Source of the DNA: Phycisphaeraceae bacterium
Lineage (GTDB): Bacteria > Planctomycetota > Phycisphaerae > Phycisphaerales > UBA1924
Reading direction: 5' to 3'
NCBI GenBank assembly: GCA_019636655.1
Contig: JAHBXB010000007.1
Location: 62,001-126,000, forward strand
Length of the DNA stretch: 64,000 nucleotides
The position numbers and the translations under genes were made by a program. The notes under the pieces were generated by a model that was not told the DNA's origin, searched no databases, and worked only from the letters and a program-made list of their open reading frames with translations. Every line of letters begins with the position of its first letter. Within the stretch, counting starts at the first letter, position 1. Shown here piece by piece: positions 1-64,000 of this stretch.

Positions 1-200
1 TCGTCGAGTTCAGCAACGATGAGCACGCTCGGGCCGCGATCACCGGCCTGAACGGCAAGAACATCGATGGTCGCGACCTGACCGTCAACGAGGCCAAGCC
101 GCGCGAGGCGGGTGGCGGCGGTGGTGGTCGCGGCGGTCGCGGCGGGTTCGGCGGCGGCGGTGGCGGCGGTCGCTCCGGCGGCGGCCGCGGCGGCTGGTAA
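1..200 (+). CDS. RNA-binding protein, RRM and Gly/Arg-rich tail (5' partial)
   Basis: The frame enters at base 3 and ends with TAA at 198-200, giving the last 65 residues. The visible start, VEF followed by a helix and then IDGRDLTVNEA, fits the last helix and strand of an RNA recognition motif. A tail of about 30 residues made almost only of Gly with regular Arg (RGG-type) and a final Trp follows. Small bacterial RRM proteins of this shape, common in cyanobacteria and planctomycetes, bind single-stranded RNA and are often cold-induced; that role is family knowledge. The N-terminus with the RNP motifs lies outside the window. A strong terminator follows 34 bases after the stop. Confidence 0.85.
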   Translation, partial: VEFSNDEHARAAITGLNGKNIDGRDLTVNEAKPREAGGGGGGRGGRGGFGGGGGGGRSGGGRGGW

Positions 201-234
201 TCAGCGGTCGAACAGATGATCTGATTTCAAGGAG

Positions 235-261
235 CCGGGGCCCGAGTGGGCCCCGGTTTTT
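235..261 (+). terminator. Rho-independent terminator of the RRM gene
   Basis: A perfect 9-bp stem (CCGGGGCCC with GGGCCCCGG) closes a GAGT loop and is followed at once by five T. It lies just after the RRM gene and abuts the 3' end of the convergent gene at 261-821. Confidence 0.9.
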
Positions 262-821
262 CATTGGGCCGGCGGGCTGGGGGCCGGGTGGCTGTCACCG
301 CCCGCGGCGAGGTAGATCGCGGCGAGCAGGTCGTCGGCGCGGGGGGTGCAGAGGAGGACTCGGCGGCCGCTGCGGAGGCTGATGCGCAGGGCGCGGCGGG
401 CGCCCATGGAGTAGACCCAGCCGGTCCTGGGGACCCAGTGGAGTCCGACACTGCTCATGCCCGCCCAGGAATCGATGACCTCGCAGCGGTCGATGCGGGC
501 GAAGGGGATCGTGGTGCGCCAGATCGGGGTGAGGGAGGCGCGGATGTGACGCGGGTTGACGGCGATGGTGAGGCTGAGCCGGGAGATCAGGAGCGTCAGC
601 GAGAGAATGAAGGACGCGAAGACGCCGAGTGCGATGGTCTGCGGCCAGGTGGAGCCGCCGGTGCGGGGCGAGAGGACCAGGACCACCAGAATGACTACCA
701 CGGCGGGCATCGTGGCGATGGCGAAGAGCCACCGGGCCCACGTGGGCGGGTGCTGCACCTCGTAGAACAGCGGGGGGGCTTCGGTGGGGCCGGCGTGAGA
801 CTGTGGCGCGGTGGCGCTCAT
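261..821 (-). CDS. Two-TM membrane protein with PH-like domain
   Basis: A 186-residue protein of no firmly recognised family. After a Pro-rich N-terminus there are two close hydrophobic segments (about residues 30-51 and 61-83). A soluble, beta-rich stretch follows, with the I-x-R-C-E-V-I-D pattern near 115 and a Gly-Trp-Val-Tyr turn. Two N-terminal helices followed by such a domain is the layout of bacterial PH-like (bPH) membrane proteins, so that is the most likely fold; function is unknown. It converges on the RRM gene and diverges from the small gene at 913. Confidence 0.65.
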   Translation of the reverse strand: MSATAPQSHAGPTEAPPLFYEVQHPPTWARWLFAIATMPAVVVILVVLVLSPRTGGSTWPQTIALGVFASFILSLTLLISRLSLTIAVNPRHIRASLTPIWRTTIPFARIDRCEVIDSWAGMSSVGLHWVPRTGWVYSMGARRALRISLRSGRRVLLCTPRADDLLAAIYLAAGGDSHPAPSPPAQ

Positions 822-912
822 GCACTATCCTTGGGAGGCGGGCTCGTTTGCGTTCGTGCGGAGCCGCTGCGTTCTTTGGTCATCTGGCAGGAGTCGGCCG
901 GGAAAGGGTGCG

Positions 913-1200
913 ATGCCAACACCGCCTCGCAAATCGATCGCCCGATCTCTCGGGGAGTTCTTCGGTCACATTATCAAGGGGGCCGGGGCGGATGTGTCGC
1001 GCGATCGCAAGGTGGTGAGCCAGAAGGTCGAGGAGCAGACCAAGGACACGCCGGAGGGGAAGGTGACGCTGCGGCGGACGACGATCGAGGAGGTCGAGCT
1101 GCACCGCAGCCGTGAGAAGGATTTGGGCGCTGGGGACGGGGGCGGTGGTGGTGGGAGCGGGGGGGCGCGGCGCGAAGGCGGGGGATCTCGCGAGGGGTGA
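913..1200 (+). CDS. Small conserved planctomycete-type protein (VTLRRTTIEEVE)
   Basis: A 95-residue soluble protein. The start at 913 was chosen because an AAAGGG Shine-Dalgarno lies just upstream and the sequence from there (SIARSLGEFFGHIIKG) is well ordered, while residues from earlier in-frame starts are not. The middle holds a Lys/Glu-rich stretch ending in GKVTLRRTTIEEVEL, a motif I associate with short uncharacterised planctomycete proteins. The C-terminus is a Gly/Arg-rich tail. Its TGA overlaps the GTG of the downstream glycosyltransferase (GTGA at 1197-1200), implying translational coupling. No function is known to me. Confidence 0.75.
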   Translation: MPTPPRKSIARSLGEFFGHIIKGAGADVSRDRKVVSQKVEEQTKDTPEGKVTLRRTTIEEVELHRSREKDLGAGDGGGGGGSGGARREGGGSREG

Positions 1201-2510
1201 CGCCGCGGATGAGAGTGCTGCTGACCACGCTTGGCTCTCACGGGGACGTGCATCCGTTCATGGCGATGGCGCGGGCGCTCGCGGCGCGCGGGCACGAGCC
1301 CGCGTTGCTGATCAACCCGGCGTTTGAATCGCAGGCCGGTGACGAGGGGATCCCGCTGTACCCGCTGGGGGACCGGGTGGACCTCAAGGAACTCATCGCC
1401 GGCAGCCGGGCGATGGACCCGATGGTTGGGCCGATGGTGGTCTTCCGGCGCCTGCTGCTGCCGCATGTGCCGCTGATCATCCAGCGGATGCGGGAGACGA
1501 TCCGGGAGTTCAGGCCGGATGTGATCGTGTCGCACTCGATTTGCCTCGGCGTGCCGTGGGTGGCGAGGGAGGCGGGGATCCCGCTGGCGATCGCGGGGCT
1601 GGCGCCCATCGCGTGGATGAACCCGGGCTCGCGTCCGGTGCTGCGTCCGACGTCGAGCGCCGAGCCGGCGGGGTGGACGGTGCGGCTCAACCTTGCGGTG
1701 GCGCGGGGGCTGCTGAGGGTGCTGCTGGACCCGGCGCTGAACCGGGTCCGGCGGGAGATGGGGCTGCCCAAGCAGAAGAACATCTACCTGTCGCACACGC
1801 TGGGCGGGGATGTGAACCTGGGCCTGTGGTCGCCGCGATTCTGCCCGCCGATCGAGGGCGATCCGCCGACGGGGCGGATCTGCGGCTTCCCGTGGTTTGA
1901 CCGGCACGCAGCGAACGAGGCGGATGCGGGTGAGGTCGAGGGGTTCATGGGTGACGGGGAGCCGCCGATCGTGTTCTCGCTGGGCACGGCGGCGGTGCAT
2001 GCGAGCGGGCGGTTCTACGAGCACGCGGCGCAGGCGTGCCGGCTGCTGGGCCGGCGGGGTGTGCTGCTGGTGGGGCGGACCGAGTATGCACCGCGGGGCC
2101 TGCCGCCGACGGTGCGGGCATTCACGTACGCGCCGTTCTCCACGGTGCTGCCGCGTGCCGCGGCGACGGTTCACCACGCGGGGATCGGCACAACGGCGCA
2201 GACGCTGCGCTCGGGCCGGCCGTCGCTGGCGTGTCCGCTGGCGCACGACCAGTTCGACAACGGAGCGAGGCTGGTGCGGCTTGGGGTCGGTGGGATGCTC
2301 CCCCACGCCAGGGCCACGGCGCCGCGGCTGTGCGAGGCGCTGCGGGGAATACTCGAGGATGACGGCGTGTGTCGGCGCGCGGCGAGCCTGGGCGAGATGG
2401 TGGCCGCGGAGGATGGCGCGGCGCGTGCGGTCGAGCACCTGGAGGCGCTCCATGCGAATGGCGAGTCACCCCGATCGGGTGTGGAATACAACGCCGGTCT
2501 GGTGCGGTAG
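1197..2510 (+). CDS. Glycosyltransferase, GT1/UGT-like (GT-B fold)
   Basis: A 437-residue protein with both halves of a GT-B glycosyltransferase. The N-terminal Rossmann domain opens with TLGSHGDVHPFMAMARAL, the classic acceptor-side motif of the UGT/sterol-glucosyltransferase and macrolide-glycosyltransferase group. The C-terminal donor domain carries HHAGIGTTAQTLRSGRP...P.AHDQFDN.AR, the nucleotide-sugar signature. It probably transfers a sugar from a UDP-sugar to a lipid or small-molecule acceptor; the acceptor cannot be told from sequence. GTG at 1197 overlaps the previous stop; an ATG at 1209, four codons on, is an alternative. Probably co-transcribed with the gene at 913. Confidence 0.88.
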   Translation: MTPRMRVLLTTLGSHGDVHPFMAMARALAARGHEPALLINPAFESQAGDEGIPLYPLGDRVDLKELIAGSRAMDPMVGPMVVFRRLLLPHVPLIIQRMRETIREFRPDVIVSHSICLGVPWVAREAGIPLAIAGLAPIAWMNPGSRPVLRPTSSAEPAGWTVRLNLAVARGLLRVLLDPALNRVRREMGLPKQKNIYLSHTLGGDVNLGLWSPRFCPPIEGDPPTGRICGFPWFDRHAANEADAGEVEGFMGDGEPPIVFSLGTAAVHASGRFYEHAAQACRLLGRRGVLLVGRTEYAPRGLPPTVRAFTYAPFSTVLPRAAATVHHAGIGTTAQTLRSGRPSLACPLAHDQFDNGARLVRLGVGGMLPHARATAPRLCEALRGILEDDGVCRRAASLGEMVAAEDGAARAVEHLEALHANGESPRSGVEYNAGLVR

Positions 2511-2520
2511 CCCGTTCAAG

Positions 2521-2526
2521 TATCAT
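2521..2526 (+). promoter_or_regulatory. Candidate -10 element (TATCAT) for the 2560 lipoprotein
   Basis: TATCAT lies 33 bases before the ATG in the 49-base gap after the glycosyltransferase stop. The same hexamer forms the -10 of the strong promoter at 46951. No convincing -35 was seen at 16-18 bases. Confidence 0.35.
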
Positions 2527-2559
2527 CGGGGCGTGGTGGGGGCACTCTGGAGGTGGACG

Positions 2560-3039
2560 ATGACGACCCATGCGAATCGGTGCTGGATCCAGGTGATCGC
2601 GGCGGCCGTGCTCGGTGCGCTGCTCGCGGGTTGCTCCGCGAGCCGCCCGAGCGTGAGCATTTCCAACGAGTCCGATGCGATGCTCGGCGCGCGGATCTGG
2701 GTGGGCCAGCGGGGCACGAACGAGACGGGGTCGCGCCGGAGCGCCCGGGTGGTGGAGATCAAGCCCGGGTCCACGAAGCAGTTCTGGGTGAGCGAGACGG
2801 CCGGGTTCGTCTCCGCCGCGGAGTCGTACGTGCAGGCGGAGGTGTGGACGATCGATGCGTCGTTCGAGCCGTCGGTGTTCTACTGGTACGAGATCCTGCC
2901 GCCGGCGCCGTACTCGATCACGATCACGGGCACGCGGGATTCGCTGGAGGCCTCGCGCAACGGCGATGGGAGGGTGATCCCGGTGCCGCGCGAGATGTGG
3001 ATCCAATCGGGGTACTCGGGCTCGGCGGCGAACCCATAG
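2560..3039 (+). CDS. Putative lipoprotein, beta-rich
   Basis: A 159-residue protein whose start at 2560 is supported by a GGAGG 5 bases upstream. Residues 1-28 form a lipoprotein signal: Lys/Arg-poor start, hydrophobic run, then LLAGC. The mature part is beta-rich with no motif I can name; its SNESDAMLGARIWVG... opening and EIKPGSTKQFWVSE strand suggest a small beta-sandwich. Likely anchored to the outer or inner membrane on the periplasmic side. It is followed by a bidirectional terminator shared with ftsK. Confidence 0.75.
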   Translation: MTTHANRCWIQVIAAAVLGALLAGCSASRPSVSISNESDAMLGARIWVGQRGTNETGSRRSARVVEIKPGSTKQFWVSETAGFVSAAESYVQAEVWTIDASFEPSVFYWYEILPPAPYSITITGTRDSLEASRNGDGRVIPVPREMWIQSGYSGSAANP

Positions 3040-3068
3040 ATCGAAGACTCGTCGAATCGATACCAATG

Positions 3069-3097
3069 AAAAAAGGCAGGCCTCGGCCTGCCCTTTT
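3069..3097. terminator. Bidirectional terminator between lipoprotein gene and ftsK
   Basis: An 8-bp repeat pair (GGCAGGCC and GGCCTGCC, central TC) is flanked by A6 on the left and TTTT on the right, so it can terminate transcripts from both convergent genes. Confidence 0.85.
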
Positions 3098-3119
3098 CAG
3101 TTGGGACCAGATCGGTGAC

Positions 3120-5948
3120 TCAGATGATCGAGTCGTCGTCGTCGCGCCGGGGAACGGTCGTGTGGCGCTCGTCGCCGTCCTCGTCCTGGAACGCATCCTC
3201 GAAGGGGTCCTCGGAGTCGGAGCGGGCGCCGCTGACGGCGTCGGCGAGTGACAGCCGCTGAGGGGAGGGCTCGGACGCCGAGGCGTCCGGAGGGCCGCCG
3301 GCCTGGGCGTCGGCCTCGGCCTGGGCCTTGAGGGCGTGCCACTCGTCGAGGGACATCATGACCTCGCGGGCGACGGTGCCCTTGTGAGCGCCGAGGATGC
3401 CGGCCTCGCCCATCATCTCGACGAGCCGGGCGGCGCGGGTGTAGCCGATGGCGAGGCGGCGCTGGAGCATGGAGACCGAGCCGAGGCGCGTCTCGAGGAC
3501 GATCTCGACGGCTTTGTCGAAGAGGTCGTCCTCCTGGGCGTTCATGAAGCCGTCGCGGGCGGCCTCGGCCGCGGCGCCGGCGGAGCGGAGCTGGATGAGT
3601 TGGCGCTCGTAGGTCGGGGTGGCGATGGTCCGCATGAACTTGACGGCCTTGCGGATCTCGGCGTCGTCGACGAGGGTGCCTTGGGCGCGGGTGAGCTTGC
3701 TGGAGCGCGGCGAGAGGTAGAGCATGTCGCCCTGGCCCAGGAGCAGCTCGCCGCCCTTCTGATCGAGGACGATGCGGGAGTCCATGCCGCTGGCCACCTT
3801 GAACGAAATGCGGGCTGGCATGTTGGACTTGATGAGGCCGGTGACGACGTTGGCCTGGGGCCGCTGCGTGGCGACGATGAGGTGGATGCCGACGGCACGC
3901 GCCTTCTGGGCGATGCGGACGATGAACTGCTCGACTTCCTTGTTGGTGATGATGAGGTCGGCCAGCTCGTCGATGACGAAGACCATGTAGGGAAGCTTGC
4001 GGGGGATGCGGGCCTCTTCGTCCGGCGTGGCGGGGTTGAAGCGCTCCTTCAGTTCCTCCCAGGGGAGGGAGTTGTAGCTGGTGATGTCGCGGCAGGCGGC
4101 TTCGGCGAGGAGTTCGTAGCGCTCGTCCATCTTGCCCACCGCCCACTCCAGGATGGCGGCGGCCTTGGCCATGTCGGTGACGACCGGGCACATGAGGTGG
4201 GGGATGTCCTTGAACTGGTTGAGCTCGACCATCTTGGGGTCGACCAGCACAAGCTTGAGCTCGTTGGGCTTGCGCGTGTAGAGGAAGGACATGATGACGG
4301 TGTTCATGCACACCGACTTGCCCGAGCCGGTCGTGCCGGCGATGAGCAGGTGAGGCATCGAAGCGAGGTCGGCGACCAGCGGCTCGCCGGCGGCGTCCTT
4401 GCCCAAGAACATCGGGAGGGCCATCTTGCTGGCGGCCTCGGAGCGGGTCATGAGTTCCTTGAGGCGGACCTTCTCCTTGATGGCGTTGGGGACCTCGATG
4501 CCGACGGTGTCGCGCCCGGCCGTGTTGGGGACGATGCGGATGTTGATGGCCTTGAGGGCCCGGGCGAGGTCGGAGGCGACCGACTGCAGGACGGCGCCCT
4601 TGGTGCCGGGGGCGAGGCGGATCTCGTAGTTGGTGATGACCGGGCCCGACTCGATGCCGACGACCTCGCCGTCGATGCGGTACTCGGCCAGGGCGCGGCC
4701 GAGGATCTCGGCCTGCTCGCGGACGAAGGCCTCCATGCGCTCGGAGTAGTTGACCTCCGGGTCTTCGAGGATGTCCAGGCCCGGGAACTGGTAGCCCTCC
4801 AGTTCCGAGGCGTTCTGGATGTCGCGCATGTCCTCTTCGGTCGCGGCGCGGGTGGTCGCGGAGGCGAAGCGGAGGGGGAGCCGGGCGATCTTCGCGCGGA
4901 GCGCCTCGGGGTCGTACGTGCGTGGCTGGGCGGGCTCGGCGTCGTCGGCCGCGGCGGGTTCGGTGTCGTCCTCAACGGGCGGGTAGGGGTCGACCGCTTC
5001 GGCGACGGGGCGGGCGCGCCGGGCCTTGGCGGCGGCCTTCTGGTGGGCGCGGGCCTCGGCGGTCTCGAGCGCGGCCTCCTCGTCTTCATCGACGGTGATG
5101 GACTCATCGCCGAACTCGAGCATGGGCTCGTCGTCATCGTCGGGTTCGGCGGTGCGGGCACGGCGCGGCTTCTCTTCGCGGCCGGGGATCTCTTCATCAT
5201 CGTCGAGGTCGTTGAGGCGGACCTCGGGGTCGGTTCCGGCGGTGGCGAGGCGGGCGGCGACGACCGATTCGACCTTGGCTCGGGCCACTCCCCCCACGGA
5301 CGCCGCGAGCCGGGCGACGGGCCGGCCGGCGCTGATGACCGCCTTGCCCGCCCACAGGGCCGCGACGAGGGCCCAGGCGTCGAGGGCGACGACAGCGCCG
5401 ACCATGAACACCAGGGAGAGGATCATGAACGCGCCGAGGGCGTTGAACCGGGTGGTCAGTTCGTGGGTGCCCACCGTGCCGATCAGGCCGCCGCCGAGGC
5501 CGCGGACCGGGCCGGAGTTGGGCAGCAGCAGGGCCTGGATCGCCGCGAACGAGCCGGCCATGAGGAAGGCGCCCAGGAAGCGGACGCCGAGGTGACCGAC
5601 GCGCTTGCCCGCGGCCATGATGGAGAGGTGCAGGCCCCAGAGGAGCATGAGGACCCAGACACCCAGGCCGAGCATCTCGTAGGAGTAGTACGCCGCCGCG
5701 GCGCCGACACGGCCGCACCAGTTGGCGACCGGGTCGTTGGCCGGGGTCACGATCGGGGATGGGGGGTCGGCGAGGTTGAATGTGACGGCGCTGACCGCCA
5801 GGAACAGCCAGCACGCGGCCAGGGCCATCCAGAAGACCCGTCGCCAGAGGAGCGAAGGGTCATGGGAGGAGGAGGCGGACTTGGACGCGCGCGCGGAGGA
5901 AGCCCCGAGGGCCCGACCGGCGGATCGGGAAAGTGCACTCTCAGCCAT
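3120..5948 (-). CDS. ftsK: DNA translocase FtsK/SpoIIIE
   Basis: A 942-residue chromosome-segregation ATPase acting at the division septum. The N-terminal quarter has four membrane segments (between about residues 35 and 185). A long acidic and Ala-rich linker follows (about 225-350), with many DDDE and EEA runs. The motor domain has Walker A GTTGSGKS near residue 540 and Walker B VFVIDELADL. The C-terminal gamma winged-helix domain, which reads KOPS-type polarity sites in the family, is seen as LGSVSMLQRRLAIGYTRAA (about 812-875). Length and order are typical. The ATG at 5948 has no Shine-Dalgarno; no better start was seen. It is monocistronic and ends at the shared terminator. Confidence 0.97.
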   Translation of the reverse strand: MAESALSRSAGRALGASSARASKSASSSHDPSLLWRRVFWMALAACWLFLAVSAVTFNLADPPSPIVTPANDPVANWCGRVGAAAAYYSYEMLGLGVWVLMLLWGLHLSIMAAGKRVGHLGVRFLGAFLMAGSFAAIQALLLPNSGPVRGLGGGLIGTVGTHELTTRFNALGAFMILSLVFMVGAVVALDAWALVAALWAGKAVISAGRPVARLAASVGGVARAKVESVVAARLATAGTDPEVRLNDLDDDEEIPGREEKPRRARTAEPDDDDEPMLEFGDESITVDEDEEAALETAEARAHQKAAAKARRARPVAEAVDPYPPVEDDTEPAAADDAEPAQPRTYDPEALRAKIARLPLRFASATTRAATEEDMRDIQNASELEGYQFPGLDILEDPEVNYSERMEAFVREQAEILGRALAEYRIDGEVVGIESGPVITNYEIRLAPGTKGAVLQSVASDLARALKAINIRIVPNTAGRDTVGIEVPNAIKEKVRLKELMTRSEAASKMALPMFLGKDAAGEPLVADLASMPHLLIAGTTGSGKSVCMNTVIMSFLYTRKPNELKLVLVDPKMVELNQFKDIPHLMCPVVTDMAKAAAILEWAVGKMDERYELLAEAACRDITSYNSLPWEELKERFNPATPDEEARIPRKLPYMVFVIDELADLIITNKEVEQFIVRIAQKARAVGIHLIVATQRPQANVVTGLIKSNMPARISFKVASGMDSRIVLDQKGGELLLGQGDMLYLSPRSSKLTRAQGTLVDDAEIRKAVKFMRTIATPTYERQLIQLRSAGAAAEAARDGFMNAQEDDLFDKAVEIVLETRLGSVSMLQRRLAIGYTRAARLVEMMGEAGILGAHKGTVAREVMMSLDEWHALKAQAEADAQAGGPPDASASEPSPQRLSLADAVSGARSDSEDPFEDAFQDEDGDERHTTVPRRDDDDSII

Positions 5949-6234
5949 AAGAGGGGGGTTATCGGCCGGGTCGGCAAGGGGGGGTCAAAAGCCCGCCGGT
6001 GGGGCGTAGGCAATCGGCGTTCCCTATTCAGGGGGTGTTGAATGGGAAGTTCGTGCCACAGAAATGTGGGCTTCGGGCGCGAACCCTAGCCCGGTGGCTC
6101 ACACTGGCCACGAAACAGGCCGATTGAGTGGCAAGGCCGCACCCAGGAGTGTGGTGCCTCAAGCGGTTGTCGGACTGGACCAGGGAGTCTTGTCCTGGTT
6201 CTGTCTGGCGATCGATTTCACATGGATGTGACTG

Positions 6235-8298
6235 ATGAGTGCACCCAGCCTTCAGAAGGTCTTGTCGTGTTCGACCCTCCCGTCGCTTCCATCGGCCGCG
6301 GTGCGGCTGCTGGAACTGACGGCGGACCCGCACGTGACGATCACGCAGATCGCCGGGGCGATTCAGTCGGACCCGGCGATGGCGACGAAGGTCCTCAAGA
6401 CGGTGAACTCCTCGTACTACGCGCTGCAGCAGCCGTGCAGGACGATCCAGAGGGCGCTGGGGTACCTGGGGCTCAATACGGTCAAGTCGGTCGCGCTGGG
6501 CTTCAGCCTCGTGGAGTGCTCCAAGGGGGCGAGCAAGAGCGGGTTTGACCTGGACGCATACTGGCGGCGGGCGACCTTCTGTGCAGCCGGCGCGAAACGT
6601 CTGGCGACCGAGACGCGGGCGTGCGATCCAGAGGAGGCATTCCTTGGAGCGCTGGTGCAGGACATCGGGATGCTCGCCTGCAACGCGACGTTCGGCCAGG
6701 ACTACGCGGCGGTGATCCACGAGGCGGGCGAGGACCACGACAGGCTTTTTACTACGGAGCGGCAGGCGCTCGGGTTCGACCACTGCTCGGCGGGCGAGGC
6801 GCTGGCGGAGCGGTGGAAACTGCCGCCGTCGCTGGTGCGGTGCATCGCTCGGCACCACCTCGCGGTGACCGAGAACAGCGAGTTCACGGCGCTGGTGCGG
6901 GTGGTGGCGCTGGCCGGTGTATTTGCCGGGGCGCTGACGCTCAAGAGCAACGGCGAGAAGATCGAGCGGGCCGGGGAGTGGGGCAAGTCATGGTTCGGGC
7001 TCACGTCGGAGCGGGTCGTCGGGCTGATCGAGTCTGCCGCCGCGGACGGCGCGGAGCTGGCTCGGGCGCTCGAAGTGCGGACGGGGGAGAACCCGGATAT
7101 CGCGGCAATCCTCGCCAGTGCGCAGGAGCGGCTCGTGATGCAGCAGATCGAGCTGCAGCACAACAACGAAGTGCTGGTAAAGCAGACCGTGACCGATGCG
7201 CTGACCGGGGCGTACAACCGGCGGTACTTCGACGATACGGTCAGTGCGGCGTTCAAGGCGGCGTGCCAGCCCGGGGGCTCGGTGTCGGTGCTGTTCATCG
7301 ATGCGGACAAGTTCAAGGCGGTCAACGACGAGCACGGGCACAAGGCGGGGGATGCGGTGCTGATGGAGCTGTCGCGGCGACTGGCCGAACACGTCGGCGA
7401 CGCCGGGGACGTGTGCCGGTACGGGGGCGAGGAGTTCGGCGTAATCCTGCCGGCATCGACGCTGGATCGCGCTATGGAGATGGCCGAATCGCTCCGCGCG
7501 GCCATGGAGGCGACGCCGGTGTCTCTCGAGGGGACCGGCGCGAAGGCACAGGCGATCAAGGTGACGATCAGCGTGGGGGTGGCGAGCATGGAGCCGGGAG
7601 CGGGGATCTCGTTCGCCAGCCCCGAAGCCCTGGTGCACGCCGCAGACCAGGGGGTCTACGCGGCCAAGCGAGGCGGGCGGAACCGGGTGTGCATGGCGAC
7701 CGAGGGTGCGATCGACACGGCCAGGGCGGCTCGGCCGCTGGCGCGGGCCGCATCGACGCCGCGAGACGAGAGCTCGGCGCGGGTCGCGATCGGCGGGACG
7801 CCGGCGGTGCACGCGGCAAGGCCGGGCGGGATCGTCAAGCAATCGCCTGCGTCCGCAGCGGCGGCGAAGCCTGCGTCGGGCACGCCGGTGATGGAGATCC
7901 TGCTGATCGAGGATGATCCGATGGCCGCGCACCTGATGTCGCTGCTCCTGCAGAAGCGGTGCAACGCGCGGGTGACGGTGACGGGTTCGTGCGAGGAGGC
8001 GCTGTCGGCGCTGGAGAAGGGCATCGGCCCTCGGAAGCGGCCGGACCTCATCCTGTGCGACATGCTGCTCCCGGGGATGAACGGCGAGCAGTTCGTGCGC
8101 GAGTTGCGGACGCGGCCGGTGTTCGGCATAACGCCGGTGATCGTGGTGTCGGCCTCCACCGAACAGGCGGACCGGGAGTTGTGCCTCAAGGCGGGCGCGA
8201 ACGCGTACGCCCTGAAGACCGAGATGTTGAGCGACTTTGATCGCTGGCTTGCGGGGGTCATCCAGACCATGTCCGGCGCGGCAAAGGCCGCGGCATAG
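6235..8298 (+). CDS. HDOD - GGDEF - receiver signalling protein
   Basis: A 687-residue cytoplasmic regulator with three domains. Residues about 8-215 are an HDOD domain (LPSLPSAAVRLLELTADP, then SDPAMATKVLKTVNSS). Residues about 310-480 are a GGDEF diguanylate cyclase with an intact GGEEF at 397-401 in RYGGEEFG. After an Ala-rich linker, residues 553-675 are a receiver domain with the acidic IEDD pair, phospho-acceptor Asp near 609 in CDMLLPGMNG, and the conserved Lys in ALKTE. The intact cyclase motif suggests c-di-GMP synthesis, inferred. A C-terminal receiver behind HDOD and GGDEF is an unusual order. No clear Shine-Dalgarno precedes 6235; the gene stands alone between ftsK and a convergent dehydrogenase. 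Confidence 0.92.
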   Translation: MSAPSLQKVLSCSTLPSLPSAAVRLLELTADPHVTITQIAGAIQSDPAMATKVLKTVNSSYYALQQPCRTIQRALGYLGLNTVKSVALGFSLVECSKGASKSGFDLDAYWRRATFCAAGAKRLATETRACDPEEAFLGALVQDIGMLACNATFGQDYAAVIHEAGEDHDRLFTTERQALGFDHCSAGEALAERWKLPPSLVRCIARHHLAVTENSEFTALVRVVALAGVFAGALTLKSNGEKIERAGEWGKSWFGLTSERVVGLIESAAADGAELARALEVRTGENPDIAAILASAQERLVMQQIELQHNNEVLVKQTVTDALTGAYNRRYFDDTVSAAFKAACQPGGSVSVLFIDADKFKAVNDEHGHKAGDAVLMELSRRLAEHVGDAGDVCRYGGEEFGVILPASTLDRAMEMAESLRAAMEATPVSLEGTGAKAQAIKVTISVGVASMEPGAGISFASPEALVHAADQGVYAAKRGGRNRVCMATEGAIDTARAARPLARAASTPRDESSARVAIGGTPAVHAARPGGIVKQSPASAAAAKPASGTPVMEILLIEDDPMAAHLMSLLLQKRCNARVTVTGSCEEALSALEKGIGPRKRPDLILCDMLLPGMNGEQFVRELRTRPVFGITPVIVVSASTEQADRELCLKAGANAYALKTEMLSDFDRWLAGVIQTMSGAAKAAA

Positions 8299-8345
8299 GA
8301 CGATTCGAAGTGGGCGTGTGCGTTGGCGGCGCGGTCCGGCTTTCC

Positions 8346-9929
8346 TCAGCGGCTCGAGGGCCGGACCGCGTCGCGCGTCCAGGAGCCGTTGACCAGTCGG
8401 ACCAGATTCAACGGATTCGCATCGCGGAGTTCGGGCGGCAGGAGCGCCTCGGGGCAGTTCTGGAAGCAGACCGGCCGGCACCATCGCTCGATGGCCAGCG
8501 GGCCGACGGCTGTGGCGTCCGGGCGGTTGGTGGCGGGGAAGGGGCCCGCGTGGACCGTACCCGCCGAGACGCGGACGCCGGTGGGAGGGCCGTTGATAAC
8601 GAGTCGGCCCGCGGCGTGCTGGAGCATCTCGACCACCGCGCGGTCTTCGGGACGGATGGTCTCGCCGAGGTAGACGCTGGCTACGAGTGCGCCCCACGGT
8701 GACGTGCCGGTGACGCCGCGGAGCAGGGCGATGAGCGGTTCTAGTCGCGAGAGATCGATCGTTGAGGCGATGCACGCGGGGCCGAAGATCTCGGCGCGGA
8801 AGCGGGGGGAATCAAAGAGGTCCGGGCCAGGTCGCGCGAAGATGATCGCGGGCACATCGACGAGCGGCGCCAGACCGGTGTGCGGGGGCGCGTGCATCCT
8901 GGCGTCCGTCTCAGGAGCCGCGGCGAGATCGTTGAGGCGGTCGCGGTAGCCGCGATGAACAGCGGGCGAGAGCATTCGGCGGGGACGGCCGGCCAGCAGG
9001 GACTCGCGCAGACGAGCAAAGAACGGGTGCCTGTCGTCCGTGGCTGAGGTGTCGGGCGCATCGAGCAGGATCAGCCCGGTGTTGGTGCACTGCTGGCCGA
9101 ATCGGGAGAGGATCGAGGCCGCGAGTTCGTCGGCGATCTCCCGGGGGCGCTGGGTGGCGGCGTCGCGGGTGACCAGGACGAGGTTGGTGCTGCCCATCTC
9201 GGCAAACACGGGGATGGGCGTCGGCCGCTCGCGTGCCATGCGATCGAGGGCGAGGCCGGCGCCGGGGGAGCCGGTGAAGCCGACCGCGACGACAGAGGGG
9301 TGTGAAACAAGGTCACGGGCAGTACGGAAGTCGGCGCCGGGGTCGGCATCGGGGATGTAGCCGAGCACCCCTTTGGGCCCGCTGCGCTCGCGGCAAGCGT
9401 CGGCGGCGATGCGGGCGAGGAGCCGGCCGGTCTTGACGTGAGCGGGATGTTCCTTGACGACCACGGGGCAACCGGCCGCCAGGGCGCTGGCGGTGTCGCC
9501 GCCACAGACGCCGTAGGCGAGGGGGAAGTTGCTGGCGCCGAAGACCGCGACGACGCCGGGGAGCGGGATGAGCATCCGGCGGACGTCGTGGTTGGGGCCG
9601 ATGCACCCGTTGGGGATGGGGGCCGAGTGCGGCGGAGGGGGGAGCGTGGGGGCGCGCCAGTGGGGATCGATCGCCGCGCGGAGCCATGAGCCTTCGCGCA
9701 GGACGTCGGCGAACATGGCGAGGGTCCCGACCATGCGGTCGAACTCGGGGGCGAGTTCGTCGGGGGTGAGGGCGGTTTCGTCCGCGGTGGTCCGGATGAT
9801 CGAGTCGCGGTTCGCGGAGAGCGAGCCGGCGATGGCGTCAAGAAGCGCGGACCGATCTGTGGTGCGGAGCCAGCGTATCGCGCTGGCCGCGGACTCGATC
9901 ACGGAATCGAGGGGCAGGTGGGTGGGCAT
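8346..9929 (-). CDS. Aldehyde dehydrogenase, alpha-ketoglutaric semialdehyde type
   Basis: A 527-residue NAD(P)-dependent aldehyde dehydrogenase. The catalytic Cys281 sits in GQQCTNTG and the general base Glu244 in FAEMGSTN; the nucleotide-binding region shows VVVKEHPAH and VGFTGSPGAG. These variant motifs (GQxCTNxG, FAEMGS) are those of the 2,5-dioxovalerate/alpha-ketoglutaric semialdehyde dehydrogenase group, which finishes non-phosphorylating pentose, glucarate and hydroxyproline breakdown. The exact substrate is inferred, and no sugar-acid pathway genes lie beside it. It converges with the HDOD gene. Confidence 0.9.
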   Translation of the reverse strand: MPTHLPLDSVIESAASAIRWLRTTDRSALLDAIAGSLSANRDSIIRTTADETALTPDELAPEFDRMVGTLAMFADVLREGSWLRAAIDPHWRAPTLPPPPHSAPIPNGCIGPNHDVRRMLIPLPGVVAVFGASNFPLAYGVCGGDTASALAAGCPVVVKEHPAHVKTGRLLARIAADACRERSGPKGVLGYIPDADPGADFRTARDLVSHPSVVAVGFTGSPGAGLALDRMARERPTPIPVFAEMGSTNLVLVTRDAATQRPREIADELAASILSRFGQQCTNTGLILLDAPDTSATDDRHPFFARLRESLLAGRPRRMLSPAVHRGYRDRLNDLAAAPETDARMHAPPHTGLAPLVDVPAIIFARPGPDLFDSPRFRAEIFGPACIASTIDLSRLEPLIALLRGVTGTSPWGALVASVYLGETIRPEDRAVVEMLQHAAGRLVINGPPTGVRVSAGTVHAGPFPATNRPDATAVGPLAIERWCRPVCFQNCPEALLPPELRDANPLNLVRLVNGSWTRDAVRPSSR

Positions 9930-10067
9930 GATGCTCGAAGTACAACGTGGAGAAGCAGCAGGATATGCGGCACCTGGTGGCAGACGAGCGGTAATGCCGG
10001 ACAGCGCCCGCCGGTGGAGTGAATCGGATCGTGTCGGGCGAGACCGGGTTTTCTAGTGGAATCGGTT

Positions 10068-11333
10068 CTATGTTGCGCGTGGCGGGAGGGGGTGTTCAAT
10101 CAGGACACAGGCCGGAACGGTTGGGTACTGCAGTGTAAGTCGGTAGACGAAAAAGTCGTCCGCCTTCCAGCCGAGTCTGCTGAACACATGAGAGATCATC
10201 TCGCGGAACCGCGGGAATGCCTCGAGGCCGCTGACGTCGGTGCCGGTGCCGAGATAAGCGACTCGCTCGCGGATCGGAAGACGCATGACGTCGAGCTGCC
10301 GGTCGCCGGTCGCACGCTTGTTGAGTTCGCTGACCTGGAGAACCTCGTACTCCATCTTGCCGAAGAGATCGCGGTGCACGTACTGGTCGCACACGAAAAG
10401 CTCCGCCGGCGTGAAGCATCGGACTGCGGCGCCGGTGAAGTGGTTGTTGGCGTCGCGTCGAGTGGGGGCGTGGTCGCGGCTGACCTCGCCGGTGATGCAG
10501 GTGCAGGCGCCGGTCTGGCCAACCGCGCCGCCGGCAATCATGGCCTCAGGCAATCCATCAGGGCTCGCGATGCCGTAAATTCGGGCGAGCGGACGGGAGC
10601 AGAACTCGCCAAGCAGCGGGATATCAACAAACTCGCTGGCACTGGAGAATCGCTCCGGAGGATCGATTGATTCAAGGTGCTGGAGCGAGGTAGCGATGTG
10701 CTGGTGGTCGTCGCGGTAGGCGACGCGGCTAATCGGCCAGGCAACCTCGGGTCGTGTGCGAACCAGGTCGACGAACCCGCGAACTGAAGCGACGTCCATC
10801 ATTTCGGGCCGGCCCGAGACCGCGGGGTGGAGAAAATCGGCGCGGATCTGTAGCTTGGCACGGACCCCGAACAGGTAGGCGTTGGCACGAAACGCTGCCT
10901 TTCGCTGGTCGAGATCGGTCCGCGTGGGGCCACCCCGAGAGTACCGGGAGATCATGGTCTCAAAGGCCGATTTGTCGGGAGCGTGGGTGCGGATCAACGC
11001 CAAGTAGTCGGTGTAGTTGCTGCGAAGACGAGCGATCGACGTTGCGGACACGCCGGACTTCTGCGCGGCGACGAGAAACTTCTCGAACCCAGCGCTGCCG
11101 GGGAGGTTGGTCGCCGCATCGAAGGGATCGCTGGTACGCATGACCCGGCCGATCTTCCATGCAAGCTTCTTGTCAATGCCAAGCCTGGTGCCGAGATCGG
11201 AAAAGCGGCCGGTGGACGGGTTCCATTCGGATCGTACCTGATCCATAGCCTCTGCAAGCGAAGACTGCAGCCGGTGGATGGCGCTTCGTGCATTCTCCTC
11301 AAGACTGGATTCAGAGAGAGTTGCTGGGGTCAT
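10068..11333 (-). CDS. Uncharacterised 421-residue soluble protein
   Basis: I do not recognise this family. The N-terminal 60 residues are helical and include a segment (RFSDLGTRLGIDKKLAWKI) that could be a helix-turn-helix. The rest is a mixed fold with no signal peptide or membrane helix. It holds a Cys pair in GACTCITGE, a CDQYVHRDLFG stretch and several Arg-rich helices. The start at 11333 is preferred over the ATG at 11342 because the latter overlaps a CATAAT hexamer that looks like the -10 box. A DNA-binding regulatory protein is possible but unproven. Confidence 0.7.
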   Translation of the reverse strand: MTPATLSESSLEENARSAIHRLQSSLAEAMDQVRSEWNPSTGRFSDLGTRLGIDKKLAWKIGRVMRTSDPFDAATNLPGSAGFEKFLVAAQKSGVSATSIARLRSNYTDYLALIRTHAPDKSAFETMISRYSRGGPTRTDLDQRKAAFRANAYLFGVRAKLQIRADFLHPAVSGRPEMMDVASVRGFVDLVRTRPEVAWPISRVAYRDDHQHIATSLQHLESIDPPERFSSASEFVDIPLLGEFCSRPLARIYGIASPDGLPEAMIAGGAVGQTGACTCITGEVSRDHAPTRRDANNHFTGAAVRCFTPAELFVCDQYVHRDLFGKMEYEVLQVSELNKRATGDRQLDVMRLPIRERVAYLGTGTDVSGLEAFPRFREMISHVFSRLGWKADDFFVYRLTLQYPTVPACVLIEHPLPPRAT

Positions 11334-11340
11334 GCAGGTC

Positions 11341-11346
11341 ATTATG
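11341..11346 (-). promoter_or_regulatory. Candidate -10 (CATAAT) 7 bases before the 11333 start
   Basis: On the minus strand CATAAT ends 7 bases before the ATG at 11333, with no Shine-Dalgarno between. This spacing predicts a transcript starting at or next to the start codon. Confidence 0.45.
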
Positions 11347-11538
11347 GCTACTCAAATCCGTACAGGCCACACGCCGTGTGGAAACATTCGCAAGAAAATT
11401 TCCTGCAAGATTTCCGGAAACTACTGGCACGGTCGATGTCAGGTGGTAATGTTGGCGACAATTCGGGAGCGCCGCCGCGTAGTCAGCGGTTGACGGCTTG
11501 GCGAGGCTCCCCGAGAGGCCAACAGAAAAGGACCTGTC

Positions 11539-12945
11539 ATGCACGTTTCCCGATTGGCTCAGCGCGTGATCAAGCAGGCGATGGTGATGGCTCTTGCCGG
11601 AGCGGGTTCGGCCATGGGGCAGACGGCGACGCTGCAAGCGGTGCCGACGGATCTCCCATACTGGGAGATCTATGCGATGGGGCTGTCGGCTGACGGATCG
11701 AAGATCTCGGGGATTTATCTCGGAAACGACGGGTGGTACCACTCATACCGGTGGTCTCAAGCCGAGGGCACGGTGCTGATTCCTGAGTTGTGCACGGTCG
11801 AGAGCACGTACCTGTCGCGGATTTCGGGTGATGGGAACACACAGTTCGGCTTCTTGTTCCAATGTGTGGACACACCGGAATGCCCGTTCTGCGGCGGGTG
11901 GGGGGCGGCACGATGGGTCGATGGGCAGGGGACTTCGTACATGGGCTATGTGGCGGGGGGGAACGAGTACATCGGTGACCCGAGCGAGGTCCACGCCGCC
12001 TCCCATGATGGATCTGTGCTGGTGGGAGCGAGCACCACGGTGACGGAGGAGTTTCCCGACGGGGCTGTGCACGGGTTCCGGTGGACGGCCGCGACGGGTA
12101 TGGTGGATCTTGGCGAGGTGCCGTTCTCGCAGCAGTCATGGGCGACATCGGTGAGTGGCGATGGCTCGAAGGTGCTGGTGCACACGCTGCAGGCGTACTA
12201 CGACAATGACGGCGAGCTGCTCTCGACGCCCTTTGAGACATACCTGTGGACCGAGGAGAACGGGTTCGAGCAGATCCCGCTGACCGGTGTGCCCACGAAC
12301 CTGGTGAACTCGCAGCCGGTGGCGATCTCAGCGGATGGATCGACCGTGATCGGAATTGCGAGCACGCAGTTTGTGACTTCGTCCTACGGCAGCTTTCTTG
12401 CCTATCGCTGGACGGAGAGCGACGGGCTGGTCCTGCTGGGTGCGCGGCCGGACCTTGGATTGCCTCACAGCCGGCCGGTGGCGGCTTCGGCGGACGGATC
12501 GATAATCGTCGGGACACTCATCGCATCGAACCTCGGAAACAGCACCCCGTTTATCTGGGACGAGGCGCACGGAATACGGGTGCTGGCGGAGGTGCTGGCG
12601 CAGGGTGGCGCGGATATGTCCGACTGGGTGCTCAAGCAGGTCTCCGGGGTCTCTGCGGACGGCAAGACCGTGGCCGGCTGGGGGTACCGCGAGGTCGATC
12701 CAGAGTTCGGCCTTGCATCGGATGCCTGGATAGCAACACTGTCCGACGGCCCCGGTTGTCCTGCGGACTTCGATGGGAACGGAGCCGTGGAGCCTACGGA
12801 TATCGCCGTGTTCATCAACGCATGGCTGACCAGCCTGCAGCAGGGAACGCTGGCGGGTGACTTTGACGGTAATGGCGTGGTGGAGCCTGTTGATATCGCT
12901 CAGTTCGTGAGCGCGTGGGTGGCTGCGATTCAGAATGGCTGCTGA
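11539..12945 (+). CDS. Secreted HAF-repeat-like protein with dockerin-like C-terminus
   Basis: A 468-residue exported protein. Start at 11539 has an AAAGGA Shine-Dalgarno 8 bases upstream. A signal peptide ends near AMGQTA (about residue 30). The body repeats a pattern of about 45-60 residues, xxSADGSxxxG...(F/Y)RWTxxxG(M/L)xxLG, as in HAF/probable extracellular beta-repeat proteins. The C-terminus (about 408-468) has two Ca-binding-like EF-hand loops, DFDGNGAVEPTDIAVFINAW and DFDGNGVVEPVDIAQFVSAW, ending in NGC. Such dockerin-like tails recur in secreted planctomycete proteins and may anchor or sort them; that is inference. A strong terminator follows. Confidence 0.82.
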   Translation: MHVSRLAQRVIKQAMVMALAGAGSAMGQTATLQAVPTDLPYWEIYAMGLSADGSKISGIYLGNDGWYHSYRWSQAEGTVLIPELCTVESTYLSRISGDGNTQFGFLFQCVDTPECPFCGGWGAARWVDGQGTSYMGYVAGGNEYIGDPSEVHAASHDGSVLVGASTTVTEEFPDGAVHGFRWTAATGMVDLGEVPFSQQSWATSVSGDGSKVLVHTLQAYYDNDGELLSTPFETYLWTEENGFEQIPLTGVPTNLVNSQPVAISADGSTVIGIASTQFVTSSYGSFLAYRWTESDGLVLLGARPDLGLPHSRPVAASADGSIIVGTLIASNLGNSTPFIWDEAHGIRVLAEVLAQGGADMSDWVLKQVSGVSADGKTVAGWGYREVDPEFGLASDAWIATLSDGPGCPADFDGNGAVEPTDIAVFINAWLTSLQQGTLAGDFDGNGVVEPVDIAQFVSAWVAAIQNGC

Positions 12946-12996
12946 CGGGATGAAAACAAGGCGGTTACCCGCGATTGGGCGCGGGTGCAGGCTGCG

Positions 12997-13037
12997 TGCC
13001 GCGGTCCGGGAGCACAACCGGGCCGCGGCAATTTTTT
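12997..13037 (+). terminator. Rho-independent terminator after the 11539 gene
   Basis: An outer 8-bp stem (TGCCGCGG/CCGCGGCA), one T-G wobble and an inner 4-bp stem (CCGG/CCGG) enclose an 8-base loop, followed by A and six T. Confidence 0.9.
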
Positions 13038-13062
13038 GGCGGCAGGGCCGTTTGAGTGAGAG

Positions 13063-13398
13063 TCACCCCCACGACACGCTGAACATCTGGCGAGTGTCGT
13101 CGGTGGCTTGCGCCATGACCTGTGCGGCGTTCTCGAAACTGATGGCGGCCTGAACCGCCGCGCCGACGTTGACGCGCGGCACGATGGTGGAGCCGGCGGA
13201 AGCGGGGGCTCCGGTTCCGGCGTCGGCGAGGGCCGTTGTGGCGGCGCCGTCGACGCGGTTGCCCGCGACGGTCCGGCCCGCGGCCACGACGCGGCCGATC
13301 TCGTGGACGCTGGGGTGCACAGGTTCAGCGGGCGCGGGCTTGCTCTTGGCGCGGGATCCGGCGCTGCTCTTCTTCGATTTCGTGGGGGACTTGGCCAT
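13063..13398 (-). CDS. Small Ala/Lys-rich protein of unknown function
   Basis: A 111-residue protein with an AGGAG Shine-Dalgarno 8 bases before the ATG at 13398. The first 25 residues are Lys/Ser/Ala-rich and basic (MAKSPTKSKKSSAGSRAKSK). The rest is Ala/Val-rich and mostly helical, with a final segment VNVGAAVQAAISFENAAQVM. No signal peptide or known motif. It lies 54 bases downstream of the lipoprotein at 13453-14679 on the same strand, so the two may be co-transcribed. Confidence 0.6.
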   Translation of the reverse strand: MAKSPTKSKKSSAGSRAKSKPAPAEPVHPSVHEIGRVVAAGRTVAGNRVDGAATTALADAGTGAPASAGSTIVPRVNVGAAVQAAISFENAAQVMAQATDDTRQMFSVSWG

Positions 13399-13452
13399 CG
13401 AGGCGGCTCCTGGATTGGGGCGATTTCGTCGGAAGGCTGCCGAGCAGGCGAG

Positions 13453-14679
13453 TCAGCGCGGCATCATGCCCAGGTCCCGGATCATGCGGCGGCGCTCGAG
13501 GTCCCACTTGGACTCGGAGAGGACGCTGACCGCATTTGGCGGATCACCCCCATCGGGCGGCGTCAGATTCTGAGTGATCCAGGCGCGGATGAGGGGGACA
13601 CGAGCGGCCTCGTCGGCGGTGTACCAAGCCTGAACGAATGAAGCACTGTTGAGCGGCGCGGTCTCGGCCGTCGCGGCGCCTGTCAGCCGCTGGTAGGAGG
13701 GGACCGGCGCGCTCAGCACCCCGCCGGGGAGGATCTGGCAGTCGTAGGCGATGTAACCGATGCACATCGCCTCGGGGAAGTCCTCGTCCATCGTGACGGA
13801 GCGGCGCGAGACATTGATCAGGCGGACCTTTCCGCCGAGTTGGTCGGTGAGCTTGGTGTTGAGGCGAGTCGCGATCTCCTCGTATTGCTCGGCGGCAGTC
13901 TTCTTGGGGTCGGGGGCGCCCGGATCAGGCGTCGGGAGCTCGAATCCCGCCGCGGCCTCGGCGCCGGACTTCGAGGCGTCGTCGAGGTAGACCGAGACGG
14001 ACTTGACGCGGTAGACGCGGGTGACGATGCGGAGGAAGACCGGGGTGGCCTTGGGATCGGCGGGGTCGGTGGCGTAGGCGGAGAGCAGGCCACGGTTGTC
14101 GATCTCCCAGGTCTGCAGGATGGGCTGGAGGGTGGCGAGGTCCAGACCAGCGGTCTGGGCTCCCTTGAGCGAGACGGTGGCGCTCGCCGCGGCGGCCCCG
14201 AGGTAACTGAGACCAACCGGGATGCCCTGGACGGGTATGGCGAGGTTGATGCCGCCGGAGCGGGAGATCTCGACGGTGTAGTCCGGGAAGGCCGCGGCGG
14301 GGAGATCGGTCCACGTGTTGACCGGATTTGGGAACGCGGCGCCGTCGCCGAGCCGGGTGGCGTAGAAGGCCTTGATCGCGGCGTCCGTGTCGAGGCGCTT
14401 CATGTGCACGTCCAGCGGCAAGAAGCCCTTCTCTTCGAAGAGGTCGACTTCCTTCCCGATGGGCGTGGTGGTGATGAAGACATCCCCGGGACGGAGGTCG
14501 CGCGTCAGCGGGTAGACAGGCATGACCTGCGAGGCGCGGATGGTGAGGCACCAGTCCTTCGCGACGCGGGCGAGTTCTTTAGACTTTTCCTTGGTGGTGA
14601 TGCAGCCTGCAAGGCCAAGGATAAGGAGGATGAGCAGAAGGATATTTGTAGTGGATTGAAGGCTGCGGGAATATCGCAT
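13453..14679 (-). CDS. Large uncharacterised lipoprotein
   Basis: A 408-residue protein. Start at 14679 is set by a GGAGG 8 bases upstream and by the signal that follows: a short Arg-containing start, the hydrophobic run NILLLILLILG and the lipobox LAGC (Cys about residue 26). The mature region begins with a Lys/Glu-rich helix, then a mixed alpha/beta body containing RLGDGAAFPN and an internal Ala-rich helix. It ends in an Arg-rich helix (WDLERRRMIRDLG). No family recognised. Placement suggests an envelope protein. Confidence 0.72.
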   Translation of the reverse strand: MRYSRSLQSTTNILLLILLILGLAGCITTKEKSKELARVAKDWCLTIRASQVMPVYPLTRDLRPGDVFITTTPIGKEVDLFEEKGFLPLDVHMKRLDTDAAIKAFYATRLGDGAAFPNPVNTWTDLPAAAFPDYTVEISRSGGINLAIPVQGIPVGLSYLGAAAASATVSLKGAQTAGLDLATLQPILQTWEIDNRGLLSAYATDPADPKATPVFLRIVTRVYRVKSVSVYLDDASKSGAEAAAGFELPTPDPGAPDPKKTAAEQYEEIATRLNTKLTDQLGGKVRLINVSRRSVTMDEDFPEAMCIGYIAYDCQILPGGVLSAPVPSYQRLTGAATAETAPLNSASFVQAWYTADEAARVPLIRAWITQNLTPPDGGDPPNAVSVLSESKWDLERRRMIRDLGMMPR

Positions 14680-14912
14680 GGGTCTGGCCTCCGAGAGGAT
14701 CAACGACGACATACTCTCTTGAAACCGACCGTCATTGCAAGCATCGACTGAAAACGGTGCACAATCGAGAGTCCACAATATTGTGGCTTATGGCGTTAAT
14801 CATCATGTAACCTGAGACGTGTCCAGCACTTCCATGTTCGTCTGCCCGTGCGGGACGGAGACGGATCGTCGCTGTTGACAACTCCGTTACACGAGCTGAC
14901 GTGCGTCCCGGG

Positions 14913-14918
14913 TAGGCT
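14913..14918 (+). promoter_or_regulatory. Candidate -10 (TAGGCT) 7 bases before ATG 14926
   Basis: TAGGCT ends 7 bases before the start codon and no Shine-Dalgarno is present between them, consistent with leaderless transcription. A TTGACA at 14875-14880 is too far upstream (32 bases) to be its -35. Confidence 0.4.
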
Positions 14919-14925
14919 TGCCCTC

Positions 14926-15396
14926 ATGGCAGCGGGAGCACGGAATATCCGGAACTGGCGTCGGTGGGTGCGAGGCGCCGGTTGGGCGGTCGCGGGCGCC
15001 GGGGCGGTGTGCTGGGTCGCGTCGATGTGGCTGGTGACGTGGCGGTGCACGCCGCGGCGAACGATGTGGTTGCGCGACGGGGTGGTATCGGTGCACAACT
15101 TGGGGGCGTACACGACCATGGGGTGGTCGGTAGGTGGGCTGTGGTTCCAGATGGGCCGTCCCTTCACGCTGCGGTGGTGGCCGGAGGAGGGGGTGGTGCG
15201 ATATTGGGATGATGGGTCGGGGAACGCGAACTGGTCGGTGAGTCTTCCGCTGTGGATGCCGACGTTGGCGGGGGCGGCAGTCGTGATGGCGGTGCGCCGG
15301 GCGCGGCGGCCCGCGACGCAGTGCGCGGGGTGCGGGTACGACTGCACGGGGTTGAGCGGGGATTGCCCGGAGTGCGGGAAGGGGCGGAAGGGCTAG
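14926..15396 (+). CDS. Membrane protein with C-terminal zinc ribbon
   Basis: A 156-residue protein of a type I know from planctomycete genomes. A hydrophobic segment lies at about residues 18-38 and a second near 112-130. A Trp-rich, probably extracytoplasmic stretch lies between them (WSVGGLWFQMG, FTLRWWPEE). The C-terminus is a four-Cys zinc ribbon, CAGCGYDCTG...CPECG. Start at 14926 rather than 14848, because the earlier residues look like leader sequence and a TAGGCT box sits just upstream. Function unknown. Confidence 0.75.
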   Translation: MAAGARNIRNWRRWVRGAGWAVAGAGAVCWVASMWLVTWRCTPRRTMWLRDGVVSVHNLGAYTTMGWSVGGLWFQMGRPFTLRWWPEEGVVRYWDDGSGNANWSVSLPLWMPTLAGAAVVMAVRRARRPATQCAGCGYDCTGLSGDCPECGKGRKG

Positions 15397-15471
15397 GGCC
15401 GAAAGTCGCGATCGCTGGCTCGCCTGACTCACGATCTCGATTACTCTCTGTTGCGTCCGCCCAATGTTCGG

Positions 15472-15477
15472 TATGCT
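15472..15477 (+). promoter_or_regulatory. Candidate promoter for comM (TTGCGT ... TATGCT)
   Basis: TATGCT at 15472-15477 ends 8 bases before the ATG; TTGCGT at 15451-15456 lies 15 bases upstream of it. No Shine-Dalgarno is present, so the mRNA is probably leaderless. Confidence 0.45.
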
Positions 15478-15485
15478 CTGCTCCC

Positions 15486-17120
15486 ATGATTGCCCGCGTT
15501 CAGTCGTTTCTGTTGCAAGGGATCGAGGCGCACCCGTGCGAGGTTGAGGTGGACCTCAACGAGGCGGTCGGCACGGGGTCCGAGCAGGCGCGGGCCGTGG
15601 TCGTTGGGCTGCCCGACGCCGCGGTGAAGGAATCGTTCGAGCGGATGCGGGCGGCGATCGAGAACAGCGGGTACGCCTTCCCGATGGGGCGGGTGGTGAT
15701 CAACCTGGCGCCGGCGGATGTGCGGAAGGAGGGGCCACTCTACGACCTGCCGATCGCGATCGGCGTGCTGATGTCGGCCGGGGTGCTCTCGGGAACCTCG
15801 ACGCGCCGGGCGTACAGCGGCGCGGGGGCGGCGGGGCGAGCCCGGTCCGGTGCGGGGGGTTCGGGGGTCGACGCGGCGGGGGACGGGGATGAGAAGTTCG
15901 AGTTCGATCCGCGCCAGTACCTCTTCGCGGGGGAACTCGCGCTGGACGGGCGGCTGCGGCCGGTGCGCGGCGTAATCGCGATGGCGACGCTCGCCGCGGC
16001 GAAGGGGGCCAAGGGGGTCGTCGTGCCGCACGAGAACGTGAGCGAGGCGGCGCTGGTGCCGGGGATCGAGGCGATCGGGGTGAGGACGCTGACGGAGGTG
16101 GTGGGGATCATCGCCGGCGATATCGAGGCGAGGCCGGCGCCGGCGGTGGACGTCGCGGCGATGCTGGCGACCGCCGCGGCGTCGGTGGACTTCGGGGATG
16201 TGCGGGGGCAGGAGGCGGTGAAGCGGGCGATCGTGGTGGCGGCGGCCGGCGGGCACAACGTTCTGATGCTCGGCCCCGCCGGGACGGGCAAGACGATGAT
16301 GGCGCGGGCGCTGCCGGGCGTCCTGCCGCCGCTGACGGTGGACGAGGCGATCGAGATCACGCGGATCTACTCCGCCGCGGGGCAGTTGCCCGAGGGGCAG
16401 GGGCTGGTGACGGCCCGGCCGGTGCGTTCGCCGCACCACACGGCGTCGTCCGCGGCGATCGTGGGGGGCGGGGCGGTGCCCAAGCCGGGGGAGATCTCGC
16501 TGGCGCACCGGGGGGTGCTGTTCCTGGACGAACTGCCGGAGTTTCCGCGGATCGTGCTGGAGACGCTGCGGCAACCGCTGGAGGACCACGTGGTGACGAT
16601 CGCGCGGTCGCACTCGGCGGTGCGGTTCCCGGCGTCGTTCATGCTGGTGTGCGCGATGAACCCGACGCCCAAGGGGGATATGCCGACCAGCGAGGTGTCG
16701 CGCGGGGCGATGGAGCGGTACCTGTCGCGCCTGTCGGGGCCGCTGATCGACCGGATCGATATCCACATCGAAGCGCCGGCGGTGTCGTGGAAGCACCTCT
16801 CCGGGGAGGCGCGGGGGACCAGCAGCGCGCAGATGCGGGAGCAGGCGCTGCGGGCCCGGGAGCGGCAGATCGCGCGGCAGGGGGCGGGGACCACGAACGC
16901 GCGCCTGTCGGGGCGGCAACTGGACTCGATGGCGGCGATCGACGAGCCGACGCGGGTGATGCTGGGCCGGGCGATGACGGAACTAGGCCTGTCGGCCCGG
17001 GCGTACGACAAGGTTCGGCGGGTGGCGCGGACGATCGCGGACCTTGCGGGGAGCGAGGCGGTGTCGGCGGCGCACGTGACGGAGGCGATCTCGTACCGGT
17101 TGCTGGATCGGAAGGTGTGA
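15486..17120 (+). CDS. comM: ComM/YifB-family Mg-chelatase-like AAA+ ATPase
   Basis: A 544-residue ring ATPase. In Gram-negatives ComM is a hexameric helicase that promotes branch migration during natural transformation. The N-terminal ChlI-like domain opens MIARVQSFLLQGIEAHPCEV and contains VVGLPDAAVKESFER. Walker A GPAGTGKT is at residues 263-270 and Walker B VLFLDELPEF follows; the C-terminal Mg-chelatase helical domain ends the protein. Residues about 100-140 hold a Gly/Ala/Arg-rich insertion absent from typical members. Start chosen for the family N-terminus. No competence genes are adjacent. Confidence 0.95.
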   Translation: MIARVQSFLLQGIEAHPCEVEVDLNEAVGTGSEQARAVVVGLPDAAVKESFERMRAAIENSGYAFPMGRVVINLAPADVRKEGPLYDLPIAIGVLMSAGVLSGTSTRRAYSGAGAAGRARSGAGGSGVDAAGDGDEKFEFDPRQYLFAGELALDGRLRPVRGVIAMATLAAAKGAKGVVVPHENVSEAALVPGIEAIGVRTLTEVVGIIAGDIEARPAPAVDVAAMLATAAASVDFGDVRGQEAVKRAIVVAAAGGHNVLMLGPAGTGKTMMARALPGVLPPLTVDEAIEITRIYSAAGQLPEGQGLVTARPVRSPHHTASSAAIVGGGAVPKPGEISLAHRGVLFLDELPEFPRIVLETLRQPLEDHVVTIARSHSAVRFPASFMLVCAMNPTPKGDMPTSEVSRGAMERYLSRLSGPLIDRIDIHIEAPAVSWKHLSGEARGTSSAQMREQALRARERQIARQGAGTTNARLSGRQLDSMAAIDEPTRVMLGRAMTELGLSARAYDKVRRVARTIADLAGSEAVSAAHVTEAISYRLLDRKV

Positions 17121-17195
17121 GTGGGGCAGGTCAGCGACGGCCGCGGCGGCTACCGGCGGGTTCGAGCGCCGCGGCGTGGACCGGGACGACTTCAG

Positions 17196-18255
17196 ATGAA
17201 GTGGCATGCGAAGAGACGCTGCAGGTACTGCTCGTACGAACTGGAGGGAATCCAGCGGAATCGGTGCTGCCCGGAGTGCGGAGCAGAGCAGGCGTATCAG
17301 CCGCCGAACCTGTGGATATACCGAGCTATCGGTCTGCTTGTTGGCGTCATGGGTGTTGCGGGTGTCGGGATGTTGGCGATCTTTGGCGGCCGAGATCTGA
17401 ATGCGGCGATCGTGTTGATTGCGGCGGCATCACTGTGCGTTGTGCCGTGGCTCATCGTGGTCGCTACGTATGCCGCCCGCATGGTGAGCCCGAAGTTGGA
17501 GGATCGTCCCCCTGGCCACCGTCTGCGGTCGGTGGTGTTCAACCCGGTGCTCAGGACAGATGTTGTGGATCAGTTCGTCGCCTGGGGCGCTCGCGGCGGC
17601 GGGAGCATGGACGTGTTCGGCGGCCTCTCCTCAAGGCTCCGTGATGAACTGCCCATCGAGCAGCGCGCCGATGGGGTGTGCCGCATTGTCGAGCGACTGA
17701 AACTGCACCCGCGCGTGCATTTTTCTTGGGGGTGCTGCTACGGTCGTCGTGATGTACACGCTCGCGATGTCCGAGTTCGACCCACCGCCCGTTGCGCATC
17801 CTGTCGCGGCAAGTCTCGTGTTCGGATTGGGCGCCATCGTGTATGCAGCCATCCGGTTCTGTACATCCCGATCGTTCGAGGTCAATGGCTCGGACGGCAC
17901 GGTGACGGCCAGGCTCTCATGCTTTGGCTGTGTGCTGCGAACCCGGGTACACCAGCTTGTCGACTGCCACGTTGTCGTAGGGAAAGCGGAGCTGTACCAG
18001 CTCTGCCCATGGCTTTTCGCGGCGTCATCCGCGAGCGTGATCGTGCTCATCATGCCGAATGAGGCGTTGACCCTTGCGATGAGCGAGGACAGCAGCGTCG
18101 TCGACCGCTACTGGAAGGAGATGCCCAAGCCACTGCGGGCGCGACGCACCGAGGACGGCACTTTTCGCGCCCTTCGTGTAGTCGCGGGCCGGATTGGCGT
18201 TCCCGGCTGGTTCTCGCATACTGTGCAAGTTGGGGGCGGGCGTTGTGGAGGCCGT
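17196..18255 (+). pseudogene. Zinc-ribbon membrane protein, probably frameshifted
   Basis: From ATG 17196 a clear N-terminus reads a CRYCSYELEG...CPECG zinc ribbon, two membrane segments (residues about 38-62 and 67-90) and a soluble stretch to about 17715. Beyond that the frame becomes Arg/Cys-rich and runs to a stop at 18060 without protein-like character. The adjacent frame, closed by TGA at 17698, then reads a plausible continuation: FLGGAATVVVMYTLAMSE, a hydrophobic VAASLVFGLGAIVYAAIRF and more. One base too many in the T5 or G5 run at 17720-17732 would explain this. The shifted frame stays open into the DUF3300 gene, so the true 3' end is unclear. Confidence 0.5.
18194..18222 (+). promoter_or_regulatory. 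Candidate promoter of DUF3300 gene (TTGGCG-17-CATACT)
   Basis: TTGGCG at 18194-18199 and CATACT at 18217-18222 are 17 bases apart, and the predicted start point lies about 30 bases before the ATG at 18259. Confidence 0.4.
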
Positions 18256-18258
18256 GCG

Positions 18259-19548
18259 ATGCGACAGTCGCTTGTTCAACTGTTTCTGCTGGGCCTGGCC
18301 CTCACGGCCGGCACGGCGGCGGGCATGACGCGGCAACCCTCGACACCGCCCGGCGCGGTCGGCGGGGCCAAGCCTCAGGTGCCCCAGAGCACGCTCTCGG
18401 ACGCCGACCTTGAAGAGATGCTCGCGCCGATCGCGCTGTACCCGGATCCGCTGCTGGCCAACGTGCTCGCGGCGTCGGTCTATCCGGACCAGGTGAAGGC
18501 CGCGGGGGACCTGGTGAACTCCGGCGGCGACGACGCCAAGATCGAGGCGACCGACTGGGAACCGTCGGTGAAAATGGTCGCCGCGGTGCCCGAGGTCATC
18601 AAGATGATGAACCAGTACATGGATTGGACGAAGGCGCTGGGGGAGGCGTACGTCGTGCAGTCGTCGGACGTGATGGCGGCGGTGCAGAAACTCCGGGCCC
18701 GGGCCCAGGCCAACGGGGCGCTCAAGTCGACACCGCAGCAGACGGTGGTGACCAGCGGGGACACGATCATCATCCAGCCGGCCCAGCCGAACGTGATCTA
18801 CGTGCCGACGTACAACCCGACGGTCGTGTACGCGGCGCCGAGTTCCAGTTCGGTGGTCGCCGCGGGCGTGATCGGGTTCGGGATGGGGGTGGCGGTGGGG
18901 GCGATCATCGCCAACAACAGCTGCGGGTGCAACTGGCACGGCGGGTACGTGTGCTGGGGCGGGGGATGGGGCGGGAGCCACTACTCGAACGTGAACATCA
19001 ACCGCAACGTCAACATCAACAACAACAACATCAATATCAACAACCGGAACACCAACGTGAACGCGGTGACGCGCGAGGGGGCACGCTGGCAGCCGAACAC
19101 GCAGCGGATGAACCCCGCCCTGGCGCAGGGCCAGACCCCCAACCTGTCGAACTACCGCAACGCCGGGGCGGGCGGCGCCGCGGCGAGCATCCCGAACCGG
19201 CAGCCGGGCGCGGCGCCGATCGCGAGCCGGCCGGCGCCGAGACCGTCGACGACTTCGGCCGCGCGCCCCTCGCCCGGGGCGTCGTCGATCAGCAAGCCCT
19301 CGTCGATGCCAACGGCACGGCCCTCGTCGATGACGACGTCGCGGCCGACCTCGATGCCCTCGTCACGCCCTTCATCGGCGTCGCCGTCCTCCAGGCCCGC
19401 GATTCCGCCGACCCGGTCGTCAATGGGCTCGACGCCCTCCTCGTCGAGGCCCAGCGCGTTCAGCACGGGCGGCGGCGGGGGCGGGCGCGCGGCGGCGGCC
19501 CAGCGCGGATCGTTCAGCCGCGGCGGCGGGGGAAGAGGCCGGCGCTGA
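18259..19548 (+). CDS. DUF3300 secreted protein with Asn-rich and Ser/Pro-rich tails
   Basis: A 429-residue exported protein. Start at 18259 has GGAGG 8 bases upstream and opens a signal peptide (LVQLFLLGLALTAGTAAG). The DUF3300 domain (about 45-190) shows LAPIALYPDPLLANVLAAS and later NVIYVPTYNPTVVY. A Gly-rich hydrophobic helix, then a WHGGYVCWGGGWGG stretch, lead into an N-(I/V)-N repeat run (18988-19062). The last 150 residues are Ser/Pro/Arg-rich and Gly-rich, ending in RGRR. DUF3300 is an uncharacterised envelope family usually next to DUF2950, as here (66-base gap), so the two probably act together. Confidence 0.9.
   Translation: MRQSLVQLFLLGLALTAGTAAGMTRQPSTPPGAVGGAKPQVPQSTLSDADLEEMLAPIALYPDPLLANVLAASVYPDQVKAAGDLVNSGGDDAKIEATDWEPSVKMVAAVPEVIKMMNQYMDWTKALGEAYVVQSSDVMAAVQKLRARAQANGALKSTPQQTVVTSGDTIIIQPAQPNVIYVPTYNPTVVYAAPSSSSVVAAGVIGFGMGVAVGAIIANNSCGCNWHGGYVCWGGGWGGSHYSNVNINRNVNINNNNININNRNTNVNAVTREGARWQPNTQRMNPALAQGQTPNLSNYRNAGAGGAAASIPNRQPGAAPIASRPAPRPSTTSAARPSPGASSISKPSSMPTARPSSMTTSRPTSMPSSRPSSASPSSRPAIPPTRSSMGSTPSSSRPSAFSTGGGGGGRAAAAQRGSFSRGGGGRGRR
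18988..19062 (+). repeat. Asn-(Ile/Val)-Asn codon repeat inside DUF3300 gene
   Basis: About 25 codons dominated by AAC/AAT alternating with ATC, GTG and GTC, coding for a degenerate NVNINRN/NINNNN array. It is low in GC relative to its surroundings. Such runs are common in this family. Confidence 0.8.
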
Positions 19549-19614
19549 GCGGGGCGAGGGCGGACGGTGTTGATCACTGGGTCAGTCGGGTCGAGTTCAA
19601 GAGAGAAGCCTCCC

Positions 19615-20550
19615 ATGAAAACGATGCTCGGTTTTGCAGCGGCGGTGGGTGTTGCGGCCGCGATTCTGACAGGGTGCTCGACGGCCAAGCAGCCGGCTGC
19701 GACAAGCGCGACCGAGCCGCAGGTCGTGACCCAGTTGACGTTCGCGACTCCCGAGGATGCGGTGCAGGCGCTGGCGTACGGGACGGCGAACGACGATCGC
19801 GCCTACCTCAGGCAGGTCTTCGGCCCGGAGGTCGATCAACTCAGCAGCGGCGATCCGGTCGTCGACGCGGTTGACGTGAGGCGGTTCGCCCAGGCGATCG
19901 AGAAGCACCACGAGGTCGTACAGAACGCGGACGGCACGGCGACCGTCCTGATCGGCGAGCAGAGCGTCGAGTTTCCCGTGCCGCTCGAGAAGGTGGATGG
20001 ACGCTGGATGTTCAACACCCCGGCCGGAGTAGAGAACCTGACCGACCTGCGGGTCGGATACAACGAACTTCGGACGATCGAGTTCATGGGCCTGCTGCCC
20101 GCAGCGCAGGAGGAGTACCGCAAGTCGGACCCGGACGGCGACGGCATCCCGAACTATGCCCAGCGTCTGGCGAGCACGCCGGGGAAGAAGGATGGGCTGT
20201 ACTGGGAGGCGGGCCCGGGCGAGCCGCAGTCGCCGCTGGGCCCCGTCGCCGCGAGGGGCGACAACTCGCTCAGCGAGTCGCTGGGGTTCAACGGGTACTT
20301 CTTCCGCGTGCTGGTCCGGCAGGGATCGGGGGCCCCGAGCGGTGCGAAGGAATACATGAAGGACGGCTCGCTCACCGAGGGCTTCGCGGTGGTGGCGTGG
20401 CCGGCGGTGTACGACGGAACCGGGGTGATGACCTTCCTGGTCGGCGTCGATGGCATCGTGTACGAGAAGGATGCCGGAAAGGACTCGGCGCAGACCATCC
20501 AGGCGTACGACCCTTCGGACGGGTGGCGCGTGAGCGGGACGACGAAGTAG
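19615..20550 (+). CDS. DUF2950 family lipoprotein
   Basis: A 311-residue protein. Start at 19615 begins a lipoprotein signal ending ILTGC (Cys about residue 21). The mature region follows DUF2950: FATPEDAVQALAYGTANDD near the start, a central WMFNTPAG..NLTDLRVGYNELRTIEFM, then GYFFRVLVRQG and FAVVAWPAVYDGTGVMTF. The family is uncharacterised and recurrently paired with DUF3300, as seen directly upstream. It converges on the peroxiredoxin gene with no obvious terminator in the 39-base gap. Confidence 0.9.
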   Translation: MKTMLGFAAAVGVAAAILTGCSTAKQPAATSATEPQVVTQLTFATPEDAVQALAYGTANDDRAYLRQVFGPEVDQLSSGDPVVDAVDVRRFAQAIEKHHEVVQNADGTATVLIGEQSVEFPVPLEKVDGRWMFNTPAGVENLTDLRVGYNELRTIEFMGLLPAAQEEYRKSDPDGDGIPNYAQRLASTPGKKDGLYWEAGPGEPQSPLGPVAARGDNSLSESLGFNGYFFRVLVRQGSGAPSGAKEYMKDGSLTEGFAVVAWPAVYDGTGVMTFLVGVDGIVYEKDAGKDSAQTIQAYDPSDGWRVSGTTK

Positions 20551-20589
20551 GCCGCGCCGGGTCGAGCGTGGGCGTAGGGGGCGGGGAGC

Positions 20590-21222
20590 TCAGTTGGGTT
20601 GAGGGGTGGTGCGGAGGTAGGGCTTGAGTTCCTTGAATCCCTTGGGGAAGAGTTTCTTCGCTTCGTCGTTCGGAACCGACGGCAGGATGATGCAGTCCTG
20701 CCCGTGCTTCCAGTTGACCGGCGTGGCCACCTTGTGGTTGGCGGTGAGCTGGAGCGAGTCGATCACGCGCAGGATCTCGTCGAAGTTGCGGCCGGTGCTC
20801 GGTGGGTAGGTGATGGTGAGCTTGACCTTCTTGTCGGGACCGATCACGAAGACGCTGCGGACGGTGAACGTGTCGCTCGCGTTGGGATGGATCATGCCGT
20901 AGAGGTTGGCCACGCTCTTGTCGGCATCGGCAAGCAGCGGGAAGTTGAGCCTGGTTCCCTGCGTCTCTTCGATGTCCTTCGACCACTGCTCGTGGCTGGA
21001 GAGCGGGTCCACCGACAGGCCGATCACCTTCACGTTGCGCTTATCGAACTCCTTCTTGATCTTGGCGACCTCGCCCAGTTCCGTCGTGCACACGGGCGTG
21101 AAGTTCTTGGGGTGGGAGAAGAGCACCGCCCAGCTCGTTCCGATCCAGTCGTGGAACCTGATCTTGCCTTCGGTCGAGTCCTGGACGAAGTCGGGGGCCG
21201 TGTCGCCGAGTTGGATGGACAT
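20590..21222 (-). CDS. 1-Cys peroxiredoxin (Prx6 family)
   Basis: A 210-residue thiol peroxidase that reduces H2O2 and organic hydroperoxides. The peroxidatic Cys45 is in FTPVCTTE. The C-terminal extension with TPVNWKHGQDCIILPSV is the hallmark of the Prx6 group. Length matches the family (about 210-220). An AGGAGG Shine-Dalgarno lies 7 bases before the ATG. It stands alone, convergent with DUF2950. Confidence 0.96.
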   Translation of the reverse strand: MSIQLGDTAPDFVQDSTEGKIRFHDWIGTSWAVLFSHPKNFTPVCTTELGEVAKIKKEFDKRNVKVIGLSVDPLSSHEQWSKDIEETQGTRLNFPLLADADKSVANLYGMIHPNASDTFTVRSVFVIGPDKKVKLTITYPPSTGRNFDEILRVIDSLQLTANHKVATPVNWKHGQDCIILPSVPNDEAKKLFPKGFKELKPYLRTTPQPN

Positions 21223-21297
21223 GAGATCCTCCTGGTGTGATAAGGAATCGAGAATCCACCGAATGGTAGTGGGGGGTCGATTGTCCGGACAGCGCGG

Positions 21298-21906
21298 CTA
21301 CACACGACGGAGGACGGCGTACGCGAACGCCTGGTTCTTGCCCCACGGCGTGCCGTGGTCCTCGGCGGCGGAGTTGACCAGCCGGAACGACTCGCCGAAC
21401 TCGCCGGCCAGCAGCGAGGCGTCGTAGCGGCACACGGGGAGCCCGCTGCACCGTTCAGGTCCGGTTCGTGCGAACGTGGCCATGATCACGTGCCCGCCGC
21501 GCGGGATCGCCCGCTCCACCGTCGCGATGTACCGCCGCCGGTCGTCTGGGGAAGTGAGAAAGTGGAAGACCGCGCGGTCGTGCCAGAGGTCAAGCTCACC
21601 GACGTCGCCAGCGTCGAGCGCATCGGCGACGATCCAGCGGACGCGGTCGGCCCGCTCCCCGAGGCGGGCGCGGGCACGGTCGATCGCCGCGGCCGAGATG
21701 TCCAGCACCGCGATCTCGCGGACGCCGCGGCCGACCAGTTCGCCGGCCAAAGCCGATTGCCCACCTCCGACATCGATCACTCGTTCCGGGAGTGGCGAGA
21801 TGGAATCGAACAAGGCGAGCGACGTGGTGGGGGTCGCCTGGAACCAACTCAGTTCGGCGTCCCCTTTGGTCTCGTAGACGCTTTCCCAGTGGGCGCGAGT
21901 GTCCAT
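21298..21906 (-). CDS. Class I SAM-dependent methyltransferase
   Basis: A 202-residue protein starting at 21906 (AGGA 7 bases upstream; the in-frame extension before it is Pro/Ala-rich filler). It opens AHWESVYETKGDAELSWFQ, a motif of small methyltransferases near the thiopurine/tellurite-type group. Motif I is VIDVGGGQSALAGEL, followed by VLDISAAAIDRAR and WIVADALDA for SAM binding. Substrate unknown. The 13-base gap after the membrane gene at 21920 suggests co-transcription with it and perhaps with pgsA-pgpA. Confidence 0.87.
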   Translation of the reverse strand: MDTRAHWESVYETKGDAELSWFQATPTTSLALFDSISPLPERVIDVGGGQSALAGELVGRGVREIAVLDISAAAIDRARARLGERADRVRWIVADALDAGDVGELDLWHDRAVFHFLTSPDDRRRYIATVERAIPRGGHVIMATFARTGPERCSGLPVCRYDASLLAGEFGESFRLVNSAAEDHGTPWGKNQAFAYAVLRRV

Positions 21907-21919
21907 CGGGGGGTTCCTA

Positions 21920-22213
21920 CTAACGGCGGACGCGCCGGGTGGCGACGGTGGTGGTGCGCTGTGCACCGTGCCCGAGGATGCCAAGGTCAATCAGCACAGC
22001 CAGGACAACCAGGACCAGGTAGAGGCCCGAGATGCCGCCGTTGGAGTTCATCCCGAACGCATAGGCGAGGGTGGTGAGCGGCATGAACAGGAACCCGAGC
22101 ACGGGCCACAGCACCGTCTGGTAGGCCTTGGCGAGGTAGTTGCTGGTCAGGAAGATCAGGATGATGACGACGCGCGGGAAGAAATAGGCAAGCAAGCCGA
22201 GCAGGCAGGGCAT
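21920..22213 (-). CDS. Small three-TM membrane protein
   Basis: A 97-residue protein with hydrophobic segments at about residues 4-24, 34-52 and 64-83 and a basic Arg/Thr C-terminus. GGGAG lies 7 bases before ATG 22213. It sits 20 bases after pgpA and 13 before the methyltransferase, so it is likely part of the same transcript. No family assigned. Confidence 0.7.
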   Translation of the reverse strand: MPCLLGLLAYFFPRVVIILIFLTSNYLAKAYQTVLWPVLGFLFMPLTTLAYAFGMNSNGGISGLYLVLVVLAVLIDLGILGHGAQRTTTVATRRVRR

Positions 22214-22233
22214 GGTGAGTCTCCCGGGTTTGC

Positions 22234-22773
22234 TCAGAACGCGAGGCGGGTCACCAGTTGCACAACAATGAGCGTCTGGACGCCGGCGACCAGATCGTCC
22301 ACCAGGATTCCCCAACCGCCGCGGAGCCGTTGGAGCGAATAGGCGGGCGGGAGTTTGAGAATGTCGAAGATCCGGAAGGAGACAAACGCCAGCGCGAGCG
22401 TGAGGGCCAGGCGCGGGGTGGTCGAGAAACTCGCGGCGGGCAGGCCCAGCAGGGGGAGGCACTGGCCGGCGGTCTCATCGGCGACGACCGACGATGGGTC
22501 CTTCTTGCCCCAGCGGACCTCCGCAGCGGGTCCAAAGGCGATACACCCGAGTGACGCCATGGCGCACAGGGTGAGGAGGACCGTGTGGTAGATCGCCCCG
22601 GCACTGGGGTCCTTACCAGTGGGAACGATGCCGCCGAGGATCAAGAGCCCTGCCAGTCCGATTGGCGGAAGCGACCCCCATGTTCCGGGGGCTGGGCGAA
22701 GCGTGCCGAGGCCTCCGCTGGTTACGAAGAACCAGCCGACGGGGGAGAGGGGGAGGGGGGAGGGGGGAGTCAC
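22234..22773 (-). CDS. pgpA: Phosphatidylglycerophosphatase A
   Basis: A 179-residue inner-membrane phosphatase converting phosphatidylglycerol phosphate to phosphatidylglycerol. The PgpA motifs APGTWGSLPP (N-terminal), VVADETAGQ and GILVDDLVAGV (C-terminal) are present with about four membrane helices between them. The GTG start at 22773 overlaps the TGA of pgsA (GTGA), so translation is coupled to the enzyme for the preceding step. Longer in-frame starts would run deep into pgsA and were rejected. Confidence 0.92.
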   Translation of the reverse strand: MTPPSPLPLSPVGWFFVTSGGLGTLRPAPGTWGSLPPIGLAGLLILGGIVPTGKDPSAGAIYHTVLLTLCAMASLGCIAFGPAAEVRWGKKDPSSVVADETAGQCLPLLGLPAASFSTTPRLALTLALAFVSFRIFDILKLPPAYSLQRLRGGWGILVDDLVAGVQTLIVVQLVTRLAF

Positions 22774-23561
22774 GCGTCGGTTCCCGGGGCCGCGTCCGAC
22801 CGGGTGTTCATCAGAGCGGCGGCGTGTCGGACATAAGGCCAGCCGGACCAGACTGTTACGAGCACGGTGAGCCAGACCAGCCCGGCAATAAACCACCCCG
22901 CCGGGGTTCGAACTGCCCCGCCGCCACCTTCTGGCCAAGTGACGGCCGGTGCGAATGAGAGGATGCCCAGGATGGTGGGGACGCAGACGGACTGCAGGAC
23001 CATCTTGAGCTTGCCGCTCATCGTGGCGGGGAATTTGACGCCGTCGGACTCCAGAACCGCCCTGATCGAGGTAATCAGCAGTTCACGGGCGAGGATGACG
23101 GCGACGACCCACGGTTCAGCGCCCGAGACCTGAATCGACCATGCCCGCCCGCCCACGGAGAAGCCGGGGCCGGCGAGAAGGATGAACGCGGAAATGACCA
23201 GCAGTTTGTCCGCAAACGGGTCCATGATGCGGCCAAAGGCGCTGGTGACGCGCCACTTGCGGGCGAGGTAGCCGTCGAGGAGGTCCGTCAGGGCCGCGAC
23301 GGCGAACAGGGACGCCGCGACGACCAGCTGCGGCAGGAACGGGTGCTGGCGGGGGACCGGGGCGAGCGAGAGCAGCGGGAGCGACCGTTCGTAGTCGAAC
23401 CCGGCGAGGGACGCGAAGAAGCCGATCGCGAGGAAAACCCGGGCAACGGTGAGGATGTTGGGGAGCCTGCGCTGGAGGGGCGTGGGCGCGAGGGCCGGCG
23501 GTGGCGGCGTCTCACGCGAGGCCGAGGGGACGGGAACAGGATTGCTGGAGGCGGGGTCCAT
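22770..23561 (-). CDS. pgsA: CDP-diacylglycerol-glycerol-3-phosphate 3-phosphatidyltransferase
   Basis: A 263-residue integral membrane enzyme making phosphatidylglycerol phosphate from CDP-diacylglycerol and glycerol-3-phosphate. The CDP-alcohol phosphatidyltransferase signature is intact: D-G-x2-A-R-x8-G-x3-D-x3-D in DGYLARKWRVTSAFGRIMD..ADK (about residues 99-122). A Pro-rich N-terminus precedes the first helix. It has no Shine-Dalgarno; a TACGAT box ends 8 bases before the ATG. First gene of an apparent pgsA-pgpA-membrane protein-methyltransferase run. Confidence 0.94.
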   Translation of the reverse strand: MDPASSNPVPVPSASRETPPPPALAPTPLQRRLPNILTVARVFLAIGFFASLAGFDYERSLPLLSLAPVPRQHPFLPQLVVAASLFAVAALTDLLDGYLARKWRVTSAFGRIMDPFADKLLVISAFILLAGPGFSVGGRAWSIQVSGAEPWVVAVILARELLITSIRAVLESDGVKFPATMSGKLKMVLQSVCVPTILGILSFAPAVTWPEGGGGAVRTPAGWFIAGLVWLTVLVTVWSGWPYVRHAAALMNTRSDAAPGTDA

Positions 23562-23569
23562 GCCGCGTC

Positions 23570-23575
23570 ATCGTA
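23570..23575 (-). promoter_or_regulatory. Candidate -10 (TACGAT) 8 bases before pgsA
   Basis: Minus-strand TACGAT ends 8 bases before the pgsA ATG, with no Shine-Dalgarno in between, fitting a leaderless transcript. Confidence 0.4.
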
Positions 23576-23699
23576 GTGGATCGAGTGAAGGAGTCCGCAC
23601 CGGAGGCACTGAGAGCCGCCGCGTGTTGAACGTGGTCGGGCCCTGCTCTATCCTCACGCCCTAGGCCTTGGCGGGGGTGCGGGATCGCGGAGTCTGGGT

Positions 23700-24674
23700 T
23701 TGACCGAACTTTTCAGCCCGGTCCTGCTCTATGTCGGTTGTGCGGTGGGCGCCGGGGGGGTCTGCCTTGCGCTGCCGCGGCGCGGGGTGAGTCCGCAGGT
23801 GATCGGGGCGATCCTGGGAGCGGTGGGTCTCGGGCTGGTTCTGCTGGCGGTGGGGCTGCGGACGACGCCGTCGGCGCTGCCGGGTCCGCTGTTCTACATC
23901 TTTTCGCTGATTGCGCTGGGGGCGTCGCTGCGGGTGATCAGCCATCCAAGGCCGGTGTACGCGGCGCTGTACTTCATCCTGACGATCGTTTCGAGCGCGG
24001 GGCTGTACCTGCTTCTGTCCGCCGAGTTCATGGCGTTTGCCCTGATCATCGTGTACGCCGGGGCGATCCTGATTACCTACCTGTTCGTGATCATGCTGGC
24101 GACCGAGTCGCCGACGGCGGACGCGGTGGACGCGCTGCAGGACTACGACCGATACAGCCGCGAGCCGATCGTGGCGACGGTGGCGGGGTTCGCGGTGCTG
24201 GCGGCGCTGACCACGATGATCGGGAACGGGGCGGCGCGGCTGCCGATGCGGCCCGCGGGGTCGGAGGTGGCACTGCTGCAGGAACTGCCCCTCAAGATCC
24301 AGCGGGACCTGGTGGATGCGGGGGTGATGACGGCTTCGGAGCGGATCGTCCGCGGGGTCGGCGAGGAGGGAGAGCGCGGGGCGTACCAGATTGATTTGAG
24401 GGAGCGGACCGCCGTGGTTGCGAGCCCGGACGGGGTGGAGCGGACGGTGGAGATCCCGGCCGGAATCTCGCTCGCGAACGTGGAAGGGATCGCGTTCAGC
24501 CTGCTGAACGACCACCCCGGGGCGATCGAGATGGCGGGCGTGGTGCTGCTGATGGCGATGCTGGGGGCGGTGGTGCTGGCGCGGAAGAAGGTGGAGATGG
24601 ACGACGCGGCCAAGCGGGCGGCGGCGACGCGCCTTCGCGAAGAGATGCCGACGGCGCCAGGGGCCGCCGCATGA
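23700..24674 (+). CDS. nuoJ: NADH-quinone oxidoreductase subunit J
   Basis: A 324-residue membrane subunit of complex I, first gene of nuoJKLMN here. The conserved NuoJ core is clear: a helix, ISHPRPVYAALYFILTIVSSAGLYL, then AEFMAFALIIVYAGAILITYLFVIMLA, and a last helix EMAGVVLLMAMLGAVVLARKK. Bacterial NuoJ is usually 160-200 residues; this one has an extra N-terminal helix pair and a soluble insertion of about 100 residues before the last helix. The TTG at 23700 is the only sensible start seen. Its TGA overlaps nuoK (ATGA). Confidence 0.93.
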   Translation: MTELFSPVLLYVGCAVGAGGVCLALPRRGVSPQVIGAILGAVGLGLVLLAVGLRTTPSALPGPLFYIFSLIALGASLRVISHPRPVYAALYFILTIVSSAGLYLLLSAEFMAFALIIVYAGAILITYLFVIMLATESPTADAVDALQDYDRYSREPIVATVAGFAVLAALTTMIGNGAARLPMRPAGSEVALLQELPLKIQRDLVDAGVMTASERIVRGVGEEGERGAYQIDLRERTAVVASPDGVERTVEIPAGISLANVEGIAFSLLNDHPGAIEMAGVVLLMAMLGAVVLARKKVEMDDAAKRAAATRLREEMPTAPGAAA

Positions 24675-25027
24675 TGACGCAGTTGATGACGCTGGCCCAG
24701 GCGGGAACCCCCGAGGCGATGCCGCAGTCGACCCTGCTGCACTACTTGGTGGTATCGGCGTTGATGTTCGCGATCGGGCTGATCGGCTTCCTGACGCGCC
24801 GGAACCTGATCATCATGTTCCTGTGCACGGAGCTGATGTTCCAGGCGGCCGGCATCGCCCTGATCGCGTTCAGCAGGTTCTGGCTGAACCACACGGGGGA
24901 GACGTTCGTGATCTTCGTCCTGACGGTGGCGGCGGCGGAGGCGGCGCTGGCGCTGGCGCTCGTGGTGCTGCTGTTCCGGCGGAAGGAGACGCTCGACGCC
25001 GAGCAGTGGCGCGAGATGCGCGGGTAG
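24671..25027 (+). CDS. nuoK: NADH-quinone oxidoreductase subunit K
   Basis: A 118-residue three-helix proton-channel subunit of complex I. Family core is present: IGLIGFLTRRNLIIMFLCTELM (with the key Glu in helix 2), then FVIFVLTVAAAEAALALALVVLLFRR. Start ATG 24671 overlaps the nuoJ stop by four bases. A 47-base gap precedes nuoL. Confidence 0.96.
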   Translation: MMTQLMTLAQAGTPEAMPQSTLLHYLVVSALMFAIGLIGFLTRRNLIIMFLCTELMFQAAGIALIAFSRFWLNHTGETFVIFVLTVAAAEAALALALVVLLFRRKETLDAEQWREMRG

Positions 25028-25074
25028 GGAACGGGTCAACCGGGGGCCGGGGCAGAGAAGGATGGTCGTGGCGA

Positions 25075-27321
25075 GTGCTTGAGATCGTGCAACAGATTGG
25101 CGCCGTCGTCCTGGCCTCGGGCAGTGCGCTGGCGGTGCAGGCCGGCGGGCACGCGGCGGAGGCCGCGCACGGCGCGGCCGGGCTCTTCACGCCGGTGAAA
25201 GCGGTGGCCGGGGCGGGCGCCGTGGCCTGGGTGCCGGCCCTCACCATGCTGGCGACGCTGCTGTGCGGCCTGTGCGCCGCGCTCCGCATTAGGACGAAGC
25301 TGCCGGCGGTGATCACGGTGGTGTGCCTGGCGGGCGCCTTCGCGGCGATCGCCTGGACCTACGCGCAGTCGCTGGGCCACCCGGCCACGCCGCAGATCGC
25401 GCACGTGTGGGACTGGATCGACGTGCAGTGGGGCGGGAAACCGGCGCAGAGCCTGGTTGCCCACTTCTCGTTCTATGTCGATTCGCTGACGCTGTTCTGG
25501 ATGCTCTTCGTCACGGGGCTAGGGACGCTGATCGCGCTGTACGCCAGCGAGTACATGGCCGGGGATGTGGGTGTCGGGTACAGCCGGTTCTTCGCGGCGT
25601 TCAACCTGTTTGTGCTGTCGATGTCGTGCCTGGTGATGGCCGACAACCTGATCCTGCTGTACCTGGGGTGGGAGGGCGTGGGGCTCTGCTCGTACCTGCT
25701 GATCGGCTACTTCTACACGAAGCCCTCCGCCGTCGCCGCGGCGAAGAAGGCGTTCATCATGAACCGCATCGGCGACTGCGGGCTGGCGCTGGGGATCTGG
25801 CTGACGTTCACGCTGTTCGGCACGGTGCGGTACGAGGAGCTGTGGCCGCTCATCAAGCCGCACATGGATGCGGCGCTGGAGGGGCGACTGGCCGAGGTGC
25901 CCTTCTTGGTCCAGCTCATCCCGGTGCTGCTTACCGTGGGCGCGTTCGGCAAGTCGGCGCAGTTGCCGCTGTACACCTGGCTCCCCGACGCGATGGAGGG
26001 CCCGACGCCCGTCTCGGCGCTGATCCACGCGGCGACGATGGTCACCGCGGGGGTGTACCTGGTCGCGCGGTTCATGCCGCTGTACGCGGCGAGCGAGTGG
26101 GCGCTGCCGATCGTGGCGTGGGGCGGCGGGCTGACGGCGTTCTGGGCCGCGACGATCGGGATGGCGCAGTTCGACATCAAGCGCGTGATGGCGTATTCGA
26201 CCATCTCGCAGCTGGGGTACATGTTCGGCGGCCTGGGCGTGCTGGGCCCGGAGGGGGGCGTGAGCCACGTGCTGACGCACGCGTTCTTCAAAGCCCTGCT
26301 GTTCCTGGCGTGCGGCGCGGTGATGCACGGATTCGCCGGGCAGCTCGACCTGCGCAAGCTCTCGGGCCTGCGGAAGATCCCGGGGTGGCGGATCGTCGGA
26401 TTCACGATGCTGGTCGGATGCCTGAACCTGTCGGGCTTCCCCTACATCACGGCGGGGTTCTGGTCGAAGGACCTGATCATCGGTGATGCGTTCGTGAACC
26501 CGCACACGCAGGTGGTGGGGTGGCTGCTGCTGATCACGGCGGGCCTGACCTCGTACTACACCTTCCGCGTGTACTTCCGCGTGTTCGAGGGGCCGGTGGC
26601 GTTCGAGGCGGGGGAGGAGGCTCACGGGCACGGCGCGGGGGATCACGCTGAGCACGGGCATGGCCACGGGCACGACGGCCATGACGCCCACGACGGGGCG
26701 CACGCCGGGCACGGGCACGGGGAGTTCCACCCGCACGCCCCCGGGTGGGCGATCAACTTGGTGCTGACCGTGCTGGCGGTGGCGACCTTCGCGGTCATCC
26801 CGCTCGTGTTCACGCACGGCGGCGAGCCGAGCTGGGCCGGGCGGATGGTCGATCACTCCACGGCGAACGTGCACGCGATCGGGCACGAGCACGCGACGTT
26901 CTTCGGGTTCGATCCGCACGCGGTGCTGCCGATCGTGTCGGGGATCCTGGCGATCGCCGGGATCCTGGTCGCCTGGTGGCTGCACCTGGCGGGCCGGACC
27001 ACGGCGGCGACCAGCCGGGCCGATGCGCTGATCCCGCTGATGGGACCGATCCCGCGCTGGGGCCAGAACAAGTGGTACGTCGATGAGCTGTACCACTTCC
27101 TGTTTGTGCTGCCGCTGCGGGTGGTCTCGCACATCTGCTTCCTGATCGACAAGCTGCTGGTGGACGGGCTGGTGGACGCGGCGGGGTGGGCCCCGCGCGG
27201 CGTGGGCTCGTCGATCCGGCCGGCTCAGTCCGGCGTGCTGAACGACTACGCGGTGCGGATGGTGACGGGTGTCGGGGCGTTCCTGCTGATCGTGATCATC
27301 GTCGCCGGGGGTGCCGCATGA
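25075..27321 (+). CDS. nuoL: NADH-quinone oxidoreductase subunit L
   Basis: A 748-residue antiporter-like proton-pumping subunit at the distal end of complex I's membrane arm. Recognisable blocks are LFWMLFVTGLGTLIALYASEYM, LGWEGVGLCSYLLIGYF, the signature LIHAATMVTAGVYLVARFMP, and FFKALLFLACGAVMHG. The GTG at 25075, near a GAGAAGGA, is preferred because earlier residues overlap nuoK out of character. Residues about 516-556 form a loop with about 14 His, absent from typical NuoL. Its TGA overlaps the nuoM ATG. Confidence 0.95.
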   Translation: MLEIVQQIGAVVLASGSALAVQAGGHAAEAAHGAAGLFTPVKAVAGAGAVAWVPALTMLATLLCGLCAALRIRTKLPAVITVVCLAGAFAAIAWTYAQSLGHPATPQIAHVWDWIDVQWGGKPAQSLVAHFSFYVDSLTLFWMLFVTGLGTLIALYASEYMAGDVGVGYSRFFAAFNLFVLSMSCLVMADNLILLYLGWEGVGLCSYLLIGYFYTKPSAVAAAKKAFIMNRIGDCGLALGIWLTFTLFGTVRYEELWPLIKPHMDAALEGRLAEVPFLVQLIPVLLTVGAFGKSAQLPLYTWLPDAMEGPTPVSALIHAATMVTAGVYLVARFMPLYAASEWALPIVAWGGGLTAFWAATIGMAQFDIKRVMAYSTISQLGYMFGGLGVLGPEGGVSHVLTHAFFKALLFLACGAVMHGFAGQLDLRKLSGLRKIPGWRIVGFTMLVGCLNLSGFPYITAGFWSKDLIIGDAFVNPHTQVVGWLLLITAGLTSYYTFRVYFRVFEGPVAFEAGEEAHGHGAGDHAEHGHGHGHDGHDAHDGAHAGHGHGEFHPHAPGWAINLVLTVLAVATFAVIPLVFTHGGEPSWAGRMVDHSTANVHAIGHEHATFFGFDPHAVLPIVSGILAIAGILVAWWLHLAGRTTAATSRADALIPLMGPIPRWGQNKWYVDELYHFLFVLPLRVVSHICFLIDKLLVDGLVDAAGWAPRGVGSSIRPAQSGVLNDYAVRMVTGVGAFLLIVIIVAGGAA

Positions 27322-29060
27322 ACCTGGTGATGCTGATTGCCATCCCGCTGGCGGTGGCGCTGGCGATGCCGTTGATTCCGGCCCGGAGCGCCAAGACCTT
27401 CGCGACGGCGGCGACGCTGGCGGCCCTGGCGTGGTTCCTGGTGGTCGCGGCGCAGTTCCCCTGGGCAGCAGGGAGCAGCGACCACATGGAGTGGATCCAG
27501 CCCTGGTTCCCGGGCATCGGCCTGTCGCTGTCGCTGGCGGCGGACACCGTCTCGATGCTGCTGGTGGGCCTGACGGTGCTGCTGGGGCCGATCGTCGTGG
27601 TGTGCTCGTACAGCGCCATCACGGAGCGGGTGCGGACCTACTACGGCTGGTTCCTGGCGCTCCAGGCGTGCATGACCGGGGTGTTTTTCTCCCGCGACCT
27701 GATCCTGTTCTACATCTTCTTCGAGTTCACGCTGATCCCGATGTACGTGCTGATCAACCTGTACGGGGGCAACGACCGGCGGCACGCCGCGACCAAGTTC
27801 TTCCTGTTCACGTTCACCGGCTCGCTGATAACGCTCGCCGGCTTCGTGTTCCTCGCGGTCAAGAGCGCTGCGGGGATGCCGCTGGGCGCGGAGAACGGCG
27901 GCTGGTCGTTCCAGTTCAGCGACCTGAGCGCCACGGCCAATGCCCTGCCGCTGTCGGTGCAGTCGTGGGTGTTCCTGGCGATCATGATCGGGTTCGCGGT
28001 GAAGGTGCCGCTGTTCCCGGTGCACACCTGGCTGCCGCTGACGCACACGCAGGCGCCCACGGCGGGCTCGGTCATCCTGGCCGGCGTCCTGCTGAAGCTG
28101 GGAACCTACGGGATCTACCGTTTCGGCCTGGGTTTCACGCCCGATGCCGCGATCCACTTCGCCCCCGCCATCGGTGTCCTGTCGCTCATCGGGATCCTGT
28201 ATGCCGGGTTGATCTGCTGGGTGCAGACCGACGCCAAGAAACTGGTGGCGTACTCGTCCGTGTCGCACCTTGGCTTCTGCATCCTGGGGATGTTCTCGAT
28301 GACGGCCATCGGGCTGACCGGCTCGGTGCTGTACATGATCAACCACGGCCTGTCGACCGGGGCGCTGTTCCTGCTGATCGGGATGGTCTACGAGCGGTAC
28401 CACACGCACTCGATGAAGCACATGTCCGGGCTCGCGGCAAAGATGCCGGTGTGGGCTACGTTCATGGTCTTCTTCGCGATGGCCTCCGTGGGCCTGCCCG
28501 GACTCAACGGCTTTGTCGGTGAGCTCTTCTGCCTCATCGGCACGTTCCAGGGGTGGAGCGGCTGGCCGTCTCACGGCGCTCTGAGCGCGGCGGTGCCCGG
28601 CGAACTGGGCCCCTGGTTCGCGTTCTTCGCGGCGCTGGGCATGATCGTGACGGCGATGTACCTCCTGTTCCTTGTCGGCCGGATCGTGTGGGGCAAGCTC
28701 GAGCTTCCCACCGGGCATGGCGATGACGGGCACGGGCACGGCAACCACTCTGAAGCACACGCCGAGGGACACTCGACGCTGCCGGTTGACCTCAACGCGA
28801 GGGAGATCGGGGTGCTGGTGCCGCTGGCGGTGGCGTGCATCGCGATCGGCTTCTATCCCAAGCCCCTGGTGGACGTGCTCGACGGTCCCTCGCGGCAGCT
28901 GGCCGGATTCCTGGAGCACCGGCGGCAGGCGATGGCCGCGAACGCCGGGCGGGTGGCGGGGCCTGAGGCAGAACCCGCCACGAATGCTGGGCACGATGCA
29001 GACGACTCGCATGGGCCGGCCGACGGGGGGCATGAGCACACGGAAGGAGCCCCGCGATGA
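27318..29060 (+). CDS. nuoM: NADH-quinone oxidoreductase subunit M
   Basis: A 580-residue antiporter-like subunit of complex I. Conserved features include LILFYIFFEFTLIPMYVLI (with the essential Glu), FAVKVPLFPVHTWLPLTHTQAPTAGSVILAG and SSVSHLGFCILGMF. Two His-rich stretches are unusual: a loop near residues 465-487 with six His and the C-terminal tail with four more. ATGA overlaps link it to nuoL and nuoN. Confidence 0.96.
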   Translation: MNLVMLIAIPLAVALAMPLIPARSAKTFATAATLAALAWFLVVAAQFPWAAGSSDHMEWIQPWFPGIGLSLSLAADTVSMLLVGLTVLLGPIVVVCSYSAITERVRTYYGWFLALQACMTGVFFSRDLILFYIFFEFTLIPMYVLINLYGGNDRRHAATKFFLFTFTGSLITLAGFVFLAVKSAAGMPLGAENGGWSFQFSDLSATANALPLSVQSWVFLAIMIGFAVKVPLFPVHTWLPLTHTQAPTAGSVILAGVLLKLGTYGIYRFGLGFTPDAAIHFAPAIGVLSLIGILYAGLICWVQTDAKKLVAYSSVSHLGFCILGMFSMTAIGLTGSVLYMINHGLSTGALFLLIGMVYERYHTHSMKHMSGLAAKMPVWATFMVFFAMASVGLPGLNGFVGELFCLIGTFQGWSGWPSHGALSAAVPGELGPWFAFFAALGMIVTAMYLLFLVGRIVWGKLELPTGHGDDGHGHGNHSEAHAEGHSTLPVDLNAREIGVLVPLAVACIAIGFYPKPLVDVLDGPSRQLAGFLEHRRQAMAANAGRVAGPEAEPATNAGHDADDSHGPADGGHEHTEGAPR

Positions 29061-30694
29061 TCGATCGCATCGCCGGTCTCTATCCCGAGATCGCCCTGTT
29101 CATCACCACGTGCGTCGTGATGGTCATCGGGCTCTCTCCGAGCAGGTCGGTGCGCCGGCTCTGCGGCCCGTTGAGCGCGGTCGGGCTGGTCGCCGCGTGG
29201 GCTCTGGCGGCGCGGGGTGAGGGGGTCGTGGGGTCGTCGCTGCCGGGCCTGGCGTACTACTACAAGCAACTGGTGTGCGCGGCGGGGCTGCTGCTGGTGC
29301 CGCTGCTGCAGGGGACGGTCGATCGCGAGTACGAGGCGGCGGTGGCGCGTGGGGCCCGGTTCGATGCGATCCGGTCCAACACGGCGGAGTTCTACTCATT
29401 CTTCCTGTTCTCGCTGACCGGGTGCCTGCTCTGCGGCGGCGCGCCGGACCTGATCTGGCTGTTCCTGGCGCTGGAGCTGACGAGCCTGCCGACGTATGTG
29501 ATGGTCGCGATCTCGACGCGGGGGAACCGGTCGATGGAGGCGGCGGTCAAGTACTTCTTCCTGGGGGCGCTCTCCGCGGCGGTGTTCCTCTACGGGTTCG
29601 CCCTGCTGTACGGCGCCACGGGCACGACGTCGCTCGCCGGGATCCAGGCCTCGCTGGCGGCCCAGCACGCCGCGGGTGGCATCAGCCCGCTCGCGGTCGC
29701 GGGCGTGCTGATGATCGTGCTGGGGCTGTGCTTCAAGATCGCCGCGGTTCCGATGCAGTTCTACGCGGCGGATGTGTACCAGGGGGCGGCGTCGCCGGTG
29801 TCGGCGATGCTCGCGTTCGTGCCGAAGGCCGCGGGCTTTGCCGGGTTGATGCTGGTGCTGTCGGCGGTGGGCTGGTCCTTCGGCTCGACCCCGGCCAGCA
29901 CGGGCGAGTCGCTGCCGCCGACGATCCGGCTCACGCTGTGGGTTGTGGCCGTGCTGACGATGTTCACCGGGAACGTGCTCGCCGTGCTCCAGACGTCAGT
30001 CAAGCGGCTGCTGGCGTACTCGTCGATCGCGCACTCAGGATACATGCTGGTCGGCCTGATCGCGGGGCCGGGGGAGACGGTCGCGAGCAACGGTCTCTCC
30101 GCGGTCCTGTTCTACCTGACGTGCTACGCGGCGATGACCATCGGCGCGTTCGCGGTCGTCGCCTCGATCGAGCGGCGCACGCCGGACGGTTCGGGGGACG
30201 AGGCGGAGAGCATCGCGGACCTGCGGGGGCTCTACCAGTCCCACCCGTTGCTGGCGTGGGTGATGGTGATCTGCTCGATGGGCCTGCTGGGGCTGCCCCC
30301 GCTCCTGGGGTTCATGGGCAAACTGACGCTGTTCACCTCCGGCATCTCCAAGGGCGAGATCGTGCTGGTGATCGTGCTGTGCCTGAACTCGGCGATCAGC
30401 GCGTACTACTACCTGCGTCTGGCGTACATGGCGCTGCTGGAAGCGCCGGATGCAGCGCCGATCGGCCGGCCGGTCGTGCGGACGCCGTTCAATGGGCGCG
30501 TGATCGCGGGCTTTGTCGGCGCCGCCGGGGTGGTGGCGCTGGTGGCGGTGAGCGACCCGCTCTCGCGTGCAGCATTCGACCTCGTGCAGACCCAGCCGCT
30601 CTACAAGGGGACTCGGGCGCGGCCGGTCGCGGCCGGAGCCGAGGGCACGCCCGCGCCCCGCGAACCGCAGGACCCGCGAACGAATCAGAACTGA
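29057..30694 (+). CDS. nuoN: NADH-quinone oxidoreductase subunit N
   Basis: A 545-residue antiporter-like subunit of complex I and last gene of this operon. Typical features are LIWLFLALELTSLPTYVMVA, KYFFLGALSAAVFLYGFALLYG, FYAADVYQGAASPVSAMLAFVPKAAG and LLAYSSIAHSGYMLVG. The C-terminus carries a Pro/Arg/Ala-rich hydrophilic tail. A hairpin without a T tract (30709-30732) follows, and the neighbour converges after 27 bases. Confidence 0.96.
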   Translation: MIDRIAGLYPEIALFITTCVVMVIGLSPSRSVRRLCGPLSAVGLVAAWALAARGEGVVGSSLPGLAYYYKQLVCAAGLLLVPLLQGTVDREYEAAVARGARFDAIRSNTAEFYSFFLFSLTGCLLCGGAPDLIWLFLALELTSLPTYVMVAISTRGNRSMEAAVKYFFLGALSAAVFLYGFALLYGATGTTSLAGIQASLAAQHAAGGISPLAVAGVLMIVLGLCFKIAAVPMQFYAADVYQGAASPVSAMLAFVPKAAGFAGLMLVLSAVGWSFGSTPASTGESLPPTIRLTLWVVAVLTMFTGNVLAVLQTSVKRLLAYSSIAHSGYMLVGLIAGPGETVASNGLSAVLFYLTCYAAMTIGAFAVVASIERRTPDGSGDEAESIADLRGLYQSHPLLAWVMVICSMGLLGLPPLLGFMGKLTLFTSGISKGEIVLVIVLCLNSAISAYYYLRLAYMALLEAPDAAPIGRPVVRTPFNGRVIAGFVGAAGVVALVAVSDPLSRAAFDLVQTQPLYKGTRARPVAAGAEGTPAPREPQDPRTNQN

Positions 30695-30721
30695 GGTCAG
30701 GCCAGCCGGCGCCGGGAGTTG

Positions 30722-32446
30722 TTATCCGGCGCGGACCCGCACCACGACCAGCGTGACGTCATCGGTGCGGGCGTGCAGACCGGTGTGCTGGCGGAGGTGC
30801 CAGAACAGCCGCTCCGCAACGTGGGCGGCGCTGGAGTCCGGGGCGGAGTTGAGCGTTTCCAGCAGCGCCGCCGTGAGGCCCGCGTTGCCGAATCGTCGGC
30901 CGGCGAAGGAGAGCGCGTCGATCAGCCCGTCGGTGAAGCCGACCAGCATGTCCCCCGGCGCGAGCTGGCAGACGCCGCCCGAGTACCGCTGCGAGGCGTC
31001 GATTCCCAGGGCCATCCCGCCCTCCGCGAGTTCGGTGATGTCCTCGGCGCGAACGGGCCGGCCTGGCGATCGCCTGATCAGCAGCGGGGGGTTGTGACCC
31101 GCGTTGCAGTAGGTGAGCCGCAGGGTCGCGGGGTCGATGACGCCGTACCACAGCGTGGCAAACTCGTCGTCGTGGGTGTCCGCGGCCAAGGCGGCATTCA
31201 CCCGAGCGAGGACCTCCTTGAGGTCGTAGACATCCTGGGCGTGGGCACGCAAGGAGGCCCGCACGGCCGACATGAGCAGCGCCGCGGGGACGCCCTTGCC
31301 GACGACGTCGCCAACGACGATCCCAAGATTCCCGCTGAGGGGGATCAGGTCATAGAAGTCGCCCCCCAACTCGGTCGTGGGCTGGTACTTGGCCGCGATG
31401 TCAAGGGCGGGGATCGTGGGCATGGCGCGGGGCAGCATGCGCCGCTGGACGTTCGCCGCGAGGCGGACCTGGTGACGAACCCGTTCGTTTTCCTCCCGCA
31501 GCCGACGGAGGCGTGCATTGATGACCGCCGCGGCGGACTGGTCGGCGATCGATCGCAGCAGGCCCTTCTCGGCGCGGGTGAAGCGGCGGGGAGTCCGGGC
31601 GTAGAGACGGATGAGCCCGATCGCGCGGCCCTGGTACATCAGGCCCGTCGAGAGGAGCGAGACAAGCCCCTCGACTCGGACGCGCTCCGGGTCGGGCATG
31701 CGTGGGTCGGTGGTCAGGTCGTCGACGGCGATGATCTCACCGCCGAGCGCTGCCTTGCGGATGGTGCTGGCGTGGGCGGCGCTCGCGCTCCCGGCCACCC
31801 ATTCGGGGCTCAGGCCCCGGGAGGCCTTGACGACCAGGTCGGCCTCCTCGTCCTCGACCAGCGAGATCGAGCCGCCATCGACGCGGAGCACGTCCATAGC
31901 CAGGTCGAGAGCCGCGGTGAGGAGCGAATCGGCGTCCTCGCTCTGCACGAGCATGGAACTGAGACGGTACAGGGCGCCCAGTTCGAGCACCCGCTGGCGG
32001 AGTGAGACCTGGGCCTCGCACCCCTCGGAGACGGTGGCGGCCAGCCGCGTCAAGGCGTTGCGAAGCGAGTGCCGCTGCTTCCCGGTTCCCGGCACCGGCT
32101 CGGCCATGACCAGGTGGCCGAGTTCCCCGGTCGAGATACGGAGAACAGCCCGGAACGTCGGGGCGGCGGGGACGTAGGCACGTCCGGCGAGCTCAAACGC
32201 GCGCTCCGCGGCGGACTCGTCGCTCACCGTAATCCACGCGGCCCCGCGATCCCCCGGCACGATCGCGCTCCCGCCCGCATCGCGCATCCAGATCGGCACG
32301 CCGGTCATGCGGGTGAGCTCGTCGCAGACAGCGACCAGCGACGCGTCGGTGACGAAGTCGCGCAGCGTCAGCGGGCCGCGGTCCGGTTGGGCGGGGTCGC
32401 CGGCGGGGTCCGCCGGGTCGACAGGATTGGGGTGCGGCTGGGCCAT
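30722..32446 (-). CDS. PP2C-type phosphatase with sensor and GAF domains (SpoIIE/RsbU-like)
   Basis: A 574-residue cytoplasmic Ser/Thr phosphatase. Residues about 25-130 form a small sensory domain resembling PocR/PAS types, with CDELTRMTGVPIWMRDAGG; about 145-310 is a GAF domain; about 340-570 is a SpoIIE phosphatase with ELGGDFYD, VVGDVVGKGVPAAL, CNAGHNPPLL and FTDGLIDAL, the metal-binding Asp residues intact. Relatives control sigma factors by dephosphorylating anti-anti-sigma proteins; no such partner is adjacent, so its target is unknown. It ends 27 bases from nuoN, convergent. Confidence 0.92.
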   Translation of the reverse strand: MAQPHPNPVDPADPAGDPAQPDRGPLTLRDFVTDASLVAVCDELTRMTGVPIWMRDAGGSAIVPGDRGAAWITVSDESAAERAFELAGRAYVPAAPTFRAVLRISTGELGHLVMAEPVPGTGKQRHSLRNALTRLAATVSEGCEAQVSLRQRVLELGALYRLSSMLVQSEDADSLLTAALDLAMDVLRVDGGSISLVEDEEADLVVKASRGLSPEWVAGSASAAHASTIRKAALGGEIIAVDDLTTDPRMPDPERVRVEGLVSLLSTGLMYQGRAIGLIRLYARTPRRFTRAEKGLLRSIADQSAAAVINARLRRLREENERVRHQVRLAANVQRRMLPRAMPTIPALDIAAKYQPTTELGGDFYDLIPLSGNLGIVVGDVVGKGVPAALLMSAVRASLRAHAQDVYDLKEVLARVNAALAADTHDDEFATLWYGVIDPATLRLTYCNAGHNPPLLIRRSPGRPVRAEDITELAEGGMALGIDASQRYSGGVCQLAPGDMLVGFTDGLIDALSFAGRRFGNAGLTAALLETLNSAPDSSAAHVAERLFWHLRQHTGLHARTDDVTLVVVRVRAG

Positions 32447-32508
32447 CGCGGGTCGGGTCGATCGTATCCGCCAGCCGCGAATTGTCCGGATGCTGGAGAG
32501 GTCCGGGT

Positions 32509-35343
32509 CTATTGGTCGTCGTGCTGGTCGCGAAGGGCCTTCAGGGCCTCGAGCCGCTGTTTATGGATCGGGCGATCTGGCTCGAGTTGCGTGAGGGCGG
32601 TGAGGTGGCGCTCGGCCGCGGCAAAGTCCGACTTCTTGATCGCGACGCTGGCGGCGAGCTCCCGTTCCTGCGGGTCGTAGGGGGCGATCTGCGTAGCCCG
32701 CTCGGCCTTGGCGAACGCGGCGTCCCAGTTGCCCGTGGCGGCGTACCGCCGGGCGAGTTCGGCGGCGTAAGCGGGGGACTTCTGCTCGCGGGCATCGAGG
32801 TATTCGAGGTGCGGGATCGCCGCGTCGGGCCCATCACCGTTGCCCGCCAGGTAGTACTTGGCGAGGAGGCGGTGAGGGAGCGGGTCCACGGGGCGCGCAG
32901 CGGCGTACCGCTCCAGCAACGGGACCAGCACGGCGGTCGGGACCCCCGCCGTGCCCTGAAGGTCCATGTCGATTGCGATCTCGAGGGCGTCGGCAAGGTC
33001 GGGGTATTCGTCCAGCCAGCGGCCGACCATCTCGCGGGTGATGTCGGGAAGGCTGTCATCATCGACCGGCTGGTCCGCTTTGGCGGCGGGCTTCCGATCG
33101 AGCGGATCGGCGGCATCCTCGTCGGCGGGTTCGGTCTTCGCCGCGGCCTCGCGCCGGAGCAGGTCGCGGATCGTGGGCTGACCTGCCTTGGGGGCGAGCC
33201 CCCAGGCCTGGACCTGCCCCTGTGCCCACTGCGTGAAGGCGTCGAAGAACGCGTCTCGGGAGACGCCGAGCACGGCCTGGAACGCGGCTTCCTCTCGGAC
33301 GCCCTTGGCGTACTGATCCATCAACTCCAGCGGCGCCTCGCGGCCGAAACGCTCGATCATGAACTGGTACATCCAGTGGGCCTGCGCGTAGGCAAGGGAC
33401 CGATCGGTCGGCTTCTCCGGCCGGATGAACGCGAGGTTGATGGCGGTGAAATCGAAGAGGGCGTCTGATCGCAGGGCATCGGCGAGGAGCCTGCAGGTCT
33501 GGTTCTCGCGCGGAGCGAGTTCGAGATAGACCGCCGCGGCCTCCGTGAACCAGTGGGGGATCCGGTTGTTGGTCCGCGCCAGCGAGACGGTGTGGGTGAA
33601 CTCGTGCCGGACGACGCGGGCCCAGTCGTAGGTGCCCAGGTGGTTGGCCCCCTCGCGGGGGGTCTCCATTGCGATCACCGGGCCGGTGCTCGCGGCGATG
33701 GTGTGGATGGCCGGCATCCCGGCGATGCGCACGCCGAACCAGCGGTGGTCGGGCATCAGGTCGATGACAGTCCTGGGAAGCCCGTCCTCGGTCACGCTGG
33801 TGGTGGGCGCGTAATCGATCCCGCCCGGCCCCGCGCCCGTCACGATGCGGTAGTTCTCCTCGAGCGGGCCGACCATCTCGCGGGCCATGACGCCATCGAT
33901 GCCGGGCTTGTACCGGATGATGAAGTGCTCGCTCTCGATCGTGTCGTAGGAGCGGAGTTCGGTGACCAGTTTCAGGCTGTTGCCGGCCCGCACGTTGAAG
34001 GGATCCAGGCGGGTGGCCTCGGTCAGGGCGCGCTCCGCGCGGGCGTCGCGCCCGGCCTGGATCTCCAGCAGTCCCAGTTCGATCAGCGGCGCAGGCCATG
34101 AGGGGAGCCGCTCGTGGGCCGTGCCCAGGTAGTCGGCCGCGAGCGCGTACTGGCGGGCCTCGGCCAGCGTCCGGCCGATCTCGTACACCGCGAGGGCCGA
34201 GCCGGGCGAGAGCGCGTCGTACGCGGCGGTCCATTTCGCCAGGGCCTCGTCGTCGTAGGCGCGGGCGGCGACGGCGGCCCGGAGCGCGACCGCCCCGCGC
34301 ATGGCCGGATATCGGGCCAGCGCTTCGTCGAGCAGCTCCGCGGCTGATTCGGGATCGTTGATGCGGAGCGACGCGCGGGCGCGGAGCATCGAAGCCAGCG
34401 GCGAGGCGCCCCGTGCCGAGTCCGCGTCCTGCTCGTCGCCCGCCGCCGTGCCCGCGGCCTGGGTTGTGATGTCGAGGCGGGCCGCGATCCGTTCCGCCGC
34501 GGCAAGGTCGAAGGACCACACGGCCATGTCGCCGAGCATCGCCCACGCGCGAGCGCACGAGGGGTTGAGCTCGAGCGTGCGGATCAAGGCCTGCTGGGCC
34601 TCGCTGGGGTTGTCCTTGTCCAGCAGCAACTCGGCCTCGACAAGCATGGCCGGCCAGTACAGCCGGTCGAGCGAATCCCGGACCCGGGCAAGGATCGACA
34701 TCATCGCCCGGTAGTCGCCGCCGGCGGGGCCATCGCCGGCTCGGAGGCGGGACCGGAGCGCCAGCACGCGGACTCCGTCGACCAGGTCGGCCGGAGTCCG
34801 GAGTGATCCGGCCACGGCGGCCGCCACCAGCGGCGCCATGGCCTCGACCGCGTCGTCGTACCGCCCCATGGCGGCGAGGGCCTCGGCGCGGATGCGGACC
34901 GAGCGAGGATCGGCACGGCCCTCCAGCGCGGCCAGCGACTCGGCGAGTTCGCCGCGGAGCAGCATCGCCTCGGCTCGGTCAAGAGGATCGGCGTCGAGAG
35001 ACTTGAGCGAGGGGTCATCCAGCGCGCCGCTGGTGAGCGCCGCGCGGGCCATGCGCGCCGGGGTATCCAGGTCGGCGGGCTCCCAGAGGCCGTGGAAGAT
35101 CCGGAGGTCCTTCAGCTCGTCTTCAGTGAGGTATTCGGCCCGGAGCAGCCGCCTGATCGCGGCGGGCTGCGAGGGTCGCTCCATCGGCTCAGCCGCCTGC
35201 GGCGGCGCGGAGGCGGCGTCGCGCGGCGACGGGGCGACACCCGCCGCGGCGATCAGGATGAACGCGATGACCGTGCCGCGCCGGGCGCGGGTCCGTCTAT
35301 TTCCCTGGCCAGTGTTTCGCGTGCTGTTGCCCGACGTGTTCAC
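32509..35343 (-). CDS. Exported TPR protein with gluzincin-type metallopeptidase domain
   Basis: A 944-residue protein. GTG at 35343 is chosen for its GAGGA Shine-Dalgarno and because longer frames would overlap the upstream gene. The start is Arg-rich, followed by one hydrophobic helix (VIAFILIAAAGVA), a signal peptide or anchor. Tetratricopeptide-like repeats fill about 150-520. A metallopeptidase core follows with RHEFTHTVSLA (HExxH) and, 20 residues on, WFTEAAAVYLEL supplying the third ligand Glu, as in peptidase MA-like/M1-type gluzincins. More TPRs end the protein. The LolA-like gene lies 76 bases upstream on the same strand. Substrate unknown. Confidence 0.85.
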   Translation of the reverse strand: MNTSGNSTRNTGQGNRRTRARRGTVIAFILIAAAGVAPSPRDAASAPPQAAEPMERPSQPAAIRRLLRAEYLTEDELKDLRIFHGLWEPADLDTPARMARAALTSGALDDPSLKSLDADPLDRAEAMLLRGELAESLAALEGRADPRSVRIRAEALAAMGRYDDAVEAMAPLVAAAVAGSLRTPADLVDGVRVLALRSRLRAGDGPAGGDYRAMMSILARVRDSLDRLYWPAMLVEAELLLDKDNPSEAQQALIRTLELNPSCARAWAMLGDMAVWSFDLAAAERIAARLDITTQAAGTAAGDEQDADSARGASPLASMLRARASLRINDPESAAELLDEALARYPAMRGAVALRAAVAARAYDDEALAKWTAAYDALSPGSALAVYEIGRTLAEARQYALAADYLGTAHERLPSWPAPLIELGLLEIQAGRDARAERALTEATRLDPFNVRAGNSLKLVTELRSYDTIESEHFIIRYKPGIDGVMAREMVGPLEENYRIVTGAGPGGIDYAPTTSVTEDGLPRTVIDLMPDHRWFGVRIAGMPAIHTIAASTGPVIAMETPREGANHLGTYDWARVVRHEFTHTVSLARTNNRIPHWFTEAAAVYLELAPRENQTCRLLADALRSDALFDFTAINLAFIRPEKPTDRSLAYAQAHWMYQFMIERFGREAPLELMDQYAKGVREEAAFQAVLGVSRDAFFDAFTQWAQGQVQAWGLAPKAGQPTIRDLLRREAAAKTEPADEDAADPLDRKPAAKADQPVDDDSLPDITREMVGRWLDEYPDLADALEIAIDMDLQGTAGVPTAVLVPLLERYAAARPVDPLPHRLLAKYYLAGNGDGPDAAIPHLEYLDAREQKSPAYAAELARRYAATGNWDAAFAKAERATQIAPYDPQERELAASVAIKKSDFAAAERHLTALTQLEPDRPIHKQRLEALKALRDQHDDQ

Positions 35344-35419
35344 GCGTGGTCCTCGAGCCCCACAGCGGCCTGTTCGCACCCGGGGCCACCATGGACTCGG
35401 GCGGAACGCGCTGGCCGTG

Positions 35420-36310
35420 CTAATGAGCATCGGCCGGCTTGCGGAACTCCCTGATCTCGACGTTCCACCCTTCGGATGGCGGGGGAGCGCTGGTATCGAA
35501 TAGCCGGTCATCGACGGGTCCGTTTGTAGCGACTGCAACGAGGATGACCTCTGTGCGTCCGCCGTCGGAGTTCACGGTCCGGGCCATGCGAGGCAGGAGG
35601 CTGCCGGTCCGGTACCAGAGCCGCACCTCGCGGAAGTCGCGCGCTTCATCGGTCCCTTCGCGCGGAACCAGCCGGAGCTGGACGGTGTCGGCGAAGTTCT
35701 TCCGGGCCGACTCGCTGGCGTCGAGGTGGTCATCGAATGGCAGGAGGGTGGCCTCGAACCGCGCGAGGATGTCGGCCCGCTTCTGGCCGATGGGGACCGG
35801 GAAGGGGCCCTCGCCGATGCGGAGCGGATCCGCCCGCTGGCCCGGCGGCACCACGCGCCGCTTGAACATCTGCTTCTGGTCCGGGAGTTTCTCGATCAGC
35901 CACGCACCGTCGAAGATGAACGTGCGGCGCTCGAGCCGCTTCTGCCCGTTGATGTACAGGGTGTCGAAGTCGACGGCGAAGCGTCGCTCGGGTGCCGAGT
36001 CGGACGTCGGTCCGGCGTCCGACCGGAAGGTGAGCGTGCCCCGGCGGTCCTCGGCGCTCGCGGCCTCGAGCTCGCCGAAGTCACGGAGGTAGCGGATGCT
36101 GGCGGTGAGCGTTCTGATGTCCTTGTCCGCCGTCTCGAGCGCGCGGAGCAGGTCATCGGCGTCCATGAACTCCCGCGCCGGTTCCGTGTCCGGAGCGGCC
36201 TCCCGGGCCGGCTGGGGAGACGGAGGCGAGGCGGACGGCGATTCCTGCGCGATCGCCGCGCCGGAGAGGGCGAGCCCTGTGAAAACTGTCAACAGACGTG
36301 CCGACGTCAT
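35420..36310 (-). CDS. LolA-like outer-membrane lipoprotein carrier family protein
   Basis: A 296-residue secreted protein starting at 36310 (GGAG 6 bases upstream). Signal peptide LLTVFTGLALSGAAIAQ is followed by a Pro/Ser-rich linker. The domain then reads LLRALETADKDIRTLTASI, alternating beta strands and LYINGQKRLERRTFIFDGAWLIEKLPDQKQM, a pattern like LolA/LppX, which bind lipid or lipoprotein acyl chains in a half-barrel. It is larger than true LolA (about 200), so a dedicated lipid-binding role is as likely. Probably co-transcribed with the TPR peptidase. Confidence 0.75.
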   Translation of the reverse strand: MTSARLLTVFTGLALSGAAIAQESPSASPPSPQPAREAAPDTEPAREFMDADDLLRALETADKDIRTLTASIRYLRDFGELEAASAEDRRGTLTFRSDAGPTSDSAPERRFAVDFDTLYINGQKRLERRTFIFDGAWLIEKLPDQKQMFKRRVVPPGQRADPLRIGEGPFPVPIGQKRADILARFEATLLPFDDHLDASESARKNFADTVQLRLVPREGTDEARDFREVRLWYRTGSLLPRMARTVNSDGGRTEVILVAVATNGPVDDRLFDTSAPPPSEGWNVEIREFRKPADAH

Positions 36311-36485
36311 GCCGTGCTCCTGGGGTCGGACCGTGCCCGACTCGCGCCGGCAAGGGCCCGGCACCATTACTACGTACCGTACGCGTGCATCGGTTCTTCG
36401 CGAGCCGGGGCTGCCGCTTTCGAGTCCCGGTGGGCGTTAGGTGGTCGTGTCCACGATCACACGGCGCCGGAGCGGCCCCGCCGGC

Positions 36486-38183
36486 TCAGGCCTCGTCGAA
36501 AAACGCGGCCGCGTCGGATTCCGACCATTCCTTGGAGATCTCAGCGATCGAGCGGGCCCGCTTGGGGCGCGTGACCCGCGGGACGCGCTGGGGCTGGCCC
36601 GCGGCTTCGTCGAACTCGCCCTCCTGCTCGAAGATGTCGGCGAAGGGGATGGTGCCGTCGCGGCGCTTGCGGCCCTTGATCAGCAGCTTGATGGGCACCT
36701 CGCCGAAGGGGAGTTCGTCACGGAACCGGTTGATCAGGAATCGCTCGTACTCCTGCTTGAACAGCTCGGGCTTGTTCACGACCAGGCCGATGGTGGGGGG
36801 CTGCACGGCGACCTGGGCGACGTAGTAGACCTTGGCGAAGGTTCCGAGCTTGCTCGCGGGGCCCCGGGTCTCGAGGATCCCCCGTACGAGGCGGTTGAGC
36901 TTGCCCGTGGTGACGCGCTCGCGGGACTGCTCGAAGAGCTCGTGGGCGAGGTCCAGGGTCTTGCGGACATTCCGGCCGTTTGAGGCGGCGACGAAGGAGA
37001 GCGGGGCGTAGGCGAGGCCCGGGATGGCCTTGTGGAGGTACTTCTCGTAGGCGTCGGGGGAGACGGCCTTGCCCTTGTCGCTCTTGCGGCCCTCGACCAT
37101 GTCCCACTTGTTGACGACCAGCACGACCGGCTTGTACGACTGGCTCACGATCTTGGCGAGCGTCTCGTCCACCTGGGAGACGGGCTCGGTGGCGTCGATG
37201 AGCATGAGCACGACGTCCGCCCGCTGGATGGCGCGGACCATGCGGTCGAACGCCCAGTGCTCGATGCGGTCGGCGAAGGCCTTTTTCTTGCGGAGCCCGG
37301 CGGTGTCGATGGCGATGAAGGTCCTGCCGTCGATCTCGAACTTGACGTCCACGGCGTCCCGGGTGGTGCCTGCGATCTCGGAGGTGATGACCCGTTTCTC
37401 GCCCGCCAGGGAGTTGACGAGCGTGCTCTTGCCGGCGTTGCGCTTGCCGACGATAGCGACGCGGATGGCGCCGCTGAGGTCCTCCGCGGCCGGGGCCTCG
37501 TCCTGCTCGGCGGCGAGCTCGCCGGCGATGGTCCAGAGGTTGTCGATGAGGTCGCGCCGGCGGTAGTTGTTGCGGGCCGAGACGCAGAGGGCCTCGCCGA
37601 AGCCGAGGCTCGCGGCCTCCGCGGCGTGCCCCTCCCAGCGGGGACCGTCGACCTTGTTGGCAACAACGACTACGCGGACCTTGCGGCTTGCCTCGGCCTT
37701 CCTGTCGGCGGCCTTCTTGGCGCCCGGCTTGGCCTTGGGCTTGGCCGCGCCCTTGGCGCGTGCGGGGGCCGTGGGCTCGCGGGCGCCCAGGACGCGCTCG
37801 CGGAGCAGGCGGGCGACGGTCTCGTCCGCCGGGGTGATGCCGGCCTGGGCGTCGACGACGAGCAGGACCAGATCGGCGGAGCGGACCGCCTCGGAGATCT
37901 GGTGCTCGATGTCGTGGGTCAGCGAAGCGAGATCAGCTCCGACCTCGTTGAAGCGGCGCCCCTCGGCGACATAGGCGCCGTAGCCGCCGGTATCGGTGAG
38001 GTCCAGCTCGCGGTCGGGGCCCTCGCCGTCGGGGGAGTCGAGGGTCACGATGGTGGAGACCCGGTCGCGCGTCGTGCCCGCCGTGGGGTCGACGATCGAG
38101 ACCTTGTCCTTGGCCAGCATGTTCAGCAGCGAGGACTTGCCGACATTGGGTCGGCCGACGATAGCAACGCGAGGGAGCGGCAT
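36486..38183 (-). CDS. der: Ribosome biogenesis GTPase Der (EngA)
   Basis: A 565-residue double-GTPase needed for 50S maturation. The first G domain starts with VAIVGRPNVGKSSLLN (P-loop 10-17) and the second with VAIVGKRNAGKSTLVN (about 243-252); NKVDG and NKWDMVEG are the G4 motifs; a KH-like domain follows. Usual length is 440-490. The excess lies in a Lys/Ala/Pro-rich insertion (about residues 133-168) between G3 and G4 of domain 1 and a C-terminal extension after about 520. No Shine-Dalgarno; a TAAAGT box ends 8 bases before ATG. Divergent from the M20 gene. Confidence 0.96.
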   Translation of the reverse strand: MPLPRVAIVGRPNVGKSSLLNMLAKDKVSIVDPTAGTTRDRVSTIVTLDSPDGEGPDRELDLTDTGGYGAYVAEGRRFNEVGADLASLTHDIEHQISEAVRSADLVLLVVDAQAGITPADETVARLLRERVLGAREPTAPARAKGAAKPKAKPGAKKAADRKAEASRKVRVVVVANKVDGPRWEGHAAEAASLGFGEALCVSARNNYRRRDLIDNLWTIAGELAAEQDEAPAAEDLSGAIRVAIVGKRNAGKSTLVNSLAGEKRVITSEIAGTTRDAVDVKFEIDGRTFIAIDTAGLRKKKAFADRIEHWAFDRMVRAIQRADVVLMLIDATEPVSQVDETLAKIVSQSYKPVVLVVNKWDMVEGRKSDKGKAVSPDAYEKYLHKAIPGLAYAPLSFVAASNGRNVRKTLDLAHELFEQSRERVTTGKLNRLVRGILETRGPASKLGTFAKVYYVAQVAVQPPTIGLVVNKPELFKQEYERFLINRFRDELPFGEVPIKLLIKGRKRRDGTIPFADIFEQEGEFDEAAGQPQRVPRVTRPKRARSIAEISKEWSESDAAAFFDEA

Positions 38184-38191
38184 AGGGGCGG

Positions 38192-38197
38192 ACTTTA
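38192..38197 (-). promoter_or_regulatory. Candidate -10 (TAAAGT) 8 bases before der
   Basis: Minus-strand TAAAGT ends 8 bases before the der ATG, without a Shine-Dalgarno. It shares the 78-base divergent gap with the mirror-image box at 38250. Confidence 0.4.
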
Positions 38198-38249
38198 GGC
38201 TTGAACTGGCGGATGCCGGGCTCCGCAGGTTCGCGGCACCGGCAAGTCG

Positions 38250-38255
38250 TAGACT
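38250..38255 (+). promoter_or_regulatory. Candidate -10 (TAGACT) 6 bases before the M20 gene
   Basis: TAGACT ends 6 bases before ATG 38262; there is no Shine-Dalgarno, so the transcript is probably leaderless. Confidence 0.42.
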
Positions 38256-38261
38256 CTAACC

Positions 38262-39518
38262 ATGCCCAACCAGCGTCTGCGACAGATCATCCGCGAGGCC
38301 ATGCCGGAGCTGACGGCCCTCCGCCATGACCTGCACGCCCATCCGGAGCTGGCGTATCAGGAGCGGCGGACGGCGGGGGTCGTTGTACGGGAACTGACCC
38401 GGCTGGGTATCCGCCACAGGGCGGGGCTGGCGGGCGGCACCGGGGTCGTGGCCCACCTTCCGGCGACCGTGCCGGGGGCAGACGGACGCGGTGCCATAGC
38501 GCTGCGGGCGGACATGGACGCGTTGCCGATCGTCGAAAGGACCGGGGCGGCGTACGCGTCGACCACGCCCGGGGTGATGCACGCCTGCGGGCACGACGGG
38601 CACACGGCGAACCTGCTCGGGGTGGCCCGGGTGCTCTCGACACTATCGGAGCGGCCCAACAGCGTCACGCTCGTGTTCCAGCCCGCCGAGGAGGGGGGCG
38701 CGGGCGGCAGGCGGCTGTGCGAGGAGGGCGTGCTTGAGGGAGACGATGCGAGCCGGGGGGGCGGGGAAGGCGGGGGAGCCGGGCTTGGGGAGCCCGTGCG
38801 GGTCATCTACGGGCTGCATGGATGGCCGCAGCTGCCGCTGGGCGTGGTAGGCAGCCGCGTCGGGCCGCTCCTGGCGGCGACGGACGGGTTCACGGTGACA
38901 GTGAAGGGGACGCAGGCGCACGCGGCGTACCCGCACCTTGCCCGCGACCCGATCGTGGCCGCGGCCCAGGTGGTCGGGGCCCTGCAGACGATCACCTCGC
39001 GCAGCGTGGGGCCGCTCGAGAGCGTGGTGGTGACGGTGGCGACGATCGCCGGGGGAACGGCACGGAACATCATCCCCGAGTCGGTACGCCTCGGCGGGAC
39101 GGTGCGGACGCTCACGCCGGGGATGCGCGTGCTGGCGAAGGAACGCCTGTTCGCGATCGCGGAGCACACGGCGAGGGCGATGGGATGCGAGGCACGCATC
39201 GAGTGGGAGGAGGGGTACCCCGTAACGGAGAACGAGAAGGGAGCAACCGGGCGGTTCTTCGAGACCGCGCGGCGCGCGCTCGGGGATGCCCGTGTGTGCA
39301 AAGTGGACGAGCCGACCATGGGGGGGGAGGACTTCTCCTACTACGGCCACCACGTGCCCGCCTGCTTCTTCATGCTCGGGCTGTGCCCGCCGGAACGAAT
39401 GCCGGATCGCGGCGGCGCGGGATACCCCTCGCTGCACCAGCCGGAGTTCGACTTCGTTGATGCAGCGATGGAGACAGGAATCGAGGTGATGTGCGGACTG
39501 GCGCTGGAGCGAGACTGA
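38262..39518 (+). CDS. M20 family amidohydrolase (hippurate/IAA-amino acid hydrolase type)
   Basis: A 418-residue dinuclear metallo-amidohydrolase. Opening RHDLHAHPELAYQERRTA, the GAIALRADMDALPI strand and metal site HACGHDGHTANLLG are classic for the M20D subgroup that cleaves N-acyl amino acids. The later PAEEGGAGGRRL, GTVRTLTPGMR and GGEDFSYY complete the set. Residues about 160-180 hold a Gly-rich insertion before VRVIYGLHGWP. Natural substrate cannot be told. Monocistronic, convergent with the subtilase. Confidence 0.93.
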   Translation: MPNQRLRQIIREAMPELTALRHDLHAHPELAYQERRTAGVVVRELTRLGIRHRAGLAGGTGVVAHLPATVPGADGRGAIALRADMDALPIVERTGAAYASTTPGVMHACGHDGHTANLLGVARVLSTLSERPNSVTLVFQPAEEGGAGGRRLCEEGVLEGDDASRGGGEGGGAGLGEPVRVIYGLHGWPQLPLGVVGSRVGPLLAATDGFTVTVKGTQAHAAYPHLARDPIVAAAQVVGALQTITSRSVGPLESVVVTVATIAGGTARNIIPESVRLGGTVRTLTPGMRVLAKERLFAIAEHTARAMGCEARIEWEEGYPVTENEKGATGRFFETARRALGDARVCKVDEPTMGGEDFSYYGHHVPACFFMLGLCPPERMPDRGGAGYPSLHQPEFDFVDAAMETGIEVMCGLALERD

Positions 39519-39546
39519 GCCCGGCCTATCTGCGGGTTGGGGAGGG

Positions 39547-41595
39547 TTAGCAGCCGCCAGAGTTCAGCGCCGCGACCCAGGCCTGGATGAACCCGGCAAG
39601 GTCAGCGGGGGTGATCTGCGGGTCGGCGTCGAAGTTCGTCCGCGTGGTCGTTCCGGAGACATCGGCCACCCACTGCTGGACGTAAGCCGCGATGTCGGCG
39701 GGCTCGATGGTGCCGTTGCCGTCCCAGTCGGCGGGGCAGGCGGTGGTGCCGTAGATCTTGAGTTGCCACGAGTTGAACGTGCCGCTGTCGGCGGGCCCCT
39801 GCTCGTCGGAGATCGAGACGGTCCAGACGCCGTTGCTGCGCTCGTCCCAGCAGCGAGCCGTGGTGAAGACGAAGCCGGTGTAGTTGTCGGTGGGGTCCGG
39901 GTGCGGTGTGGCGAACTCCGAGACGGTGCCGGAGGGGGACGTGAGCGTGACACGCAGGTCGCCCACGGCGGTGTGGGAGACGTTGAGCACGAGCTCCGCG
40001 GTCTCGACGTTCAGGAACGAGCCGACGAGGGTCGTCCGGGTGACGCCGGGAGTGCTGGCATTGGGGATCGGCGTGGCAACGTTGAGGAGCGGCGTGGCGA
40101 AGGACTGCTCGGGCTGGACCAAGGGCCAGGCCTGCGCGAGCGAGACGGCCGCGGCGGCGTCGACGGCGCCAAAGCCGTAGTCGTACGAGATGCGGCGGCC
40201 GGCGCCGTTGAGCCGCCAGCCGGGGCTGGACGCGTCGGTCCACCTGGCGGTGCGGACAAGGATGTGCTTGACGTCGCGCCAGGTCAGCGCGGGGCGGGCC
40301 TGGAGCATGAGGGCGATCACGCCGGCGACCTGCGGCGACGTGGCGCTCGTGCCGCCGAAGCCGTTGCCGAAGGTGTCGGTGCCGGTCGTGGTGTAGATGG
40401 ATGGGTGGATGCCGTCGGCGTTGGACGGTGCGACGATGAACATCGAGGCGCCGGTCTCGTTGTAGTACGCGCGCACGCCGGTGTTGTCGACCGCGCCAAC
40501 GGCGATGACGTAGCGGGACGAGGCGAAGGGGTCATAGTCGAGCCGGTCGAAGACCCCGCCGTTGCCCGCGGCCCAGCAGAAGACAGTGCCCTTGCCGCCA
40601 CGGCCAGTGGCGACGGCCTGGGCGAGGGCGTCGCGCTCCGCGGCGGTGAGGTAGGTGATCAGGCCGTTATCGAACGGGCCCCAGGAGTTGGTCTTGATGA
40701 AGTTCACGTCGTTGCGAAACCCAAACGCGGTGACGTGATCAACGCTGGTGGAGCCGCGGTACAGCTTGGAGACCTTGGCGCCATAGGCGACGCCGGCGCC
40801 GAAGAGGCCGTTGTTCCCGGTCGCCGCGACCAGGCCGGCGACAGACGTGCCGTGCCCGGTCAGCCCGCTCCCGGCCATGCTCGACGCGGCGTCGTAGTTG
40901 CTCAGGATGTCAGGGTGGGTAGTCGAGTAGCCGTCCTCCACGACGGCGACGGTGATCCCCGTCCCGGTAAAGCCGGCGTTCCACGCGGGAACGACGTTCA
41001 CATCGATCGTCCCCGGCGCCAGGCTCTGGAGGTGCCACTGCAGGGAGAGGCTCGGGTCGTTGGGTGTGCGGAGCGGCATCGGGCGGGCGATGTCGACGTA
41101 CGCCTCCTCAACGGCGCCGCCGGCGCGCAGGGCCGCGGCGAGGGCCGCCGCAGAACGGACGGATGGGGCGGTGGCGATGTGCCAGCCAGAGAGCGAGGCC
41201 ATGGGAGCGGCGGTGGCCTTGGCGGCATCGAGCACCGGCTGCGCGGCACCGAGGTTGGCGGCCTTGATCAAGACGGTGTTGGTGATGGTGTAGCCGGGCG
41301 TGGGGGCCGGTGCGGGGTCGGCGGCGGTGGCCATGTCCGCGTTGTCGCGGGCGGCAGGGCTGGTCGGGGCGTCAGGGGTGTCGATCAGGAACGCCTCGGA
41401 CCCGGCGCCGGCCCACAGCACGATGCGTTCCGGGGCCAAAGCGACAGCCTTCGCGTTCTTGGTAGGCCCGGCCGCGGCGCGGACGTCGGACGATCCGGTC
41501 GATGCGGCCGCACCGCACGCCAGAATAAGGACAGAAAGCACGGAGGCCGGGACGCTCAGACCGGCAGCGAGTTGACTCATCATGGTCGTGCGCAT
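39547..41595 (-). CDS. Secreted subtilisin-like protease (S8) with P domain and dockerin-like tail
   Basis: A 682-residue secreted serine protease. ATG at 41595 opens a signal peptide ending near ACGAAAS. The catalytic triad is present: Asp221 (VVEDGYSTTHPD), His248 (TGHGTSVAG) and Ser417 (GGTSATSPQVAG), with the oxyanion Asn in CWAAGNGG. A P/homo-B domain follows (about 515-620; LTSPSGTVSEFATPH and DSGTFNSWQLKIYGT). The last 60 residues have two dockerin-like units ending in SGGC, the same style as the 11539 product. Probably degrades extracellular protein. Confidence 0.93.
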   Translation of the reverse strand: MRTTMMSQLAAGLSVPASVLSVLILACGAAASTGSSDVRAAAGPTKNAKAVALAPERIVLWAGAGSEAFLIDTPDAPTSPAARDNADMATAADPAPAPTPGYTITNTVLIKAANLGAAQPVLDAAKATAAPMASLSGWHIATAPSVRSAAALAAALRAGGAVEEAYVDIARPMPLRTPNDPSLSLQWHLQSLAPGTIDVNVVPAWNAGFTGTGITVAVVEDGYSTTHPDILSNYDAASSMAGSGLTGHGTSVAGLVAATGNNGLFGAGVAYGAKVSKLYRGSTSVDHVTAFGFRNDVNFIKTNSWGPFDNGLITYLTAAERDALAQAVATGRGGKGTVFCWAAGNGGVFDRLDYDPFASSRYVIAVGAVDNTGVRAYYNETGASMFIVAPSNADGIHPSIYTTTGTDTFGNGFGGTSATSPQVAGVIALMLQARPALTWRDVKHILVRTARWTDASSPGWRLNGAGRRISYDYGFGAVDAAAAVSLAQAWPLVQPEQSFATPLLNVATPIPNASTPGVTRTTLVGSFLNVETAELVLNVSHTAVGDLRVTLTSPSGTVSEFATPHPDPTDNYTGFVFTTARCWDERSNGVWTVSISDEQGPADSGTFNSWQLKIYGTTACPADWDGNGTIEPADIAAYVQQWVADVSGTTTRTNFDADPQITPADLAGFIQAWVAALNSGGC

Positions 41596-41897
41596 GGCGT
41601 TGGTCGGATCTTGCGGGTGGGGTCGCTTGGGCGTCCGGTAACGCCCGTCTGGCAGGCGGCACAGGGGTGTGTGGTTTTTGTGCGTATCAGCCGATCGGCA
41701 GTATTCGAGTGTACTCACATCTCTTCGCAACGCCAGTCCAATCGGTTTGGCGGGTGTGGCGAACGCGTTACCAACGGCGCCGACGGACCGAAAGTTCGCA
41801 GAGCCACGGGACGCCGGGTCCTAGAACCATGTCTACTTCTTGCACGACGGTCGAGCGGTACCGGTTCGTCCGCGCGTCCTAATAGGATGCAAGCATC
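41596..41897. other. Divergent intergenic region, subtilase / sigma factor
   Basis: About 300 bases between divergent genes. It holds a perfect 6-bp hairpin (GGGCGT, loop CCGGTA, ACGCCC, 41629-41646) in the likely 5' leader of the protease. A short imperfect palindrome around GAGTGTACTC lies near 41710. A TAGGAT box (41883-41888) precedes the sigma gene. No coding sequence or RNA gene was recognised. Confidence 0.5.
41883..41888 (+). promoter_or_regulatory. Candidate -10 (TAGGAT) 9 bases before the sigma gene
   Basis: TAGGAT ends 9 bases before GTG 41898. Its AGGA could also be a Shine-Dalgarno, so the reading is ambiguous. Confidence 0.3.
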
Positions 41898-42569
41898 GTG
41901 GCCCCTCGCGACATGGATTCAGGGATGGAAGCGGCGCCAACGCGACCTGCGTTCTCGGGGAGGTCGGGGTCGCCTGCGCCGATTCCGCGCCTGGACCAAG
42001 CCATGTTCGCCACCGAGTACCAGAACGCCCACCGAGCCCTGTGGTGCATCGCCGCCGGCGTGCTGGGCGACCGTTCAGGGGCGGCGGATGTCGTGCAGGA
42101 CGCCGCCGTGACGGGCCTGCGCAAACTGCACGAGTTCCAGCCGGGCACGAGCTTCCTGGCGTGGATGGCGAGGATTGTGCGATTCACGGCGATCAACCAG
42201 CGCCGCAAACACCAGCGTCATCGCACCGGGGGTGTTGATCCATCGGCCCTGGATGCCACTCCGGGGCATGGCCCCGGCGTCGCGTTCGCCCCGGTGGTGA
42301 ACTCCCGAGGCGAGATCGTCGCCGCGGAAACTGTGTTCGATGACCGCATGCTCGGTGCGCTGCACGAACTCACGGAGCAGGCCAGGGCGTGCCTCCTGCT
42401 GCGGGTGGTTCTGGAGATGCCCTACCGGGATATCGCCGTGGCGCTGGACATTCCCGAGGGGACCGCGATGAGCCACGTCCATCGCGCGCGGCGGCAGATG
42501 CGAGCATCCCTCGCCGGATCGGGGCCGGCGAGCGCGGATGGCCAGAGACCGAAAGGGGGGAGTTCGTGA
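41898..42569 (+). CDS. ECF-type RNA polymerase sigma factor
   Basis: A 223-residue sigma-70 family factor. Region 2 is seen as FATEYQNAHRALWCIAAGVLGDRSGAADVVQDAAVTGLRK with the linker FQPGTSFLAWMARIVRFTAIN. Region 4 follows (LHELTEQARACLLLRVVLEMPYRDIAVAL then IPEGTAMSHVHRARRQMR) for -35 recognition. A spacer of about 50 residues between them is longer than usual. GTG 41898 and ATG 41913 are both possible starts. Its TGA overlaps the GTG of the next gene, a probable anti-sigma factor, so the pair is translationally coupled. Confidence 0.9.
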   Translation: MAPRDMDSGMEAAPTRPAFSGRSGSPAPIPRLDQAMFATEYQNAHRALWCIAAGVLGDRSGAADVVQDAAVTGLRKLHEFQPGTSFLAWMARIVRFTAINQRRKHQRHRTGGVDPSALDATPGHGPGVAFAPVVNSRGEIVAAETVFDDRMLGALHELTEQARACLLLRVVLEMPYRDIAVALDIPEGTAMSHVHRARRQMRASLAGSGPASADGQRPKGGSS

Positions 42570-43399
42570 GTCAACCGATGAACGAGTCCGATGCACGTAT
42601 TGAGTCGTACCTCGACGGCACGCTCGTCGGCGCCGAACTGGCCGCGTTCGAGGCACAACTGAGCACCGATGCTGCGCTTCGGTCGGCTCTGGATGTGCAA
42701 CTCCGGCTCGATGCGAGGCTGCGCGCGGTGTTCGCGCCCCCGCCGATGCGAGCCGTTAAAGCTGCTCCCGAGATAGAGTCGAGCCTGGACCTCGAGCCCG
42801 AGTCGGCCCCGGCTCCGCGCAGTGCTCCGCCAGCGCCGATGAAAACGGTGGAGGCGCCCGACCCCGCTGCCCACACATCCGGTGCAGCGACCGGCCGCTG
42901 GAGGCCGAACCGCGTGCACTACGGCGCGATCGCCGCGGTCGTGGCGATCGCCGGCGGGATCGGCGTGTACCTCGCGGCGTTCTCGACATCGGGCCCGTCG
43001 GGCGGCGAGGGCGCCAACCCGTCGCTGACGGCCACAGCGATCTACTCGGCGCAAGGGGCCAAGTCGTGGACGCCGGACTGGGCGTGCAAGGACGATGAGG
43101 AGTTCAAGGACACGACGCGCAAGGCGCTCGGCCGCGCGGTGCTCTTCCACCCGGCCAACGGCGTGGCGCTGGTCGGTTGGACGTACGGCCAGTCGCCGTT
43201 GTCGGGGTATACCTCGATGCTGCTGGCGAAGGTCGAGGGGCGGCCGGTGCTGGTGCTGATGGGCAAGTCCGGCGACGACGCGAGGGTGCCGGGCGGGGCG
43301 GGGCTGAACGTGTTCAAGCGCAGCCTGCCCGGGGTTGTGATGTACGAGATCACACCGCTGGATCGATCGGCGGTGATCGATCACGCGTACGAGCCGTAG
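42566..43399 (+). CDS. Probable membrane anti-sigma factor
   Basis: A 277-residue protein whose GTG overlaps the sigma-factor stop, with AGGGGGG just upstream. Residues 1-60 (ESDARIESYLDGTLVGAELAAFEAQLSTDAALRSALD) match the N-terminal helical part of anti-sigma/zf-HC2-like proteins but lack the His-Cys-Cys zinc site. One membrane helix follows near 112-133 (YGAIAAVVAIAGGIGVYLAAF). The C-terminal part is an extracytoplasmic domain with Cys and Trp (SWTPDWACKDDEEF). Topology and position suggest it holds the sigma factor at the membrane until a signal; inferred. Confidence 0.75.
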   Translation: MSQPMNESDARIESYLDGTLVGAELAAFEAQLSTDAALRSALDVQLRLDARLRAVFAPPPMRAVKAAPEIESSLDLEPESAPAPRSAPPAPMKTVEAPDPAAHTSGAATGRWRPNRVHYGAIAAVVAIAGGIGVYLAAFSTSGPSGGEGANPSLTATAIYSAQGAKSWTPDWACKDDEEFKDTTRKALGRAVLFHPANGVALVGWTYGQSPLSGYTSMLLAKVEGRPVLVLMGKSGDDARVPGGAGLNVFKRSLPGVVMYEITPLDRSAVIDHAYEP

Positions 43400-43433
43400 C
43401 GGCGCGCCCTCCACAGGACCGGGCGCTCTCGGG

Positions 43434-43439
43434 TAGGCT
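43434..43439 (+). promoter_or_regulatory. Candidate -10 (TAGGCT) 8 bases before cls
   Basis: TAGGCT ends 8 bases before the cls ATG and no Shine-Dalgarno is present, so cls may also have its own leaderless transcript besides read-through from the sigma operon. Confidence 0.4.
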
Positions 43440-43447
43440 GGCGCGCC

Positions 43448-44881
43448 ATGCTCCCGCACGACCCAACCACCTGGACAACCCTCTACTTTGCCTCGGAGTG
43501 GGTCATCCGCCTGATCATGATCGTGGTCGTTCCGTTCCGGCGGACGCCCGCCGCGGCGAAGGGGTGGCTGCTGCTGCTGTTCTTCCTGCCATGGCCGGGG
43601 CTGATTCTTTATCACCTCATCGGGCGGCCGACGTACCCCAAGTGGCGGCTGGACCAGGTCGCGAAACTGCCGCCGGTGGCCGAGCCGATCCGCGAGCGGA
43701 TCAGCCAGGCCGGGTTCGTCGCCGAGCCTCCGCTCCCCGAGTCGCTGGCGCACGCGAGCCTGCTGGTCCGGAACCTGGGTCGGATGCGGCCGCTCGCGGG
43801 CAACTCGACCGAGATCATCGACCGGTACGACGCCTGGATCGACCGGCTGGTGGCGGACATCGACAGCGCTGCGCAGAGCGTGCACCTGATGTTCTACATC
43901 TTCGCAAACGACGCCACGGGGATGAAGGTGATCGAGGCGATCCGGCGCGCGACCGCCCGCGGCGTGGCCTGCCGCGTGTTGATCGACTACCTGGGCTCGT
44001 CTCGTTGGCGGGCAGGGACGCTCGCGGCGCTGCACGCGGCAGGAGCGGAGGCCCATTGCTCGCTGCCGGTGAAGATGTTCCATCCACGGGCGCGGCTGGA
44101 CCTGCGGAACCACGCCAAGATCGCAGTGATCGACGGGGCGGTGGCGCACACCGGCTCGCAGAATATCGTGGACTCCACGTTCAAGCCCGGGCTTGCGTAC
44201 GAGGATCTCATGGTCCGGCTCGTCGGCCCCGTGGGGCTGGAACTGCAGGCGCTCTTCGCCGCGGATTGGTTCCTTGAGTCCGGGAAGATGCTGGACCTGG
44301 AGGGGCACTTCCCAGCGCCGGACAAGGCGGGCAGCGTCGATGCCCAGGTGCTGCCGAGCAGCCCGGATTTCCCCGTCCCCAACGTTCAGCGGCTGGTGGT
44401 GGCGCTGATCCACGCGGCGAGGGAGCGGGTGGTGCTGACCACCCCGTACCTGGTCCCCGACGAGGCGCTCCTGCAGGCGCTGCAGACCGCCGTGCTGCGC
44501 GGCATCGAGGTGCACATCGTGGTCGCCAGCCAGCCCGACCAGGTGCTGGTGTGCCTGGCGCAGCGATCCTACTACGACGAACTCCTGAGCATGGGGGTGG
44601 TCGTGCACGAGTACCACGCCAGGTTCCTCCACGCCAAGCACGTGAGCATCGACGGCGAGATCGCCCTGATCGGGTCGAGCAATATGGACATCCGCTCATT
44701 CGTGCTCAACGCCGAGGCGGTCGTGGTCCTGTACGACAAGGGAGTGACGGCCGACCTGCGCCGCATCCAGGAGCGATATTTCGCCGAGAGCAACCCGCTG
44801 GATCTGGAGGTGTGGCGGCGGCGCCCGCTGCGCCGGAAGATCGCGGAGAATCTGGCGCGGCTGATGAGCCCGCTGCTGTAG
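43448..44881 (+). CDS. cls: Cardiolipin synthase (phospholipase D family)
   Basis: A 477-residue membrane enzyme that forms cardiolipin from phosphatidylglycerol. Two N-terminal helices (about 15-50) precede two HKD motifs: HAKIAVIDGAVAHTGSQNI and HAKHVSIDGEIALIGSSNMD, both complete. Length and order match ClsA. It follows the anti-sigma gene by 48 bases. Its substrate is made by PgsA-PgpA encoded at 22.2-23.6 kb. Confidence 0.95.
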   Translation: MLPHDPTTWTTLYFASEWVIRLIMIVVVPFRRTPAAAKGWLLLLFFLPWPGLILYHLIGRPTYPKWRLDQVAKLPPVAEPIRERISQAGFVAEPPLPESLAHASLLVRNLGRMRPLAGNSTEIIDRYDAWIDRLVADIDSAAQSVHLMFYIFANDATGMKVIEAIRRATARGVACRVLIDYLGSSRWRAGTLAALHAAGAEAHCSLPVKMFHPRARLDLRNHAKIAVIDGAVAHTGSQNIVDSTFKPGLAYEDLMVRLVGPVGLELQALFAADWFLESGKMLDLEGHFPAPDKAGSVDAQVLPSSPDFPVPNVQRLVVALIHAARERVVLTTPYLVPDEALLQALQTAVLRGIEVHIVVASQPDQVLVCLAQRSYYDELLSMGVVVHEYHARFLHAKHVSIDGEIALIGSSNMDIRSFVLNAEAVVVLYDKGVTADLRRIQERYFAESNPLDLEVWRRRPLRRKIAENLARLMSPLL

Positions 44882-44909
44882 ACTTCGCTATCGCTAACGA
44901 GCCCAGGCG

Positions 44910-46037
44910 ATGTCTCATCATCATCATCATCATCAGCAGCAGCAACAATCTCCCGCCGAACCTGTGCCCGAATCCGCCGAGGGCGTCGTTGAGGATCGTG
45001 CGACGCAACGGACGGGCTGGCGGCGCAGTCTCGCTCTGGCGGGTCTGAGCGTGCTGTGGCTCTCGCTTGTGATCGCGGCGTTGTGGTCCGTCGGCGCGAT
45101 CCTCTATTCCAACCTGCCCTGGGCCTGGGTTCGGGTGACGCTCACGGGGGTTTTCATCGTCGGGTGCGTCGGCCTTGCCGGGTTCTACCCGCGTCGCCGC
45201 AGTGCCCTGGTGATCTTCCTTGGGGCTTTCGGGGTCGTGCTCATCTGGTTCCTGCTGACGCCGGCGTCCAACACGCGGGACTGGATGCCTGATGTGGCGG
45301 TCGCGCCGTCGGTGCAGATCGACGGTGATCGCGTGACGATCCGCAACGTCAGGGACTTCGCCTACCGCTCCGAGGCTGACTACGACGCCAGGTACACCAC
45401 CCGCACCGTCGATCTCTCCCGCCTCAAGAGCATCGACCTGATCATGTCCTACTGGGGCCCGACGCTGATCTGCCACACCTTCGTCACCTTCGGGTTCGAC
45501 GACGGGCAGTTCCTGTGCTGCTCCATTGAAACGAGAAAGAAGAAGGGCGACGAATACTCCGCGATCCGCGGGCTCTACCGCCAGTACGAACTCATCTACA
45601 TCTGGGCCGAAGAGCGGGACGTGATCGGGCTGCGGACCAACCACCGGGGCGAGGAGGTGTTCGTCTACCGCCTCGAGTTCAAGCCCGAGCGGCTCCGCCG
45701 GATCTTCCTCGACTACCTCGACCGGACCATCTCGATGGAGACCCGGCCCGAGTGGTACAACGCCGTCACCAACTCCTGCGGCATGAACATCATCTACAGC
45801 GCCGCAGCACGCCGGCCGTGGATCCCGCTCAAACCGAACCTGCTGATGAACGGCCGGTGGGACCGGGTGATCTACGAGTCCGGCCACTTCTCAACGCCGC
45901 TCCCGTTCCCGGAGTTCCGCGCGCAGAGCCGGGTGAACACCAGGGCCCAGGCGGCCGAGGGCTCCACCGAGTTCTCCGCCCGGATCCGCGAGGGCCTGCC
46001 CTCGATCCCCGCCGCGCCGACCCGCCCGGGCGGGTGA
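44910..46037 (+). CDS. DUF4105 membrane protein with natural His6-Gln5 N-terminus
   Basis: A 375-residue protein 28 bases after cls, likely in the same operon. It begins Met-Ser then six His and five Gln. Three membrane helices follow between about residues 40 and 125 (LSVLWLSLVIAALWSVGAIL, VRVTLTGVFIVGCVGLAGFY, VIFLGAFGVVLIWFLL). The remainder is a DUF4105/Lnb-type periplasmic domain: DLIMSYWGPTLICHTFVTFGFDDGQFL with a Cys-His pair, and later YNAVTNSCGMNI with the second Cys. These look like a papain-like Cys/His active site, suggesting a hydrolase or acyl transfer role. AGCCCAGG is the only weak Shine-Dalgarno. Confidence 0.85.
   Translation: MSHHHHHHQQQQQSPAEPVPESAEGVVEDRATQRTGWRRSLALAGLSVLWLSLVIAALWSVGAILYSNLPWAWVRVTLTGVFIVGCVGLAGFYPRRRSALVIFLGAFGVVLIWFLLTPASNTRDWMPDVAVAPSVQIDGDRVTIRNVRDFAYRSEADYDARYTTRTVDLSRLKSIDLIMSYWGPTLICHTFVTFGFDDGQFLCCSIETRKKKGDEYSAIRGLYRQYELIYIWAEERDVIGLRTNHRGEEVFVYRLEFKPERLRRIFLDYLDRTISMETRPEWYNAVTNSCGMNIIYSAAARRPWIPLKPNLLMNGRWDRVIYESGHFSTPLPFPEFRAQSRVNTRAQAAEGSTEFSARIREGLPSIPAAPTRPGG
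44916..44948 (+). repeat. (CAT)6-(CAG/CAA)5 trinucleotide tract
   Basis: Six uninterrupted CAT codons followed by three CAG and two CAA, directly after the second codon of the DUF4105 gene. It is the clearest simple-sequence tract in the window. Confidence 0.95.
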
Positions 46038-46049
46038 CCCCGGCCGGAG

Positions 46050-46826
46050 TCAGGTGAAGAACTCAACCTGCGCGGTCTCAAGGTTGTACATGGCGCCGAC
46101 CATGTCGAGGGTCCCCTTCCGCTCCATCTCGTCGAGCACCGGGCTCTGGGCGCGGATCACGTCGATGGTCATCGACACGTTCTTCCGCGCGACCGCGTCG
46201 ACGAAAGCAGGGTTCTTTGAGGTCCGGTCCCCCTCGAACTCCGTCGCCTCGACCGCTGGCCGGATCTTCGCGAGCAGCCCGGTCAGGTTGCCGAGCGTGG
46301 CGTTGTCGATCGCCCCCTTGATCGCGCCGCAGGCCGTGTGGCCCATCACCAGCAGCACCTTGGCCCCGCTGACCTTGCAGCCAAACTCGATGCCGCCGAT
46401 CACATCGGCGTTGGCGATGTTGCCCGCCATGCGGGAGTTGAAAACCTCGCCGATTCCCATGTCCATGACGATCTCGGCGGGGGCCCGCGAGTCGATGCAA
46501 CTGAGGATCACGGCCTTGGGGTACTGGCCCGCGGCGGACTCCCGCTGCTCCCTCAGAAAGTCCCGAGTCTGCAGCCGGCCCGAGCGGAACCGTTCATTCC
46601 CGGCCTTCATGCGGGCGATGATCTCCTCGGGGGTCAGCGCGTCTCGCTGCTCCTTGGAGAGGGGCTGGACCGTCCGGCCAAGAGCGACGCCGGACCCGAT
46701 CGCCCCGACCCCAACCAACCCCGCGGCCCCCAGAAGGGAGCCCTTCAAGAACCTCCGCCGCGCGCCGGAGTGCGCATTGCAGCACCCGGAATGGAGGCTC
46801 GCACCGGTCAAGTCAAGGGGATTCAT
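46050..46826 (-). CDS. Beta-class carbonic anhydrase with Tat signal
   Basis: A 258-residue zinc enzyme interconverting CO2 and bicarbonate. Zinc ligands are visible as Cys110 and Asp112 in SCIDSRAP, and His163 and Cys166 in GHTACG. The N-terminus carries a twin-arginine signal, ARRRFLKGSLLGAAGLVGVGAIGSG, so the protein is probably exported folded. AGAAAGG lies 9 bases before ATG 46826. It is convergent with the DUF4105 gene (12-base gap) and divergent from the tRNA-Thr/tuf block. Confidence 0.94.
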   Translation of the reverse strand: MNPLDLTGASLHSGCCNAHSGARRRFLKGSLLGAAGLVGVGAIGSGVALGRTVQPLSKEQRDALTPEEIIARMKAGNERFRSGRLQTRDFLREQRESAAGQYPKAVILSCIDSRAPAEIVMDMGIGEVFNSRMAGNIANADVIGGIEFGCKVSGAKVLLVMGHTACGAIKGAIDNATLGNLTGLLAKIRPAVEATEFEGDRTSKNPAFVDAVARKNVSMTIDVIRAQSPVLDEMERKGTLDMVGAMYNLETAQVEFFT

Positions 46827-46950
46827 GGGGTACGCCTTTCTGTTGGAGCGGTCCCGAAGACGGGCAACATTGGAAACGGCCCGACATGCTACCGCAAATT
46901 CGGTCCGGGGCGGTCGGCGCGGGCTGGCCGGCCCGCGCCCCCGGTGCCTG

Positions 46951-46978
46951 TTGACCTCCCCCCCGCCTCAGGTATCAT
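46951..46978 (+). promoter_or_regulatory. Sigma70-type promoter of the tRNA-Thr/tuf block
   Basis: TTGACC (46951-46956) and TATCAT (46973-46978) are 16 bases apart, the best promoter match seen in the window. Transcription would start about 46985, roughly 45 bases before tRNA-Thr. Confidence 0.7.
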
Positions 46979-47028
46979 CCCACCGCGCCGGGGCTTACAG
47001 GCTCCGGAGCGGATACTGTTTACGAAAG

Positions 47029-47100
47029 GCCGCCGTAGCTCAGTGGTAGAGCACACCCTTGGTAAGGGTGAGGTCGTGGGTTCAAGTCCCATCAGCGGCT
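47029..47100 (+). tRNA. tRNA-Thr (GGT)
   Basis: A 72-base cloverleaf without encoded CCA. The anticodon loop TTGGTAA is closed by CACCC/GGGTG, giving anticodon GGT. The D arm GCTC/GAGC and T arm with TTCAAGT are standard. The acceptor stem GCCGCCG/CAGCGGC has one C-A mismatch at pair 6-67. It lies upstream of tuf, the same place tRNA-Thr takes in many bacterial tufB operons. Confidence 0.95.
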
Positions 47101-47104
47101 TTTT

Positions 47105-47476
47105 GAGGCTCGGCTCCGTGGTACCCCGGCCTTCCCCGCCGGGTTTCCTCAGCCTGCCGACTGGGCTTGGCCGGAAATCCGGTCCGCCCCAGACCGGAAG
47201 GGTTGAGGGCGATAGACTTCCGGCCCTTCCCAGGCGGGTTCGGTCCGGGGGAGCGGGCCGGGAAGCGGCGTTTGTCGGTGGAGGTCGGAGGGGGTGCACG
47301 GCGGTGTTCCGGCACGGTTGCCGGTTCGTCCGCCGCGTTTGTTCGAGTTTCGCTCCGGGCGGCGACGGGCGGTGGGCCTGTCGATCTCGGGGTTCGGTTG
47401 GTTGGATCCTAAGGTTGCACCGGTTGTCTCGACTGTTTCGACGGACACACCAGTACTCACGGTTGGAGGTTCACAG
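47105..47476 (+). other. Long leader between tRNA-Thr and tuf
   Basis: About 370 bases without a convincing gene. It contains a CCCCGG/CCGGG hairpin-forming stretch near 47123-47142 and a CCGGAAG...CTTCCGG pair near 47194-47223. The in-frame extension upstream of the tuf ATG is not protein-like. A GGAGG stands 7 bases before the ATG. It is probably a processed spacer and the tuf 5' untranslated region. Confidence 0.5.
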
Positions 47477-48679
<1,203 letters not shown>

Positions 48680-48720
48680 GCCCCGGCCCGGCCCCGCGGC
48701 CGGCCGCTTGATCCATCCCC

Positions 48721-48746
48721 GGCCCGCCGGATGAACCCGGTGGGCC
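48721..48746 (+). promoter_or_regulatory. Hairpin in the tuf-rpmG spacer
   Basis: A 10-bp stem (GGCCCGCCGG with CCGGTGGGCC, one G-T pair) closes a 6-base loop. It is followed by GGATTTCC, not a true T tract, so it could be an attenuator or a processing site rather than a full terminator. Confidence 0.4.
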
Positions 48747-48849
48747 GGATTTCCGAAGGTTCGAGTATCCCAATCGGGTCCGCCGGGCGTCGAAACCGCA
48801 CGGGAGCCGGCGGCCCCGAAACCAGGTTCCTTGAAAGAGGTCGTTCGCG

Positions 48850-49035
48850 ATGGCAAAGAAGGGAAAAGCGGCCGCCCGCGAGTTCGTGTGGCTCCAGTGC
48901 ACCGAGACCGGTGACCTGAACTACCGCACCGAGATCAACGTCAAAGGCGGTGTCGCCGAGAAGATCAAGGCCGGCTTCAAGAAGTACTCGCCGCGTCTGC
49001 GCAAGCACACGCTGCACAAGGTCAAGAGGAAGTGA
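48850..49035 (+). CDS. rpmG: 50S ribosomal protein L33
   Basis: A 61-residue basic protein of the large subunit. Family features are ARE..WLQCTETGDLNYRTEIN, then KKYSPRLRKHTLHKVKRK. Only one Cys remains, so it is the zinc-free form. AGAGG lies 9 bases before the ATG. Placed between tuf and tRNA-Trp, as in many bacteria. Confidence 0.96.
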   Translation: MAKKGKAAAREFVWLQCTETGDLNYRTEINVKGGVAEKIKAGFKKYSPRLRKHTLHKVKRK

Positions 49036-49108
49036 GCCCGTTCACGCCGCGGGCGGCTCGCTCCGGCGTGTATCCCGCGGCGAACGGCCTGTCCCTGGCC
49101 GAGTCCTT

Positions 49109-49181
49109 ACGCCGGTAGCTCAATTGGTAGAGCAGCGGATTCCAAATCCGCAGGTTGCGGGTTCAAGTCCCTCCCGGCGTG
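49109..49181 (+). tRNA. tRNA-Trp (CCA)
   Basis: A 73-base cloverleaf. The anticodon loop TTCCAAA, closed by GCGGA/TCCGC, gives anticodon CCA. The acceptor stem ACGCCGG/CCGGCGT is perfect with discriminator G. The T stem GCGGG/CCCTC has one C-T mismatch. Position between rpmG and secE matches the conserved bacterial order. Confidence 0.95.
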
Positions 49182-49312
49182 TTCGTGCGAGCGGTCGAAG
49201 ACTCTGCGGCGGCCGGGGCTGACGGGGGAACGATCCCGTCAACCGACCCCGGGCCCCGAGGCCGCGGCACGCGTTCTGGTCTCTCCCCACGGATCGGGGA
49301 CGGAGTGTCCTG

Positions 49313-50014
49313 ATGGCCATCGGAATCTACAAGCCCGGGCAGGGGTATTGGGTGCGGGTGCTCACGGCCTCGCTGCTCGCGGTGGTCGTCCTGGCCACCT
49401 CGGCGTGGGTGTACTCCCAGGCCGGGCTCGCGTTCGAGTCGCTGCCCAAGTCGGTCTGGTCCTTCCAGCTCAAGAGCACGAACGGCGCGGTGAGCCCGGG
49501 CGATGTGGTGACCTTCCTCGCCAAGCCCGCTCGCCCCGGCGATGCACCCGCCTCGATCGGCACCGCCAAGGTGCTCTCCTACGACCAGTTCAACACCGAG
49601 CTCCGCGTCTCCGGGTTCGTCGGGGCCACCCCCGAGTCCGACCTGAGCCGCGCCGGCCGCGTCTCGGCGGGCGGGGCCGCGCCTTTCACCGGCGAGGTCA
49701 CCGGGTCGCCCACCGCCTCCGCGGCCGTCGAGCCGCTGATGGTCCAGGGCGCCGCGGTCGGCATCGTCCTGCTGATCGGCGCCGTGATCATCTACTGGGT
49801 CGTGGCGATCCGCCCCGGCACGGTGGACTTCCTCGTCGCCACCGACACGGAGATGAAGAAGGTCAACTGGTCCACTCGGAAGGATATCGTGCGGTCCACC
49901 GGCGTGGTGATCTTCGCGTCGGTGCTGATCGCCGGCGTGCTCTACGGGTTCGACCAGGTGTTCTCCCTGTTCTTCCGCGCGATCGGCATCCTGGCGACGG
50001 GCTCGGGATCCTGA
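49313..50014 (+). CDS. secE: Preprotein translocase subunit SecE, N-terminally extended
   Basis: A 233-residue inner-membrane protein. The conserved SecE part is at the C-terminus: ATDTEMKKVNWSTRKDIVRSTGVVIFASVLIAGVLYGFD (about 178-217), the amphipathic helix plus membrane helix that clamp SecY. Before it lie two more membrane helices (about 16-35 and 145-167) with a soluble segment of about 110 residues between. Typical SecE is 60-130 residues. GGAG is 7 bases before ATG. nusG follows, the standard order. Confidence 0.92.
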   Translation: MAIGIYKPGQGYWVRVLTASLLAVVVLATSAWVYSQAGLAFESLPKSVWSFQLKSTNGAVSPGDVVTFLAKPARPGDAPASIGTAKVLSYDQFNTELRVSGFVGATPESDLSRAGRVSAGGAAPFTGEVTGSPTASAAVEPLMVQGAAVGIVLLIGAVIIYWVVAIRPGTVDFLVATDTEMKKVNWSTRKDIVRSTGVVIFASVLIAGVLYGFDQVFSLFFRAIGILATGSGS

Positions 50015-50074
50015 CCGATCGGCGTGTCTTCTTCGCTCGATGCCCCGGGGTGGGCGGGAAAGGGTGCTCCAGCC

Positions 50075-50722
50075 ATGTCCGACAAGAACGCTACGACCGA
50101 CAGCCAAACCGAGGGTGCCCCGGAGCGGGCCGGTGTGATCACCGGCGACGATCCGATCCGGCAGGGTGATATGAACTGGTTCGTGCTCCGCGTCGCCTCC
50201 AACAAGGAGTCGTACGTCCGCGAGACGCTGCTGCGCAAGGTCCAGATCGAGGCGATGCAGCACCTGGTCGGCCGAATCCTGGTCCCCACCGAGAAGACCA
50301 AGACCGTCAAGGGCGGCAAGCAGCGGATCGTCGAGAGCAAGCTCTATCCCGGCTACGTCTTCGTCGAGATGCGCCTCGAGCCCGACGGCCGTATCCCGCA
50401 GGACGTGTTCTTCCTCATCAAGGAGACGACCGGCGTCGGTGATTTCGTCGGCACCGCGGGGCGCCCCACGCCGATGAAGGACCACGAGATCGAGAAGATG
50501 CTCATCGATTCTCGCAAGCCCGAGGACCAACCGACTGTCAAGCTCGTCTTCCAGAAGGGCGAGAACGTCCGCGTCAAGGAGGGCCCCTTCGAGGGCTACG
50601 AGGGGACGGTGGACGAGCTGTTCCCCGACAAGGGCGTCGTCCGCGTGCTGGTCACGATCTTCGGCCGCCAGGCCCCAATCGACCTCGAGGAGTGGCAGCT
50701 GGGCAAGGCCGACGAGGTCTGA
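50075..50722 (+). CDS. nusG: Transcription termination/antitermination protein NusG
   Basis: A 215-residue RNA polymerase-binding factor. The NGN domain starts MNWFVLRVASNKESYVRETLL and includes ESKLYPGYVFVEMRLE. The C-terminal KOW domain reads KGENVRVKEGPFEGYEGTVDELFPDKGVVRVLVTIFGR. ATG 50075 is chosen for the GGGAAAGGG upstream; a GTG at 50024 would add 17 poor residues. The first 30 residues before the NGN domain are a short polar extension. Last gene of the tuf-nusG block. Confidence 0.96.
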   Translation: MSDKNATTDSQTEGAPERAGVITGDDPIRQGDMNWFVLRVASNKESYVRETLLRKVQIEAMQHLVGRILVPTEKTKTVKGGKQRIVESKLYPGYVFVEMRLEPDGRIPQDVFFLIKETTGVGDFVGTAGRPTPMKDHEIEKMLIDSRKPEDQPTVKLVFQKGENVRVKEGPFEGYEGTVDELFPDKGVVRVLVTIFGRQAPIDLEEWQLGKADEV

Positions 50723-50978
50723 TCCGACAGGCCGTCTCCACCCGTCCGCCGAAGGCCGTGACCGCGTGTCCGCGCCGTCCGCACAGGCCGCGCGACCGGA
50801 TGCGATCATCCATCCCACGAACCCCGGTTCGAGGCCGCTCCGCGCCCTGTATCTCATGTCTGGAGTACAGGCGCCCGTGATGCTCGGGCGCGATGGGAGT
50901 CAAGATGCGCCCGGGGGTGGGGCGACGACGCCCGGACCGCGCTGCGCACCCTCCCCGGGCCAACGCAGGGGACACGTC

Positions 50979-51911
50979 ATGGCGCGCGGAACTCACGGCA
51001 GGAATGCGGCGGTGTCGGCAGCGGGGATCATCGCTGTGGCGGGGCTCACCGTCGTCTCCCTTCCCGGCACCGGCCGGGCGCTCTCGAGCGATCCCTACGC
51101 CGACCTCCCGGCGGCCATCACGCTCGCCGGGACCGTGCGGGACTTCCGCGCGGCGGGAACGCCCGGCGGCCACGCGGACTTCGAGGCCTACAACACCGGC
51201 CACCGCGTCGGCCTTGTCGCCGCTGAACTCGACGCCGACGGCAAGCCTGTCTACATCGGCGAGGGCAAATCGGTCCAGACGCAATACCGCGACAGCCGCG
51301 GCCGCAACATCATGCCGGCGATGTACGACCAGTCCAAGGGCGACGCCGCGGGGGCGCTCGCCTCCCCCTCGTCACGGGCCGTCACCTCCCAGGCGACGAT
51401 GGCGCAGTGGTGGCGGGACGTGCCGGGCACGAACATGGCCAAGTCGCACTCCATCGTCCTCTCTCGCCAGCCCAACACGAACATCTACAGCTTCCACGAG
51501 CAGGACAACGAGTCCACCGCCGAGCGAGAGGGCTTCTTCCCCGCCGATAACGACCTCTACAACGACATGAACCCGACCTACCACCACAACTACCACTTCA
51601 CCTACGAACTCTCGACCCGGTTCGTCTACAAGCAGGGCGGCGGCCAGACCTTCACCTTCGTCGGCGACGACGACGTGTACGTGTTCATCGACGGGAAGCT
51701 GGCGATCGACGTGGGCGGCGTGCACAGCGCCGTTTCACAGACGGTCGACCTGGACCGCTTCGCTTCCAAGCACGGCCTGCGCGACGGATCCACCTACTCG
51801 CTCAAGTTCTTCTTTGCCGAGCGGCGGACCACACGGTCCAACTGCCGCATCGATACCACCCTGTTCCTGCTCCCAGCCGAGCTGCCCAAGACGGCGTTCC
51901 TGTTCGATTGA
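50979..51911 (+). CDS. Fibro-slime domain secreted protein (copy 1)
   Basis: A 310-residue exported protein. ATG 50979 has GGGGA 8 bases upstream and opens a signal peptide (AAVSAAGIIAVAGLTVVSLPGTGRA). The mature chain starts with LPAAITLAGTVRDFRA and ends with the fibro-slime (TIGR02148) core FTFVGDDDVYVFIDGKLAIDVGGVH, about residues 226-250. The SLKFFFAERRTTRSNCRIDTTL ending is a PA14-like fold. Named from Fibrobacter and Dictyostelium extracellular proteins; probably binds polysaccharide or forms matrix. A terminator follows. Confidence 0.88.
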   Translation: MARGTHGRNAAVSAAGIIAVAGLTVVSLPGTGRALSSDPYADLPAAITLAGTVRDFRAAGTPGGHADFEAYNTGHRVGLVAAELDADGKPVYIGEGKSVQTQYRDSRGRNIMPAMYDQSKGDAAGALASPSSRAVTSQATMAQWWRDVPGTNMAKSHSIVLSRQPNTNIYSFHEQDNESTAEREGFFPADNDLYNDMNPTYHHNYHFTYELSTRFVYKQGGGQTFTFVGDDDVYVFIDGKLAIDVGGVHSAVSQTVDLDRFASKHGLRDGSTYSLKFFFAERRTTRSNCRIDTTLFLLPAELPKTAFLFD

Positions 51912-51945
51912 CCCCTCGGCAGGATTGCCAATCAAGGCGCACGTG

Positions 51946-51972
51946 CCCCCGCGCCCCACGGCGGGGGTTTTT
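51946..51972 (+). terminator. Terminator after fibro-slime copy 1
   Basis: CCCCCGC/GCGGGGG stem of 7 bp with an 8-base loop, followed by five T. Confidence 0.9.
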
Positions 51973-52207
51973 CTTCGGACCTGCCCGCAGAACCTCGCGG
52001 CAGGGATCGAGGGCCGGCCGTGCAGACCGCACAGGTTCGCAGCCTCCCGCCGCGATCACCCCCAACCCCCTTGTTCGCCCACCGGTGAATCGTACATCTG
52101 AAGGTGAGCGGTCGACGTTCGACCGGCCTGCCCGAGGGGGGCCGTGCAGGGAGCCAAGCCGGGCCGACTGCCGCTGAAGGCAAGGCCATTGAACGAGGAG
52201 CCTGACT

Positions 52208-53146
52208 ATGAACCGGCAGTCCAGCAGCGTGTTTGCTTCGGTTTCGGTGCTCGGTGTGTTGGCGGCCGCCGGGCTCGCGATGGTCTCCGCCCCGCACTCC
52301 GGCGCGGCGGCGACGGCGGATCCCTTTGAGCACCTCCCGACGTCGCTGACGCTCTCGGGCGTGGTCCGTGACTTCAAGGAGCTCTCCGTCTCCCAGGGCG
52401 GGCACGCGGACTTCGAGCGCACCCCCACCCGCGGCTTCGGCATGTACGCCGGCGAGGTCGCCGACCAGCTCGACGCGGACGGCAAGCCCGTGTTCCAGTC
52501 GACCGGCTACAAGGTCTCGACCCAGTGGCGGGACTCCATGAACCGCAACATCTCGCCTCCGCGCAGCCACATCGCGGCCAAGCCCGGCGACATCGCGGGC
52601 GTCAAGGAGACGAGCCTCGGCGGCTCGACGACCAACGCCGAGAACTTCGCCAAGTGGTTCCGGGACGTCCCCGGCGTGAACATGGCCGCCCCGTACGCCG
52701 TCACGCTCAAGCGCCAGCCCAACTCGAACATGTACACGTTCGACGACAAGACCGACGAGCTCTTCAAGGGCCGCGGCGGGTTCTTCCCCATCAACGGCGA
52801 GCTCTTCGGCAACTCAAGCGGCGAGACGAAGAACTTCCACTTCACCTACGAGATCGACACGCGATTCGTGTACAAGCGCGGCGCCGGCCAGGTCTTCACC
52901 TTCACCGGCGACGACGACGTGTTCGTCTTCATCGACGGCAAGTGCGTCATCGACCTGGGCGGCGTCCACTCGGCCGTCAGCCAGACGATCGACCTCGACC
53001 GCCTGGCCTGGTTGCAGGACAACAAGACCTACTCGCTGAAGTTCTTCTTCGCGGAGCGCCACCGTACGCAGTCCAACTTCCGCATCGACACCACGCTCAC
53101 GCTGTTGCCGGCTCAGCTGCCGTCGGCCGCCGCGGTGTTCGATTGA
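52208..53146 (+). CDS. Fibro-slime domain secreted protein (copy 2)
   Basis: A 312-residue paralogue of the preceding gene. GAGGAG lies 8 bases before ATG; signal peptide VLAAAGLAMVSAPHSGAAATA. It shares the layout LPTSLTLSGVVRDFKE..GGHADFE, WFRDVPGVNMA, RQPNSNMYTFDD, FTFTGDDDVFVFIDGKCVIDLGGVHSAVSQTIDLDRL (split here by family) and SLKFFFAERHRTQSNFRIDTTLTLLPAQLP. The ID to copy 1 looks high at the C-terminal half and lower in the middle. Own spacer of 296 bases and own terminator, so the two are separately expressed. Confidence 0.88.
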   Translation: MNRQSSSVFASVSVLGVLAAAGLAMVSAPHSGAAATADPFEHLPTSLTLSGVVRDFKELSVSQGGHADFERTPTRGFGMYAGEVADQLDADGKPVFQSTGYKVSTQWRDSMNRNISPPRSHIAAKPGDIAGVKETSLGGSTTNAENFAKWFRDVPGVNMAAPYAVTLKRQPNSNMYTFDDKTDELFKGRGGFFPINGELFGNSSGETKNFHFTYEIDTRFVYKRGAGQVFTFTGDDDVFVFIDGKCVIDLGGVHSAVSQTIDLDRLAWLQDNKTYSLKFFFAERHRTQSNFRIDTTLTLLPAQLPSAAAVFD

Positions 53147-53188
53147 TCGATCGTCGGGCCCTGTGAACGCAAGGCGACGGCACTCTCC

Positions 53189-53222
53189 CGCCCGGGCGGC
53201 CCAAAGGCTCCCGGGCGTTTTT
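53189..53222 (+). terminator. Terminator after fibro-slime copy 2
   Basis: An 8-bp stem CGCCCGGG/CCCGGGCG with an inner GCC/GGC helix and CAAA loop, followed by five T. Confidence 0.88.
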
Positions 53223-53245
53223 CTGCGCCCGCCCCCCGCGGGGCC

Positions 53246-53548
53246 TCAGTCGTCGGCGGAGATGCTGCGCGGGCCCTGCGTGCCGGCGGTCCGCTCCATG
53301 TACCCCTTGCCCTTGCGCTCGTACTTGGTGAACCCCATCCGTTCGAGGTTCTTGTTGCTCAGCGTGCTCTTGGTCTTGAGCGGCGACATCGCGCCGGCGA
53401 TGTTCGGGGCCTGCGGCACGCGCCGGACGGGCTCGCCTGTCTCGGGGTGCTTCGACAGCGCCGAGTCCTTCATCGACTGAACGGCCTCGAACGTACGGCC
53501 GGTGCCCGCGCCCTGCCTGTCCAGGATTTCGTACACGTACGTCGGCAT
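53246..53548 (-). CDS. FmdB-like protein lacking the zinc-ribbon cysteines
   Basis: A 100-residue protein opening MPTYVYEILDRQGAGTGRTFEAVQSM and continuing ALSKHPETGEPVRRV. This follows the FmdB/regulatory zinc-ribbon template (MPTYEYxCxxCG..FE..QS....L..CPxCG..VxR) position by position, but every Cys is replaced. The rest, SNKNLERMGFTKYERKGKGYMERT, is also found in FmdB-like proteins. It starts 4 bases after the stop of the 53553 gene, so the two form an operon. Function unknown; metal binding at this site is not possible. Confidence 0.75.
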   Translation of the reverse strand: MPTYVYEILDRQGAGTGRTFEAVQSMKDSALSKHPETGEPVRRVPQAPNIAGAMSPLKTKSTLSNKNLERMGFTKYERKGKGYMERTAGTQGPRSISADD

Positions 53549-53552
53549 GGGC

Positions 53553-53990
53553 TTAGTCGAGCGATTCGGACTCGATGCTCGCGACCTCCCCCTTGGTCTT
53601 CTTCTCGATGTACTTCTTGACCCACGTCTCGAAGGACTTGCCCGCCGCGGGGTCGCGCGCCGAGAACTCGATCCGCCGGATGTCGCTATAGCGGACGCCG
53701 ATCTTCTGGTTGCCGCCCCCCGGCGCGGCCTCGGCCGGCATCAGGCGGACCGTCGAATCTGCGAGGCCCGCGCCCCGCCGCCGGTCGAAGAGATACCCCG
53801 ACACGGCCCGGCCATCCGCCAGGTGCAGCGTGACGTCGCCGCGGTAGTCGAATGCCTTCTCAAGCACATCCATGGTCGTCCCGGCTTCCGCGGCGAGATC
53901 GACCGTCCATCCCGCGAGCGACTCGGGGTGAGCGCTGAACACACCGGTCGGGGAATCAAAGTCTGGATGCGCCTTGGTCTCTTGGGGCAT
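53553..53990 (-). CDS. Uncharacterised 145-residue soluble protein
   Basis: No signal peptide or membrane helix. The middle reads VTLHLADGRAVSGYLFDRRRG..STVRLMP and later IGVRYSDIRRIEFSARDPAAGKSFETWVKKY, a pattern like small beta-barrel (SH3/Sm-like) proteins whose strands end in D-I-x-x-I-E-F. The C-terminus is a charged helix (YIEKKTKGEVASIESESLD). An AGGA lies 5 bases before ATG 53990. Upstream partner of the FmdB-like gene. Confidence 0.7.
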   Translation of the reverse strand: MPQETKAHPDFDSPTGVFSAHPESLAGWTVDLAAEAGTTMDVLEKAFDYRGDVTLHLADGRAVSGYLFDRRRGAGLADSTVRLMPAEAAPGGGNQKIGVRYSDIRRIEFSARDPAAGKSFETWVKKYIEKKTKGEVASIESESLD

Positions 53991-54072
53991 GGTCCTGTCC
54001 GGGATATGGGAAGCGCCGCGGCGCCGGGGCTAACGATAGGTCGCGGCGGTGCGGTCGGCAGACGCGGACGCC

Positions 54073-54462
54073 TTATCCGAAGGTGCGGCCGCTGTCGGGG
54101 TCCATCATCCGCCACCCGAGCGACTTGCACGCCTTGCCGAGGACGGCCCAGGCGAAGTCCTCGTCCTGCAGCGACACGATCGCCTGGTTGACCTCGTCGG
54201 TGCCCGTGGGCATCTCGATCGTGAACCCGGGTCCGTGCAGAACCGCGACCCCGATGCTGTCGCCGCAGCCCGCCGGGCCCGAGCCGTCGGGAGCGGTGTT
54301 GAACGGCCGGAGCGACTCGATGAGCCCGGACAACTCGCCCAGCGGCACCAGCGTGCCAGCGCCGGCCGGGGCCGAGCCCGACATCGCCGAGGCGGACTTC
54401 ACGAGATAGATCTGCCTGCGACGGGCCAACGCGAGCGTCCTCTCCACGCCCCCCCGTCCCAC
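54073..54462 (-). CDS. Small soluble protein of unknown function
   Basis: A 129-residue protein, GTG start with GGGGAG 10 bases upstream (a second GTG at 54447 is possible). It reads RRRQIYLVKSASAMSGSA, then an alpha/beta body with FTIEMPTGTDEVNQAIVSL and a final WRMMDPDSGRTFG. No family recognised. It lies between the 53990 gene and the receiver gene on the same strand with 80-90 base gaps. Confidence 0.55.
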   Translation of the reverse strand: MGRGGVERTLALARRRQIYLVKSASAMSGSAPAGAGTLVPLGELSGLIESLRPFNTAPDGSGPAGCGDSIGVAVLHGPGFTIEMPTGTDEVNQAIVSLQDEDFAWAVLGKACKSLGWRMMDPDSGRTFG

Positions 54463-54553
54463 CGACTGCCCACTCCCCGCTCAACGGCGAGATCATAGCG
54501 AACGCAGCCGCGGGACGATCCCACGGCGCGCGCGGCACGAACTGTCCATGGGG

Positions 54554-55165
54554 CTACTTAGGACGCTTACGGGAGGGCTTCGCCGGCGGCTCATCGGGGG
54601 CGGCGGTGGACTCGGCCTGCTCGCCCTCCCCGGCGGCCTCGTCCTCGGCGTCTTCCTTATCGAGCAGTTGCACCGCAACGTCGATTAGCCGCTCTAGCGG
54701 AACCGGCTTGAGCAGGTACTTGTCGACGCCGAGCGACTCGGCGTACGCCTGGTGCCGCCGGCCCTCGTTGGCCGTGACCATGATCACCAGCGGGCTGTCC
54801 TCGTTGCCCTTGATCTTCTCAAGGACGAGGAACCCGGACCGCCTCGGCAGCATCATGTCGAGGACGACAATGTCCGGCGGGTCATCCTGGCAGGCCAGGA
54901 CCGCGGCGTTGCCATCCTTGACGAGTCTGGTCTCCGCTCCCTCGGACTGCAGAGCGGTGTCGATCGCCTCCAGAACATCCTCGTCGTCGTCGACGATCAG
55001 GACGCGCACACCTTCAAGTCGGCCGCTGCTCATCTGTTGCTGGTCCTTGCTGGGTGGACCAGACAGCGTAGGAGGTTGGCGGTCGATCGATCGGGGGGCG
55101 CCCAACGGGCTGGGCCGGGCGGGGGGGTCGAACGGAGCGGGCGTACTGGGCATGGTGGGCTCCAT
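54554..55165 (-). CDS. Receiver-domain response regulator without output domain
   Basis: A 203-residue protein. After a Pro-rich N-terminus of about 50 residues (an internal ATG at residue 45 is an alternative start), residues 52-170 form a receiver domain: acidic cluster VDDDEDV, phospho-acceptor Asp in VVLDMMLPRRSG, Thr in MVTANEG and Lys in KYLLKPVP. The last 30 residues are acidic then basic (EDAEDEAAGEGE, PSRKRPK). No DNA-binding or enzymatic domain follows, so it likely acts as a phosphorelay shuttle or by protein binding. No kinase gene is in the window. Confidence 0.9.
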   Translation of the reverse strand: MEPTMPSTPAPFDPPARPSPLGAPRSIDRQPPTLSGPPSKDQQQMSSGRLEGVRVLIVDDDEDVLEAIDTALQSEGAETRLVKDGNAAVLACQDDPPDIVVLDMMLPRRSGFLVLEKIKGNEDSPLVIMVTANEGRRHQAYAESLGVDKYLLKPVPLERLIDVAVQLLDKEDAEDEAAGEGEQAESTAAPDEPPAKPSRKRPK

Positions 55166-55233
55166 GCGGGGGTCGGGGGTTCCGGCGGTGTTGACTCAAG
55201 TCCGTCCGCCAGGAACCGCCCAACGGTTCCCCC

Positions 55234-56421
55234 TCAGGCCGCGCCGGCGGGCTCGGGCTCGGGGATCGGGCGGGGCGGTTCGACAGCGATCTCCGCCGCG
55301 TCCCGGCGGGACCAGTCCATGATTGTGTCGAGCTCGCCCTGGGTCATCCAGGGGAGCTGCTCCAGTTTCTCGCGCAGGGCGCTGGGGAACGGCCGGCCCA
55401 GCCTCTCGTGCCGCGGCCGGCTCTTCCAGTAGCGGTGCATCCAGAGGTACTGCTCGGGGGCGAGACGGACCGCCGTCTCGATGGCGCGCCGATAGCGGGC
55501 GGTCACGTAGAACAACGGGTCGGGCCGGTCGACCCAGTCCTGCGGTTCGATGATGTCGACCACCTCAATGGTGTACCGCAGGGGCGCACGGCTCTTCGGG
55601 CTGCACCCCACGGCGTCGTTGGACGCGTCGGTGCCGGCCCGGTGGGGCGTCGCCGGGGCGTGCATCCCGTGCAGGCCCGGCGTGAGGCGACGGGCGACGC
55701 CGCAGATCACCGGCGCGTGGTGCTGGATCGCGAGCAGGCCGATCGTCTTGTACGTCGAGGCCAGGCGCCCGAAGAACGGGACGAAGAGCCCCCGGTCGCC
55801 CGCGTTCTGGTCGGCGACAAACCCCACGGCCCCGCCGGATCGGAGCACCGAAGGGAGCATCTCGGTCGCGCCGAACTTGTCGACCAGGACGAGCCCGCGA
55901 CGCTGTCGCGTGGCCCGCACCCAGCGGTCGAACGGGGCCAGGTCAAGCGGGCGGTACAGCGCGTGCAGCGGGAAGCCCAGCAGCGCCAACGAATACCCGA
56001 GTACCTCCCAGTTGCCGCAGTGGCCGGTGATCGTCACCGTGGGCGTGCCGTGCGTGCGTCCGTTGAGCATGTGCTGGAGCGGACGAGTCAGCGACTGCAG
56101 CGACAGGTGCGACGGCCAGCCGTCGTCGGTGAGAACCCGGGGCGCGTAGATCGTCTCCGCGGCAAGCATCAGCAGGTGCTCGTACGACCGCACCGCGTAC
56201 TCCCGCCGCCGCTCCAGGGGCCAGTCCGGGAACGCGACGGCAAGGTTGTCGATCGCTCTGTGCAGACGCTTGCGATTGAGCCGCATCTCGGCGAAACCGC
56301 GCCCGAGCAGGGCCGCCGCGCCGGTCGTCAGGCCGATGTCCGTGGCGCCAAGCGCCGAGAACACCGTGCGCAGGGCCAGGAAGGTCGGAACCTCAAGCCA
56401 TCGCGGGGTCGATCGCTTCAC
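55234..56421 (-). CDS. Lysophospholipid/lipid A acyltransferase family (LpxL/HtrB-like)
   Basis: A 395-residue membrane-associated acyltransferase. GTG 56421 sits 16 bases after tmk and avoids the 100-base overlap a longer frame would need. An N-terminal hydrophobic helix, RRREYAVRSYEHLLMLAAE, and the H-x4-E active-site motif in TGHCGNWEVLGYSLA define the family. Further blocks are YRPLDLAPFDRWVRATRQRRGL, GGAVGFVADQNAG and LFVPFFGR. Homologues add secondary acyl chains to lipid A; in planctomycetes this fits an LPS-type outer membrane. Residues around 290-320 hold a polar insertion. Confidence 0.88.
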   Translation of the reverse strand: MKRSTPRWLEVPTFLALRTVFSALGATDIGLTTGAAALLGRGFAEMRLNRKRLHRAIDNLAVAFPDWPLERRREYAVRSYEHLLMLAAETIYAPRVLTDDGWPSHLSLQSLTRPLQHMLNGRTHGTPTVTITGHCGNWEVLGYSLALLGFPLHALYRPLDLAPFDRWVRATRQRRGLVLVDKFGATEMLPSVLRSGGAVGFVADQNAGDRGLFVPFFGRLASTYKTIGLLAIQHHAPVICGVARRLTPGLHGMHAPATPHRAGTDASNDAVGCSPKSRAPLRYTIEVVDIIEPQDWVDRPDPLFYVTARYRRAIETAVRLAPEQYLWMHRYWKSRPRHERLGRPFPSALREKLEQLPWMTQGELDTIMDWSRRDAAEIAVEPPRPIPEPEPAGAA

Positions 56422-56437
56422 CGGGAACCATACGGCC

Positions 56438-57148
56438 TTATCGGCTTCCGGGCGGCCGAGACCGGGAGGGGAGCGAGGACGCCCGCTCGGCGAGCAGGGC
56501 CGAGAGTTCCCGCCACACGGCATCTTCCGCGCGGCTGGCATCGACCAGCACGTAGCGCGCCGGGTCGGCCTCGACCTGGTCGAGGTACCCCTTCCGGACC
56601 GCGCGGTGGAACTCGCGGCCCTTGGCCTCCATGCGGTCCAGCAGCGGGCTCAGACGAGCTGCCGCAGCGGACTCATCGATGTCGAAGATGACGATCAGGT
56701 CGGGCATCAGGCCGCGGGTCGCCATCTTGGCGACGGCGGCGATCTCGCTCTTGGGCACGCCGCCGGCCGCGCCCTGGTACGCCAGCGTTGACGGCACAAA
56801 CCGGTCGGCGAGCACCAGTTCGCCCCGCTGCATCGCCGGGAGGATCATCTGATCCACCAGTTCAGCGCGGCTGGCCATGTACAGCAGCGTCTCGCAGCGC
56901 ACGCCCATGCCCGTGTGGGCACGGTCGAGCAGGATGTCGCGGATCCGCTCCCCCACCGGGGTGCCGCCGGGATCGCGCACCGGGCACACCGGCACCCCGT
57001 GGCGAGAGGCCGTCTCCAGCAGCCGCTTGAACTGCGTGCTCTTGCCCGAACCGTCGGGCCCATCGAAGACGATGAACCGGCCGGCGAGCCCCTTGATCCA
57101 CGAGTCGTTCGCCACGGCGCCTCCCTGCCTGCTCACGCCCACGCTCAC
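56438..57148 (-). CDS. tmk: Thymidylate kinase
   Basis: A 236-residue kinase making dTDP from dTMP. P-loop FIVFDGPDGSGKSTQFKRL, the DR(Y/F) motif seen as VLADRFVPSTLAYQGAAGG, and DLIVIFDIDE are present. The GTG start at 57148 has AAGGAG 6 bases upstream. About 12 extra residues precede the family start. The acyltransferase follows directly. Confidence 0.95.
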   Translation of the reverse strand: MSVGVSRQGGAVANDSWIKGLAGRFIVFDGPDGSGKSTQFKRLLETASRHGVPVCPVRDPGGTPVGERIRDILLDRAHTGMGVRCETLLYMASRAELVDQMILPAMQRGELVLADRFVPSTLAYQGAAGGVPKSEIAAVAKMATRGLMPDLIVIFDIDESAAAARLSPLLDRMEAKGREFHRAVRKGYLDQVEADPARYVLVDASRAEDAVWRELSALLAERASSLPSRSRPPGSR

Positions 57149-57242
57149 ACGATGCTCCTTCCGCCGGCGATCCCTCTGGCGGCTTGGGTGGGCGCGAGTC
57201 TAGCGGCCCGCGGCTGGGTTGGCACGCGCGACCCCGCAGTCC

Positions 57243-59684
57243 CTACGGCGCGGCCCCGACAACCCGGGCGACGGCCTCAATCCGCCCGGTTGCGGCGCCA
57301 CCGCCCAGCGACGGATCGATCAGACGGAGTCGCCCGATCTGGCCGCGGATCGACTGCGTTCGCTTCCCATCGGCGTTGTCGGCCAGCAGGATCTCCAGCA
57401 TCTCCGCCCAGGCCGACCAGTACACGGGCGGCCGTCCACCGGCGACGATCCCGGGCGCAGCCGAGGCGGCGGTTGCCGCGGCTGTGCGGTCAATCCCCTC
57501 CACCAGTGTGCGAAGCGACGCGAAGGCATCGCCGGCGCGGTCGGACTGTCGCAAAGCCCTGGCAAAGCCGAGGTGGACGCGGGCCTGGTCCTCCGGAGTC
57601 ATGGACGCGACGCGGGACGCAAGGTCCTCGAACTGCGAAAGCGCCCGCTCGTCACGCGAGTCCGCCAGGCACTCGGCCAGCAGCAGTCGGTAGCGGTCGG
57701 CCGACCCGGGTCGACGCTGGATGGACCACGCCACGGCCCGCCGGGCGACGCCCGCGAGCCGGTCCCGGTCCGCGGTCCGCGCCGCGTCATCGCCGGCACG
57801 CGCGAGGTCCGTTCGCGCGAGCGTGACGGCCGCCTCGATCGCGGCGGTGGCGAGGTCGTCCCCCTCTCGGCGCTGGGCGTCGGTCGCGCCACCCGTGCCG
57901 GGGCGGATCCCCTCAAGGGCGCCCAGCGCGGCATCGAGCCGTTCGGCGGTCATCTCCCCCGCGAGCGACGCCTCATCGATGGCGAGCCGGGCCCGCTCCA
58001 GTCGATGGGCGGGGGCTTCCGGGTCGTCCGGGGCGATGGTGTACGCCAGTTCCAGCGCCCGGGCATACAGCGGCAGCATCGCAGCCAGCTCCGGCGATCC
58101 CTTCGTCCCCCCCGCCTGCGCCAGACGCCCGATCGTGTACCGCGCGATCTCCACCGCCTTGAGCACTGCCTCTTTCGCCCGCGGCGAGTTGGGGTACTTC
58201 GTGCCCAGCGTGCACAGGTAATCGAGTACGACGGTTCCGTCATCCCCCTTGCCGGCCTGGATGACCGCCCAGTTTGCCACGGCCAGTTCCCACAGGGCCT
58301 GGGCGCGGAGATCCTCGGCATCGGCCCGGGAGCCGACCATCTCCAGGAGACGGACTCCCTCAGTTGCCGCCGCGTTGCCCGCGCCGCCGCCGGCGACCAG
58401 CGACGCTCCCTTGGCAAAGGCGATGACCGGGTCGAGCTGCTCGTACGGCACCGCCCGGTTTCCCGCGGCCGCGGCCAGATCGCACGCTGCGGCGATCTTG
58501 GTGTACACCGCGGCCCGCAGCGCCGCGCGGTCGGCCTCGAGGTCCTTGCGGGTCAAGAGCGTCGTCAATGGGGAGAAGGCATCGGCGAGCCAGACGGACC
58601 GCTTGGAGGGCTCCCACGGCTGCTCGATCAGCATGGTGCGGCACTGGGCCTCGGCCAGCAGCAGGGCCAGCAGCGGATCGGTGCGCCCCTGCACCACGAA
58701 CGGCGCTTGTCTCGCGGCATCGCCCACGCCGGCCACGGCCGCCACGATCTCGCTCTCGCCCCGCACAGCGCGGAGCAGCCCCATGAGCGCCGCCGTCCGC
58801 GTGAGCGCATCGGGGGCGTCGACGGCCCCGAGTTCGCCGCCCGCGAGGGGCCGGTCCGCCACCCACTTGAACAACTCGCGCGCGTTGGCCCGTTGCTTCT
58901 CTTCCCTGAGCGCGACGATCAGGAGCGCGGATCCCAGCGAGACCCTGCGGACGGATTCGCCCGCGACCGAACCGACGCTGAGCTGGCCCAGCGAGGCCAG
59001 CGCGATGCGGCACAGCTCCTCCCTCGCCGCGCGCCCGGACCCTGTGTCAGGGCTCTCCAGCGAGCCCAGCACAACCCCGGCCCGTCCGCGGTAGTAGGGG
59101 ATGCGCAGGCTCTGCTCGGTGTCGATCAGGCGTGAAAGAGCGGCCTCGACCTGGTGCGCCTCGGCCCGCGCCTTCGCGGGGTCCGAATCCCGTGCCTTGA
59201 GCACCCGCTCCTGGAGCCGCCGCACCGAAGCCGCCGCGGCCTGCTCGGCTCTGCCGACAAGCTCCATCGCCTCGCCCGCGTCGGTGTGGGCCTGCTCCCG
59301 CTGCACGCTTGTGGGGATTCCTAGGAGCACCGAGGCCTCGGTACCGTCGCGCGAAAGCCGCTCGAGCAGCGTGCCCGCCTGATCGAGCATCCACGTGGGC
59401 GCGCGGTCGTCGTCGGGGGCCGCCGCGATCAGCGCCGCGCGGGTCTGGATCGCCTGCCGGATCGCCTCGTCGCGACGCGCCGGAATCATCGCGGGGTTGG
59501 CGAGGGCCTTGGCGATCTGGTCCAGCGTCGTCAGCAGCGCGTCGGGATCGGATGTGGCGGGCTGCACACCCACCGCCGTCGCCGCCGGCGCAGCGGGAAC
59601 ACCGCCCATGAGCAGCGGCAGGGCTCCGGCGAGGGCGGCGAGGATCGTCTTGGGTGCACGGCGACGCATCGGCGGTGAGGTCAT
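57243..59684 (-). CDS. Large exported TPR-type helical repeat protein
   Basis: An 813-residue protein. Signal peptide APKTILAALAGALPLLMGGVPAAPAAT is followed by a nearly all-helical, Ala-rich chain. It has loosely spaced tetratricopeptide-like repeats (for example LGTKYPNSPRAKEAVLKAVEIARY and LARALRQSDRAGDAFASLRTLVEG). No catalytic motif was seen. Its ATG overlaps the stop of the vWA-like gene by four bases, so production is coupled to it. It probably works as a periplasmic scaffold with the two upstream products. Confidence 0.78.
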   Translation of the reverse strand: MTSPPMRRRAPKTILAALAGALPLLMGGVPAAPAATAVGVQPATSDPDALLTTLDQIAKALANPAMIPARRDEAIRQAIQTRAALIAAAPDDDRAPTWMLDQAGTLLERLSRDGTEASVLLGIPTSVQREQAHTDAGEAMELVGRAEQAAAASVRRLQERVLKARDSDPAKARAEAHQVEAALSRLIDTEQSLRIPYYRGRAGVVLGSLESPDTGSGRAAREELCRIALASLGQLSVGSVAGESVRRVSLGSALLIVALREEKQRANARELFKWVADRPLAGGELGAVDAPDALTRTAALMGLLRAVRGESEIVAAVAGVGDAARQAPFVVQGRTDPLLALLLAEAQCRTMLIEQPWEPSKRSVWLADAFSPLTTLLTRKDLEADRAALRAAVYTKIAAACDLAAAAGNRAVPYEQLDPVIAFAKGASLVAGGGAGNAAATEGVRLLEMVGSRADAEDLRAQALWELAVANWAVIQAGKGDDGTVVLDYLCTLGTKYPNSPRAKEAVLKAVEIARYTIGRLAQAGGTKGSPELAAMLPLYARALELAYTIAPDDPEAPAHRLERARLAIDEASLAGEMTAERLDAALGALEGIRPGTGGATDAQRREGDDLATAAIEAAVTLARTDLARAGDDAARTADRDRLAGVARRAVAWSIQRRPGSADRYRLLLAECLADSRDERALSQFEDLASRVASMTPEDQARVHLGFARALRQSDRAGDAFASLRTLVEGIDRTAAATAASAAPGIVAGGRPPVYWSAWAEMLEILLADNADGKRTQSIRGQIGRLRLIDPSLGGGAATGRIEAVARVVGAAP

Positions 59685-60817
59685 TTCTCGATCAGTTCGG
59701 CGCTGGACTTCATAAGTCTGTAGGCCGGCTTGTCCGCCGAGTCCTTCCCGCCGTGGAGTTTGGCGATGGCCTGCAGGATGCCCGTGGGGTCGTCGTCGAT
59801 GAACTGGATGGTCTTGATGACGATCGGTCGGCGGCCGTCGGAGCGATCAAGGGGGTTGAGCCGGTCCAGCTCCGCCATGGTCTTCTCCAACCCGAGTTCC
59901 CACACCCCGCCGCCGGAGCGTGCGATGGAGCGGGAGAGCAGGAAGATGGCGTCGGGCTTCATGGCGATGGCGGCCCGGAGGCCGTCGAGGGGGTTGGAGC
60001 GACCCCGGGGGCGCTTCCGTTCTTCCTCCAGCCACTTCTGCACCTGGAGTTTCGCTTCAGGGGTGGCGCGGATGAGAGCCGGTGTGAACCAGATGTAGCC
60101 GGGCCCGTCGGCCTCGTCGGTGGCTCGGAGACGGTTGGGGTCGTCGTAGGCGGGGTCGCCGGGGCGCGGCGGCTCGATGCGCCGGAAAACGATGACCCCG
60201 AATCGCTGGGAGGGAGAGAGCCGCAGGATCGACCGCTGGACCTCGTCGAGCACGTTGGAGAGCGACGAAACCATCGGCCCCGAGCCGTCGATCACATACA
60301 CCACGCTCCGGGCGCTGGAGGCGCCAAGCCCGGCAAAACGAACGTCGGCCAGCGAAGGAGCGGTCGACCGGAGCGCGGCGGCGGGGTCGGGCGACGTGCC
60401 GGCATCCGTATGGCCGCCCTCAAGCCGGGGCGCGGGCGTCGTGGTGTCGATCGACAGACCCGTGAGGCTCGGCGCCGCCTCGGACGCCGGCGCACGGAGC
60501 GCGGCCGCCGGGGCCGTTGATCCCGTCGTGATCTTGGTAGCCTCGCGCGGGGGTACAGGGGGAGTGGGGGTGCCCGGCTCCTCAAAGGCGATAAACACCT
60601 CCGGCGGCTTGGGGGCCGAGGAGCCGACGGCGACGCGCCACACCACCGCCGCCGCGGCGATCAGGATGAGCGCATGGACAATCACGGACCCCGAGATCGG
60701 CAGGCCGAAACCGGCCATCCACCGGCGCGCGCGCGCCGCCTGGAGTGCCTGAACGGGCGTCCCGTCCGGGGGGCTCACCGCGGGCGCCGGCGCGATCGTC
60801 TCAGGCTCCGTTGTCAT
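59681..60817 (-). CDS. Membrane-anchored von Willebrand A-like protein
   Basis: A 378-residue protein. A basic N-terminus and one membrane helix (about residues 41-62) lead to a Pro/Thr/Ala-rich stalk (70-160). A vWA-like domain then begins with SARSVVYVIDGSGPMVSSLSNV and LDEVQRSILRLSPSQRFGVIVF. The metal-ion site reads DGSGPMVSS, only partly matching the DxSxS consensus. The domain faces the periplasm by the positive-inside rule. It overlaps the upstream DoxX-like gene by 17 bases and the downstream TPR gene by 4. Confidence 0.82.
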   Translation of the reverse strand: MTTEPETIAPAPAVSPPDGTPVQALQAARARRWMAGFGLPISGSVIVHALILIAAAAVVWRVAVGSSAPKPPEVFIAFEEPGTPTPPVPPREATKITTGSTAPAAALRAPASEAAPSLTGLSIDTTTPAPRLEGGHTDAGTSPDPAAALRSTAPSLADVRFAGLGASSARSVVYVIDGSGPMVSSLSNVLDEVQRSILRLSPSQRFGVIVFRRIEPPRPGDPAYDDPNRLRATDEADGPGYIWFTPALIRATPEAKLQVQKWLEEERKRPRGRSNPLDGLRAAIAMKPDAIFLLSRSIARSGGGVWELGLEKTMAELDRLNPLDRSDGRRPIVIKTIQFIDDDPTGILQAIAKLHGGKDSADKPAYRLMKSSAELIEK

Positions 60818-61697
60818 CAGGGGCAGTCTCGGCGATGGCGCGTCGGAAGAGTGCGTTGTCCATGGCCAGCACCCCGGGGCCCATCAACATCAGGGCCAGG
60901 GCGGACATCAGCAGGGCGAACTGCAGCCACAGCGGCCCCCACGCCTGCAGGTCGAATGCGTCGTAGGAAGGCCAGAAACTAAACAGGCCCGAACCGGTGC
61001 GAACCGCCGGCCCGAGTTGCGACAGCCACATCGTCCCCAGCATGACACAGGCAAGGACCAATGCCCAGATCCGGGTGAGTAATCCCGCCAGGATCATCGC
61101 CCCGCCCGCGAACGCCGCGGTGGCAGCCAGGTAGGCCTGCCAGCGAGCCGAACTGCCGCTGCTCAGGACGCTGGGCCAGAGAATCGTCGGCGTCGATCCG
61201 TCCGCGCCGGGCGGGGGGTCGCCCGCATCGCTGATCGCGACCGCGATGCGGTAGACCTGCCGGACCGGGCGGGGGGCCATGAACTCTGAAGCGGCCCGGA
61301 CCGGCGGGGCGGCGGGCTTCTCGATGGCCTGCGGGGGACGCCCGGCGTCGGGGTTCGGGGCCGGCCCGCTGTAGCGGTCGGCGGGCATCGGTTCCTGCCC
61401 GGGCGGAGGCAGAGGGGTCGGGGCGGGCTTGGCGGGTGCGGGACCGGCTGGCCCGGTGCCCGGCGCGGCGGCGTCGGGCGGCAGGACCGGGGGCGTCTGG
61501 ACCTCGGGAGTCGGAGCGACCGGCACCGGCGCCGTCTCGACGGCCACGCCGAGATTGGCCAGCACCGCGGCCTCCCGGGGGGTGGGCGTGAAGTGGCCGA
61601 GGATCAGGGCCAGACCGCTCCAGGCGAAGGTCAGCCCGACCGACAACCGAAGCAGCAGCGGCGCGAATCGGACACCTGCCGGCTCACTCCGATTCAT
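60801..61697 (-). CDS. DoxX-like membrane protein with Pro-rich loop
   Basis: A 298-residue membrane protein. Start at 61697 has GGAG 9 bases upstream. A first helix (LLLRLSVGLTFAWSGLALILGHF, about 12-34) carries the DoxX-like opening. A loop of about 130 residues very rich in Pro and Ala follows, then three more helices near 190-280 (AAFAGGAMILAGLLTRIWALVLA, FALLMSALALMLMG). DoxX proteins are small four-helix quinone-linked membrane proteins; the long loop between helix 1 and 2 is unusual. First gene of a three-gene overlapping string. Confidence 0.7.
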   Translation of the reverse strand: MNRSEPAGVRFAPLLLRLSVGLTFAWSGLALILGHFTPTPREAAVLANLGVAVETAPVPVAPTPEVQTPPVLPPDAAAPGTGPAGPAPAKPAPTPLPPPGQEPMPADRYSGPAPNPDAGRPPQAIEKPAAPPVRAASEFMAPRPVRQVYRIAVAISDAGDPPPGADGSTPTILWPSVLSSGSSARWQAYLAATAAFAGGAMILAGLLTRIWALVLACVMLGTMWLSQLGPAVRTGSGLFSFWPSYDAFDLQAWGPLWLQFALLMSALALMLMGPGVLAMDNALFRRAIAETAPDDNGA

Positions 61698-61832
61698 GAT
61701 GAACGCTCCTGTCCCAGGCCAACCGCCGGCGCGCGGGGAGCGTCCCCGCCACGCCACATGACTCAATGGTAATCATCGGATGGCGAGTGGACGGGGCATC
61801 GGCAAGCGCCGGGGAACGCCCGTTTTCGGCCC

Positions 61833-61838
61833 TAGCAT
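61833..61838 (+). promoter_or_regulatory. Candidate -10 (TAGCAT) of tRNA-Leu
   Basis: TAGCAT ends 9 bases before the tRNA-Leu 5' end, a spacing that would start transcription at the tRNA itself. No -35 was recognised. Confidence 0.35.
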
Positions 61839-61847
61839 GTCCCTTGA

Positions 61848-61931
61848 GCGGGCGTGGCGGAACTGGCAGACGCGCGGGACTTAGGATCCCGTGGCCGCAA
61901 GGCTGTGCAGGTTCAACTCCTGTCGCCCGCA
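61848..61931 (+). tRNA. tRNA-Leu (TAG)
   Basis: An 84-base class II tRNA. The acceptor stem GCGGGCG/CGCCCGC is perfect with discriminator A. The anticodon loop CTTAGGA, closed by CGGGA/TCCCG, gives anticodon TAG. A long variable arm (GGCCGCAAGGCTG) and TTCAACT loop are as expected for Leu. Confidence 0.96.
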
Positions 61932-61963
61932 GTACGATCCCAAGGCCGGCTCGTCGAGCGAGA

Positions 61964-62290
61964 TCAGGACTTGGGCGCCGGCGCGGCGGGAGGCGTGGGC
62001 GCCGCCGGAGCCGTGGGGGCGGAGGGCGCGGTGGGGGCGGGGTTCGCGTAGATGCCCTCCTCGTACCGCTCCTTGGAAACCTTGCGCACGTCCGACGACT
62101 GCAGCGTGATCGTCCCGCCGGACTTCTCATCCACGAACTTGACCGCGCCGCTGTTCTCCCGATCGACCTTGGTGGTGTAGTAGGTCTTCCCGGTCGCGAC
62201 GTCGCTGACCGTGTAGTAGGTGGTGCAGCCGCCGGCGGTGAGGATCACGAGGGCGGCCGCTGAGAGGGCGATCGATCGCAGGGATGTCAT
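61964..62290 (-). CDS. Small lipoprotein with Pro/Ala-rich tail
   Basis: A 108-residue lipoprotein: signal LSAAALVILTAGGC (Cys about residue 22), then a short beta domain TTYYTVSDVATGKTYYTTK..GTITLQSSDVRKVSKERYEEG. This is like small YgdI/YgdR-type SH3-fold lipoproteins. About 25 residues of repeated A-P-T/A-P-S follow at the C-terminus. GGAG lies 10 bases before ATG. 79 bases downstream of nuoG on the same strand. Confidence 0.75.
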   Translation of the reverse strand: MTSLRSIALSAAALVILTAGGCTTYYTVSDVATGKTYYTTKVDRENSGAVKFVDEKSGGTITLQSSDVRKVSKERYEEGIYANPAPTAPSAPTAPAAPTPPAAPAPKS

Positions 62291-62369
62291 CGGCTGGTCT
62301 CCAAGAGTGAAACGGACTGTAGCGACCGCCCCCGCGTCCGGTGGCGGCGAGGTCCGGTCGGGGTCTGGA

Positions 62370-64000
62370 TCAGAGTTCCACGACCTGCATCTCGGGCTCC
62401 GCCTGCGCCAGCGGCGGGGGCGGGGCGACTTCGGAGACGAAGACCGAGAGCGACGGGATGGCCTTGGCCATCTGCTGGCGCGTCATCGCCGCGTTGTACA
62501 GGCGGGAGCGCACGGCCCTGGAGGGCCGGCGGTGCACGGCGGGATCATTTTGAAGGTCGATCGCGTCCTGCGGCAGCCGGTCGGCGTCGGACTCGCCGCC
62601 GAGGTTCGGCAGGCCCTCCCGCGGCGGAGGGATCTCGGCCGTGGGCGAGGCGGCGAGCGCCGCCAGGTCGATCGCGATCTGCGCTTCGGGCAGTGTGCCG
62701 TCGATCGGCGCGATCGCCTGCTCGAAACTCTGCAGCATGTCGCGGGCGTTCTGGAAGGTGCCGGCCTTCTCGAGCCAGGACGAGGAGGGCAGGACGATGT
62801 CCGCTCGTCCGGCGAGGTACCCGTGGCCCTTGAGGGAGTCGATCAGGACCACGAAGGGACCGTCGGCCGACTGGCCCAGTTTGTCGACGAGCGTCTTGGG
62901 GGCCCAGTCCGAGGGGTAGTTGCCCGTGATGATCGCGCCGCCGATGCCGCCGCGGAGCAGCGAAACGAACTCATCAAAGGAGACCAGCGAGGCCCCGGGG
63001 GTCTGGGCGATGGCGTCCAGGACACGCCGCACGCCGCGGGCGTTGGGCGCCTTCTCGGCGTACATCTTGAAGCCGTTGGAATCGCTGGGGGGGAAGGTCT
63101 TGTCCTGCCCGCGGCTGGGCACCGGGCCGACGGCCATGACAACCGACGGCGTGATCGCCAGCGCGGCCCGCGCGAGCAGGTAGGCGTCCTCGCACGAGAG
63201 CATGGGGCTGACGAGGAGCCCGAGGCGGGCGCCCTTGTCCATCGGGCCCTTGGCCGTCACGGCCTGCTTGAGCCCGGCGACCGCATCGAGCAGCGCCCGG
63301 TTCCAGTCGGTCTCCACCTGCACGCCGAACTGGCGGCGAACGGGCGTCGTGAGCCGGTCCTCCGAGTGGACCCACTTCCAGGAGTGCCGCACCTCGTCGG
63401 TGATCCACCACTTGTTGACGGCCATGTTGGTCCGAGGGCGGAGGCGGTACACCTTCCCCTCGTTGTGGCAGACGGTGAGGTTGTCGCCCGAGGCGGTGAA
63501 GCCGTCGATCGAGGGCGTCTCCTTCAGGAACCACACCCGCTGGGCGAAGAGGAAGTCCTTGTCCAGCAGCGCGCCGACGGGGCAGAGGTCGGTCACGTTG
63601 AGGGAGAGTTCGTTGGCGATGGGCCGGCCTGGGAAGACGTCGATCTCCTCGTGGTTGCCGCGGCCCTGGACCATGAGTTCACTGGTGCCCGTCACCTCGC
63701 GGGTGAAACGGACGCACCGGGTGCACATGATGCAGCGGTCGGAGTAGAGGAGGATGTTGGGGCCGATGTCCTTCTTGGGGTTCTTGACCTTGACGTCCTG
63801 GAAGCGGGAGGCGGCGCGGCCGTACTCGTAGGAGTAATCCTGCAGGCCGCACTCGCCGGCCTTGTCGCACACCGGGCAGTCCAGGGGGTGGTTGATCAGC
63901 AGGTATTCCATCACCGACTTCTGGTTCTGCACGGACTTGGGGGAGTCGGTGTAGACCACCATGCCGTCCGCCGCGGCGGTCTGGCAGGTCGGGACGAGCT
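62370..64000 (-). CDS. nuoG: NADH-quinone oxidoreductase subunit G (5' partial)
   Basis: At least 542 residues; the gene continues past the right edge. The upstream frame reads LVPTCQTAAADGMVVYTDS, the conserved NuoG N-terminal stretch whose Cys is a [2Fe-2S] ligand. CPVCDKAGECGLQD and DRCIMCTRCVRFTREV provide ligands for Fe-S clusters of the NADH-side electron wire. The molybdopterin-oxidoreductase-like part follows (GFTASGDNLTV..EGKVYRL). It belongs to the peripheral arm of complex I, while nuoJKLMN for the membrane arm lie 32 kb away on the other strand. Confidence 0.94.
   Translation of the reverse strand, partial: LVPTCQTAAADGMVVYTDSPKSVQNQKSVMEYLLINHPLDCPVCDKAGECGLQDYSYEYGRAASRFQDVKVKNPKKDIGPNILLYSDRCIMCTRCVRFTREVTGTSELMVQGRGNHEEIDVFPGRPIANELSLNVTDLCPVGALLDKDFLFAQRVWFLKETPSIDGFTASGDNLTVCHNEGKVYRLRPRTNMAVNKWWITDEVRHSWKWVHSEDRLTTPVRRQFGVQVETDWNRALLDAVAGLKQAVTAKGPMDKGARLGLLVSPMLSCEDAYLLARAALAITPSVVMAVGPVPSRGQDKTFPPSDSNGFKMYAEKAPNARGVRRVLDAIAQTPGASLVSFDEFVSLLRGGIGGAIITGNYPSDWAPKTLVDKLGQSADGPFVVLIDSLKGHGYLAGRADIVLPSSSWLEKAGTFQNARDMLQSFEQAIAPIDGTLPEAQIAIDLAALAASPTAEIPPPREGLPNLGGESDADRLPQDAIDLQNDPAVHRRPSRAVRSRLYNAAMTRQQMAKAIPSLSVFVSEVAPPPPLAQAEPEMQVVEL

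Follow-up and report, generated by a model that had tools for sequence, protein, structure and literature searches.

Within the window (the whole 64,000-nucleotide stretch of Phycisphaeraceae DNA analyzed here), an ECF sigma factor gene and its putative anti-sigma factor gene are followed by genes for a cardiolipin synthase (cls) and a DUF4105 protein. As judged by sequence comparison, the sigma/anti-sigma pair forms a conserved module of two genes, found repeatedly within this planctomycete class. We hypothesize that the module is a switch that would transcribe itself and a set of exported-protein targets, and that cls and the DUF4105 gene are a lineage-specific addition outside the ancestral module, probably brought under the switch in this genome by read-through; this explanation as a whole we consider somewhat better than an even bet.

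All four genes lie on the forward strand. The sigma gene (probably 41925-42569) is overlapped at its end by the anti-sigma gene (42566-43399) in the bases GTGA, cls (43448-44881) follows after 48 bases (a gap that could fit an unrecognized promoter), and the DUF4105 gene (44910-46037) follows after a further 28; the open reading frames bear out the overlap, the common strand and both gap lengths reported in the first-pass annotation. The next gene, encoding a beta-carbonic anhydrase on the reverse strand (46050-46826), is convergent, and the four-gene run therefore ends before 46050. Upstream of the sigma gene and relevant as context only, a divergent S8 protease gene occupies 39547-41595 on the reverse strand; its product has a GC-type-dockerin-like end that, at 20.8 bits, falls short of the cut-off (29). 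Context genes were called with a codon-score caller trained on the window, which missed some genes and starts.

The sigma factor carries regions 2 and 4 (Pfam Sigma70_r2, 45.9 bits; Sigma70_r4_2, 55.4 bits; both above cut-off), with no region 3 match among the Pfam matches listed, and TIGR02937 (sigma70-ECF; 69.5 bits against a cut-off of 42.9) is the sole model above cut-off among the best 25 of its 80 NCBIfam matches. It adjoins the anti-sigma gene at 67 of 68 loci, the remaining one (L039) being truncated by a contig end. That the second gene encodes an anti-sigma factor is suggested by its position, its overlap with the sigma gene and its conservation. Its only Pfam match is weak (zf-HC2, 14.3 bits against a cut-off of 22.2), the N-terminal portion of the protein encoded here contains no cysteine, and the absence of the Hx3Cx2C zinc motif together with the subthreshold zf-HC2 score argues against a zinc-type class I (ASD) anti-sigma factor. 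As regards the non-zinc ASD type, in which a helix bundle precedes a membrane helix, the alignment conserves an N-terminal block and the single hydrophobic stretch (read from the sequence) with no library match above cut-off; the C-terminal domain, which likewise matches nothing in the library, holds one cysteine that is invariant across 14 aligned relatives. An anti-sigma profile matches 333 of 397 genomes of the class, many of these matches spanning only the profile's first half, and the comparison used the 37 class genomes whose match spans most of it. In its sigma regions, its overlapping downstream anti-sigma gene and the motif before its own operon, the module resembles RpoE-RseA and SigW-RsiW; it differs from that type in both parts of the anti-sigma protein (no Hx3Cx2C in the N-terminal part and a C-terminal domain foreign to the library), in the motif itself and in targets that are mostly exported proteins.

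That motif, GCAA-N18-ACAT, occurs as an exact match at 41889-41914 on the forward strand (extended form TGCAAG ... GACAT) and is a putative ECF promoter under autogenous control; a promoter motif of this sigma group had been suggested as something to look for upstream of 41898, and here one was found. Among relatives, GCAA-N18/19-ACAT precedes the sigma gene at 56 of 66 usable loci and is missing from 10, against a mean of 0.66 and a maximum of 4 in 50 shuffles. The looser GCAA/ACAT pattern was picked after hits in 21 loci and then tried on 47 more (45 usable), and 38 of these 45 loci outside the motif-discovery set carry it. The exact 5+4-base dyad count is barely over shuffles (7 vs maxima of 5-7), and in the window alone, with one mismatch allowed, the motif is not above chance (14 found vs 19 expected). 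We infer that the sigma factor reads GCAA-N18-ACAT, its own promoter included. The motif also bears on where the sigma gene starts: GTG 41898, the start previously assigned, is less likely, since the motif overlaps it and the conserved promoter motif of relatives spans this GTG, and translation probably begins at ATG 41925, with 42003 also possible. A search of open-licence literature (titles and abstract openings) found no publication announcing the GCAA-N18/19-ACAT promoter or its regulon; readable across many genomes, the motif gives an orphan sigma group testable targets.

Spacer-18 consensus sites are present in all 21 genomes searched (87 in total). Among the 71 inspected, 4 are intragenic, 40 have a called gene starting no more than 260 nt downstream (a sigma gene in two cases) and 27 fall in neither group; the inspected sites include the near-identical contig-end pairs L312/L333 and L340/L342 from one genome, which are probably duplicates. 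The importance of spacing is evident from a control with the spacer one base longer, for which 30 of 35 sites were inspected: 21 are intragenic and 4 lie upstream of genes, and two of these four are true spacer-19 sigma promoters. We prefer this comparison to reversed patterns, which gave 7 sites against 87 for the right spacer and 8 against 35 for the wrong one; the wrong spacer, too, outnumbers its reversal, so we set aside as evidence the source genome's 39 loose motif matches (against 11 for the reversed pattern).

Exported products, assigned by a simple rule that also flags two sigma genes in the wrong-spacer control, account for 23 of the 40 motif targets against 167 of 401 background genes, a modest enrichment, and dockerin- or PEP-CTERM-like ends for 10 of 40 against 34 of 401. 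A DHQ-synthase-like enzyme is also among the recurrent targets. Besides the sigma operon, the source genome holds three consensus sites, each with a family that carries the motif in other genera: a GSDH protein that is 58-63% identical, across the region aligned, to five targets from two other genera (its site is 285 nt from the gene, beyond the 260-nt limit), an unnamed exported family with 47-55% identity to three targets from two other genera and, with 27-31% identity to three targets, an FG-GAP protein, which belongs to a common repeat family. The many exported proteins and the recurring families behind the motif suggest that it marks a regulon of surface proteins, not a conserved lipid response. 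More tentatively, and as a possibility to which we would give well under even odds, the switch may, class-wide, control a set of exported surface proteins anchored at their C-termini (dockerin- or PEP-CTERM-like), with some lineages adding outputs directly behind the anti-sigma gene: cls and an Lnb-like acyltransferase here and, in a different genus, a small structured RNA that has a sigma-type promoter to itself. In that case the lipid genes would tune the membrane for these proteins.

In the mechanism we propose, the anti-sigma factor, which has a hydrophobic stretch and a C-terminal domain of sensor-like character (sensing being presumed), would hold the sigma factor until a signal frees it, whereupon the sigma factor would transcribe its own operon from the site at 41889, together with a limited number of genes, mostly for exported proteins, that share this promoter. 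A divergent cls and an Lnb-like DUF4105 gene have in this genome come to sit directly behind the anti-sigma gene and would most likely be expressed by read-through from the sigma promoter, such that turning the switch on would yield more cardiolipin and an acyl-chain-handling membrane enzyme alongside the exported proteins. The locus also suggests how unrelated outputs can attach behind one switch.

The first-pass annotation had instead read the run as a sigma-controlled operon that changes membrane lipid composition, perhaps in envelope stress. The window's gene content and order and the sigma-group motif upstream argue for such an operon, and the parts of that reading that concern the local sequence find support: there is no motif copy between the anti-sigma gene, cls and the DUF4105 gene (spacer 18, up to one mismatch), and no terminator-like site was found in either gap (the two found in 41400-46300 both fall within cls, a number not exceeding that in shuffles). 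The order of the four genes is not conserved. None of the 67 other sigma/anti-sigma loci has a cls or DUF4105 homologue (many extend only about 1.5 kb per side, with at least 271 bases of downstream sequence), and no sigma, anti-sigma or cls homologue flanks any of the 80 other DUF4105 loci compared (the best 80 of 208 confirmed, many with short flanks). At other sites the motif stands before many genes for exported proteins, and behind 37 of the source genome's 39 loose matches no further lipid gene was recognized, judging by the opening 60 residues of each called gene. We therefore regard a conserved lipid operon as improbable; since the motif points more to exported proteins in other places, an envelope stress response with lipid remodelling would be no more than a feature peculiar to this genome.

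The cls product scores above the equivalog cut-off of TIGR04265 (333 bits against 290) over its full length (residues 11-477) and has two HKD motifs (HxKx4D, read from the sequence). Unlike the usual Cls, it is a divergent paralogue behind a sigma pair, the second copy in its genome, with 41% identity to the other. A 32-row tree, made up of the 29 best loci, two entries for this genome's other copy and the window protein, places it on a long branch with no supported sister. An identity as DISARM DrmC was rejected for this PLD protein (NF038319, 72 bits, below the cut-off of 133); PADLOC DrmC models, for which no cut-off is given, match it at no more than 72 bits. In PMC8144471, envelope stress acting through EdsRS of B. 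anthracis is reported to induce a cardiolipin synthase, a similar link between a stress-type regulator and this enzyme; EdsRS, as described there, is a two-component system, whereas the window has an ECF sigma pair linked to cls by position alone.

The DUF4105 domain (PF13387, now named Lnb_N) spans residues 159-308 (115 bits against a cut-off of 22.2), and its H189 and C290 are invariant in 81 of 81 sequences, in agreement with the earlier description of a Cys/His enzyme. The protein begins with a His6Gln5 tract, followed by three predicted helices (30-66, 71-89 and 96-116) and then Lnb_N. With a structural model of mean pLDDT 73.7, Foldseek returned no match at E <= 0.001; the best structural neighbour is TseH (6v98; Z 7.8, in the middling range; rmsd 4.1 over 149 residues), to which model residues 170-365 align, suggesting a likeness to permuted NlpC-P60 lipid-active enzymes. 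Unlike TseH, with which it shares 7% identity, the DUF4105 protein is predicted to be membrane-anchored and has no signs of a secreted effector. Apart from TseH and Aichivirus 2A (Z 4.3), the VIA list consists mostly of rows whose alignment falls on the long N-terminal helices; these were left out.

In Bacteroides Lnb, the periplasmic domain comes first and the membrane part after, as the Pfam name implies. The window protein shares with Lnb the Lnb_N domain and its invariant His and Cys, and PMC12994826 reports the Bacteroides DUF4105 protein to be a lipoprotein N-acyltransferase, which raises the alternative that the window protein is the cell's own such enzyme and that the operon tunes lipoprotein acylation. 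The window protein differs from Lnb in that no second Lnb family was found. Against the alternative stand the three predicted helices before the domain and the presence of Lnt, which is above cut-off in 57 of 61 genomes, including the source genome (224.6 bits against 132.9) and all six that encode DUF4105. A substitute for Lnt was rejected as the main reading, and we consider the alternative very unlikely; the coexistence with Lnt in six genomes suggests that this DUF4105 subfamily has a role other than lipoprotein N-acylation. Unlike Bacteroides Lnb, members of the subfamily in other phyla are often found near lipases or other lipid-active enzymes, with no sigma gene, and the locus draws attention to this neighbourhood in several phyla.

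Since the lipid genes adjoin the sigma pair in this genome only, their adjacency may be due to chance: cls and the DUF4105 gene could be an independent lipid cassette of two genes under a promoter of their own. Such a cassette would fit their absence from all 67 other sigma loci, the recurrence of DUF4105 near lipid-active enzymes and its sporadic distribution (6 of 61 genomes, the six falling within this order). Both genes may indeed be late additions, cls for its long branch and unsupported placement and the DUF4105 gene for its best named matches, which are Desulfuromonadales-type MAGs (46-47% identity) and a Phycisphaerae MAG (45%), compared with 29-41% for five aligned proteins of its own order; no DUF4105 relative was confirmed in viral_contigs. 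Set against an independent cassette are the common strand, the short gaps and the lack in those gaps of any detected terminator-like or sigma70-like site, as judged by an insensitive scan of 41400-46300 that uses a single promoter consensus and found no sigma70-like site anywhere in that interval. We thus treat an independent cassette as a lesser though real possibility, and read-through from the sigma promoter into cls and the DUF4105 gene as plausible.

A second such promoter lies behind the anti-sigma gene in one genus (g40), where it appears to feed a conserved hairpin RNA. Eight loci with the second promoter gave no Rfam match at the gathering threshold, and on 55 further sources the RNA model R1 gave only two matches at E <= 1, weak ones of 18.6 and 13.8 bits that both fall in the window. 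In the family of genome G047, R1 matches five of six genomes, all belonging to g40, with one extra weak match in G047 (33.4 bits).

The four open reading frames described in the first-pass annotation were confirmed in place. They share a strand, the first two overlap by GTGA, the third and fourth are set off by 48 and 28 bases, and the run is closed off by a convergent carbonic anhydrase gene. Family profile searches identify the first protein (ending at 42569) as an ECF sigma factor, the third (43448-44881) as a cardiolipin synthase (cls) above the equivalog cut-off and the fourth (44910-46037) as a member of PF13387, previously named DUF4105 and now Lnb_N. The second, the anti-sigma (42566-43399), has no family match over the cut-off in the same search and was recognised via its relatives; among 151 genomes from the order, 31 have a match. 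Elsewhere in the window (50075-53146), a NusG gene is followed by two tandem PA14-domain proteins.

The sigma/anti-sigma pair is a conserved unit. A sigma homologue lies directly upstream in all 20 first-fetched anti-sigma loci, most of which have an ATGA or GTGA overlap at the junction, and in the enlarged set of 68 loci (the window, these 20, and a further 10 and 37 from other searches) sigma adjoins anti-sigma in 67, the sole exception (L039) being interrupted by a contig end. No cls or DUF4105 homologue occurs in any of the 67 sigma/anti-sigma loci besides the window, and flanks of up to 8 kb around 80 named DUF4105 loci, the top-ranking ones among 208 confirmed, hold no sigma, anti-sigma or cls homologue. 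The test for a conserved four-gene order therefore fails within searchable loci, and the first-pass reading of a conserved operon is not upheld, although the gene arrangement is real; the relatives searched included no second species of the window's genus.

Comparison of 21 regions in front of sigma genes yielded the motif GCAA-N18-ACAT, present in 18 of them (200 shuffles: mean 0.29, maximum 3), with a spacer of N19 instead of N18 in four loci of another genus (herein referred to as g40). Of the 66 upstream regions usable in the enlarged set, 56 carry the motif (50 shuffles: mean 0.66, maximum 4) and ten do not; once the 21 discovery regions are excluded, it occurs in 38 of 45. The shared motif anticipated upstream of the window sigma gene was thus recovered, in an exact copy at 41889-41914, and we infer that this sigma factor reads it. 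Because the -10-like part falls 3' of the GTG chosen as the start in the first-pass annotation, the ATG at 41925 is the more likely start and would make the transcript almost leaderless (alternative, 42003).

A scan for TGCAAK-N16-GACAT in the 21 genomes with the sigma module returned 87 sites, at least one in each genome; among the 71 inspected, 4 are intragenic and 40 have a called gene starting within the next 260 nt, in two cases a sigma gene itself. A control with a spacer one base longer gave 35 sites, of which 30 were inspected (21 intragenic and 4 upstream, including 2 genuine spacer-19 promoters of g40). Many genes downstream of right-spacer sites encode exported proteins (FG-GAP repeats, CHRD plus GSDH, HAF repeats and one unnamed family), and several targets end in dockerin-like or PEP-CTERM-like stretches; one exception is a DHQ-synthase-like family, met five times. 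By crude sequence rules, hydrophobic N-termini occur in 23 of 40 targets versus 167 of 401 background genes (a rule that also scores sigma genes) and dockerin/PEP-CTERM-like ends in 10 of 40 versus 34 of 401, pointing to a modest enrichment of exported proteins in counts where many targets are truncated by locus ends.

The case for a true regulon rests most strongly on cross-genus agreement of targets in the window's own genome (3.66 Mb, 8 contigs). It has four consensus sites; one belongs to the window operon, and each of the other three precedes a protein whose relatives bear the motif in other genera. These are a GSDH protein (L211; site 285 nt upstream, beyond the 260-nt limit; 58-63% identity, where aligned, to five targets from two genera), a member of the unnamed exported family (L215; 53 nt; 47-55% identity to three targets, again from two genera) and an FG-GAP protein (L220; 131 nt; 27-31% identity to three targets), the last being the weakest case since FG-GAP is a common repeat family. 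The same genome encodes a reverse transcriptase near the DRT8 defence family (L224:872-2452, contig C5; 461 bits) with a strong motif match on the antisense strand, probably by chance.

We hypothesize that the sigma/anti-sigma pair senses an outside signal and that the freed sigma factor would raise its own operon together with a set of exported proteins. No motif copy with at most one mismatch at spacer 18 precedes cls or DUF4105 in the window, and scanning the gaps before both genes revealed no motif, sigma70-like site or terminator-like site; read-through from the sigma operon would therefore be the simplest route to their expression, and may link both the cardiolipin level and an acyl-handling enzyme to the exported-protein programme in this lineage. 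The main rival is that cls and DUF4105 are an independent cassette adjoining the sigma pair by chance. The finding to retain is a sigma module whose promoter can be read and whose regulon of exported proteins is plausible; in this genome two lipid genes have been attached to it.

A second cls above the cut-off lies on contig C1 of the window's genome (386807-388249) and shares 41% identity with the window copy, whose best relative, from another family of the order, is 47% identical; in a 32-row tree the window cls forms a long branch without a supported sister. DUF4105 was found in 6 of 61 genomes, and lipoprotein N-acyltransferase (Lnt) above the cut-off in 57 of 61, including all six DUF4105 carriers; the Lnt of the window's genome scores above the cut-off. 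Repeated displacement of DUF4105 by Lnt is reported in the portion of PMC12994826 available.

The window DUF4105 protein comprises three predicted N-terminal helices followed by the Lnb_N domain, and H189 and C290 are kept in all 81 DUF4105 sequences. The best solved structural neighbour of its model is TseH (6v98; Z 7.8, rmsd 4.1, 149 residues), grouped with DUF4105 among permuted NlpC/P60 lipid-active enzymes in the accessible text of PMC12994826. Lipase/esterase-type genes neighbour this three-helix DUF4105 subfamily (same strand, about 2.3 kb or less, midpoint to midpoint) in 35 of the 80 loci, in several other phyla: an alpha/beta hydrolase in 21 (slightly below the Pfam cut-off, 25.8 vs 26.3), and a DUF900 hydrolase and a patatin-Omp85 protein in 7 each (both well above theirs); the DUF900 gene is more distant and on the opposite strand in two further loci. 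The lipid context as such is already known, since the same partial source reports it; these neighbours, the likeness to TseH and the published context together make a lipid-related role likely.

The window gene opens with a natural tract encoding six His and five Gln residues (44910-44950, a CAT/CAG-type repeat), and its start could be slightly downstream of 44910. One DUF4105 frame (L074:6437-8335) has EamA-type transporter domains in front, by fusion or assembly effect. In planctomycete-type MAGs (L177, L181, L183, L184, L186 and kin) the context differs: two genes precede DUF4105, one for a YceI-domain protein and the other for an unnamed protein of 264 aa, mostly with a GGDEF-EAL protein farther downstream on the opposite strand.

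A second motif copy lies on the same strand no more than 110 nt past the anti-sigma stop in 8 of the 68 loci, and in a ninth (L109:5808-5833) overlaps that stop. In five g40 species it reads into about 105 nt of conserved sequence, a stretch made up of a hairpin and then a terminator-like stem (motif copy and stretch at L092:6381-6553, L095:6524-6706, L098:5703-5878, L099:7394-7575 and L036:2054-2228); outside g40, L109 and three loci with the copy at or just past the stop (L106:6481-6506, L107:7197-7222 and L029:2086-2111) are without this hairpin. The next gene is on the opposite strand in three of four g40 loci examined (L092, L098 and L099); in L095, 433 nt pass before the next gene on the same strand. 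An RNA model detects the stretch next to the anti-sigma gene in every one of the five g40 genomes but does not detect it in the single sister-genus genome searched, and the second-promoter loci have no Rfam match at the gathering threshold. Support for the structure comes from conservation and energy more than from covariation, as changes on both sides are limited to two base pairs. The stretch is a candidate sigma-dependent small RNA, seen in g40 only, with a known parallel in the RpoE-controlled small RNAs, which include MicA and RybB according to the part of PMC8103513 available.
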